From contig QLTX01000002.1 of NCBI GenBank assembly GCA_018725175.1, positions 1 through 38,549 on the forward strand: DNA of 38,549 nt, in the 5' to 3' direction. A program made the position numbers and the translations under genes. How positions within the stretch are numbered: position 1 is the stretch's first letter; every line of letters starts with the position of its first letter. The notes beneath the pieces are model-generated. The model had not been told where the DNA came from, made no database searches, and saw nothing but the letters and a program-made list of their open reading frames with translations. Of this stretch, positions 1-38,549 are shown piece after piece. The DNA comes from Candidatus Psychracetigena formicireducens. Lineage in GTDB: Bacteria > Coprothermobacterota > HKB111.

Positions 1-530
1 CCGGCAAGGAATGGTACAACCAGAATAACCCGGTAAGAGCCAGAAGGCTTCTTACTGAAGCTGGGTATAGAGGTGAGCCAGTACGCTGGTTAACCACTAA
101 AACATACCCCGCTTACTATACTGCAGCTGTAGTTGCTAAAACACAACTGGAAAGGGCTGGATTCAATATATCCCTGGAGGTGGTTGACTGGGCAACCCTG
201 GTAAGCCGTAGAGCAAACCCGGCCCTCTGGGATGTTTTCAGCACAGCTTTTGGAATCACTTTTGATCCGGTGCTATATTTAGCCCTTAGCCCTGCTTGGC
301 CAGGATGGTATGATAACGCTCAGATGCGAGACTACCTGGCCCAGATGAGAAGAGAATCAGACTTTAATAAGAGGTTTGCTATCTGGGAAAAAGCCAAGCA
401 GCTTTTCTGGGAAGATGTTCCAGTTATTAAATTTGGGGATTATTTCCTCCTACATGTACTTCGCAAAGAAGTTCAAGGATACCAGGGATTATTCAACATT
501 TTCTGGTGGAACGTGTGGGTAGAAAGATAA
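1..530 (+). CDS. ABC transporter substrate-binding protein, family 5 (peptide/nickel type), 3' part only
   Basis: This is the C-terminal part of an extracellular solute-binding protein; the frame is open from base 3 and the start lies outside the window. The visible residues include AAVVAKTQLERAGFNISLEV, a stretch typical of lobe II of DppA/OppA/GsiB-type binding proteins, and the protein ends in an aromatic-rich tail (FNIFWWNVWVER). Family members capture peptides or other small solutes outside the membrane and deliver them to the permease pair. Two such permeases follow directly, separated by a hairpin terminator. The substrate cannot be told from this fragment. The ATG at 180 is an internal Met, not the start. 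Confidence 0.9.
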   Translation, partial: GKEWYNQNNPVRARRLLTEAGYRGEPVRWLTTKTYPAYYTAAVVAKTQLERAGFNISLEVVDWATLVSRRANPALWDVFSTAFGITFDPVLYLALSPAWPGWYDNAQMRDYLAQMRRESDFNKRFAIWEKAKQLFWEDVPVIKFGDYFLLHVLRKEVQGYQGLFNIFWWNVWVER

Positions 531-549
531 ACCATTATTAGTGAATTTT

Positions 550-582
550 GCCGGGGTTAGAACCTTTAACCCCGGCATTTTT
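550..582 (+). terminator. Intrinsic terminator/attenuator between binding protein and permease genes
   Basis: A perfect 10-bp inverted repeat, GCCGGGGTTA (550-559) and TAACCCCGGC (567-576), encloses a 7-nt loop and is followed by ATTTTT. It lies 20 bases after the binding-protein stop and about 25 bases before the permease start. I infer partial termination, so that binding protein is made in excess over permease, a common arrangement in ABC importers. It could also be a full stop with a separate permease promoter, but I see no convincing promoter in the 24 bases left. Confidence 0.85.
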
Positions 583-605
583 ATATCATAAACAGGAGCT
601 AATTA

Positions 606-1550
606 ATGACTGAATACTTAATCAAGAGATTAATCGCCCTACTTCCGGTTTTACTGATAGTGGGATTATCTGGGTTTTTGTTGATAAACTTAATACCTGG
701 GGACCCAGTTGCTGTAATGTTAGGACCTGAGGCAACACAGGAAGATGTAGATAGGCTTCGCCACGAAATGGGATTGGATCTACCTTTATTTATCCAATTA
801 ATCAGGTGGTACAGCAGACTATTCCGTGGAGATCTTGGTTACTCCATATTTTTACACCGTCCGGTACTTCAGGCAATAAGAGAAAGATTAGAACCTACTT
901 TATTACTAACCTTTATGTCTTTACTTATTTCAACTACCCTGGGAATATCTATGGGCATTCTCGCAGCTGTCAGGAGAAACACCCGAATAGACCAGTTGGT
1001 AATGAGCCTTTCTGTGCTGGGAATGTCTATCCCCAGTTTCTGGCTGGCTTTAATTTTCATCCAGGTTTTCGCTGTTCATATAGAAATTCTACCGGTAGCA
1101 GGATATACTCCCATAAGCGAAGGGATATGGCAGACCATAAGATCTTTATTTCTACCCGCTCTTACCCTGGGCTTCATTCAATCTACTTTTATCGCCCGAA
1201 TGACTCGTTCCAGTATGTTAGAAGTGTTAAGCCAGGATTATATCAGAACTGCTAAAGCCAAAGGTTTAACCCAAAGAAAGGTAATTTATGTTCATGCTTT
1301 AAGAAATGCTTTTATTCCCATCGCCACTGTACTGGGATTAGTTCTGGGAAGCCTTATGTCTGGGGCTGTTGTAGTAGAAACTGTTTTTGCCCTTCCTGGA
1401 GTAGGTCAGGCGGTATTAGCCTCCATAGCCAGAAGAGATTACCCCATGGTTCAAGGAATTTTACTGTTTATAGCTTTCATATATGTCTTCGTTAATTTTC
1501 TGGTTGATATATTATATGTAGCCCTAGACCCCCGGGTAAAGTATGTTTAA
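606..1550 (+). CDS. Peptide-type ABC transporter permease (DppB/OppB family)
   Basis: A 314-residue integral membrane permease. The N-terminus (MTEYLIKRLIALLPVLLIV) is the usual first membrane helix of DppB/OppB proteins, followed by the family's GDP-rich external loop (LIPGDPVAVMLGPEA). The EAA loop that contacts the ATPase is clear near residues 212-235 (DYIRTAKAKGLTQRKVIYVH). Length is normal. An AGGAG box sits 7 bases before the ATG. It forms a heterodimeric channel with the next gene. The specific substrate (di-/oligopeptide, nickel or other) is not decided by the sequence. Confidence 0.93.
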   Translation: MTEYLIKRLIALLPVLLIVGLSGFLLINLIPGDPVAVMLGPEATQEDVDRLRHEMGLDLPLFIQLIRWYSRLFRGDLGYSIFLHRPVLQAIRERLEPTLLLTFMSLLISTTLGISMGILAAVRRNTRIDQLVMSLSVLGMSIPSFWLALIFIQVFAVHIEILPVAGYTPISEGIWQTIRSLFLPALTLGFIQSTFIARMTRSSMLEVLSQDYIRTAKAKGLTQRKVIYVHALRNAFIPIATVLGLVLGSLMSGAVVVETVFALPGVGQAVLASIARRDYPMVQGILLFIAFIYVFVNFLVDILYVALDPRVKYV

Positions 1551-1561
1551 GGAGAATAAAG

Positions 1562-2434
1562 ATGAGTAATACTTTAAGTTCTACTTACCAGGCTCCCAGC
1601 CCTCTGAAAAAATTTATTAAAAGGACTTTAAGAAACCGTTCCATTATGGTTGGGCTAACTATTATATCCCTGATAATTCTGATAGCCATTTTAGCTCCGA
1701 TACTTACCCATCGTGACCCATTGGCTATTGACCCTGTTAATAGGTTAACCCCTCCTAATAGAACATATTTATTTGGTACTGATAGTTTAGGTTATGACTT
1801 ATATACCCGAACCATTTATGGCTCACGTATATCTTTATTTACCGGCTTCATGGTAACGCTATTGAGTGGAACTATGGGTGTAATTCTTGGACTAATTTGC
1901 GGGTATATTCCTAAGGTTGATGCCATAATTATGCGTATTCTTGATGGATTGATGGCTTTTCCTACTATCCTTTTAGCAATCGCTTTGATGGCCGTCTTGG
2001 GAGCCCAGCTTTCTAATGTTATTATCGCTCTTTCCATAGTGTACACCCCTTCAGTTGCTCGGGTTGTAAGAAGTGTTGTTCTAACTATTAAAGAAACTGA
2101 ATACATAGAAGCTGCCCAGGCACTGGGAGCTTCCTCCACAAGAACTATTTTTAAACACATTTTGCCTAACTGCCTGGCACCAATTATCATTCAAGCCAGT
2201 TTCATTTTCGCTCAATCAATTCTGGCTGAAGCAGCTCTGAGTTTTCTGGGAGTGGGTGTTCCACCCTATATTCCCACCTGGGGAAGCATCATGACTGATG
2301 GAAGGATTTTTATAAGGGTTGCTCCCTGGATTATTTTCTTCCCGGGGTTAGCGGTAATGATATCCGTACTTGGTTTAAACCTGTTAGGTGATGGGCTCAG
2401 GGATGTTTTAGATCCCAGACTTAAAAGCCTTTAA
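1562..2434 (+). CDS. Peptide-type ABC transporter permease (DppC/OppC family)
   Basis: A 290-residue permease, partner of the preceding gene 11 bases upstream, with an AAGGAGA ribosome binding site. It has the N-terminal OppC-type membrane segment (about 27-49), the TDSLGYDLYTR motif at the start of the transport domain, and an EAA loop (EYIEAAQALGASSTRTIFKH). It ends DVLDPRLKSL, typical of the family. No ATPase gene follows: the stop codon overlaps the stop of the opposing csaB gene by 4 bases, so the ATPases must be upstream of the window or elsewhere. Confidence 0.93.
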   Translation: MSNTLSSTYQAPSPLKKFIKRTLRNRSIMVGLTIISLIILIAILAPILTHRDPLAIDPVNRLTPPNRTYLFGTDSLGYDLYTRTIYGSRISLFTGFMVTLLSGTMGVILGLICGYIPKVDAIIMRILDGLMAFPTILLAIALMAVLGAQLSNVIIALSIVYTPSVARVVRSVVLTIKETEYIEAAQALGASSTRTIFKHILPNCLAPIIIQASFIFAQSILAEAALSFLGVGVPPYIPTWGSIMTDGRIFIRVAPWIIFFPGLAVMISVLGLNLLGDGLRDVLDPRLKSL

Positions 2435-3507
2435 TTTATGAATTCTCTTATAAGATTGATATTTAATTGGGCTCTTTCAATTAAGGGCACAAGTAAACTC
2501 TTTAACCGTGTTTTAATTTCAATCCTATTCTCGTAAATATTAATGGCGTTATAAATCATATCGGCTGGATTGACCTTGCTTAACTGCAGGGTCAATCTTT
2601 CACCAAGCTCTTGAGTTAGGTTATCTATTTTGGGGTCATAAGAGATACCCAGAAAAGGAACTTCAGTTATAGCCGCTGAAATAATAGGGTGAAGACGCGA
2701 ACTGACAATCATCTCCGCTTTTCCAACCAAAGCTAAGGCGACTTCAGGTTCAAAACAATCTTCAATATAATGAGCCCTTTCCTTTAAACGGCTTTTAATA
2801 AGCTCCAGCGTAAAATGATCATGTCGGGGGTAAAAAGGGACAACTAAAATCTCTAACCCGTACTCTTCTTTCAAAAATAGGACAGCCTGAATTACAGATT
2901 CTACTTTTGAGGGACTGCCCAAAGCCCGTGAAGGTGATAAAAACAAGTAGGGTTTATTTTTGATGTTTAGGCTTTCCAGGACCTGGCCTCCCCTCAAATA
3001 ATCAGGTTTAAGAAGAAAGGCTAAATCAGCAGTTAACAACAACTTACCTTTATATCCCAGAGTATTAAGAAGGGTAGCTGAAGATTTATCCCGCACGCTT
3101 ATCCCTTTAACCCCTTTTATTACCAAGGACAAAAGTTTTAGACTGCTTTTAGAGGTTAAAGGTCCAACGCCCTGCGCCAGCAATAGGGTGGGCACTTTAT
3201 AATACTGGGCTAAGGAGATCAAAGCCAGATAATAATACAGGCTTCTCCTGCTGGTTACATCCTGCAATAAGCCACCACCACCACTAATAAATAGGTCGGC
3301 TTTTTTAACTTCAGCAGCAATTAAAGAAAAGTCGTTCCTGGAAATAGCTTTTACCTGAAAAAGAGAGGCTGTTTTTTCCGCTTTAGCCGAGAGTACCGTA
3401 ATTTCCACCGCTGGAAGGAGAGACCTTAAAAGGTTGATGGAAACACTCAAAATAGCTTCATCACCGATGTTGCCAAACCCATAATACCCTGATATAACTA
3501 CTTTCAT
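2431..3507 (-). CDS. csaB: Polysaccharide pyruvyl transferase CsaB
   Basis: A 358-residue protein of the polysaccharide pyruvyltransferase family, which transfers pyruvate from PEP as a ketal onto cell-wall polymer sugars such as ManNAc. Family marks are the N-terminal YYGFGNIGDEAIL motif, the ISGGGGLLQD motif near residues 93-102, LLLAQGVGPL, and a C-terminal VSSRLHPIISAAI segment with the family's conserved His. Pyruvylated polymer is the recognised anchor of SLH domains. The ATG overlaps the TGA of the upstream tagA-like gene (ATGA), so the two are translationally coupled. It is the last gene of the long minus-strand run. Other pyruvyl or sialyl-type transferases share the fold, but CsaB fits best. 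Confidence 0.92.
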   Translation of the reverse strand: MKVVISGYYGFGNIGDEAILSVSINLLRSLLPAVEITVLSAKAEKTASLFQVKAISRNDFSLIAAEVKKADLFISGGGGLLQDVTSRRSLYYYLALISLAQYYKVPTLLLAQGVGPLTSKSSLKLLSLVIKGVKGISVRDKSSATLLNTLGYKGKLLLTADLAFLLKPDYLRGGQVLESLNIKNKPYLFLSPSRALGSPSKVESVIQAVLFLKEEYGLEILVVPFYPRHDHFTLELIKSRLKERAHYIEDCFEPEVALALVGKAEMIVSSRLHPIISAAITEVPFLGISYDPKIDNLTQELGERLTLQLSKVNPADMIYNAINIYENRIEIKTRLKSLLVPLIERAQLNINLIREFIN

Positions 3508-4211
3508 GGCTTACCTTTGAAACAAACTGTTTTTAACAGTGTGAATAAAGTAACAAGAATCCTTGAATACCTTTTTGGTTCTCTAACTAACCTATATAAC
3601 CACTCTAAACCCCACTGTCTATAGATTACTGGTGCTCTTTTAACGAAACCTCCCCAGATATCCAGTGAACCCCCAACCCCCACAGTTAGGAAAGAAAATA
3701 AGTCTCTATGATGAAAAATAAATTTTTCCTGCCGGGGAGATCCCATCCCCACAATTAGAATATCAGGGGAAAGTTGACTGATAGTATTAGCTATTTTTAA
3801 GTCGTCATTAAAATAACCATGATGGTAACCAATAATAGTGGATTTTTTAACCTGAGTCAGGTTATGCACTGCTTTTTCTATCACTTCCTGACGAGCTCCT
3901 AATAAAAATATTTTCACTTTTTCATTTCGGGATAATAATTCTTCTACAAAAGTTATACCTGGTATATGTTCCGTATTTACTTGTTTACCTATTCTCAAAA
4001 GCAGGGTAATCCATTTCCCGTCAGGAATAATCAAAAAAGTTTGGTTAAGAATTTTTAAAAATTCTTTGTCTTTAAGAGCTAAGGCTAACATTTCCAGGTT
4101 TAAAGTTACTACCTGCTTAAAAATGTTCTCAGAAAGCACGCTGGATGCCAACTCTAATGCTTCTTCCTTAGAAAATAAATCAACTGGAACATCCCAGAGA
4201 TAGGTTCTCAT
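3504..4211 (-). CDS. tagA: WecG/TagA/CpsF-family glycosyltransferase (probable N-acetylmannosaminyltransferase)
   Basis: A 235-residue enzyme of the TagA family, which in wall teichoic acid synthesis adds ManNAc from UDP-ManNAc to GlcNAc-PP-undecaprenol (lipid I to lipid II). Visible motifs are NLEMLALALKD, IPDGKW holding the Asp used as catalytic base in this family, GMGSPRQEKFI, and the C-terminal membrane-targeting region WGLEWLYRLVREPKR. The neighbourhood supplies the donor (wecB) and acceptor (tagO). ATGA overlaps occur with genes on both sides. Because wecB is in the same run, UDP-ManNAc is the likeliest donor; the exact acceptor is inferred. Confidence 0.9.
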   Translation of the reverse strand: MRTYLWDVPVDLFSKEEALELASSVLSENIFKQVVTLNLEMLALALKDKEFLKILNQTFLIIPDGKWITLLLRIGKQVNTEHIPGITFVEELLSRNEKVKIFLLGARQEVIEKAVHNLTQVKKSTIIGYHHGYFNDDLKIANTISQLSPDILIVGMGSPRQEKFIFHHRDLFSFLTVGVGGSLDIWGGFVKRAPVIYRQWGLEWLYRLVREPKRYSRILVTLFTLLKTVCFKGKP

Positions 4212-5494
4212 AAACTAAATACTTTATATCCTGCGCTTACTAACTCTTCCTTATTTAAAAGCTCTTTTAGGTCTATTATTAACGCTTCGGGTTTAATTAA
4301 CCTCTGGATTTTTGCCACGTCCAGGGATAGGAACTCTTTCTGAATTACCGGTATAATTACCACTGAAGCATTCTCCAAACAATCTTCAAGATTAACTACC
4401 TCCACACCCAGTCCAGATTTAGCCATGGGGTCATACGATACTACCTGAAAACCTTTCTCTATCAATATTTCTTTGGCTCTAACCGCCGGGCTATGGCGGC
4501 AATTTGAGGAATAATCTTTCCAGGCTTGCCCAAGGATGGCAATTTTATCCTGGTCATAACTTGATTCTGTAATATAATTCTGGATTAGGTTAACTATCAC
4601 CTGGGGGGTTAAATCGTTTATTTGCCTGGATAACCGGGAAAGCGGAAGTTCTTCTGGAGACCTGGTGATATGACCAAGGTAATAATAAGCCCAGGGAAGA
4701 CAATGACCCCCAACACCAGGACCAGGTAAAAGCATATTTACTCTTTTATGAGTATTAGCTAACCTGATACAGTTTTTACCGGATATGCCTTTAGAGGCAA
4801 GAAAATAGGAAATTTCATTAGCTAAGGCTATATTTACGTCTCTTTGCAGGTTTTCAATAATTTTGGAAGTTTCTACCTCTTTAATTTTTCCAACGTGGAC
4901 TAGGGCTGGAGATATTATTCTAAGGGTGGCAATAGCTTGATTAACGCTTTCTTGATTGATGCCCCCAACTATGAGGTCTATATTCCTTAACTCCTCAAAG
5001 GCTTTCCCTTCACTCATTCTCTCCGGAGAATAAGCCAGGTAAAAATCCTGACCCCCCTGCATCCCACTTTCCCTTTCCAAAATGGGCAAGGCTACCTCTT
5101 CGGAAAAGCCTGGAAAAACGGTGCTTCTTATAATCACCAGGTCTCCCTGTTTTAGTTTTTTACCTACATCTTTTAAAGCCTGAGAAACTGTGTTTATATT
5201 CAAACTACCGTTTTCTACATTTATAGGTACAACCACCATTATCACAGTGCCTGGTTGGGTTATTTCGGGGATATCCGTACTCAGTACCAGATTACCTTTT
5301 TCGGTTGCTTCCCTGATTATCTCGTTAATTTTTTTACCATTATCATCTTCCTGAAAATCAATAGTGCAGGTTTTAATTTTTTTTAAATGTTCCTGGTTAG
5401 AATCCACTCCGTAAACCAGGCAATCTTTTAGGGCATAGCACAAAGCCAGGGGTAGCCCCACCGCACCCAAACCTACTACAACAATATTATTCAT
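4208..5494 (-). CDS. UDP-N-acetyl-D-mannosaminuronate/UDP-glucose dehydrogenase family protein with altered active site
   Basis: A 428-residue nucleotide-sugar dehydrogenase. Enzymes of this family oxidise UDP-ManNAc or UDP-Glc twice with NAD+ to give the uronic acid. The Rossmann motif VVGLGAVGLPLA is at the N-terminus; RSTVFPGF, SPERMSEGKAF and K211 with IENLQRDVNIALANE are present. The catalytic Cys is C265 in GPGVGGHCLP. The residue four positions on, normally Asp (as in GGHCIPVDP or GGSCFPKD), is Ala269 here, so a key catalytic residue is missing. WecC-type specificity is favoured by the GHC motif and by wecB in the same run. Activity may be changed or lost. It overlaps the neighbouring genes by 8 and 4 bases. 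Confidence 0.85.
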   Translation of the reverse strand: MNNIVVVGLGAVGLPLALCYALKDCLVYGVDSNQEHLKKIKTCTIDFQEDDNGKKINEIIREATEKGNLVLSTDIPEITQPGTVIMVVVPINVENGSLNINTVSQALKDVGKKLKQGDLVIIRSTVFPGFSEEVALPILERESGMQGGQDFYLAYSPERMSEGKAFEELRNIDLIVGGINQESVNQAIATLRIISPALVHVGKIKEVETSKIIENLQRDVNIALANEISYFLASKGISGKNCIRLANTHKRVNMLLPGPGVGGHCLPWAYYYLGHITRSPEELPLSRLSRQINDLTPQVIVNLIQNYITESSYDQDKIAILGQAWKDYSSNCRHSPAVRAKEILIEKGFQVVSYDPMAKSGLGVEVVNLEDCLENASVVIIPVIQKEFLSLDVAKIQRLIKPEALIIDLKELLNKEELVSAGYKVFSL

Positions 5495-6599
5495 TTCCCA
5501 TTACTCCATCCTTAGTTTTTATATATAGCCATTCGGTTCTCTCTAACATATGGTTTAGATTGAACCTTAATAACACTTGCTTCCTGCCATCTTGACCGAG
5601 TTTCTTTCTATAATTTTCATTTTCTAATAAATTTATAATTAAGTTAGATAAAGCTGATGGATTTTTTCTTTCTACCAAAAGACCGGTTTTTTCGTGAGCT
5701 ACCACCTCTTCAATCCCCCCTACTCTGGAAGCAATAATGGGAATTCCCATAGCCATGGTCTCAATAACCGCTAAACCCATCCCTTCCATGAGAGAAGGAA
5801 AAACACCAATAGTAAATTGCGAAATCTCTTTATAAACATCTTTTACTCTGCCGGTAAAAACAACCTGTTCCTGAATATTAAGTTTACGGGCAACTGAGGT
5901 TAGGTATTCTTTTAAGGGACCAGCACCAATAAACCTTACTTCCACCGGCCCATATTTTTTTATAACTTCGGGTATTGCTTCCAATAAGTAAACATGACCC
6001 TTTACCTTAACTAACCTGCCAACAGTGCCGATAACCGGTACTGTAGTAGTTTTTTCTGAAGTTAAGGCTAATTCTCTCTCATCAATAGCGTTATAAATGA
6101 CTTCTATTTTACTTAAAGGAATACCTCTCTTCAAAAGGTGGTTCAAAACAGCTTTAGATACAGCTACAAAGGAGTCAACCATTTTAGAGGTAGCGGTATC
6201 TACCAGAGTAGCCGCTACCCCCCAGATAGGGTTAGCATAGTCATAAAAAGGAATGCTGTGTATGGTAGTAATCACCCTGGTTTTCTTCTTACCCAGGCAA
6301 CCAACCCTTCCGTAAAAATTGGCTCTCACACCATGCGTATGCAGTATGTCCGGTTTTTCTCGATTGATTACCTCATTCAGAGGTTTTAATACCTTCCACC
6401 ACAATACTCCTTTATAAGGTATAACGTGTGTTTTGATATTCATTTCTTTAGCCTCTTTAACCAGGATACCATCTCCCAATGCTATAACCGAGGGAAGAAA
6501 TTTTTCTTTATTAAGGTGAGATAGAAGAGTCAGTAAATGCTGCTTTGCTCCCCCAACATCGCCACCCCCGATAAGGTGAGCAACCTTTATTTTCTCCAT
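5487..6599 (-). CDS. GT4-family glycosyltransferase
   Basis: A 370-residue GT-B fold retaining glycosyltransferase. The N-terminal half begins KVAHLIGGGDVGGAKQHLL, with LHTHGVRANFYGR typical of the acceptor side. The C-terminal donor-binding half has GTVGRLVKVKG and the EX7E motif EGMGLAVIE, followed by ASRVGGIEEVV. It probably acts on the cytoplasmic membrane face, adding a sugar to the lipid-linked polymer. It overlaps its upstream neighbour by 13 and its downstream neighbour by 8 bases, and AAGG lies 5 bases before the ATG. Donor and linkage cannot be read from the sequence. Confidence 0.88.
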   Translation of the reverse strand: MEKIKVAHLIGGGDVGGAKQHLLTLLSHLNKEKFLPSVIALGDGILVKEAKEMNIKTHVIPYKGVLWWKVLKPLNEVINREKPDILHTHGVRANFYGRVGCLGKKKTRVITTIHSIPFYDYANPIWGVAATLVDTATSKMVDSFVAVSKAVLNHLLKRGIPLSKIEVIYNAIDERELALTSEKTTTVPVIGTVGRLVKVKGHVYLLEAIPEVIKKYGPVEVRFIGAGPLKEYLTSVARKLNIQEQVVFTGRVKDVYKEISQFTIGVFPSLMEGMGLAVIETMAMGIPIIASRVGGIEEVVAHEKTGLLVERKNPSALSNLIINLLENENYRKKLGQDGRKQVLLRFNLNHMLERTEWLYIKTKDGVMGNE

Positions 6600-7795
6600 A
6601 AATACCTTTTTATCGCTTCTAACATCAGGTTACTTAGCTCAAAAGAGATATGTTCGCGATCAAATCTATTTTTTAGGGAATCATTTACTGGTATTTTTTG
6701 ACAACCATTCTCATAGTTTTTTACCAGGACATTTAACATCGCTTTGCTGTCAAAAAAGGGAACCAGTTCACCTTTGCCGTACTCTTTAAGAACACGAAAC
6801 ACGAAACCACCCTGTAAAGCCTGAGCAATAATATATTTATCCAGGAAAATATAATCAAAAATCTTAGTTGTTGGTTCGTAAGGATGTTCTCCAGCTATTA
6901 ACAAACATATTTTGCTACCCTTAATGTATTTTAAGACTTCCTTATAAGGTTTAAATCCAACTATCTGGCAATACTGTTTTAAGTTTAGGTCTTTAATGAT
7001 AGTTAATATTGGTTCTTCGGGGATTCCCACCCAGACAAACCGCGTATCAGCAGTAGTAAGGGAAAACCTGTCAATAAATAACCGATAAGCTTCAAAAAAG
7101 GAGCGGGGATTTCTGAAACTATCAAATTTTCCGGTATATACTATATCAAAGGGGGTAAAGTTTATTCCTTCTCCTATCTCGGAAAGATCCTCTCTGTCAA
7201 CTCCATTGGGCAGAGTGACAAATTGTTTCTCTTTTATATATTTATATTTTTCCTGGTACATAGCGGTAGCTTCTTCAGTTACATTAACTATTAGGTCAGC
7301 TTCTTTTATAATTAGAGGTTCCAGTTTCTTTTCCAGCCAATGAGCTAACCTGGAAAATGAGGTAACCCGTTTTTTTCTATAGGGATTTAAAGACCAGGGG
7401 TCTCTGAAATCTAAAATATAGGGTAAATGATAAATTTTTTTTATTAACCAGGCTAATATCCAATGGTAAAAAGGTCCACCGGTAAAGTAAATTATATCCG
7501 GCTTTTGTTTTCGTAATTCTTTTTTCAGGCTAAACCAGAGTAGTGGCCACCAGTAAAATCCTTCTTCGTTCACCCCTGGGATAAAAGAAGGTAGCCTGTC
7601 GGTTCTAACTATCTCAACTCCTGCTAAATCATTTAGTAACTCTGGATTTTTATAAGAGTAGTATTTTTCTTTGACGGTAATTACTTTAATATTCCACTTA
7701 AACTTTCTGAGATACTTAGAGAATTTAGCAACCCTCTGGGCACCAACTACCCCATCAGGAGGAAAATGATAAGCCACCATCAGGATGTCGGGCAT
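6587..7795 (-). CDS. Glycosyltransferase, GT4-like
   Basis: A 402-residue protein starting PDILMVAYHFPPDGVVGAQR, the usual beginning of GT-B enzymes with a loop for the donor phosphates. The central part has IVYTGKFDSF at the start of the C-terminal Rossmann-like domain. The EX7E motif is not obvious; the region ICLLIAGEHPYEPTTKIFDY has the KxFDY form seen in a subset of GT4 relatives. A membrane-lying role next to the Wzy-like protein is likely. It overlaps the genes on both sides by 13-16 bases. Donor and acceptor are unknown. Confidence 0.8.
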   Translation of the reverse strand: MPDILMVAYHFPPDGVVGAQRVAKFSKYLRKFKWNIKVITVKEKYYSYKNPELLNDLAGVEIVRTDRLPSFIPGVNEEGFYWWPLLWFSLKKELRKQKPDIIYFTGGPFYHWILAWLIKKIYHLPYILDFRDPWSLNPYRKKRVTSFSRLAHWLEKKLEPLIIKEADLIVNVTEEATAMYQEKYKYIKEKQFVTLPNGVDREDLSEIGEGINFTPFDIVYTGKFDSFRNPRSFFEAYRLFIDRFSLTTADTRFVWVGIPEEPILTIIKDLNLKQYCQIVGFKPYKEVLKYIKGSKICLLIAGEHPYEPTTKIFDYIFLDKYIIAQALQGGFVFRVLKEYGKGELVPFFDSKAMLNVLVKNYENGCQKIPVNDSLKNRFDREHISFELSNLMLEAIKRYLWRK

Positions 7796-9429
7796 TCTTC
7801 TTCAGCTATATACACCAGGGTGGCAGATAACAAAGTAAAAAAGAATACCAGTCCCGGAGCATCCCAGAGATTTTCTACCATACTATGGAGAAAAAATGCC
7901 AATAGGGTTATCAATGCTCCTATAGACAGCACTTTTTTACTGAAATAGTTACTGGTAGTTATAATAAAAAAACCATACCGGAATAGATATAGGAAAAGAC
8001 CGACAAAAGCTAAATATCCTAATATCCCGGTTTCTGCTAAAACTCTTAGATGAGAACTATCCACTGATATACCCTGAAAAAATCCGTGCTTAATAGCTGG
8101 TCCACCCCCAAAAGTGCCAGGACCGCTACCCAGTAATAGGTTAGCTTTTATATAATCTAAAGCCATCAGCCAGCGAAATAATCTTCCACCTCCCATAAGA
8201 CTTTTTTCCAGATATTCAGGAGAAAAAAGGAATAACATTCGGTAAACCAGAGAAGGCAGAATCAAAAAAGAAAGTAACCCGCCGATACCCAGCAGTATTA
8301 TTAAAAATGGTTCCACCAGGACACTTAATAACCCAATAGAAGCTCCCAGAGCCAGGAAGGCGCCACGGGAAAAAGTAAAGGATAAGGATAAGATTGTGGT
8401 AATAAATACCATAAACCAGAATATTTTGCTTAAATAATGTTTTTTAACCAGTAACAAAGAGATTGAGGTGCCTATCCCAAAAAGTAGGTAAGCTGCAAGA
8501 AAATTCGGACTACCAATTATGGAAAAGGCTCGTGTCCTTATTACTAAGGCTTCATAATCTATATCCACCCAGCCTGGAGGCATCTCTATTCCCAGGAAAT
8601 ACTGGGCAATGCCAATTATTCCTAAAAACATGCTGCTTAGAGCAATAGCAGAAAAGCTTACTTCTACACTACCGCTGGTTTTAAGAAAAACATAGGCGAT
8701 AAAGAAAAGGAGGGTGGGAAAAACTAGGCTGCGTACACCCTCAATATTGATGGAAAGTGGGTATGGTGATAATAAAGCGCTAAACCAGATTATTAGGTAA
8801 AAAAAGATTAAATAAAAAGCGAAAGGTGATAGTTTTACTTTATTTTTAAGGCCAACGGCTAATCCTAAAATCAGGAAAGAAACTAAAAATAATTCATCCC
8901 AGGCTCCCTTTAGAGGGGTAAAACGTCGGAAAAAGATGTCCAGGAATGGGAAAAAGGACCAGAAAATAATTACCATATTTCTCTTCAGGGTATCCCAGAA
9001 ATTCTCCAGGTTCCTAAATATCCAGCTGTTCTCAATATCCAGGCGAGGATAAGCCAGGTATAGGGAAAACAGTAATAGAGAAAACATTATTAAAAACAAA
9101 TACAAAATCAGTGGGATAGCAGTAATATAAATTAAAAGTAAAATTACCAAGGCTAGGAAAAGTGATATATACAATATAAGAAACCTTAAAGATATACTTA
9201 ACCAGGCTTCATAAAAATTATTCAGTAAAGTATATATGAACGAGTTTTCTATTACTGTTTTTATATAAGCAAAAACCCTGGAGATAAATGAGCCCGGTAT
9301 CAAATGAAGCAAAGGAAAGCCTGGTTTATTTTTCAACCAGTTTAGGATGAAACTTTCCTGGACTTTTTTTAGAACAAAACTATCTTCTAAAAATACTATT
9401 TTCTTTAAGTTGAATAAGTTCATTGCCAT
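7780..9429 (-). CDS. O-antigen ligase/Wzy-like polymerase membrane protein
   Basis: A 549-residue protein with about a dozen hydrophobic segments after a soluble N-terminal tail of some 70 residues. The central part carries the O-antigen ligase/polymerase domain: RTRAFSIIGSPNFLAAYLLF, then FTFSRGAFLALGAS, and a periplasmic loop region with GSGPGTFGGG and DSSHLRVLAETGILGYLAF. Such proteins join lipid-linked glycan repeats or transfer them to acceptors outside the membrane. Here it probably polymerises or transfers the wall glycan. Its start lies 50 bases inside the LCP gene with only a weak GGAT box; no good downstream start was found, so I accept the overlap (ATG at 9423 is also possible). 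Confidence 0.82.
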   Translation of the reverse strand: MAMNLFNLKKIVFLEDSFVLKKVQESFILNWLKNKPGFPLLHLIPGSFISRVFAYIKTVIENSFIYTLLNNFYEAWLSISLRFLILYISLFLALVILLLIYITAIPLILYLFLIMFSLLLFSLYLAYPRLDIENSWIFRNLENFWDTLKRNMVIIFWSFFPFLDIFFRRFTPLKGAWDELFLVSFLILGLAVGLKNKVKLSPFAFYLIFFYLIIWFSALLSPYPLSINIEGVRSLVFPTLLFFIAYVFLKTSGSVEVSFSAIALSSMFLGIIGIAQYFLGIEMPPGWVDIDYEALVIRTRAFSIIGSPNFLAAYLLFGIGTSISLLLVKKHYLSKIFWFMVFITTILSLSFTFSRGAFLALGASIGLLSVLVEPFLIILLGIGGLLSFLILPSLVYRMLFLFSPEYLEKSLMGGGRLFRWLMALDYIKANLLLGSGPGTFGGGPAIKHGFFQGISVDSSHLRVLAETGILGYLAFVGLFLYLFRYGFFIITTSNYFSKKVLSIGALITLLAFFLHSMVENLWDAPGLVFFFTLLSATLVYIAEEECPTS

Positions 9430-10279
9430 TTATAATCCAGTAACCAACCCCTCCAATTGCAGAAGGGTGGCCTGCGAGAGTAAGAAAATTCACCTTTTCT
9501 ATCTGGATATTTCTCAAGGATAATGCCACTGACACCAGATTTTTATAGGACAGATCAGTTTTTACATATTGGTAAAAAATTTGGGATAATGAACCAACCT
9601 GTAACAGCCTTTTTGGTTTTAATAACTCGTTTACAATAGCTTTGAATAAATCCTGTTGCACTTTTATCCTACCTATATCTCCCAGAGGATAATTTCGGTA
9701 ACGTATTATACCCAACGCCTGGTCACCATTAAGATTATAGGTTCCAGCAGGTACCAATATGGGTGGTACTGTTAAGGTATCCTTGAGTTCTCGGCCTACT
9801 GTATAATAAATTCCACCTAATTCGTCAACCAGCATCTTAAAACCATAAAAATCAGCTTCAAAATAATAGTCAATATCCACCTCCAGCAACTTAGAAACTG
9901 TGTCCATCAGTAAACTGATTCCCCCTAAAGAACGTGAATGGTTGATTTTTTGAACCCCATGTCCTTCTATCTCTACCCTGGTGTCCCTGGGAATAGAGAT
10001 AATATTCACTAATTCTTCCTTAATATTCAGGGAAACTAACAGAATAGCATCTGCTCGGGCAGGTTCTACCCCAAGCCTACTACCATTATTACCGGCAGAG
10101 TCCAGTCCACTTACCAGGATATTCAATACAGGGGGAATTTTCCCTTCTTCGTAAATGATTCCCGGCGACTTTAGGGAAAAGGAATTAACAACATTAATTA
10201 CTTCAAATAGATTATAAACAAATACTATTAGCAGGAATATAAGCAGTAAGTTTATTATTAGTTGTTTATTTAATTTCAA
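9380..10279 (-). CDS. LytR-CpsA-Psr (LCP) family wall-polymer ligase
   Basis: A 299-residue membrane-anchored LCP protein. Enzymes of this family transfer undecaprenyl-pyrophosphate-linked glycans to peptidoglycan. There is one membrane helix near residues 8-26, then the LCP domain with NILVSGLDS, ARADAILLVSLN, IPRDTRVEIEGHG (catalytic-site Arg/Asp) and RYRNYPLGDIGRIKVQQ. The usual RQQ is VQQ here. The start is TTG, supported by AGGGG 7 bases upstream, and overlaps murJ by 14 bases. Its place among tagO, wecB, murJ and csaB indicates that it attaches the polymer made by this cluster. Confidence 0.93.
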   Translation of the reverse strand: MKLNKQLIINLLLIFLLIVFVYNLFEVINVVNSFSLKSPGIIYEEGKIPPVLNILVSGLDSAGNNGSRLGVEPARADAILLVSLNIKEELVNIISIPRDTRVEIEGHGVQKINHSRSLGGISLLMDTVSKLLEVDIDYYFEADFYGFKMLVDELGGIYYTVGRELKDTLTVPPILVPAGTYNLNGDQALGIIRYRNYPLGDIGRIKVQQDLFKAIVNELLKPKRLLQVGSLSQIFYQYVKTDLSYKNLVSVALSLRNIQIEKVNFLTLAGHPSAIGGVGYWIINGNELIQLKENSIFRR

Positions 10280-11843
10280 TCTTTAACCCCTTTTTAATAA
10301 CCTGAAGGTAAGATATAAGCACTTCTGATTTTAACAGGTAGCTGGAGACAAAATAAACGGTGACACCAATCAAGATATTCCCCATTACTTCCAGCAAGCG
10401 AAAGCTCAGGGTAATATCCCCTTTGGGGAAGATAAGGTAGGGAGAAATAATAAGTAGGGCTATAACCATAAATCCACTACTTATAAACCCCTTGATTAAT
10501 TCTTTAAATCCTAACCTGATTCCCAAGCCTTTTAATCTCGGTCTTAGGAAGAGGATTAATAAAAATAGAAGTACGAAAGCCCCAATAGATGACCCCGCTG
10601 CTAAACCTAAAACACCAAAGTATCGGGAAAGAATATAATAGAGAATGATCTGAAGCAAGATGGTTAGGGCTCCAAGAAATGTAGGGACCCTTGGCTCTTT
10701 TAATGAATAGTAAGCCCTGATAAGCACTGAATTAGTACCATGTGCCCAAACCCCCAGACTGTAAACTTTTAATACTGAGGCAGTTATAAAAGCCGCAGAA
10801 GGAGTAAATTCTCCCCACTGAAATAGTAGTCTTACTATGGGATAACTAAGCATGAAAATTCCCACCGCTGAGGGTAAAAGGAAAAAAGAGGTATTTAATA
10901 CCCCCCAGGACAAATCTTTCTTTAATAACTGAAAGTCAGAGTTGGCTGCGCTTCGAGAAAGTGTAGGAAGCAGTACTGTAGATACTGCTAATCCAAACAG
11001 GGCGTAGGGAAGCTGGATAATCCTGGAAGCCACGCTAACAACAGTTATCGCCCCTACCTCCAGAGACGAAGCTATGGCCCTTTCAATGATTGGGTTCACC
11101 TGGTAAATGGTCAGTCCCAGAAGCACAGGGATACTGAGAATCATTGCTTTCTTTACTCCAGGATTTTGGAAGTTGATACTTGCTTTGAAATCATGTTTAA
11201 TCCTTAATAGTCCCCATCCTAAAAATAACCAGGTAACAATTGAACCCATAATCAACCCTATAGGGGCACTACTGATGCTAATGAGTGAAGTAAGTGAAAT
11301 AATTCCCAGCACAATAAAGCCATTAAAAATAGGGCCTGATAATGCTGGGGACTTAAAATCACCACGGCATTGCAGAGTAGCCATAAAACCGCCTGCTCCA
11401 ACCAGGAAAGGTATACCCACAGAAGCAATTCTAAGAAGGAAAATGGTTAACTCTTTAGCATCATCTGCCATTGAAGGTGCCAGAATATTGGTGATAAAAG
11501 GTGCAAAAATTATAGACAATATAGAGAAAACTGCTCCTGTTATAAATAAACCCAGGGTTAGAGTGTTAGAAAGGATGGAAAAGTTTTTGCCTTTTTCTCC
11601 AGAAAGTACCGGGACAAACGATGAAACTATAACTCCTCCAGTCAGAAAAGAGTTTAAAAGCAAGGGGAAGGTTAAAGCTACCATATAAGAATCAGTTATA
11701 TATGACTTTCCAAAATAATAGGTAACTACAACATCTCTAACATATCCAAAGATTCTTCCTAATACTATCCCCAACATTAGAATGGTACTATTTAAAGCCA
11801 ATGAGCTTCTTAGACTCTCACTCTTTTCTGAGATTAAGCTCAT
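10266..11843 (-). CDS. murJ: Lipid II flippase MurJ-family protein
   Basis: A 525-residue, roughly 14-helix MOP-superfamily membrane protein. The start ALNSTILMLGIVLGRIFGYV and the Arg/Asp-rich segment RDVVVTYYFGKSYITDSYMV are typical MurJ; further on are GLTIYQVNPIIERAIASSL and LFQWGEFTPSAA. MurJ translocates lipid II in peptidoglycan synthesis. Inside a secondary-polymer cluster it could instead serve that polymer's lipid-linked intermediate. There is only a weak ribosome binding site and a 3-base gap after the DUF4330 gene, so translation is probably coupled. Confidence 0.92.
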   Translation of the reverse strand: MSLISEKSESLRSSLALNSTILMLGIVLGRIFGYVRDVVVTYYFGKSYITDSYMVALTFPLLLNSFLTGGVIVSSFVPVLSGEKGKNFSILSNTLTLGLFITGAVFSILSIIFAPFITNILAPSMADDAKELTIFLLRIASVGIPFLVGAGGFMATLQCRGDFKSPALSGPIFNGFIVLGIISLTSLISISSAPIGLIMGSIVTWLFLGWGLLRIKHDFKASINFQNPGVKKAMILSIPVLLGLTIYQVNPIIERAIASSLEVGAITVVSVASRIIQLPYALFGLAVSTVLLPTLSRSAANSDFQLLKKDLSWGVLNTSFFLLPSAVGIFMLSYPIVRLLFQWGEFTPSAAFITASVLKVYSLGVWAHGTNSVLIRAYYSLKEPRVPTFLGALTILLQIILYYILSRYFGVLGLAAGSSIGAFVLLFLLILFLRPRLKGLGIRLGFKELIKGFISSGFMVIALLIISPYLIFPKGDITLSFRLLEVMGNILIGVTVYFVSSYLLKSEVLISYLQVIKKGLKIEIK

Positions 11844-11846
11844 AAT

Positions 11847-12311
11847 TTAGGGATGGGGATTTACTGAAAGAATGGTAACTTCTATTCTTCCCCGATTTGT
11901 TTCCAGAGGAACTCTGGCACCAGCCTTTATAGGAATTCGGTTATATACGAGAACCCCAGCAGGGGTAGGTACTATAATTCTGGCTTTAAATCTCAAGCTT
12001 TTCATAGTTGGATGCCTGCTCCAATGGATTTTACCATCAGCAGCGAAAACAGTCATAAAACTGTCTTCTACAGCTATCTCCACTATTTCCATAACCTCTC
12101 TACCGGTAGCATCAATAATTTTATCCCCTAAAGCAAAATTTTCCACTACTTCAGGAAACTGATGCAAGGATAGTGCTTCTACAATCTGAGGGGTAAAAGC
12201 AACATTTTCTACTGGAGGCTGGTAAAAAACCTTATAACCTCCCAAAGCTAACCCTATCAGTATAATCAGCACAATTACAGCATCCAGTAGGTTAAACTTT
12301 TTCTTGCTCAT
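11847..12311 (-). CDS. DUF4330-family membrane-anchored protein
   Basis: A 154-residue protein starting MSKKKFNLLDAVIVLIILIG, with one N-terminal membrane segment (about residues 8-26) and a beta-rich outer domain. It resembles the uncharacterised DUF4330 family, often found among wall-polymer genes. I chose ATG 12311 because AAGGAGAT lies about 9 bases upstream; a longer TTG start at 12335 would have no ribosome binding site. It overlaps the end of murA by 20 bases. Function is unknown; a role outside the membrane in polymer export or attachment is only inferred from position. Confidence 0.78.
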   Translation of the reverse strand: MSKKKFNLLDAVIVLIILIGLALGGYKVFYQPPVENVAFTPQIVEALSLHQFPEVVENFALGDKIIDATGREVMEIVEIAVEDSFMTVFAADGKIHWSRHPTMKSLRFKARIIVPTPAGVLVYNRIPIKAGARVPLETNRGRIEVTILSVNPHP

Positions 12312-13584
12312 TAGCCAACATCTCCTTATTAACAATTTGTGAGGTTATTTTCGCTCCTAAGTTACTAAATTTCTCAACCAGGTTTTCATAACCCCTGTGA
12401 ACGTGAAAATCATCCAGAATTTTGGTTTCCCCTTCTGCTACCAGCCCAGCCAGTATCAAAGAGCTACCAGCTCTAATATCCGTAGCTACAACTTCTGCTC
12501 CCTGTAATTTTTCCACCCCCCTGATGATTGCCTGTCTACCTTCAACAGTTACCTGGGCTCCCATTTTATTTAACTCTCTAAAGTGCTGCAGACGACTTTC
12601 AAACACTGTTTCCACCACTAATGAAACCCCCTCAGCTATTACCAGCAAGGAGGTCATCTGGGGCTGTAAATCTGTAGGGAAACCAGGAAAAGGTAAAGTT
12701 TTTATATTTGCTGCCTGAGGTCTTGATTTACCGATAACCCTTACCGTAGTAGCATTTTGCATTCTAACATCCGCTCCTACTTCGCCGAGCTTGTAAAGGA
12801 GAGGGTTGAGAAATTTTACTTCTACATCCTTAACCGTTATGTCCCCTCCGGTCATAGTAGAAGCAATTAAAAAAGTTCCCGCCTCCAGTGGGTCGGAAGG
12901 GATAGAAAACATGATGGGGTTGAATCTCCTGGGTCCTTTTATTTTAATGCTATGTGTTCCCACCCCATAAATATTAACTCCACTGGCTTTTAAAAAATTC
13001 CCCAGATCTACTACCTGCGGTTCCTGAGCAGCATTATCAATGGTAACTTCACCGGGTATTAAAGAAGCAAAAAGCATTAGATTTTCCGTAGCTCCTACAC
13101 TCGGGTAGTCAAGATATACTCTACCTGCTACTTTACCATCTACTTTAGCGTGGATTAATCCAGACGCCAGGTCAAATTTGACCCCTAACGCTTCCAAGCC
13201 CTTGATATGCAGATCAATCGGTCTTTGACCAATATTACATCCACCTGGGTAAGGCATAATCGCTTCACCTTCACGAGCTAACAGGGTGCCCAGCAAAAAA
13301 ATAGAACCTCTTAAGGAGGAAAAAATATTGTTTTCAATAGAAATATTCAATTTGGTAGGAACCTTGATGACTGCTTGATGTTTAGCTTTTTTAACTTTTA
13401 CCTTACAACCCAATTCTTCTAAAAGGGTTATCATAAACAAGGTATCCTGAACGAGAGGAAAATTATTTAGAACCCATTCGCCTTCTTTTAGTAAAACACC
13501 AGCTAAAATTGGCAAAGTAGTGTTTTTTGCTCCTGATGGCTTGACTATTCCGGAAAGTCTTGCTCCTCCCTGAACTCTAATCAC
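12292..13584 (-). CDS. murA: UDP-N-acetylglucosamine 1-carboxyvinyltransferase
   Basis: A 430-residue enolpyruvyl transferase that adds PEP to UDP-GlcNAc, the first committed step of peptidoglycan synthesis. KPSGAKNTTLPI at residues 15-26 holds the active-site Lys/Asn, and PGGCNIGQRPIDLH holds the catalytic, fosfomycin-targeted Cys (C116). It ends with a short charged tail. Many Bacillota carry two MurA enzymes; this copy lies in an envelope operon rather than with atp genes, so a second copy elsewhere would not be surprising. Four bases separate it from wecB. Confidence 0.96.
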   Translation of the reverse strand: MIRVQGGARLSGIVKPSGAKNTTLPILAGVLLKEGEWVLNNFPLVQDTLFMITLLEELGCKVKVKKAKHQAVIKVPTKLNISIENNIFSSLRGSIFLLGTLLAREGEAIMPYPGGCNIGQRPIDLHIKGLEALGVKFDLASGLIHAKVDGKVAGRVYLDYPSVGATENLMLFASLIPGEVTIDNAAQEPQVVDLGNFLKASGVNIYGVGTHSIKIKGPRRFNPIMFSIPSDPLEAGTFLIASTMTGGDITVKDVEVKFLNPLLYKLGEVGADVRMQNATTVRVIGKSRPQAANIKTLPFPGFPTDLQPQMTSLLVIAEGVSLVVETVFESRLQHFRELNKMGAQVTVEGRQAIIRGVEKLQGAEVVATDIRAGSSLILAGLVAEGETKILDDFHVHRGYENLVEKFSNLGAKITSQIVNKEMLANEQEKV

Positions 13585-13588
13585 CAGT

Positions 13589-14740
13589 TTATCCTCCTTC
13601 TGCTAAATAATTTTGCGGTTTCTCGGAACTTATTCCTAAAAACCATTGAATCCCTGCGACAATTCTTGATGAGGCAGTACCATCTCCAAAGGGATTATTA
13701 TTAATATTCACTATACTATCATAAGACATTTTATAAGCTTTTTCAATACTTTTTCTTATACCTTTCCTTTCTACCCCACTTACATTAATAAACCCGCTCT
13801 CCACACCTTCTGGTCTTTCGGTCACCCTTCTAACCAGAATTACCTGCTTTTTCAAATACGAGGATTCCTCTTGAATACCTCCTGAGTCGGTTACGATAAG
13901 TCGGGCATCACGCATTGCCCTTACAAAGTCCAGGTAACCGAGTGGCGAAATCAGGTTAACCCCGGGTAAGTCTCCAAATATTTCTAATGATAACTCTTTA
14001 ATTAAGGGGTTGGGATGAACTGGAAAAATCATTGACAAATCTGGGTTGCTAACTAAAAAATCTCTTACGCCCAGGAAAATTTCTCTCATAGGAGCTCCCC
14101 AGTTTTCTCTTCGGTGTACTTCCATAAGCAAATAATCGCTTTCCGGACAAAAAGATAACTTCCCATACGGACAATCCTGATTTTCTACCATTTTCAGAGC
14201 TTTAATAAGAGCATCAATAACTGTGTTTCCGGTTACCATAATGTTGTTATCGGAAACCCCTTCCTGGAGAAGGTTCTGTCTGGCAAGCATGGTCGGTGCA
14301 AAATGTAAATCAGTAACTACACTGGTTAAGGTTCTGTTCACCTCTTCTGGAAAAGGTTCTCTTCTATAATTACTTCTAAGTCCAGCCTCTACATGAGCTA
14401 CCGGTATTCTATTATAAAAGGAGGCTAAAGCACCGGAAAAAGTAGTGGTAGTATCACCGTGAACCATTACTATATCTGGATTTTCTCTTTCAATCACCTG
14501 GGTTAGTCCTCGCAAAGCCCGGATAGTAATATCAGAAAGTGTCTGATTTACTTCCATTATATCCAGGTCATAATCGGGTTTAATATTAAATACCTCCAGT
14601 ACCTGGTCCAGAAGTTCCCGATGTTGAGCGGTCACAGCAACTACCGGGAAAAAATCACCGGTTTCTCTCATTTTAAGAACTACAGGAGCCAATTTTATCG
14701 CTTCCGGCCTGGTACCAAAAACCAATAATATTTTAACCAA
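13589..14740 (-). CDS. wecB: UDP-N-acetylglucosamine 2-epimerase (non-hydrolysing)
   Basis: A 383-residue enzyme that interconverts UDP-GlcNAc and UDP-ManNAc, supplying ManNAc to the TagA-like transferase downstream. The sequence has FGTRPEAIKLAPV at the start, VHGDTTTTFSGALASFYNRI, HVEAGLRSN, VHRRENWG and TDSGGIQEESSYL, all family hallmarks. I prefer TTG 14740 ([12 protein letters not shown] follows) because GGAGG stands 7 bases upstream; the longer frame to 14767 adds residues not normally present and would run deeper into the tagO-like gene. Overlap with tagO is then 8 bases. Confidence 0.95.
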   Translation of the reverse strand: MVKILLVFGTRPEAIKLAPVVLKMRETGDFFPVVAVTAQHRELLDQVLEVFNIKPDYDLDIMEVNQTLSDITIRALRGLTQVIERENPDIVMVHGDTTTTFSGALASFYNRIPVAHVEAGLRSNYRREPFPEEVNRTLTSVVTDLHFAPTMLARQNLLQEGVSDNNIMVTGNTVIDALIKALKMVENQDCPYGKLSFCPESDYLLMEVHRRENWGAPMREIFLGVRDFLVSNPDLSMIFPVHPNPLIKELSLEIFGDLPGVNLISPLGYLDFVRAMRDARLIVTDSGGIQEESSYLKKQVILVRRVTERPEGVESGFINVSGVERKGIRKSIEKAYKMSYDSIVNINNNPFGDGTASSRIVAGIQWFLGISSEKPQNYLAEGG

Positions 14741-15692
14741 ACTGTCTTCCTCCAATGTAAACAGCAATTACAGCCAGGGCAATTGAGATACAATATAGTA
14801 TGACAACGGTTTGTGTGGGGGTTAATCCCAGGTCAAGAAGACGGTGGTGAATATGCCCTTTATCAGGTTGTGAAATAGGAACACCATTAATTTTACGCCG
14901 GATAATAGCATACAGTATATCAAAAAGCGGTATAGCTAACACTATTGCGTAAACTACTAATACCGAAATAGTTGTTCTTTTCAAAGCTCCCCAAACACTT
15001 AAAGCTCCTAATAAATACCCTAAGGTTAATGATCCGCTATCACCTAAAATTATTTTTGCCCGCGGGAAATTAAATAACAAAAATCCACTAACTGCTCCGG
15101 CAATAACCAGGCTAAGCAGGGAAACTTCGGTTAGCCCTCTTCCCTCGGCAAGAATGACAAAAGCAACACTGGATATAATAACTACTCCACCAGCCAGACC
15201 ATCTAATCCATCAATAAAATTAATAGCATTGGATATCCCGACTATCCATAAAATAGTTAAAATGTGCCTGAGACCATCCAGGTCTACATACCCCCAGGGA
15301 GTATTTATACCTTTAATAAGTACTCCGGAAAGCACCAAAATTAAAGCACCAATAAACTGTCCCAAAAACTTGTACTTTGCCCGAAAGGTAAATCTATCAT
15401 CAAGGATTCCAGTTAGCCAAATAACAGTTCCTCCCAGAAGAATTCCCATTAATTCCCTATTACCTGTGCCCATTAAGAATAAAGAAAATATGGCAATAAC
15501 CGGGAATAATAGAAGGCCTCCAGACCTGGGTATGGGTTTGATATGGTGTTTTCGAGCTGAGGGATAGTCTATAAGTTTAAATTTTTTTCCCAGATACAAA
15601 GAAAACGGGGTAAGTAAGGCTGAACAGAGAAAAGCTATAAAAAATACTCCAATAGTGTAGTTATTTTGTGCCAAAAAGCCTATCACCTGCAT
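14733..15692 (-). CDS. tagO: Undecaprenyl-phosphate GlcNAc-1-phosphate transferase (TagO/WecA family)
   Basis: A 319-residue multi-helix membrane enzyme that moves GlcNAc-1-phosphate from UDP-GlcNAc to undecaprenyl phosphate and so starts the wall polymer. Visible motifs are the DDR loop ([18 protein letters not shown]), [30 protein letters not shown] and the [10 protein letters not shown] motif of the UDP-sugar site. The start is uncertain: ATG 15692 has AGGAG immediately before it, too close; GTG 15686 and TTG 15674 have better-spaced boxes. All choices overlap the end of upp. It heads the envelope part of the run. Confidence 0.94.
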
Positions 15693-16290
15693 CTCCTAAA
15701 CCTGGTAATATGTACCCTCTTTCATCAAGGCAGTCATCTACTGAGGCGGTATAAATATCCACGCCGGGATGAGCTTTATGTAAGTTTTTTATTCCTTCGG
15801 GAGCAGCTAATATACACACAAAACTAATTTTACGGGCACCCCTCTCTTTAATAAGCCTGATGGCTTCAATGGCTGACCCTCCAGTGGCTAACATAGGGTC
15901 AACTACAATAAAGAGCGAATCATTGATTATGGGAGGGGTCTTTACATAATAAGTGATCGGTTTTAGAGTTTGGTGGTCGCGGTAAACACCAACATGCCCT
16001 ACTTTAGCTGTAGGTAGCAATTTAAGTATGCCTTCAGCTAACACGGTTCCTGCCCTTAAAATCGGAACTACTACTATATCTTTAAGGTTTATATAGCAAC
16101 CTTTCATTTTTGAAAGTGGAGTATCTATCTCCACATCCTGGGTTTTTAAATCCCGGGTGAACTCATAAGTTAAAAATTGAGCTATTTCGGAAGTTAGTTC
16201 TCTAAACTCCTTGGAACCGGTATTTTTATCCCTTAAAATGGTAAGTTTATGTTGAACTACCGGATGGTTATTAATAAACACTCTACTCAT
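15661..16290 (-). CDS. upp: Uracil phosphoribosyltransferase
   Basis: A 209-residue enzyme that converts uracil and PRPP to UMP. The PRPP-binding loop [16 protein letters not shown] and the uracil-site tail [18 protein letters not shown] are intact, as are VPILRAG and the usual N-terminal [18 protein letters not shown] strong GAGGAGGGG ribosome binding site precedes the ATG, and rpiB ends one base before it. The rpiB-upp order is common in Bacillota. UMP feeds the UDP-sugars used by the downstream envelope genes. Confidence 0.97.
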
Positions 16291-16291
16291 A

Positions 16292-16735
16292 TTATTCCCC
16301 CTCCTCTATATCAGTTATTTTGCACAACCTTAATTCGTGTCTTCCATACATAAAAGATGAAGACAACCAAACTTTAAGAATTTCCAAGGCGTAATCTTCA
16401 CCTATCATTCCTCCACTAAAACAGATAACATTGGTATTATTATGCTCTTTTGCTAAACGCGCGGAAAAAATATCATTAGCTACAAAGGACCTTATGCCTT
16501 TTACTTTATTAGAAGATATAGACATTCCTATGCCTGTCCAGCAAATTAACACTCCTGCTTCTGCTTCTCCGCGGGAAACTGTTAGGGCAACCACCCTGGC
16601 ATAATCAACATAATCTACTGGAGTATCAGAATGAGTTCCAAAATCAATTACCTGGTAACCCTCTGACTGAAGGTAAGACTTAATTTTTTCTTTCAGCTTT
16701 AATCCCTTGTGGTCTGCTCCTAAGGCAATAATCAT
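16292..16735 (-). CDS. rpiB: RpiB/LacAB-family sugar-phosphate isomerase, unusual active site
   Basis: A 147-residue RpiB-family protein; typical members interconvert ribose 5-phosphate and ribulose 5-phosphate. D8-H9 (GADHKG), the catalytic base C65 (VLICWTGIG), H98 (KEHNNTN) and the phosphate-site R132 and R136 (GRHELR) are present. Two positions are odd. The residue after C65, normally Gly in CGTG, is Trp66, and the conserved Arg of the family's G(A/G)R motif is Gly109 (CFSGGMIG). These may change the substrate or reduce activity. There is a 3-base gap to degV and a weak ribosome binding site, so translation is probably coupled. Confidence 0.88.
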
Positions 16736-16738
16736 TAC

Positions 16739-17581
16739 TTATGGTAGGTGGGTTATACAAACTCCGACAGTACCAGGACCTACATGGGTTCCCACACATG
16801 GACCAATGACACTCAGGGAAATATCAGGAACCAGAACCTTTAGTTTTTCTTCCAGGTATTTGGCTGTTTCCGGTGCTTCCAGATGCAACACTCCCAATTT
16901 GAACCTGCCTTTAGCTTTTTGAACTTCCTTTTCCATCTCTTCCACCAGGCGGTCTAAAGCTTTCTGGCGAGTACGTACTTTATCATAAGTCTCAACTTTC
17001 TTGTAAATAGTCAGAATGGGTTTTAGCTGGAGCATTGAACCAAGCATAGCCTGAGCTCCACCTATTCTACCACCCTTGTGCAGGTATTCCAGGGTATCCA
17101 CCATAAACAGTAGTTTACTGTTATCTCTCATATAACTAAGGCATGACAGGATATCAGCTAAAGAAGCATTCTCTTTAATAAGGTTAGCTGCTTCCAAAAC
17201 TTGAAAGCCAAGACCCATAGCAGTGTGAAATGAGTCAAATACTTCTATCTTTTTATCCTGAAAATTTTCCCTGGCCATCAGGGCAGATTGAACTGTCCCG
17301 CTTATACCCGAAGAGATATGAATAGAAAGAATTTCGTCACAGCCTTTATCAAATACCGATTTATAAATATTCTCAAACTCACCCGCAGAAGGTTGTGAAG
17401 TAGTAGGCAATTTCTTTGCTGTTTTCAGAGAAGAAAAGTATTCCTTCCAATTGAGAGCAGTCTCATTAAATACTTGACCATCTGGATAAATAATTTTGAG
17501 AGGAATAACCGCAATACTGTATTTTTCTACATCCTCCAAACTAACATAACCGGTACTATCCGTAACTAACCCAATTCTCAT
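16739..17581 (-). CDS. DegV family fatty-acid-binding protein
   Basis: A 280-residue DegV protein. Relatives (FakB) bind a fatty acid and present it to the kinase FakA for phosphorylation and use in phospholipid synthesis. VTDSTGYVS near the N-terminus, TTSQPSAGEF and SIHISSGISGTVQSA carry the conserved Thr/Ser fatty-acid head-group site, and LHKGGRIGGAQA is typical. I chose ATG 17581 (RIGLVTDSTG follows) because GGAGG lies 8 bases upstream; the ATG at 17596 overlaps that box. It follows tRNA-Arg in the same direction. No fakA gene is in view. Confidence 0.92.
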   Translation of the reverse strand: MRIGLVTDSTGYVSLEDVEKYSIAVIPLKIIYPDGQVFNETALNWKEYFSSLKTAKKLPTTSQPSAGEFENIYKSVFDKGCDEILSIHISSGISGTVQSALMARENFQDKKIEVFDSFHTAMGLGFQVLEAANLIKENASLADILSCLSYMRDNSKLLFMVDTLEYLHKGGRIGGAQAMLGSMLQLKPILTIYKKVETYDKVRTRQKALDRLVEEMEKEVQKAKGRFKLGVLHLEAPETAKYLEEKLKVLVPDISLSVIGPCVGTHVGPGTVGVCITHLP

Positions 17582-17605
17582 TTCTCTAACCTCCATTTTA
17601 TTTAG

Positions 17606-17678
17606 TGCGCCCGAGAGGATTCGAACCTCCAGCCTACGGCTCCGGAGGCCGTCGCTCTGTCCATTAAGCTACGGGCGC
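17606..17678 (-). tRNA. tRNA-Arg, anticodon CCG
   Basis: The reverse strand folds as a standard 73-nt tRNA: acceptor stem GCGCCCG/CGGGCGC, anticodon stem ACGGC/GCCGT with loop CTCCGGA (anticodon CCG, reading CGG), T loop GGTTCGAATCC and discriminator A. CCA is not encoded. It lies 11 bases after the lysS stop and 24 bases before degV on the same strand, with no terminator or promoter seen, so it is probably cut out of a longer transcript. Confidence 0.96.
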
Positions 17679-17689
17679 CCATTTAAATA

Positions 17690-19153
17690 TTATATCTTAT
17701 CCGGCGGCCTTAGGTGAGGGAAAAGAATAACTTCCCTGATAGAATTTAAACCTAAAATGACCATAGTTAGTCTATCCATGCCAATTCCCAATCCCCCTGT
17801 AGGAGGTAGGGCATATTCCAGAGCTAAAAGGTAATCTTCATCAACCTGATGAGCTTCAACATCTCCTTTTTCCCTATTTTTAAGTTGAGCTAAAAATCTA
17901 TCCCGTTGAATAAAGGGGTCGTTTAACTCCGTAAACCCATTAGCTATCTCCATGCCCCCTATAAACAACTCAAATCTATCGGTATATTTTGGGTTGTCTG
18001 CCCTCTCTTTAGCTAAGGGGGATAATTCTACCGGATACCCGGTAATAAAAGTTGGATTAATCAATTGAGACTCAACCTTTTCTTTGAAGAGTTTATCCAC
18101 TATATTTTCCCAGGTTAGAGGTCTATTCAGAGATATACTTTCAGCTTTTAGTACTCTTTTAGCCTGGTTTAAGTCCCGAAGCTCTTCCATATCCGTTCCA
18201 ACCTTTTGATAAAAAATATCTCGGAATTCCATAGCAGTAAAAGGTGTTAAAAAATCTATAGTTACTCCTTCCCAAACGGTTTTGCCATCAGGAAGAAGCT
18301 GTTTAACAACATACTTTATTATTTCCTCGGTTAATTTCATCATAGCTCGGTAATCCTGAAAAGCCCAATAAATCTCAATCATAGTAAACTCCGGGTTATG
18401 AATGGTAGAGATACCTTCATTACGAAAATTCTTACTAACTTCAAAAACTTTATAGATACTACCGACTACCAATCTTTTTAAATACAATTCAGGGGCTATC
18501 CTTAGATACAGATCCATATCCAAGGCTTCATGATGGGTAATAAATGGTTTAGCTAAGGCTCCCCCAGCTAAACTCTGTAAAACCGGTGTTTCAACTTCAA
18601 GAAAATCATTTTTATAAAGATAGTTTCTAATATGTTCCAGCATTTTACTTCGCTTGACAAAATTCTCCTTAACCGTTGGGTTAACCAATAAATCCAGGTA
18701 GCGATAGCGGTATCTTTGCTCTATATCTTTTAAGCCATGCCATTTCTCAGGGAGAGGCAGTAAGGCTTTAGCCAGAAAGTGCCACTCCTTGACTTCCAGG
18801 GTGATTTCTCCCCTTTTGGTTCTAAATAGTGGGCCCTTTAAGCCAAGAATATCACCTACATCCACCACTTCCTTAAAAAAATGATAGTCGTCAGGATTAG
18901 CTGTACTTTCTTTGATATATGCCTGGATTCTACCAGTTTCATCAACTATATCCAGAAATACCGACTTGCCATGGTCCCGGAAAGCCATCACTCTTCCGCC
19001 AATTTTGTGAACCAATTCTACATTTTCCTTCTCGGAAAAATCAGCTTTAATATGCTGAATAGATTCAGTATCAGGAAAAGGATGACCATAAGGGTCTATC
19101 CCTTGCTGAACTAAACGATTAAGCTTATTAAGCCTCTGTTGTTTCTCGTCCAT
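17690..19153 (-). CDS. lysS: Lysine--tRNA ligase (class II)
   Basis: A 487-residue class II lysyl-tRNA synthetase. The N-terminal OB-fold anticodon domain spans about residues 55-160 (KIGGRVMAFRDHGKSVFLDI), followed by the catalytic core: motif 1 around VETPVLQSLAGGALAKPF, motif 2 KNFRNEGISTIHNPEFTMIE, and motif 3 GGLGIGMDRLTM. Length is usual for bacteria. AAAGG stands 5 bases before ATG 19153, which lies 26 bases inside greA, so the two are coupled. greA-lysS is a familiar order in Bacillota. Confidence 0.97.
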   Translation of the reverse strand: MDEKQQRLNKLNRLVQQGIDPYGHPFPDTESIQHIKADFSEKENVELVHKIGGRVMAFRDHGKSVFLDIVDETGRIQAYIKESTANPDDYHFFKEVVDVGDILGLKGPLFRTKRGEITLEVKEWHFLAKALLPLPEKWHGLKDIEQRYRYRYLDLLVNPTVKENFVKRSKMLEHIRNYLYKNDFLEVETPVLQSLAGGALAKPFITHHEALDMDLYLRIAPELYLKRLVVGSIYKVFEVSKNFRNEGISTIHNPEFTMIEIYWAFQDYRAMMKLTEEIIKYVVKQLLPDGKTVWEGVTIDFLTPFTAMEFRDIFYQKVGTDMEELRDLNQAKRVLKAESISLNRPLTWENIVDKLFKEKVESQLINPTFITGYPVELSPLAKERADNPKYTDRFELFIGGMEIANGFTELNDPFIQRDRFLAQLKNREKGDVEAHQVDEDYLLALEYALPPTGGLGIGMDRLTMVILGLNSIREVILFPHLRPPDKI

Positions 19154-19640
19154 CTAAACCTTTCTTTATTTCCAGAACTACATAATTTAATCTACCAATT
19201 GGAGCATCAAAATAAACTTGATCTCCTGGTTTTTTGTTAATTACAGCAAGACCGAGCGGGCTATTAGCAGAAATATAACCACGCCGGGGGTCAACTTCTT
19301 CCACATTTCCCACTATTACATACTCTTCCTCATTCTTAGAATCCAGGCTTTTCAATACTACTCTACTTCCAATAGTAATTGAATCTGAAATTACATCTTT
19401 ATACTCTAAAACTTTAGCCACCCGAAGAATCTTTTCAATCTCCATGATACGGCCTTCAACAAAAGCCTGTTCGTTCTTTGCTTCTTCGTACTCGGAGTTA
19501 TCGGTGATATCTCCGTACTCTTTAGCTTGAATAATTCTTTCTGCTACTTCTTTTCTTCGTACAGTCCTTAAAAATTCCAGTTCCTCTTCTAAACGAGTCA
19601 GTCCTTGCTGAGTTATATATACATCTTTATTATCAACCAT
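19128..19640 (-). CDS. greA: Transcription elongation factor GreA
   Basis: A 170-residue GreA. Family members enter the RNA polymerase secondary channel and stimulate cleavage of backtracked RNA. The N-terminal coiled coil (about residues 10-78) has the conserved tip DITDNSEYEEAKNEQAFVE with the acidic residues needed for cleavage; the C-terminal FKBP-like domain has GSRVVL, YISANSPLGLAVINKKPGD and a Val/Leu-rich end. It is about 10 residues longer than usual at the C-terminus, where it overlaps lysS. A strong AAGGAGGT precedes the ATG. Confidence 0.96.
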   Translation of the reverse strand: MVDNKDVYITQQGLTRLEEELEFLRTVRRKEVAERIIQAKEYGDITDNSEYEEAKNEQAFVEGRIMEIEKILRVAKVLEYKDVISDSITIGSRVVLKSLDSKNEEEYVIVGNVEEVDPRRGYISANSPLGLAVINKKPGDQVYFDAPIGRLNYVVLEIKKGLDGRETTEA

Positions 19641-19645
19641 TAAAA

Positions 19646-20725
19646 CTACCTCCTTCTGTTCTTTATAGCATTTTCTTTTATTTTATAAATATCACTGGAG
19701 TTCAATACTTTTTCAAAACACCTGAATCCAGCAAGTTTAAATCCATGTTTATTGGCAAATCCACTTATTTCTTTAACTTTTTCTATATCCAGGTCCTTTC
19801 CTATAGAAAAGGAATCATACCTTTTTTCTAGAGTTAATATCATAGTTTCCGACATACAAGCGTAAGCCAACCCGGGAGGAAAACCAAAATTAAAGTTAAA
19901 CGAGGGATTTCCTGGAACCTGAACAACTCCTCCTTCAATCACCAATACATCATTTCTAGCTTTAGCAACTTTGGGTGAAACATCTCTGGGCCTGGCAACA
20001 TCACATACCACTGACCCAGGTTTTAACATTTCGGGGTGGATAACCTCTTCTACGGCGCTGGAAACTGTAATTATGGCATCAGCTTCTTTTACTCCTTCTA
20101 CAATGGAGGTTGTGTAGGTAATATCCAGATTTCTGTCCTGAAAACTACTAATTAATGCCTTAGTTTTATCAGCATTTCTGCCAACCAGGTAGGTTTTCTT
20201 AAAAGACGGCGCCATCAATAAAGCTACAGCTTTTCCTATTGACCCGGTTGCTCCTACTACTGCTAAGGTAGCTCCTTCTGCCTCCACCTCCAGTAATTTT
20301 AAAGCTTCATAAGTTCCTTCTATAGCTGAAGCTACTGTATAGCTATTTCCAGTAGTTATATCAATATCCAGGTGTTTTTTTATGGTGATACCCCCATCTC
20401 CTACTACCGAGGTGAAGGCACCCAGTCCTACAATTTTTGCCCCAGCTTCTTGAGCTAATCTTCCGGACTCAATTATTTTGTTATATACATATGGTAAAGG
20501 TAAATCCACCATTTGCTGGGTTATCAGGGGGCAGGCAATGAAAAAACCTTCAATTTCTTCTCCAGTAAAAGTAGATTTAATTCCCTTAATGTGGGAAACG
20601 ATAAATGGTTTTTTTCTCTTAACATATTCCAACACCAGGGAAGAAGGAAGATAGTTAGCCCAACTGTATTTCCTGGTTAGGTCCTGGTAGCTTATCGGGT
20701 GTAAAATAAAAGCAAATTTTTCCAT
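19646..20725 (-). CDS. Acyl-ACP-reductase-like/shikimate-dehydrogenase-like oxidoreductase (COG5322 type)
   Basis: A 359-residue Rossmann-fold oxidoreductase. It resembles the cyanobacterial long-chain acyl-ACP reductase family, which reduces acyl-ACP to fatty aldehyde with NADPH. The NAD(P) motif is VVGATGSIGKAVALL (157-171). The TTGNSYT segment (124-130) and the ACMSETMILTLE segment (289-300) match conserved blocks; Cys290 aligns by eye with the Cys that forms the acyl-thioester in the cyanobacterial enzyme. Automatic annotation often says shikimate dehydrogenase, which I think is misleading. It follows its partner gene by 11 bases and precedes greA by 5. Physiological substrate is unknown. 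Confidence 0.7.
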   Translation of the reverse strand: MEKFAFILHPISYQDLTRKYSWANYLPSSLVLEYVKRKKPFIVSHIKGIKSTFTGEEIEGFFIACPLITQQMVDLPLPYVYNKIIESGRLAQEAGAKIVGLGAFTSVVGDGGITIKKHLDIDITTGNSYTVASAIEGTYEALKLLEVEAEGATLAVVGATGSIGKAVALLMAPSFKKTYLVGRNADKTKALISSFQDRNLDITYTTSIVEGVKEADAIITVSSAVEEVIHPEMLKPGSVVCDVARPRDVSPKVAKARNDVLVIEGGVVQVPGNPSFNFNFGFPPGLAYACMSETMILTLEKRYDSFSIGKDLDIEKVKEISGFANKHGFKLAGFRCFEKVLNSSDIYKIKENAIKNRRR

Positions 20726-20736
20726 TAATTATCCTT

Positions 20737-21636
20737 TTAATTCAGTTTTTCAATCCGGGGTTTTATTAAGATTTTTTGTAGAAACTCTTCTACCTCTTCT
20801 TTTGTGATTTTCTCCTGAGGTTTTCCTAAAAAAGCTACCATTAAACCTTCTAATACATTAGTACCAAAAGACCGGTCCTCCCAAAGGGGAGTGGTAGTAA
20901 TCAACAAGGAAACACCGCGGTTTCTAAGCATTTCCACATCTTCTGAGGTAATAGTGTTGGTTAAAATAATTTTATTTTCTAAATTGAAAGGTGCATATCT
21001 CCTTATCTGGTGAAAATCGCCAGCAATGACCTGCGCCCAGTGGAAAAAATGTTCATACCTTGGTTTTACTTCCTCCTGCTTCTTCCCTACCGGATATAGC
21101 ATCCTGATGGGAAGATGAGTTAAGATAGGCAGTAACACTGCAGCCGCAATATTGACGGCTTTCAGCGTCCTCATAGGAAAGGGTAAGTTCAGGGCAAATA
21201 AAAAGTCCCCAAAAACCACTGAACACCCCATATTATAAAAGGCTTCCGCTATTCCGTATCTATCAAGGGCGGTGGTAACTAAAACCCGGGAGTTTGCTGA
21301 AATAATTCCTTCCTCAATTAAATTAATTACCACTTTCTTCTCCCAAACTGCCTTAATGAGGGAACCATCAGTAACAAATGATTTCTTAATGGCCTTTTTA
21401 AATTTTAATGACTCAAGAATAACATACTTTTTCCTACCAGCCTGAAGGTATAAATCTGTACCTCCCAGTCCAATGGAGTCAACTTCACCATCAAGTTGTT
21501 TTATCAGTTGCATCATTTTACCCAGGTCACCATCGGTTCCAACCCGAGAAATATATACTTTTTCACCTAAAACTTCTAATTCCACAGAATAGTTTCTTTT
21601 AGAAGAACCCAGGCTAACACTTACAATCTTTTTCAA
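20737..21636 (-). CDS. Conserved protein of unknown function, often annotated quinate 5-dehydrogenase
   Basis: A 299-residue protein without a function I can prove. It starts MKKIVSVSLGSSKRNYSVEL, has IGLGGTDLYLQAGRKKYVI near residues 56-74, VLVTTALDRYGIAEAFYNMG in the middle and TTTPLWEDRSFGTNVLEGLM near the end. I see no clear GxGxxG nucleotide motif, so the quinate dehydrogenase name used for such proteins looks unsupported. I chose TTG 21636, which has AGAGG 6 bases upstream, over TTG 21642. It is the first gene after a promoter and is 11 bases from the acyl-ACP-reductase-like gene, so the two probably act together. Confidence 0.7.
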   Translation of the reverse strand: MKKIVSVSLGSSKRNYSVELEVLGEKVYISRVGTDGDLGKMMQLIKQLDGEVDSIGLGGTDLYLQAGRKKYVILESLKFKKAIKKSFVTDGSLIKAVWEKKVVINLIEEGIISANSRVLVTTALDRYGIAEAFYNMGCSVVFGDFLFALNLPFPMRTLKAVNIAAAVLLPILTHLPIRMLYPVGKKQEEVKPRYEHFFHWAQVIAGDFHQIRRYAPFNLENKIILTNTITSEDVEMLRNRGVSLLITTTPLWEDRSFGTNVLEGLMVAFLGKPQEKITKEEVEEFLQKILIKPRIEKLN

Positions 21637-21673
21637 AAGCAACCTCTTAAATAAGTATCAATGATAACTTTTA

Positions 21674-21702
21674 ATTATATCACAGCTATAAAACCTGCTG
21701 AA
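21674..21702 (-). promoter_or_regulatory. Sigma-A-type extended -10 promoter for the long minus-strand run
   Basis: On the reverse strand a perfect TATAAT (21674-21679) is preceded by TGA, giving an extended -10 (TGATATAAT). A weak -35, TTCAGC (21697-21702), is 17 bases further upstream. The start of transcription would be near 21667, about 30 bases before TTG 21636. A 5-bp hairpin, ACCTG-ATAA-CAGGT (21708-21721), abuts the -35 and could be an operator. This is the only good promoter I can point to for the run reaching 2431. Confidence 0.6.
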
Positions 21703-21827
21703 ACTCTACCTGATAACAGGTGCTTTGGCGCTTGTTGACCCGTGAATATAGTTTGGAATTAATAATAGAGATTCCACTTCTTTTGTAGGTGCAACAAAAT
21801 TGAAGGATTTAGTACCATTCATATTCC

Positions 21828-21902
21828 TGGAGCCGGTGAAGGGACTTGAACCCCCAACCTGCTGATTACGATTCAGCTGCTCTACCATTGAGCCACACCG
21901 GC
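21828..21902 (-). tRNA. tRNA-Thr, anticodon CGT
   Basis: The reverse strand folds as a tRNA with acceptor stem GCCGGTG/CACCGGC, D arm GGCTCAATGGTAGAGC, anticodon stem GCTGA/TCAGC with loop ATCGTAA (anticodon CGT, reading ACG), T arm GGGTTCAAGTCCC, discriminator U and an encoded CCA (21828-21830). About 125 bases of sequence without a convincing gene lie between it and the next promoter. Any frame read through this stretch starts inside the tRNA and is not a gene. Confidence 0.96.
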
Positions 21903-21975
21903 ATAATAAATTTTATCATTTAATGTTATATAATTATGATGTTTGTTGTTTATTTTTTAACTGGAGGAAGTTTTA

Positions 21976-22176
21976 ATGGACTGTCCTATTAATGAAAATT
22001 TAGAAAAATGTTCCTGTTCATATAATAACTGCTCTCGCAAAGGTAAATGCTGTGAATGCATATCCTATCATTGGTCTAAAAAACAGTTACCCGGTTGTTT
22101 ATTCCCAGCCGAAGCTGAAAAAAGTTACCATCGGACTCTTAAATACTTCTTAGAAATTTATGGAAAGGAAGCCTAA
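21976..22176 (+). CDS. Small cysteine-rich DUF6485-like protein
   Basis: A 66-residue soluble protein with eight cysteines, arranged as C3, C12, C14, C19, C25, C26, C28 and C41 (CSCSYNNCSRKGKCCECISY, then LPGC). The pattern suggests a metal site, zinc or iron-sulfur. It matches what I recall of the DUF6485 family of anaerobes. A good GGAGG box lies 9 bases before the ATG and a TATAAT (21929-21934) is upstream without a clear -35. It precedes the amino-acid catabolic genes on the same strand. Function is unknown. Confidence 0.8.
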   Translation: MDCPINENLEKCSCSYNNCSRKGKCCECISYHWSKKQLPGCLFPAEAEKSYHRTLKYFLEIYGKEA

Positions 22177-22227
22177 AATAGTTCAATCATATAATTTAAT
22201 ATTTTATATATTTTTCAGGAGGTTTTT

Positions 22228-23229
22228 ATGCATCCCATTGGTGTAGTACAATTCGGTCTTGGTCCCATAGGAAAGGGGATAGCTCGAACAATCTGTGAAA
22301 AAAAGGAGCTAACTCTGGTGGGTGGTGTGGACATCAACCCCCAATATCTTGGCAAAGACCTTGGTGAGGTTATAGGTGTAGGTCCTCTTGGCGTACCGGT
22401 TAAGGGTAGTTTATCAGAGCTTCCCCTGGATAAAGTGCAGGTGGTAGCCCACACTACCCAATCATACATTCCCCAGATACATTCTCAGCTGGAAGAAATC
22501 ATTAGACTAAAGCTACATGTGGTTTCTACTACCGAAGAGTTGTCCTTTCCTTTTATTAAAAATAAGGAAATAGTAGAGAAACTTAATAAGTTAGCTTTAG
22601 AAAACCAGGTAACTGTTCTGGGGACTGGGGTTAATCCTGGCTTTTTGATGGATTCTCTACCACTCTTTTTAACTTCAGTATTAAAAAAAGTTAACCATAT
22701 TCGGGTTTTAAGACTGATGGACGCAGCTAAAAGGAGAGGTCCTTTCCAGGTTAAAATAGGTTCAGGTTTGTCTATAGAAGAGTTTAAAAGAAGGGTGGCT
22801 GAGGGTAGCCTCGGACATGTTGGTTTAGAAGAATCTGTATATTTCGTAGCCACCTCTTTAGGCATGAACATAGCCAGTTACATTGAAACCATTGACCCGG
22901 TAACTACTGATGTGTTAATTAAAACCGAACATGTGGAAGTAGAAGCTGGTAAAGTAAGGGGTTTATACCAGGTGGGTACGGCCCTTAACCAGGAAGGAAA
23001 AGAACTTATAAAGCTTGAATTCAACGCCTTTCTTAATGCTACTGACCCACATGATTTGATTGAAATCACCGGCGAACCATCCCTTAAACTACTTATCCCC
23101 GGTGGAACGCCAGGTGATATCGCTACTACTTCTATTGCTGTTAACTGCATTCCCAAAGTCCTGAGCGCTCCCAGGGGCTTAATTACCATGAAAGATATTT
23201 CCCTAAGCCATAACCTGGGAAGTTTTTAA
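22228..23229 (+). CDS. 2,4-diaminopentanoate dehydrogenase-like (Ord/DapB-fold) oxidoreductase
   Basis: A 333-residue NAD(P)-dependent dehydrogenase with a DapB-like N-terminal domain (VVQFGLGPIGKGIARTICEK, dinucleotide motif GLGPIG). The segments VVSTTEELSFP, VTVLGTGVNPGFLMDSLPL and GSLGHVGLEESV are like those of Ord, the ornithine-fermentation enzyme that oxidatively deaminates 2,4-diaminopentanoate to 2-amino-4-oxopentanoate. The other ornithine-pathway genes (ortAB, oraSE) are not in view; tdh and kbl follow instead, 15 bases away. The true substrate may therefore differ. A strong AGGAGGT precedes the ATG. Calling it dihydrodipicolinate reductase would be wrong, as the C-terminal half is unlike DapB. 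Confidence 0.75.
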   Translation: MHPIGVVQFGLGPIGKGIARTICEKKELTLVGGVDINPQYLGKDLGEVIGVGPLGVPVKGSLSELPLDKVQVVAHTTQSYIPQIHSQLEEIIRLKLHVVSTTEELSFPFIKNKEIVEKLNKLALENQVTVLGTGVNPGFLMDSLPLFLTSVLKKVNHIRVLRLMDAAKRRGPFQVKIGSGLSIEEFKRRVAEGSLGHVGLEESVYFVATSLGMNIASYIETIDPVTTDVLIKTEHVEVEAGKVRGLYQVGTALNQEGKELIKLEFNAFLNATDPHDLIEITGEPSLKLLIPGGTPGDIATTSIAVNCIPKVLSAPRGLITMKDISLSHNLGSF

Positions 23230-23244
23230 ACCCGAGAGGTAGCT

Positions 23245-24279
23245 ATGAAAGCTCTTGTAAAAAGAAATTTTGAACCGGGAGTTAGTTTAATGGAAGTAGA
23301 AAAACCTACCCCCTCCAAAAATGAAGCCCTAATAAAAGTTAGCTACTCTTCTATCTGTGGCACTGACTTACACATATATAAGTCGGATGTTTGGGCTCGT
23401 AGCAGGATAAAACCTCCCTTGATTACTGGTCACGAAATGGGGGGCATAGTGGTGGAAACAGGAAGCGAAGTGACCCAGGTTAAGGTCGGGGATAGAGTAG
23501 CGGTTGAGACCCATATTGTTGACTGGTCCTGCACTCTCTGTCGCCAGGGAAAAGCTCACCTGTGTAGTTCAACCAGAATTCTGGGAATAGACTGTAATGG
23601 GTCCTTCGCTGAATTTGTGTCTATACCGGAAACTAATTTGATAGTTAACTCACCGATAGTACCTGATGAATTCTTACCCCTGGAAGAACCGCTGGGGAAT
23701 GCGGTCCATGCAGCCAGCATAACCCAGGTTTCTGGTAAAAATGTATTGATTGTAGGTGGTGGACCCCTGGGCCTCTTACTTCTCCTGGTTTTAAAAGGCT
23801 ATGGAGCTTCCCAAGTGATAGTATCTGAACTTAACGATTATCGCCTTACCCTAGCTAAGAATTTAGGTGCGGATTTAGTGATTAAACCCGATGAACTTAA
23901 TCTGTTAAACATTGCCAAAGAAGCTACCCGGGGAGAGGGTGTGGATGTATCTTTTGATATGTCAGGACATCCCCTCGGTATAAATGATGCACTAAAAGCT
24001 CTTAAACCAGGTGGCCATATGGTCTTTTTTGGTTTACCAACTTCCGACATTTCCCTTAATATCACTGATGATATAATATTTAAAGGCATAACCTTACACG
24101 GGGTTATCGGTCGCCAGATGTTTACCACCTGGTACGAAGTTCTAAGCCTCTTAGAAAATAAAAAAATAGATTTATCTCCCCTTATTACCCATAGATTCCC
24201 CTTATCCGAAATTGATAAAGCTATGGAGGTTATGTCTCAGGGAAGGTCAGGTAAGATAATCCTGAATCCGGAACTTTAA
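23245..24279 (+). CDS. tdh: Zinc-dependent L-threonine 3-dehydrogenase-like alcohol dehydrogenase
   Basis: A 344-residue medium-chain dehydrogenase. Tdh oxidises threonine with NAD+ to 2-amino-3-ketobutyrate. Catalytic zinc ligands C38, H63 and E64 are in SICGTDLHIY and TGHEMGG; the NAD motif is VLIVGGGPLGLLLL. Structural zinc ligands appear as D93, C96, C99 and C107 (IVDWSCTLCRQGKAHLC): the first of the four usual Cys is Asp. The next gene encodes the partner Kbl, which is strong support for threonine dehydrogenase. Sorbitol or butanediol dehydrogenase are alternatives from sequence alone. Confidence 0.85.
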   Translation: MKALVKRNFEPGVSLMEVEKPTPSKNEALIKVSYSSICGTDLHIYKSDVWARSRIKPPLITGHEMGGIVVETGSEVTQVKVGDRVAVETHIVDWSCTLCRQGKAHLCSSTRILGIDCNGSFAEFVSIPETNLIVNSPIVPDEFLPLEEPLGNAVHAASITQVSGKNVLIVGGGPLGLLLLLVLKGYGASQVIVSELNDYRLTLAKNLGADLVIKPDELNLLNIAKEATRGEGVDVSFDMSGHPLGINDALKALKPGGHMVFFGLPTSDISLNITDDIIFKGITLHGVIGRQMFTTWYEVLSLLENKKIDLSPLITHRFPLSEIDKAMEVMSQGRSGKIILNPEL

Positions 24280-24344
24280 CGGTTTATAAAAGGAAGGTGG
24301 TAGTACTTAAATAATTTTGAATAACCTGATGGAGGTGCAGTAAT

Positions 24345-25538
24345 ATGAAAAACATCCTGGAAATGTTTCTTATGAGTAATTTGAAACAGTTAGAAGAAGA
24401 AAATCTTTTAACCTATCTGAAAGTAATTTCATCTCCCCAGGGCCCCTGGGTAGATATTGGTGACAGAAGGCTTTTGAATTTATCCTCAAACAATTACCTC
24501 GGTTTTAATACTCACCCGCTGATGATTAAATCAGCCATAGAGGCTACCGAAAAATTAGGGGTTGGTTCAGGTGCCGTAAGAACTATTGCTGGTACTTTAC
24601 AGTTGCATATGGAGCTGGAAAAAGAATTAGCTCATTTCAAGCAAGTTGAATCAACTCTAGTTTTCCAATCAGGATACGCAACCAACCTGGGCATTATTCA
24701 AGCATTGTTAACAGAAAATGATGTCATCGTTTCAGACTCTCTTAATCATGCTTCTATCATAGATGGTGCCAGGCTTTCTCGGGCAAAAATATTAGTTTAT
24801 CAACATACTGATATGGAAAACCTGGAGGAAAAATTAGTGGAAGCGAGAAACCTCAAACCTGGAAAAGTTTTGCTGGTTACCGATGGGGTTTTCAGTATGG
24901 ATGGAGACATCGCCCCTCTTCCGGAAATTGTTAAACTTGCAGATAGCTTTGAAGCCATCTTAATGGTTGATGATGCCCATTCCTCGGGAGTTTTAGGCAG
25001 AAATGGCCGGGGCTCAATTGACCACTTTAACCTTCATGGTAGGGTGGATATACAGGTGGGAACGTTATCTAAAGCTCTGGGAACTATGGGCGGTTATGTA
25101 GCCAGTAGTGGCTTATTGGTAAACTACCTGATACAAAGAGGAAGGCCGATGTTGTTTTCTACCTCCCACCCTCCTGGAGTAGTGGCTGCCACCATTACCG
25201 CTGTGAAAATACTAAAGTCACCTGAAGGTGAGCACCTTATTAATACACTCTGGGAGAATACCACTTACTATAAAGGAAGGCTTGCCATAATGGGATTTAA
25301 CACCGGTATTTCTCAAACTCCCATAATCCCAATAATAATCGGAGAAGCCAGCCTTGCTCGCGAATTCAGTCAAAAACTGTTCCAGGAAGGAGTTTTCGCT
25401 CAAAGCATAACCTTCCCTACAGTTCCCAGGGGAAAGGCTCGCCTGAGAACAATTGTAACCGCCACACACTCTCGTGATGACCTGGATTTTGCTCTGAATA
25501 AAATGGAAACTGTAGGTAAAAAACTGGGAATCATTTGA
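24345..25538 (+). CDS. kbl: Glycine C-acetyltransferase (2-amino-3-ketobutyrate CoA ligase)
   Basis: A 397-residue PLP enzyme of the alpha-oxoamine synthase family. Kbl cleaves 2-amino-3-ketobutyrate with CoA to glycine and acetyl-CoA. The PLP Lys is K243 in VGTLSKALGTMGG; D209-D210-A-H212 (MVDDAHSSG) binds the cofactor; NLSSNNYLGF is the substrate-site motif. By sequence alone 8-amino-7-oxononanoate synthase (BioF) is possible, but linkage to tdh and absence of biotin genes favour Kbl. ATGGAGGTG lies before the ATG; the 65-base gap after tdh holds a second GGAAGGTGG box with no start. Confidence 0.88.
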   Translation: MKNILEMFLMSNLKQLEEENLLTYLKVISSPQGPWVDIGDRRLLNLSSNNYLGFNTHPLMIKSAIEATEKLGVGSGAVRTIAGTLQLHMELEKELAHFKQVESTLVFQSGYATNLGIIQALLTENDVIVSDSLNHASIIDGARLSRAKILVYQHTDMENLEEKLVEARNLKPGKVLLVTDGVFSMDGDIAPLPEIVKLADSFEAILMVDDAHSSGVLGRNGRGSIDHFNLHGRVDIQVGTLSKALGTMGGYVASSGLLVNYLIQRGRPMLFSTSHPPGVVAATITAVKILKSPEGEHLINTLWENTTYYKGRLAIMGFNTGISQTPIIPIIIGEASLAREFSQKLFQEGVFAQSITFPTVPRGKARLRTIVTATHSRDDLDFALNKMETVGKKLGII

Positions 25539-25541
25539 TAT

Positions 25542-26417
25542 ATGATTGAGCCTACAACTTTTTCGGGTCTAAAAACCCTGATGGCTTATTATAAGCTGGC
25601 TCCCCAAAAGAGAAAAGGACAAAACTTTCTAATTGACCAAAACATTGCCAGAAAACTTTGTTTTTCTTTGAACCTATCAGAAAAAGAACCGGTACTGGAA
25701 ATAGGTGGTGGATTTCTGTCCCTTAGCTTCCCTCTTCTTAAAGCAGGTTATAATTTAACTACTATTGAGGTTGACAACTCTTTTATACCCTGGTACCTGG
25801 AAGTTAAAAACCATTATCCCAACTTTAACTATCTTACGGGAGATATAAGGAAAATGTTGCCAGCTATCTCAGCTTACTTTGACCGTCAAGTACCCACTCA
25901 CCTTATAGGAAATCTTCCTTATTATTTGACATCCCACCTGCTGTTTCTTTTCTTACCAGGTAAGTGGTGGAAAGAAGCCATATTTACCATCCAGAAGGAA
26001 GTCGCAGACCGTCTTATGGCCCCTCCTGGTTCAAAACAGCGCTCACCTTTAACCCTGATGTGTGAAGAATATACTAACCTAAAGGTCATTACTGACCTGC
26101 CTCCTCAGGTGTTTTACCCACCCCCAGCGGTAAATTCCCGGGCTATTTTCTTACAACGCAAACTGGAGTTTAATCTTTCAGAAGAAGAAGATAGTTATTT
26201 AAGAAAAGTGATACGCTTTAGCTTTGCTAAAAAAAGGAAAACTATTCTAAACAGCTTATCTATGTCTTCGTTGGGACTGAAAAAAGAAGTGTTAACAGAC
26301 ATCTTTAAAAAGGCTACCCTTGACCTGAACCTTAGAGCAGAAGATTTGACTTTAAAAGAATTTTTATTATTAACCGAAATTCTTAAAGGAAGTAAAGTTG
26401 TCATACCTGAAATATAG
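25542..26417 (+). CDS. rsmA: RsmA/KsgA-type 16S rRNA adenine dimethyltransferase, divergent
   Basis: A 291-residue SAM-dependent methyltransferase. KsgA dimethylates two adjacent adenines near the 3' end of 16S rRNA during small-subunit maturation. Visible features are KRKGQNFLID near the N-terminus, the catalytic NLPYYLTSHLLF motif (124-135), and a C-terminal RFSFAKKRKTILNSL block. Motif I is unusual: LEIGGGFLSLS (52-62) instead of LEIGPGxGxLT, and GDIRKM replaces the common GDALK. It starts 3 bases after kbl without a ribosome binding site, so translation probably depends on kbl. ispE follows with a 20-base overlap, a usual pairing in Bacillota. Confidence 0.88.
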   Translation: MIEPTTFSGLKTLMAYYKLAPQKRKGQNFLIDQNIARKLCFSLNLSEKEPVLEIGGGFLSLSFPLLKAGYNLTTIEVDNSFIPWYLEVKNHYPNFNYLTGDIRKMLPAISAYFDRQVPTHLIGNLPYYLTSHLLFLFLPGKWWKEAIFTIQKEVADRLMAPPGSKQRSPLTLMCEEYTNLKVITDLPPQVFYPPPAVNSRAIFLQRKLEFNLSEEEDSYLRKVIRFSFAKKRKTILNSLSMSSLGLKKEVLTDIFKKATLDLNLRAEDLTLKEFLLLTEILKGSKVVIPEI

Positions 26418-27243
26418 GTCTCCAGCTAAACTAAATCTAACTCTGGATATAAAAGGCTTGAGAAAGGATGGTTACCATGAGATAGATTCCCTGGTTACCT
26501 TTATTTCTTTAAGCGATGAGATAGAGATTGTTATCGGCGATGTAGGAATAGAATTCATTCCTCCCCTATCCCCCACCAGTTTGGACAATGATCACAATAC
26601 CGCTTATTTAGCCCGGGAATATTTTCAGGGAAGAGTTTCAGAATCAATTAAAATAAAGGTAAATAAAAACATTCCCCAGCAAAGTGGGTTGGGGGGTGGA
26701 AGTAGTAATGGAGCGGTAATTCTCCAAGCTTTAAACAACATTTCCCGAAATCCCTATACCCAGGAAGAACTACAAACTATTGCTTTGAAAATTGGCTCAG
26801 ATATCCCGCTTTTCCTCCATAACGGTAATTTGTTTAGAGTTAGAGGTAGAGGAGAAATTGTAGAAGAACTTACTCTTAAACAAAACCTCTATCTTATTGT
26901 AATCTTGAGCGGTATAAAAATATCCACTTCCTTTGCTTACACCACCTGGGATAAGTTAAATATTGATTCTACTGCTTTTACAGAGCAGTTTCTCTTAAGT
27001 GGGAGTATTGAACATCTTAACAGTACTTTCTGGTTGGTATTGGATAAAATATCTCCACACCTTAGAACAATGAAAGAAATACTTTTATCCATGAAGGCCC
27101 CTGTGGTAGGGGTTAGTGGTAGTGGTGGAGCTTTATTCATACCTTTTTATTGCCCAGAGGAAAGGGATAATTTTCTTAAAAAAATAAACGATACTTACTT
27201 GGCTAACCAGACAGTAGTTTTTAAGGAAGATTTGTTGATATAA
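26398..27243 (+). CDS. ispE: 4-diphosphocytidyl-2-C-methyl-D-erythritol kinase
   Basis: A 281-residue GHMP kinase of the MEP isoprenoid pathway, phosphorylating CDP-methylerythritol. K11 (SPAKLNLTLDI) and D135 (GSDIPLFL) are the expected catalytic residues, the ATP loop is IPQQSGLGGGSSNGAVILQ, and GVSGSGGALF is the C-terminal motif. The ATP loop has N104 where Asp is usual (GGGSSDAA). The start is TTG 26398 with AAAGGAAG 5 bases upstream. The pathway makes the undecaprenyl carrier used by the envelope genes, although the gene is in another transcript. Confidence 0.93.
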   Translation: MSYLKYRSPAKLNLTLDIKGLRKDGYHEIDSLVTFISLSDEIEIVIGDVGIEFIPPLSPTSLDNDHNTAYLAREYFQGRVSESIKIKVNKNIPQQSGLGGGSSNGAVILQALNNISRNPYTQEELQTIALKIGSDIPLFLHNGNLFRVRGRGEIVEELTLKQNLYLIVILSGIKISTSFAYTTWDKLNIDSTAFTEQFLLSGSIEHLNSTFWLVLDKISPHLRTMKEILLSMKAPVVGVSGSGGALFIPFYCPEERDNFLKKINDTYLANQTVVFKEDLLI

Positions 27244-27321
27244 ATTCTATAATAAATTATCTAATTTTTAATTAATATGTTAAAATATATAAATATTGGA
27301 ACACCTAGGGGAGCGTTTATA

Positions 27322-28707
27322 TTGAATCAGCAGAGGATAAAGCTGGCTAAACTAATACAGGATAATATTAATTCCTTATCTCGTTCCTATGGTTATAAAA
27401 CAAAAACCACTGGTGGTATTTCTTACCAGGAAAAGCCCCTTGGCGAACTGGAAGAATCTGCCCATAAAGTTTTAGAAGCCCTAAGCAACATCCTTCTTAA
27501 TGACCATTATTCTCAGATGAACGTATTTGTTTCTTATATCACCCGGAAAAGGTTTGAAGAAGGTTTTTCATTTGACGAAGTTGTTCAGGCGTTTCTAATA
27601 AGCAAGCAGATTATCCTGTCTCTAATTAAAAAAGAAGCCTTAGATGAGGTTAGCTATTTAACAATAGAGATAAATAATGTAGTTGAGCAGTTTATATTGG
27701 AGGTGGCCAAAACATTTAATTTATGCATAAAGGAAAGCCTCTCCAATAAGGTAAAGTTTCTAACTACTTTATATGAAACCAGCCTGGCTTGTACTTCTAA
27801 AATTAAAATAGAGGATATTATTGATGTAGCCTACCAAAAGTTGAATGATTTTCTTTCTATGGACTCCTTTTATTTTGCCCTCTGCGATGAAAATTGCAGT
27901 AAAATCAATTTTGTTTCTATGATTGACCAGGGTGATGTACTACCTAAATTTTCTATTGATATGGACGAAAATGTTAATACCCTGACTGGCTGGGCTTTAA
28001 AAAACAGAAAACCTCTGTTAATCAAACATATGGAAAAAGAGATTTTGCCAGTTGGATTTATTAAAATGGGGAATCCCCCTGACCCCCTATCTATTTTAAC
28101 GGTTCCTTTGATAATAAAAGATAGGGTTTTGGGGGTTATTTCTCTCCAATCCTTTAAACCGTATGCTTATAATGAGGTCGACCTGGAATTACTACAGTCT
28201 GTAGCCGGCAATATTGCTTTAGCGGTAGAAAATGCTAACCTACATGAAAAAGCTCATGAGGCTTCTATAACTGATTACCTGACAGGTTTGAAAAACCGCC
28301 TCTATTTTACCCGATCTCTGGGTTCTGAAATATCTCGTGTCAACAGGTATCAATCCAAATTTACCATCCTGTTTGGAGACATAGACAACTTCAAATACTA
28401 TAATGACCTGCTGGGTTATACCAAGGGAGACGAAATCCTTAAAAATGTCGCCAGAGCACTTTCAGAAAACATTCGCGAAAGCGATGTTCTGTCCCGCTTT
28501 GGCGGGGATGAGTTTGCAATTCTACTACCGACAACTAACAAAGAATACTCCACGCATTTAATTACCCGTCTTGGCCTGTCCCTGTCACGCTGCGATCCAC
28601 CAATAACTATTAGCTGGGGAGTCCTTTGTTACCCTGATGACGCCTCAGATAAAGATGACTTGATTTCGCTGGCTGACACTTTCCTGAAAGCTCAAAAAGG
28701 GAGATAG
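27322..28707 (+). CDS. Diguanylate cyclase with RsbRD-like, GAF and GGDEF domains
   Basis: A cytoplasmic signalling protein of 461 residues from TTG 27322. An all-helical N-terminal part (about 1-145; FEEGFSFDEVVQAFLISKQI) resembles the sensor domain of RsbRD-type stress proteins. A GAF domain follows (about 155-315; ILTVPLIIKDRVLGVISLQS), then GGDEF (about 320-461; DYLTGLKNR, RFGGDEFAILLP). The active site is intact, and an RxxD inhibitory site (RESD) stands 5 residues before GGDEF, so it should make c-di-GMP with product inhibition. The end is a little short for the family. I prefer TTG 27322 (AGGGGAG 8 bases upstream) to ATG 27277, which has no box. Confidence 0.9.
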   Translation: MNQQRIKLAKLIQDNINSLSRSYGYKTKTTGGISYQEKPLGELEESAHKVLEALSNILLNDHYSQMNVFVSYITRKRFEEGFSFDEVVQAFLISKQIILSLIKKEALDEVSYLTIEINNVVEQFILEVAKTFNLCIKESLSNKVKFLTTLYETSLACTSKIKIEDIIDVAYQKLNDFLSMDSFYFALCDENCSKINFVSMIDQGDVLPKFSIDMDENVNTLTGWALKNRKPLLIKHMEKEILPVGFIKMGNPPDPLSILTVPLIIKDRVLGVISLQSFKPYAYNEVDLELLQSVAGNIALAVENANLHEKAHEASITDYLTGLKNRLYFTRSLGSEISRVNRYQSKFTILFGDIDNFKYYNDLLGYTKGDEILKNVARALSENIRESDVLSRFGGDEFAILLPTTNKEYSTHLITRLGLSLSRCDPPITISWGVLCYPDDASDKDDLISLADTFLKAQKGR

Positions 28708-28728
28708 CCTTTCGGCTACCTCCCTTTT
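28695..28728. terminator. Bidirectional intrinsic terminator
   Basis: A stem of 14 pairs with one A-C mismatch, AAAAGGGAGATAGCC (28695-28709) and GGCTACCTCCCTTTT (28714-28728), encloses a TTTC loop. It has a T run on either strand (TTTT at 28725-28728 for +, TTTTT from 28698-28694 for -). It contains the stop codons of both converging genes and ends the plus-strand run from 21976 as well as the minus-strand nucleotidase pair. Confidence 0.9.
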
Positions 28729-28928
28729 ATATAGAACCTGTTACCCTCACTTATTGCTCCACTGAGGCCAACTTCATTTCCCCATTCATCCACCACTTTT
28801 AATTTTCCCTCCATAGCCTCTTGGTAAATATTCATATCATAAGCAATTAGTGCATGTTTAACTTCCATCCCCCGATAGAGAGGGAGTTCGCGGTCATCTA
28901 CAAATACTATAATTCTGTTTCCTTCCAA
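28716..28928 (-). CDS. Small 70-residue conserved-looking protein downstream of the SLH nucleotidase
   Basis: A soluble 70-residue protein with beta-strand-rich pattern: IIVFVDDRELPLYRGMEVKH, a Gly-rich turn (VDEWGNEVGLSGAISEG) and a FYIKGR end. This suggests a small ubiquitin-like or similar fold, but I do not recognise a characterised family. It begins 18 bases after the nucleotidase stop on the same strand and is closed by the shared terminator. The start is unclear: TTG 28928 has no ribosome box, while GGAAGG just inside the frame would suit a rare ATT start six codons in. No function is proposed. Confidence 0.6.
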   Translation of the reverse strand: MEGNRIIVFVDDRELPLYRGMEVKHALIAYDMNIYQEAMEGKLKVVDEWGNEVGLSGAISEGNRFYIKGR

Positions 28929-28946
28929 TTTTTTGTCGGAAAGTAA

Positions 28947-30995
28947 TTACGGTCTAACGGTAATCCTGCCTTCCACTACCGGGCTGACTATTTTAACCTC
29001 TTCTATATATTTAATAAAAGAGTCTCTCAAAAACTCACCGGTATGAACAGCCAGCCTCCCGCGAGTGAAAACAGCATAACCATCTCCACCGACAGCCAGA
29101 AAGTCGTTAGTTGCCACCCTGTAAGTCCTAGCCATTTCTAAAGGTCTGCCAGCAAAGGTTATTTCTGTAACCCGGCTATTAACAGGCAGTTTGGGGTCAA
29201 ACACAAAAGACATACCTGAAACATGGAGAAAACCTCCGAATTCCGCAGGGGATCTGGATACGGATAACTCCAGGGCTTCCTTAATCTGAGCTCCGGTTAA
29301 TTCCAACACCACCAGAAAATTGTCAAAGGGTAAAACTGTAAACACCTGGTCAACCTTCATAGGTCCAGCAGGGATGGAAGCCCGAATACCACCACCATTT
29401 TGCAGGGCGATATCAGAACGAGTAGTAATCCTCATCACATCTGCCACCAGATTACCCAGGTTGGTTTCCCTGGTTCTTATCTGTGGTCTTCCACCATCCA
29501 AAAACACAAAAGAAGAGCCTATTATCCTATCCATTTGAGCTCTTACTGCATCTCTATAAGGTCTTAACAGGTCAGTTACCGTAGGATCAACAACAATCTC
29601 GTTTATGGTGGGAATAAGCTTACCTGATGAATAAACTATCTGGTTCTTTCTTACCGCCATATCTACTCTACCAAGATTTCTGCTGTGTTCTCCAGCCTGG
29701 GCAATTAAGGTGTTCCTGACTAATACAGGTTTTTCTAAAACTGTATGGGAGTGGCCTCCAAGAATCAGGTTAATACCATCCACTCTTTCAGCTAATTTGA
29801 TGTCCTCCGAGTAACCGAGGTGTGATAGCGCAACAATAGAATTAACCCTATGTTCTCTAAGAAGGGTTACCATTCTTCGTGCTGTCTCAAGGGGGTCTAA
29901 TACCAACAAACCTCTTACATTGTCCGGGTGAGTTACCACGGGTAGGTCTGAAGTTACTAAACCAAAAATACCTACTTTTTGCCCCATTACATCCAGAATC
30001 ATATAGGGATTGGCAAAAGGCATCCTGGTAGTTTCATAAACCACATTGCTCAGGAGGAAGGGATAGTTTGCTTCCATAATCCTTTCTCTTAAAGCTCCCT
30101 GTCCAAAATTGAACTCGTGGTTGCCCAAAGTAGCAGCAGTCATACCAAATAGATTTAGAGCTTCTATAGCTGGCTTACCCTTAAAAAGGTTAACCAGGTT
30201 AGTACCGTGTATGGTATCTCCCAGGTCAAAAAGGAAGGTTTGGGTAGGATTGACAGCTCTCTCTCTATTTACCAGGGTTAATAATCTACCAAAACCTCCA
30301 ATGGCTGGTAAACCTGTTCCGGGAATGAAGGGTTCTAACCTACCATGAGAATCATTAAAATGCAGGAAGGTAATTGGTCCCCTAATACGGTAAAAAAGAG
30401 CCCATACTTCTGCTTGAGTCAGGGTAGCTTTAGGTCTGAGAGTTTTATCAGGATAACCGATTATGATGCCTTCTCTCACGGCTACCGCTAACGATTTATA
30501 AGTGGTAACATCAATTTCATCAACATCCTTAAAAATAGAAAGCAGTTTATCGGCTTCGCTTAGTTTCATCATTTTAACTAAAATCCTGCGGTTAGCCATC
30601 CTTAAGATAAGCGTTACCGCTTCTTCCCGACTAATAAACTCCCCGGGGTTGAAAGGCTCTTTAAGAATCAGGTTATACTTCCTTGCCTGTTGTTCCAACC
30701 TTACCAGGTCTTCGGGCACTTCGGTGGGATACATCTTGAAAGCTAACCTAACAAACTCACCTCTGGTCATCCAATTGTAGGGTTTAAAGGGAAGCTCCAG
30801 GTCACCTGTCTGGGTAAAAAATACAACCACCTCCTGTATCCAGTTGGGAGTGTCTTCGGGTATTACTATGGTGGCTTTAACCTGGTTGCCGGTAGTCAGG
30901 GAAAAACTTACATAAGATGAAGATATAACCAATGAAGATACTAATAAAATAAGTAGGATTTTTTTACCCACTACTTTTAGAACATTTTTAATCAT
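28947..30995 (-). CDS. Secreted SLH-domain 5'-nucleotidase/metallophosphatase (UshA/YfkN type)
   Basis: A 682-residue exported enzyme. Residues 12-31 form a signal peptide or membrane segment. Three SLH-like repeats follow (about 45-206; RGEFVRLAF, SREEAVTLILRMANR, and AVREGIIIGYPDKTLRPKA), which bind pyruvylated wall polymer. The metallophosphatase domain starts with HFNDSHGRL (D215, H217) and has DLGDTIHG, LGNHEFNFG, LSHLGY and GGHSH metal ligands; the C-terminal nucleotidase domain has QNGGGIRASIPAG and ATNDFLAVGGDGY. It probably releases nucleosides and phosphate from nucleotides at the cell surface. GGAGGTTAGT precedes the ATG. The csaB gene in this window fits its anchoring need. Confidence 0.93.
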   Translation of the reverse strand: MIKNVLKVVGKKILLILLVSSLVISSSYVSFSLTTGNQVKATIVIPEDTPNWIQEVVVFFTQTGDLELPFKPYNWMTRGEFVRLAFKMYPTEVPEDLVRLEQQARKYNLILKEPFNPGEFISREEAVTLILRMANRRILVKMMKLSEADKLLSIFKDVDEIDVTTYKSLAVAVREGIIIGYPDKTLRPKATLTQAEVWALFYRIRGPITFLHFNDSHGRLEPFIPGTGLPAIGGFGRLLTLVNRERAVNPTQTFLFDLGDTIHGTNLVNLFKGKPAIEALNLFGMTAATLGNHEFNFGQGALRERIMEANYPFLLSNVVYETTRMPFANPYMILDVMGQKVGIFGLVTSDLPVVTHPDNVRGLLVLDPLETARRMVTLLREHRVNSIVALSHLGYSEDIKLAERVDGINLILGGHSHTVLEKPVLVRNTLIAQAGEHSRNLGRVDMAVRKNQIVYSSGKLIPTINEIVVDPTVTDLLRPYRDAVRAQMDRIIGSSFVFLDGGRPQIRTRETNLGNLVADVMRITTRSDIALQNGGGIRASIPAGPMKVDQVFTVLPFDNFLVVLELTGAQIKEALELSVSRSPAEFGGFLHVSGMSFVFDPKLPVNSRVTEITFAGRPLEMARTYRVATNDFLAVGGDGYAVFTRGRLAVHTGEFLRDSFIKYIEEVKIVSPVVEGRITVRP

Positions 30996-31143
30996 ACTAA
31001 CCTCCTTTAGTCTGACTCTGGAAAGATGTTTATAGTACTATTTTATAAGGTCTATTACCGGTATCGCTACCTTAATAATATCCCTTATCAAATTAATTTT
31101 ACCAGAATTTTTACCTTTATAGGGTAAAATAGTATAGGATATT

Positions 31144-31171
31144 TTGACCGTTTAGAACATTTATATATAAC
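31144..31171 (+). promoter_or_regulatory. Probable smpB promoter with very short leader
   Basis: TTGACC (31144-31149) and TATAAC (31166-31171) are 16 bases apart. A start near 31178 would leave a leader of only about 9 bases before ATG 31187, with no Shine-Dalgarno sequence. The rest of the 191-base divergent gap (30996-31186) is AT-rich. It holds TTTACC repeats and the inverted repeat TTTACC-(7)-GGTAAA at about 31115-31133, a possible operator, but no confident promoter for the minus-strand nucleotidase. Confidence 0.5.
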
Positions 31172-31186
31172 CAAAATAATACTATA

Positions 31187-31654
31187 ATGCCTGATAAATC
31201 AAGAGAACATACAGTTTTAATAAACAGAAAAGCGCTGGCTAACTACGAACTGGAAGAAAGCAAAGAAGCCGGTATTATGTTATTTGGTTCGGAAGTAAAA
31301 TCTATTCGGGAAGGTAAGGTCTCCTTTGAAGGCTCTTACTGTGAGGTTAAAGACGGAGAAATATGGCTTAATGGACTAACTATTGCCAGGTATAGAACCT
31401 CCTCAATTTTTTCCCTAAAAGAAGACAGGCCCAGAAAACTGCTTCTTCATAAAAAAGAGATAGACCGTTTAGCAGGAAAGATAAGCCAAAAGGGGTATAC
31501 CCTTATTCCTATAAAAATATATTTCAAGGGTAGCTGGGCAAAAATCAGTATTGCTCTGGGAAAAGGCAGAAAACAATACGATAAGAGAGAAGAAATAAAA
31601 AAGCGAGAAACTCGTAGAGAAATCGCTCGCCTCTTAAAAGGTCAGGAATCTTAA
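31187..31654 (+). CDS. smpB: SsrA-binding protein SmpB
   Basis: A 155-residue RNA-binding protein that partners tmRNA in rescue of stalled ribosomes. It has the oligonucleotide-binding core [39 protein letters not shown] and [15 protein letters not shown], plus the basic C-terminal tail [20 protein letters not shown] that reaches into the decoding centre. No ribosome binding site precedes the ATG and no alternative start is in frame. Its stop overlaps that of rpmB by 4 bases. The tmRNA gene ssrA was looked for just downstream and not seen. Confidence 0.96.
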
Positions 31655-31842
31655 ACTATTTTAGTTACTTTTTTAGCTTTTAAACACTTGGTACATATTT
31701 TAATATTCTGAACCGAATCACCAATTTTTGCTCTTATTTTTAGCAGGTTTGGAAGCCAACGCCTTTTTAGTTTGATATTTGATTTACTTACATTGTTTCC
31801 GGTCGCCGGTCCCTTACCGCATATATCACAAAATCTTGCCAT
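31651..31842 (-). CDS. rpmB: 50S ribosomal protein L28, zinc-binding form
   Basis: A 63-residue ribosomal protein of the large subunit. It starts [18 protein letters not shown], continues with [13 protein letters not shown], and has two CxxC pairs (C5/C8 and C50/C53), so it is the zinc-containing C+ form. AGGGAGG lies 8 bases before the ATG. Transcripts of rpmB and smpB run into each other with overlapping stops and no terminator, so antisense overlap is expected. Confidence 0.97.
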
Positions 31843-31870
31843 TTATAATTAGCCTCCCTAAAATCCAAAA

Positions 31871-31903
31871 GGTATAATTCAATTTACAGAGTTATATTAT
31901 ACC
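31871..31903. repeat. Inverted repeat carrying TATAAT on both strands
   Basis: GGTATAAT (31871-31878) and ATTATACC (31896-31903) are perfect inverted copies 17 bases apart in the gap between rpmB and guaB. Each arm reads as a -10 box in one direction. The reverse-strand TATAAT would serve rpmB (start 31842), while the forward-strand one would read toward the 3' end of guaB. It may equally be an operator. No T run follows, so it is not a terminator. Confidence 0.5.
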
Positions 31904-31936
31904 AAATTTATTATTTTATGTGATACTAACTTTGGA

Positions 31937-33466
<1,530 letters not shown>

Positions 33467-33498
33467 TACTAATCTTTAAAAAGTGCGGTTATATATTA

Positions 33499-34467
33499 AT
33501 GCTTAAAAATATTAAATTTCGTGAATTCAAAGTTGATGATTTACCTTTTCTGGTTAACATCAGCAACCTAATATATTCTGACTATCCTACCACTATTGAG
33601 GAGTTAGAGCACTGGTTTAGTAACTACGACCATACTAAATACTTAATGAAAAAATATGTTGCTACCAACGAGCAGGATGAAGTGGTAGCTTATAGTTACT
33701 ATTATCATGAACCAATACTATACCACCCACACAAGTTTTCACTGGAACTGGAAGTTCATCCAGAGTGGCAAAAACAGGGTATTGGCTCCCATTTTTATAA
33801 TCTCCTGCTTAAAGAGTGGATAACCTTAAATACTCTGGTTATTAGAACCGATGCCAGAGAAGATCATAAAGATAGCCTATCTTTTATCATAAATAGAGGT
33901 TTTAAAGAAAAAAGGAGATCCTGGGAAAGTAGGCTAAATGTACAGGAATTTGTTTTAGATGATTTTGCTCAAGCTGTTTCCCAAATCCAGCAACATGGAA
34001 TAGAAATTACCACTCTGGCTGAAGAAGTTAGAAAAAGTGAAACTGCATATGAAAAACTTTATGAACACCACACAACTACTATGGGTGATATGCCTTTACC
34101 CGATACCTACACCCCGGTATCTTATGAGGAATTTTTTAAGCGTGTAATTAAGTCCCCTAACCTGCTACCGGAAGCTTTCTTTATAGCCAAAGCTGGAGAG
34201 TTATATGTGGGAGAAAGCTACCTGCAAGCTTCCAAAGCAGATCCAACTCAACCTTATCAAGGACTAACCGCTGTAAGACGAGAATTCCGGGGTAAAGGTA
34301 TAGCCACAGCCCTTAAAATAAAGGTTATAGAATTTGCCCAGAAGAACAATTATAAGACCATTAAAACCTCAAACGATTCAGAAAACTCCAGTATGCTGGG
34401 AATTAACCAAAGACTGGGCTTTGTCAGGCAACCTGCCTGGATTGAGTTTGAAAAAGAGTTTGTTTGA
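33499..34467 (+). CDS. Tandem-domain GNAT N-acetyltransferase
   Basis: A 322-residue protein with two GNAT folds. The N-terminal domain (about 5-150) has an acetyl-CoA loop LEVHPEWQKQGIGSHFYNLL; the C-terminal domain (about 165-322) has VRREFRGKGIATALKIKVIE. Both loops keep the Q/RxxGxG/A core, so both could bind acetyl-CoA, although one is often structural in double-GNAT proteins. Substrate is unknown. There is no clear ribosome binding site (only AAAGTGCGG about 13 bases upstream). The gene ends 6 bases before the opposing nadE stop. Confidence 0.88.
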   Translation: MLKNIKFREFKVDDLPFLVNISNLIYSDYPTTIEELEHWFSNYDHTKYLMKKYVATNEQDEVVAYSYYYHEPILYHPHKFSLELEVHPEWQKQGIGSHFYNLLLKEWITLNTLVIRTDAREDHKDSLSFIINRGFKEKRRSWESRLNVQEFVLDDFAQAVSQIQQHGIEITTLAEEVRKSETAYEKLYEHHTTTMGDMPLPDTYTPVSYEEFFKRVIKSPNLLPEAFFIAKAGELYVGESYLQASKADPTQPYQGLTAVRREFRGKGIATALKIKVIEFAQKNNYKTIKTSNDSENSSMLGINQRLGFVRQPAWIEFEKEFV

Positions 34468-34473
34468 TAAAAA

Positions 34474-35304
34474 CTAATCTTCTTCAGAATCTCTCAACCG
34501 GTATTCTTTAAGATAGAGAAAATCAGCGCCTATGGTTCGTTGAGAAAGCTTGGGAATTGTGGGAATCTTTCTCTTAAAAGCACTGGCAAAAACCTGGTTC
34601 ACTACCTTTCTTACTTTGTTATCAGCAAACCCTCGGTTAACCACCTCTTCCACTCTTTTCCTTTTATCTACCAGAAGATAAAGTATCTTATCTAATTCCT
34701 CGTAAGTAATACCCATCTCGTCCTCATCGGTTTGGCCAGGCCATAATCCGGCTGTAGGGGTTTTAGAAAGAATACTTTCCGGTACTCCCAGATATTTAGC
34801 TAAGATTCGCACCTGGGTTTTGTATAAATCACCCAGAAGATAGAAAGAAGCGGCTAAATCTCCATACCAGGTCCCATAACCCATAAGAAGTTCGGTTTTG
34901 TTACTGGAACCAGCCACAATGGCTTTTAATTTTTTAGAAAAATCAAAAACTACATTAGCCCTCAGGCGAGACACAAAATTCCCCTGTCTTAACCTATCTC
35001 CCACCTGCATATCTTCAAAATACTGAACTGCTAATTGGTCCAGAGAGTATATTTCATAGTTTAGATTTAATTCCCTGGCAATCATAAGAGCATCTTCAAC
35101 ATCTTTTTTCGTCCAGTCTCCATAAGGTAGAATCAATGCCAGGACATTTTTCCCCAGGGCTTCTTTAAGCAGAAAAGCTGTAACAGTGGAATCCAATCCA
35201 CCTGATAACCCAAAAACCATAGACTCTGCACCGGTTTTTTGTTTCTGGTCAAGGATAAAATTTATGAGTAATTTTTTAGTGAGCTCACAATTCAGGTTTA
35301 TCAT
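34474..35304 (-). CDS. nadE: NAD+ synthetase (synthetase domain only)
   Basis: A 276-residue N-type ATP pyrophosphatase that amidates deaminated NAD to NAD+. The P-loop is FGLSGGLDSTVTAF, and SSNKTELLMGYGTWYGDLAA and TAGLWPGQTDEDEMGITYEE are the family's NaAD and ATP-site motifs. It lacks the N-terminal glutaminase found in fused enzymes, but a nitrilase-type gene lies just upstream and overlaps it by about 20 bases. ATG 35304 and TTG 35310 are both possible starts; a GAGG box suits either. This could be an ammonia-using NadE or half of a split glutamine-dependent enzyme. Confidence 0.93.
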   Translation of the reverse strand: MINLNCELTKKLLINFILDQKQKTGAESMVFGLSGGLDSTVTAFLLKEALGKNVLALILPYGDWTKKDVEDALMIARELNLNYEIYSLDQLAVQYFEDMQVGDRLRQGNFVSRLRANVVFDFSKKLKAIVAGSSNKTELLMGYGTWYGDLAASFYLLGDLYKTQVRILAKYLGVPESILSKTPTAGLWPGQTDEDEMGITYEELDKILYLLVDKRKRVEEVVNRGFADNKVRKVVNQVFASAFKRKIPTIPKLSQRTIGADFLYLKEYRLRDSEED

Positions 35305-36136
35305 TTCCAATAAACCTCATATTTTCTTTAATCATTAACAAATCTTCTCCGCGAAGAAGTGGAAAGGTAATGTTTTTTTTGTATATCTCTTCCAAATTCA
35401 CCGGATAGGTTAGAAAATCTTCCTCCAGGAATACTCCCTCTCTTACAATATATCCATAATTATTTAAAATCAAGGATGAACCCATAAAAGCGATGCCTTC
35501 CTCAAACCCTCCTCTACTGGAAAAAGCTATATAAACATTAAGATAATTAGCTAAAGACCTGAGTAGGTATTCAACAGACTCTTTTACCGAAAAACCCTTT
35601 TCTTTATCTAGACCTCTTACAGGAATAGCAGATGATAAAAGTAAAACATTCACCCCTTGCAGGTAAAGCAGTAGATTAAGGCTCAGGTGCATGAAGTCAC
35701 GGCAAATAAGCATGCCAGTTTTTCCATGGTGAGAGTTGATAACTTCCACTTTTTTCCCCCGGGCAAAATATTTTAAATCTTCAAAAATCCCATGGGTTGG
35801 TAGATAAACTTTACGATGGACCCCTTTAATCTCACCGTCTTCAAAAAATAACTGAGATATATAAGGGTTATAATCGGTTCCTTTTTCTATCATGCCCAGG
35901 GAGAAGCTGATTTTTTCAGAGATTTTTTTAAAATCATTGAGAAAAGGGGAATTAAGGGGTAGGGAGGCTTCAGCTACCCCATCCAGCAGGTAATAGCCAG
36001 TAAGAGATAGTTCAGGAAAAACCAGCACATTTACTTTCTCGGAAATAGCCCTCTCTAATAAGGACAGATGCTTCTCCTTGTTGGATTTTAAGTCATTTAA
36101 TTCAGGGTTAATCTGAGCTACGCCAAGCTTAAACAT
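35285..36136 (-). CDS. Nitrilase-superfamily amidohydrolase, probable glutaminase partner of NadE
   Basis: A 283-residue carbon-nitrogen hydrolase with the full Glu-Lys-Cys triad: E42 (FPELSLTGY), K109 (HRKVYLPTHGIFED) and C145 (MLICRDFMH). The YLPTHGIFED segment is close to the YLPNYGVFDE of the glutaminase half of fused NAD synthetases. The Cys motif is CRD rather than CED, as in stand-alone amidases. Overlap with nadE suggests it supplies ammonia from glutamine. A separate amidase such as omega-amidase is the main alternative. AGGAA stands before the ATG. Confidence 0.85.
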   Translation of the reverse strand: MFKLGVAQINPELNDLKSNKEKHLSLLERAISEKVNVLVFPELSLTGYYLLDGVAEASLPLNSPFLNDFKKISEKISFSLGMIEKGTDYNPYISQLFFEDGEIKGVHRKVYLPTHGIFEDLKYFARGKKVEVINSHHGKTGMLICRDFMHLSLNLLLYLQGVNVLLLSSAIPVRGLDKEKGFSVKESVEYLLRSLANYLNVYIAFSSRGGFEEGIAFMGSSLILNNYGYIVREGVFLEEDFLTYPVNLEEIYKKNITFPLLRGEDLLMIKENMRFIGNDKPEL

Positions 36137-36151
36137 ATCATTCCTATTGTA

Positions 36152-37747
36152 TCAAGTTAAGGATTTTATAAAGGCTTTAACTAAGTCGGGGTCAAATTGG
36201 GAGCCAGCATATCTGTTAAGTTCTTCCATAGCCAGCTCTTTTCCCAATACTGGCCTATATGGCCTGTCGGAAGTCATGGCTTCATAAGCATCAGCCACGG
36301 CAATTATGCGGGAGAAGAAAGGTATCTGGTCGCCCATTAACCCTTCTGGATACCCGCTACCATCAAATCTTTCATGGTGGTATTTCATAATCGTGGCAAT
36401 ACCTTCCAACTGCCGTATATGGTTGACAATTTCCGCACCTCTCTCGGGGTGCATCTTAATCAGCGAATACTCATCTATGGTTAAAATGCCTGGTTTATAG
36501 AGAATGGAATCATAAATACCGATTTTTCCGATATCGTGTAAAATAGCAGCTACCCTTAAAGTATCAATTTCTTTTACGCTTAAACCCAGTTCCTTACCTA
36601 TCATAACCGAATAACGAGAAACCAGTTCTGAATGGTTTTTCGTCCAGGGACTTTTAGCGTCCACTGCTTTAGCCAGGGCTAATATCAGTCCATCCTGTAA
36701 CTCTTTAAGTTCTTTATAAGCAAGGTCTACATCCTTTAGTATATTATAAAAAGCTGTTCGGCTTTCTTTTAATTTGGCCTCCCGATCTTTGATATCCGAA
36801 ATATCGGTCATAGTTTGCACAAAATATTGAATCTCCCCTTGCTCATCAAAAATAGGAGTAATATTTACCAGGAAATGACGATTCAACCTTTTATTAAATA
36901 CCTCTCTACTGATGGGTGTTAACCTTTCCATAACTTCTTTAATTAGATGGTCTGCAGGGAATTCTAACTCGTTATAAATTACCTCAAAATATTTCTTTCC
37001 TATAACTTCTTTAAAAGAAGAAACACCTAAAGTATTTACCATACACTTATTCATTTTCCTGATGATAACATCTTTATCTAACAGTACGATGCCATCAGGC
37101 ATGTTATCAAAGGTATCTCTCCATTCCCTTGCTGAGTCTTTCAAGGCATTTTCGTAGGCTAAGGGAATAGAATTATCCTTAACCGCTGTCTGATTCTTAA
37201 GGAAAATTCCCTTATCATTATAGATAGCCCTGGTATTAACAATTACCGGTAGGTAAGTATTATCAGATTTTCTGATTTCATAACTAAAGTTTTCTAGGGT
37301 ACCTTTATTTTTTAAGCTCTGGAAGGCTGACAGGAAGGACTCCCGATATTTATCAGAAACCAGGTCTATAAGCCTGACCTTCCCCACAATGTCTTCACGG
37401 CGAAAACCAAACATTTGCAGCCAGGTGTTATTCACTTCTAAAACAGTGGTGTCTGCGCCTATGGAATGGTACCCCACAGGAGCGTTTTCGTATAAATCAC
37501 GGTAGTTACCTTCTGCTTCCCTAAGGTTTTCCAGGAGCTTAAACCTTCCGTTTATGATACTTCCAATTACAGTAAAAAGTAAAGGTAAGACCGCTATTTG
37601 CAGGGTAGAAATAAACTCATAAAAATCTCTGGGGTAAATAAACCGGTTTAGACCCCCAAAGCCATAATGAGAATATTCATAAGCCAGGACAGAAGCAAAT
37701 GATACCCATCCGAGAATAATAATTAAATAACCGAGCCTGCTTTTCAT
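36152..37747 (-). CDS. Membrane-bound PAS-PAS-HD-GYP signalling protein
   Basis: A 531-residue protein. Two membrane segments (about 5-23 and 48-66) precede PAS domain 1 (about 79-195; ENAPVGYHSIGADTTVLEVN), PAS domain 2 (about 209-325; FDNMPDGIVLLDKDVIIRKM) and an HD-GYP domain (about 355-531). The latter has ILHDIGKIGI (H404, D405) and HHERFDGSGYP, the full signature of c-di-GMP phosphodiesterases. It probably lowers c-di-GMP in response to a signal read by the PAS domains. Its ATG overlaps the TGA of the upstream PAS gene, suggesting that the two products act together. Confidence 0.92.
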   Translation of the reverse strand: MKSRLGYLIIILGWVSFASVLAYEYSHYGFGGLNRFIYPRDFYEFISTLQIAVLPLLFTVIGSIINGRFKLLENLREAEGNYRDLYENAPVGYHSIGADTTVLEVNNTWLQMFGFRREDIVGKVRLIDLVSDKYRESFLSAFQSLKNKGTLENFSYEIRKSDNTYLPVIVNTRAIYNDKGIFLKNQTAVKDNSIPLAYENALKDSAREWRDTFDNMPDGIVLLDKDVIIRKMNKCMVNTLGVSSFKEVIGKKYFEVIYNELEFPADHLIKEVMERLTPISREVFNKRLNRHFLVNITPIFDEQGEIQYFVQTMTDISDIKDREAKLKESRTAFYNILKDVDLAYKELKELQDGLILALAKAVDAKSPWTKNHSELVSRYSVMIGKELGLSVKEIDTLRVAAILHDIGKIGIYDSILYKPGILTIDEYSLIKMHPERGAEIVNHIRQLEGIATIMKYHHERFDGSGYPEGLMGDQIPFFSRIIAVADAYEAMTSDRPYRPVLGKELAMEELNRYAGSQFDPDLVKAFIKSLT

Positions 37748-38379
37748 CTCTTTTTATATTCCCCTAATTCTAATTTAAGCTTATCCATCTCTTCCCGAAG
37801 CTCTATCATCCGCAGCTCTCGTCCCACAGCCATATCATAAAACTCCTGTAGTTCTTGAACCTTATCCTCAAGTTCCCTTTCCAGTCTTTTAGATTCGGTT
37901 ACATCTTTTTCAGCAAATAAAACCAGCAAGGTATTACCCTGATTGTCTTTGATGGGATAGGTTTTAACTTCATTTACGATTTGGTTTCCTTCTTTATCGG
38001 TAGAATATTCTAACCTCAGATTGTTTTTCCCGGTTTGTAAAACCCTCCTTACCGAACACTCCAGGTCATCTTCAAAACAGGGTTTGTCCCTGCCATATTC
38101 CACGAAATAGCATTTTTTTCCAACAACTCCTGAATTGTTTTTACGGTAATAATCGTAGTAGGTCTGGTTACATAGAACTATATTGAAGTCTTTATCAATG
38201 AGGGAAACTCTGTCTCCAATGTCGTCAAGCACCATAAAAGTTAAACACATATTTCTAAAACTTAACCAATCAAAATCTTCGCTTTTCTGTTTTCCTTCAT
38301 AAATTTTTTTGAAGCTACAGGCGTAGTAGTTGTCTGTTAAGTCTTCATCTTTATCGGTACCCGAACCTTTTATATCCAT
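37744..38379 (-). CDS. PAS-domain protein with cysteine-rich loop and C-terminal coiled coil
   Basis: A 211-residue soluble protein without an output domain. The single PAS domain (about 50-165; VSLIDKDFNIVLCNQTYYDY) has a cysteine loop GKKCYFVEYGRDKPCFEDD followed by LEC, a pattern seen in PAS domains that may hold a cofactor or sense redox. A charged coiled coil (about 165-211) could dimerise it or bind its neighbour. GGGAG lies 9 bases before the ATG, and the gene shares an ATGA overlap with the HD-GYP gene. It may be a separate sensor subunit for that enzyme. Confidence 0.85.
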   Translation of the reverse strand: MDIKGSGTDKDEDLTDNYYACSFKKIYEGKQKSEDFDWLSFRNMCLTFMVLDDIGDRVSLIDKDFNIVLCNQTYYDYYRKNNSGVVGKKCYFVEYGRDKPCFEDDLECSVRRVLQTGKNNLRLEYSTDKEGNQIVNEVKTYPIKDNQGNTLLVLFAEKDVTESKRLERELEDKVQELQEFYDMAVGRELRMIELREEMDKLKLELGEYKKR

Positions 38380-38430
38380 TTACTAACACTCCCTTTTTGT
38401 ACTTTAAAGTATCGGTTTAAAACAATTAAA

Positions 38431-38459
38431 TTTGTACAGCATTAGTAATTATAAGTCAA
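38431..38459 (-). promoter_or_regulatory. Probable promoter of the PAS/HD-GYP/nitrilase/nadE operon
   Basis: On the reverse strand TTGACT (38454-38459) and TACAAA (38431-38436) are 17 bases apart, placing the start near 38424 and giving a leader of about 45 bases before ATG 38379. I see no gene in the remaining bases to the window end (38460-38549), nor a riboswitch fold I could support. Confidence 0.5.
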
Positions 38460-38549
38460 TAGGAATAATCATCCCCAAATCCGCATTAGGAATCTAGGAC
38501 AAATAGCCCTTTAATAGTAATCACCTCGTTGGTATAATGGTGTTGGAAT

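Follow-up and report, generated by a model that had tools for sequence, protein, structure and literature searches.

Introduction

In the acyl-ACP reductase (AAR) of Synechococcus the acyl chain is transferred to residue C294, and in PigE and TamH, which serve pigment and tambjamine synthesis, a class III aminotransferase is fused to a thioester reductase and the aldehyde is then aminated; TamH takes C12-acyl-ACP through the aldehyde to the C12 amine (PMC9594044). The partner of cyanobacterial AAR is the aldehyde-deformylating oxygenase ADO. ADO is an all-helical protein that docks on AAR.

A fatty alkylamine is also needed for the N-glyceroyl alkylamine phosphoglycolipids of Thermus, Meiothermus, Deinococcus and Moorella. 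An N-glyceroyl alkylamine phosphoglycolipid is the major phospholipid of Thermus and Meiothermus, and a related one is found in Deinococcus (PMC3035268). A passage of PMC13274423 that cites Bale 2025 states that Moorella thermoacetica contains N-glyceroyl alkylamines. In 2022 a study of Thermus still wrote of the enzymes that supply the third hydrophobic chain of its lipid that they "have not been identified" (PMC9636437), and we found no later paper naming them in the open-licence literature. Here we describe a gene pair, PAR and RED, that probably belongs to a pathway of this kind.

The PAR-RED locus and its neighbours

The window, the whole stretch of DNA analysed here (38,549 nucleotides), corresponds to contig G000:C112 in the draft genome (G000, 1.75 Mb) of an uncultured anaerobe. 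On its minus strand PAR is followed after 11 bases by RED, RED after 5 bases by greA, and greA overlaps lysS (Table 1). Both reading frames of the preliminary description were recovered where it had placed them, including the PAR end at 21636, and the 11-base gap it had reported is exact. The mechanical ORF for PAR begins at TTG 21642 and stops at 20737. The TTG at 21636 is the better start, since an AAGAGG lies six bases upstream of it and the homologues start at the same place (MKKxVSVSLGSS). A single promoter for the two genes, also proposed earlier, is plausible by their spacing, but promoter-like matches did not rise above shuffled sequence (14 found, 15.7 expected).

Table 1. Features of the PAR-RED locus, in coordinates of the window
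Feature	Position	Strand	Evidence
RED, acyl-ACP-reductase-like oxidoreductase, 359 aa, ATG start	19646..20725	-	ORF reading, family searches, AlphaFold2 model (pLDDT 90), Foldseek
PAR, uncharacterised partner protein, 299 aa counted from TTG 21636	20737..21636	-	ORF, homologue alignment, AlphaFold2 model (pLDDT 94.3)
Codon of RED Cys290, predicted acyl-thioester Cys	19856..19858	-	alignment to AAR C294 region and PigE CMAETI; conservation
RED Rossmann motif VVGATGSIGKA, residues 156-166	20228..20260	-	sequence and alignment
RED TTGNSYT block, residues 124-130	20336..20356	-	sequence and alignment
AAGAGG, ribosome-binding-site-like, before PAR TTG start 21636	21643..21648	-	read from sequence
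PAR hydrophobic helical stretch, residues 155-190 (numbered from TTG 21642), ending in conserved LP..YP.G..Q block	21073..21180	-	alignment and model helices
greA, conserved neighbour, without assignment to the pathway	19128..19640	-	
lysS, conserved neighbour	17690..19153	-	

The array is bracketed by two tRNA genes on the same strand, tRNA-Thr(cgt) at 21828-21902 upstream of PAR and tRNA-Arg(ccg) at 17605-17678 after lysS. A divergent plus-strand cluster at 22228-25538 holds genes that by eye resemble 2,4-diaminopentanoate dehydrogenase, threonine dehydrogenase and 2-amino-3-ketobutyrate CoA ligase, and probably serves amino-acid fermentation. The public genome of Candidatus Lithacetigena glycinireducens belongs to the same genus and its PAR is 90% identical; the nearest cultured relative found was Coprothermobacter platensis, of the same phylum in the genome classification used.

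Bacillota, Actinomycetota and Coprothermobacter share the gene order PAR-RED-greA-lysS. This conservation, together with a weak similarity of RED to hemA (E 7e-9), could be taken to place PAR and RED in a greA-lysS process of transcript cleavage or lysyl-tRNA metabolism, for example acting on an aminoacyl-tRNA like the distant relative glutamyl-tRNA reductase. We consider this highly unlikely. The gap between RED and greA has a median of 231 bases, against 13.5 for PAR-RED, and a gap as short as 4-8 bases occurs in just two loci, both from the Lithacetigena/Coprothermobacter lineage. Thermaceae and Armatimonadota are among the groups in which PAR and RED lie apart from greA-lysS, and the associations with aminotransferase, PlsY and SRPBCC genes described below are lipid-like. 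The likeness to glutamyl-tRNA reductase was put down to the shared Rossmann domain. Because RED and greA are usually some 230 bases apart and the genes are separate in other phyla, we read the link as an inherited neighbourhood only, and the functional tie to greA/lysS expression suggested earlier finds no support.

RED resembles acyl-thioester reductases

By sequence (phmmer) the closest PDB relative of RED is PigE (4ppm, E 6e-34); acyl-ACP reductase 6jzq matched with E 9e-20. In these alignments Cys290 of RED, within ACMSETM, lies opposite the C294 region of AAR (ACFAEAM) and the CMAETI of PigE. When an AlphaFold model built from 44 homologues was searched with Foldseek, ranks 1-7 were all AAR over the full length (E down to 1.7e-24, TM 0.74-0.82), and the next match was TAD of carmabin biosynthesis. 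The preliminary description had listed a Rossmann motif, the TTGNSYT block and Cys290, and had equated this Cys with the acyl-enzyme Cys of AAR; all three elements are present, and the equation agrees with the alignments and with the predicted fold. Cys290 is conserved in 42 of the 44 aligned REDs and in 175 of 181 RED ORFs over all fetched loci, a count that includes re-fetched copies.

RED falls short of the named families. It scored 102.2 bits against the TIGR04058 equivalog for long-chain acyl-ACP reductase (cut-off 449.7) and 204.5 bits against NF053554 for PigE/TamH (cut-off 850). Since the former score is far below its cut-off, we file RED as AAR-like and not as a TIGR04058 equivalog. 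Sequence, predicted fold and the putative catalytic Cys support an acyl-thioester-reductase-like protein, AAR-like but not a proven acyl-ACP reductase. With cyanobacterial AAR (TIGR04058; PDB 6jzq, 6jzu and 6jzy) it shares the full-length fold, the GxxGxxG motif and the position of the acyl-enzyme Cys, whereas identity is only about 25% and the partner is PAR instead of ADO. The reductase domain of PigE/TamH (NF053554, 4ppm) is closest to RED, but in G000 reductase and aminotransferase are two separate genes.

The PAR family apparently carries a misleading "quinate dehydrogenase" name. If this name were right, both proteins would be quinate/shikimate dehydrogenases, and RED over its NAD-binding domain does pass the Pfam Shikimate_DH cut-off (51 against 24.3 bits). 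RED is, however, far below the aroE equivalog cut-off (26.7 against 200 bits), Foldseek gave E 1e-24 for AAR against 2e-6 for AroE/YdiB, and PAR has no match to any dehydrogenase. We therefore regard a dehydrogenase role for the pair as extremely improbable.

PAR has no close relative of known structure

No Pfam, NCBIfam or PDB match was found for PAR as a single query, nor for 70 homologues against Pfam and PDB. The preliminary description had noted that PAR has no visible NAD motif despite its name, and this is supported. Comparing the profiles of PAR and RED revealed no significant homology between them (probability 0.5%). The model from 70 homologues has an alpha/beta fold in which two halves are Rossmann-like, and it also shows the hydrophobic helical stretch of Table 1. 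The best Foldseek matches were PBP-I periplasmic sugar-binding proteins with TM about 0.3-0.4; all were loose two-Rossmann-domain matches (rmsd 8-14 A), and no close solved relative was found. The predicted fold gives no catalytic hint.

Thirty positions are invariant over the 70 sequences, with R33, D37, D63, D92, K97, E101, R128, D146, Q189, D209, T230 and N262 among the polar ones. We propose that the helical stretch may contact an alkyl chain. An ADO-type deformylating oxygenase was considered for PAR and set aside, the model being alpha/beta and not ferritin-like all-helical. In one Coprothermobacter relative (G003) PAR is duplicated in tandem upstream of RED (L024:6033-6962 and 6970-7872).

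PAR and RED occur together

We surveyed 386 bacterial genomes, most of them representing separate families, and in this census found PAR in 42 and RED in 53. Every one of the 42 PAR genomes also had RED (Fisher p ~1e-46; by family 23/23, p ~3e-25, both p-values ignoring phylogeny), so that the two genes are not mostly separate, as they might have been, but strictly co-occur. In nine census genomes they are fused as one protein, the sequence being read for one of these. In the Deinococci, the class of the Thermaceae, PAR and RED were both present in 61/61 genomes.

Among 80 named PAR loci, RED lay within 400 bases downstream in 40, and the median PAR-RED gap was the 13.5 bases given above. Of 36 genomes searched because no normal RED adjoined PAR, 31 had RED elsewhere; in the other five, all draft assemblies, none was found, which does not prove its absence. 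The strict co-occurrence, tight spacing and fusions together show that the partnership is real and old.

RED without PAR was seen in 11 census genomes. Three of these carry stand-alone AAR-like proteins of ~340-380 residues (G054, G198 and G329), and three carry PigE-like large proteins (G036, G195 and G355), PAR being a point of difference from the PigE/TamH systems. The 0.6-Mb genome G207 has RED at C1:72027-73064 and neither PAR nor the aminotransferase described below. In plasmid records PAR was not found; the REDs there were all distant, and most carried an annotation as class III aminotransferase proteins.

An aminotransferase and an SRPBCC protein accompany the pair

Between PAR and RED in three Actinomycetota (L066, L070 and L091), and likewise in G286 and G149, lie genes for a class III aminotransferase (AT) and for an SRPBCC protein. 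The latter belongs to Pfam Polyketide_cyc, "cyclase/dehydrase and lipid transport", a lipid-binding fold class; its weak match to RatA toxin is far below the cut-off (45 against 258 bits). G000 encodes its AT on another contig than PAR-RED, at G000:C205:9740-10951, with the SRPBCC gene directly after it. This AT is 53% identical to the operon-borne AT of L066, and the AT-SRPBCC pair is also present in five relatives of G000, Coprothermobacter included. The two-gene module envisaged in the preliminary description is too narrow: the aminotransferase and the SRPBCC protein belong to it too, and they point to an amine as the fate of the aldehyde.

In G000:C205 (L268:6657-10966) the AT-SRPBCC pair is followed by an uncharacterised FAD-binding protein (PF21688) and then by apgM, a phosphoglycerate mutase of archaeal type. 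In Coprothermobacter (L271-L273) the FAD protein likewise comes after the pair, and an adenylosuccinate-synthetase-like gene comes next. The phosphoglycerate mutase gene near the Lithacetigena pair could hint at a phosphoglycerate donor, or its position may be chance.

An AT of at least 360 bits was found in 18/20 PAR genomes and in 0/38 genomes without PAR and RED, where the best score was 316. The two PAR genomes that had no high-scoring AT were G067 and G006, the latter 87% complete. Among the Deinococci, an AT of this subgroup was present in 11/11 genomes of the Thermaceae and family f259, genomes being assigned to Thermaceae by similarity to named bins. In a tree all PAR-associated ATs fell outside the argD-like control clade, as did the control sequences G047 and G043.

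Several observations would also fit a RED aldehyde that is not aminated but, for instance, is disposed of or serves as precursor of an alcohol, an ether or a plasmalogen, with AT a co-occurring putrescine or amino-acid enzyme. No AT adjoins PAR-RED in the studied locus. In families f260 and f261 of the Deinococci, PAR and RED are present and AT of this subgroup is found in 0/8 genomes. The best named family for AT is putrescine aminotransferase (PRK11522/TIGR03372, 457-516 bits), and given this resemblance AT could have another substrate than a fatty aldehyde. AT nevertheless stays below that equivalog cut-off (612) and, unlike putrescine aminotransferase, is linked to SRPBCC, PAR and RED. Its position between PAR and RED in several genomes, and its tracking of PAR rather than of RED alone, speak against use without amination. 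For the known plasmalogen and ether enzymes PlsA and Ger, BadF-type activation domains have been described rather than an AAR-like reductase (PMC13274423). We consider a fate without amination unlikely, all the more in view of the fusions that follow.

RED fusions and loss of Cys290

Other PAR genomes encode RED and an aminotransferase as a single fused protein, 850-1000 residues long, which is the architecture of PigE/TamH. Most of these genomes have no high-scoring stand-alone AT, G328 being an exception. Four genomes (G462, G474, G478 and G479) carry a stand-alone RED as well, and residue 290 of that copy is A in G462, S in G474 and W in both G478 and G479; in the first two a Cys stands two residues before this position. 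The readable fused RED domains keep the Cys, the G478 fusion being split over contigs. The stand-alone REDs that have lost Cys290 are L098:10932-11927, L121:4821-5882, L204 and L207.

Loss of Cys290 where an AT-RED fusion coexists would be expected if both forms of RED catalyse one and the same reaction and the fusion has taken it over; it connects the stand-alone RED with amine formation. Amination is the likely fate of the aldehyde: AT lies between PAR and RED in several genomes and tracks PAR, elsewhere RED is fused to an aminotransferase, and the stand-alone RED loses its Cys in genomes with such a fusion.

PAR is retained in every one of these cases, usually unlinked. This argues that PAR is not merely an activator of stand-alone RED. 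We weighed whether PAR is a non-enzymatic, obligate docking or channelling partner that controls aldehyde delivery from RED, like ADO on AAR. The short PAR-RED spacing and the natural PAR-RED fusions would be in keeping with this, as would two genomes (L098 and L121) in which a Cys-less RED is still found beside PAR, as if kept as a non-catalytic partner. A docking role alone sits poorly with the persistence of PAR in genomes that carry AT-RED or PlsY-RED fusions or have no stand-alone RED left; in addition many of the invariant polar residues of PAR look catalytic, and its alpha/beta model is unlike the ADO fold. We judge such a role quite unlikely, and a catalytic role for PAR the more likely of the two, since PAR is kept where RED and AT are fused and unlinked from it.

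The RED of Thermaceae forms one protein with a PlsY glycerol-3-phosphate acyltransferase domain, and a named Thermaceae bin matches this protein at 79% in the RED part. One PlsY-RED fusion was seen outside the Deinococci, in L208 (G476, Armatimonadetes L133), and is 32% (PlsY) and 51% (RED) identical to the Thermaceae form. The neighbours of AT-RED and PlsY-RED fusions contained no recurrent lipid gene, and no linked glyceroyl or phosphatidyl transferase was found. When the AAR family model was run against 14 named control genomes, Synechococcus, Thermus composti and Deinobacterium chartae were the only ones matched.

Discussion

Building on the fold, catalytic residues, co-occurrence, fusions and gene linkage, all observed by computation, we hold with moderate confidence that PAR and RED belong to a pathway that makes fatty alkylamines. 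In RED, Cys290 would accept the acyl group of a fatty thioester (probably acyl-ACP), and reduction with NAD(P)H would give the fatty aldehyde. AT, with PLP and a glutamate-type donor, would aminate the aldehyde to a long-chain alkylamine. Both steps are proposed from homology to characterised enzymes. The SRPBCC protein, to judge from its fold class, may carry the chain. PAR, the only component that invariably accompanies RED in this pathway, would then act on the chain, most likely by joining the alkylamine to a small polar molecule (a glyceroyl donor, for instance) or by handing it between enzymes, and further enzymes would carry out phosphatidyl and sugar transfer. What results is most likely an N-glyceroyl alkylamine (phospho)lipid like those known from Thermus, Meiothermus, Deinococcus and Moorella. 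The presence of PAR and RED in 61/61 genomes of the class of the Thermaceae would fit this.

A bolder version can be put forward only tentatively, and we think it doubtful as a whole: that PAR founds an enzyme family of its own, which joins the alkylamine made by RED and AT to glyceroyl and so supplies the third hydrocarbon chain of the N-glyceroyl alkylamine lipids, and that PAR-RED-AT-SRPBCC is the missing lipid pathway across Deinococci, Bacillota, Actinomycetota, Armatimonadota and Coprothermobacterota/Lithacetigenota.

The analysis names four candidate genes, with a clear reaction order, for a third lipid chain that was unassigned to enzymes in 2022 (PMC9636437). If the pathway is true, the producers of such lipids would be predictable from genomes, and PAR, an unannotated and highly conserved family, gains a testable role. 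Gene knockouts are routine in Thermus thermophilus. Alkylamine lipids are unusual three-chain membrane lipids, and RED and PAR look like half of a widespread pathway that may lead from fatty acid through aldehyde to amine.
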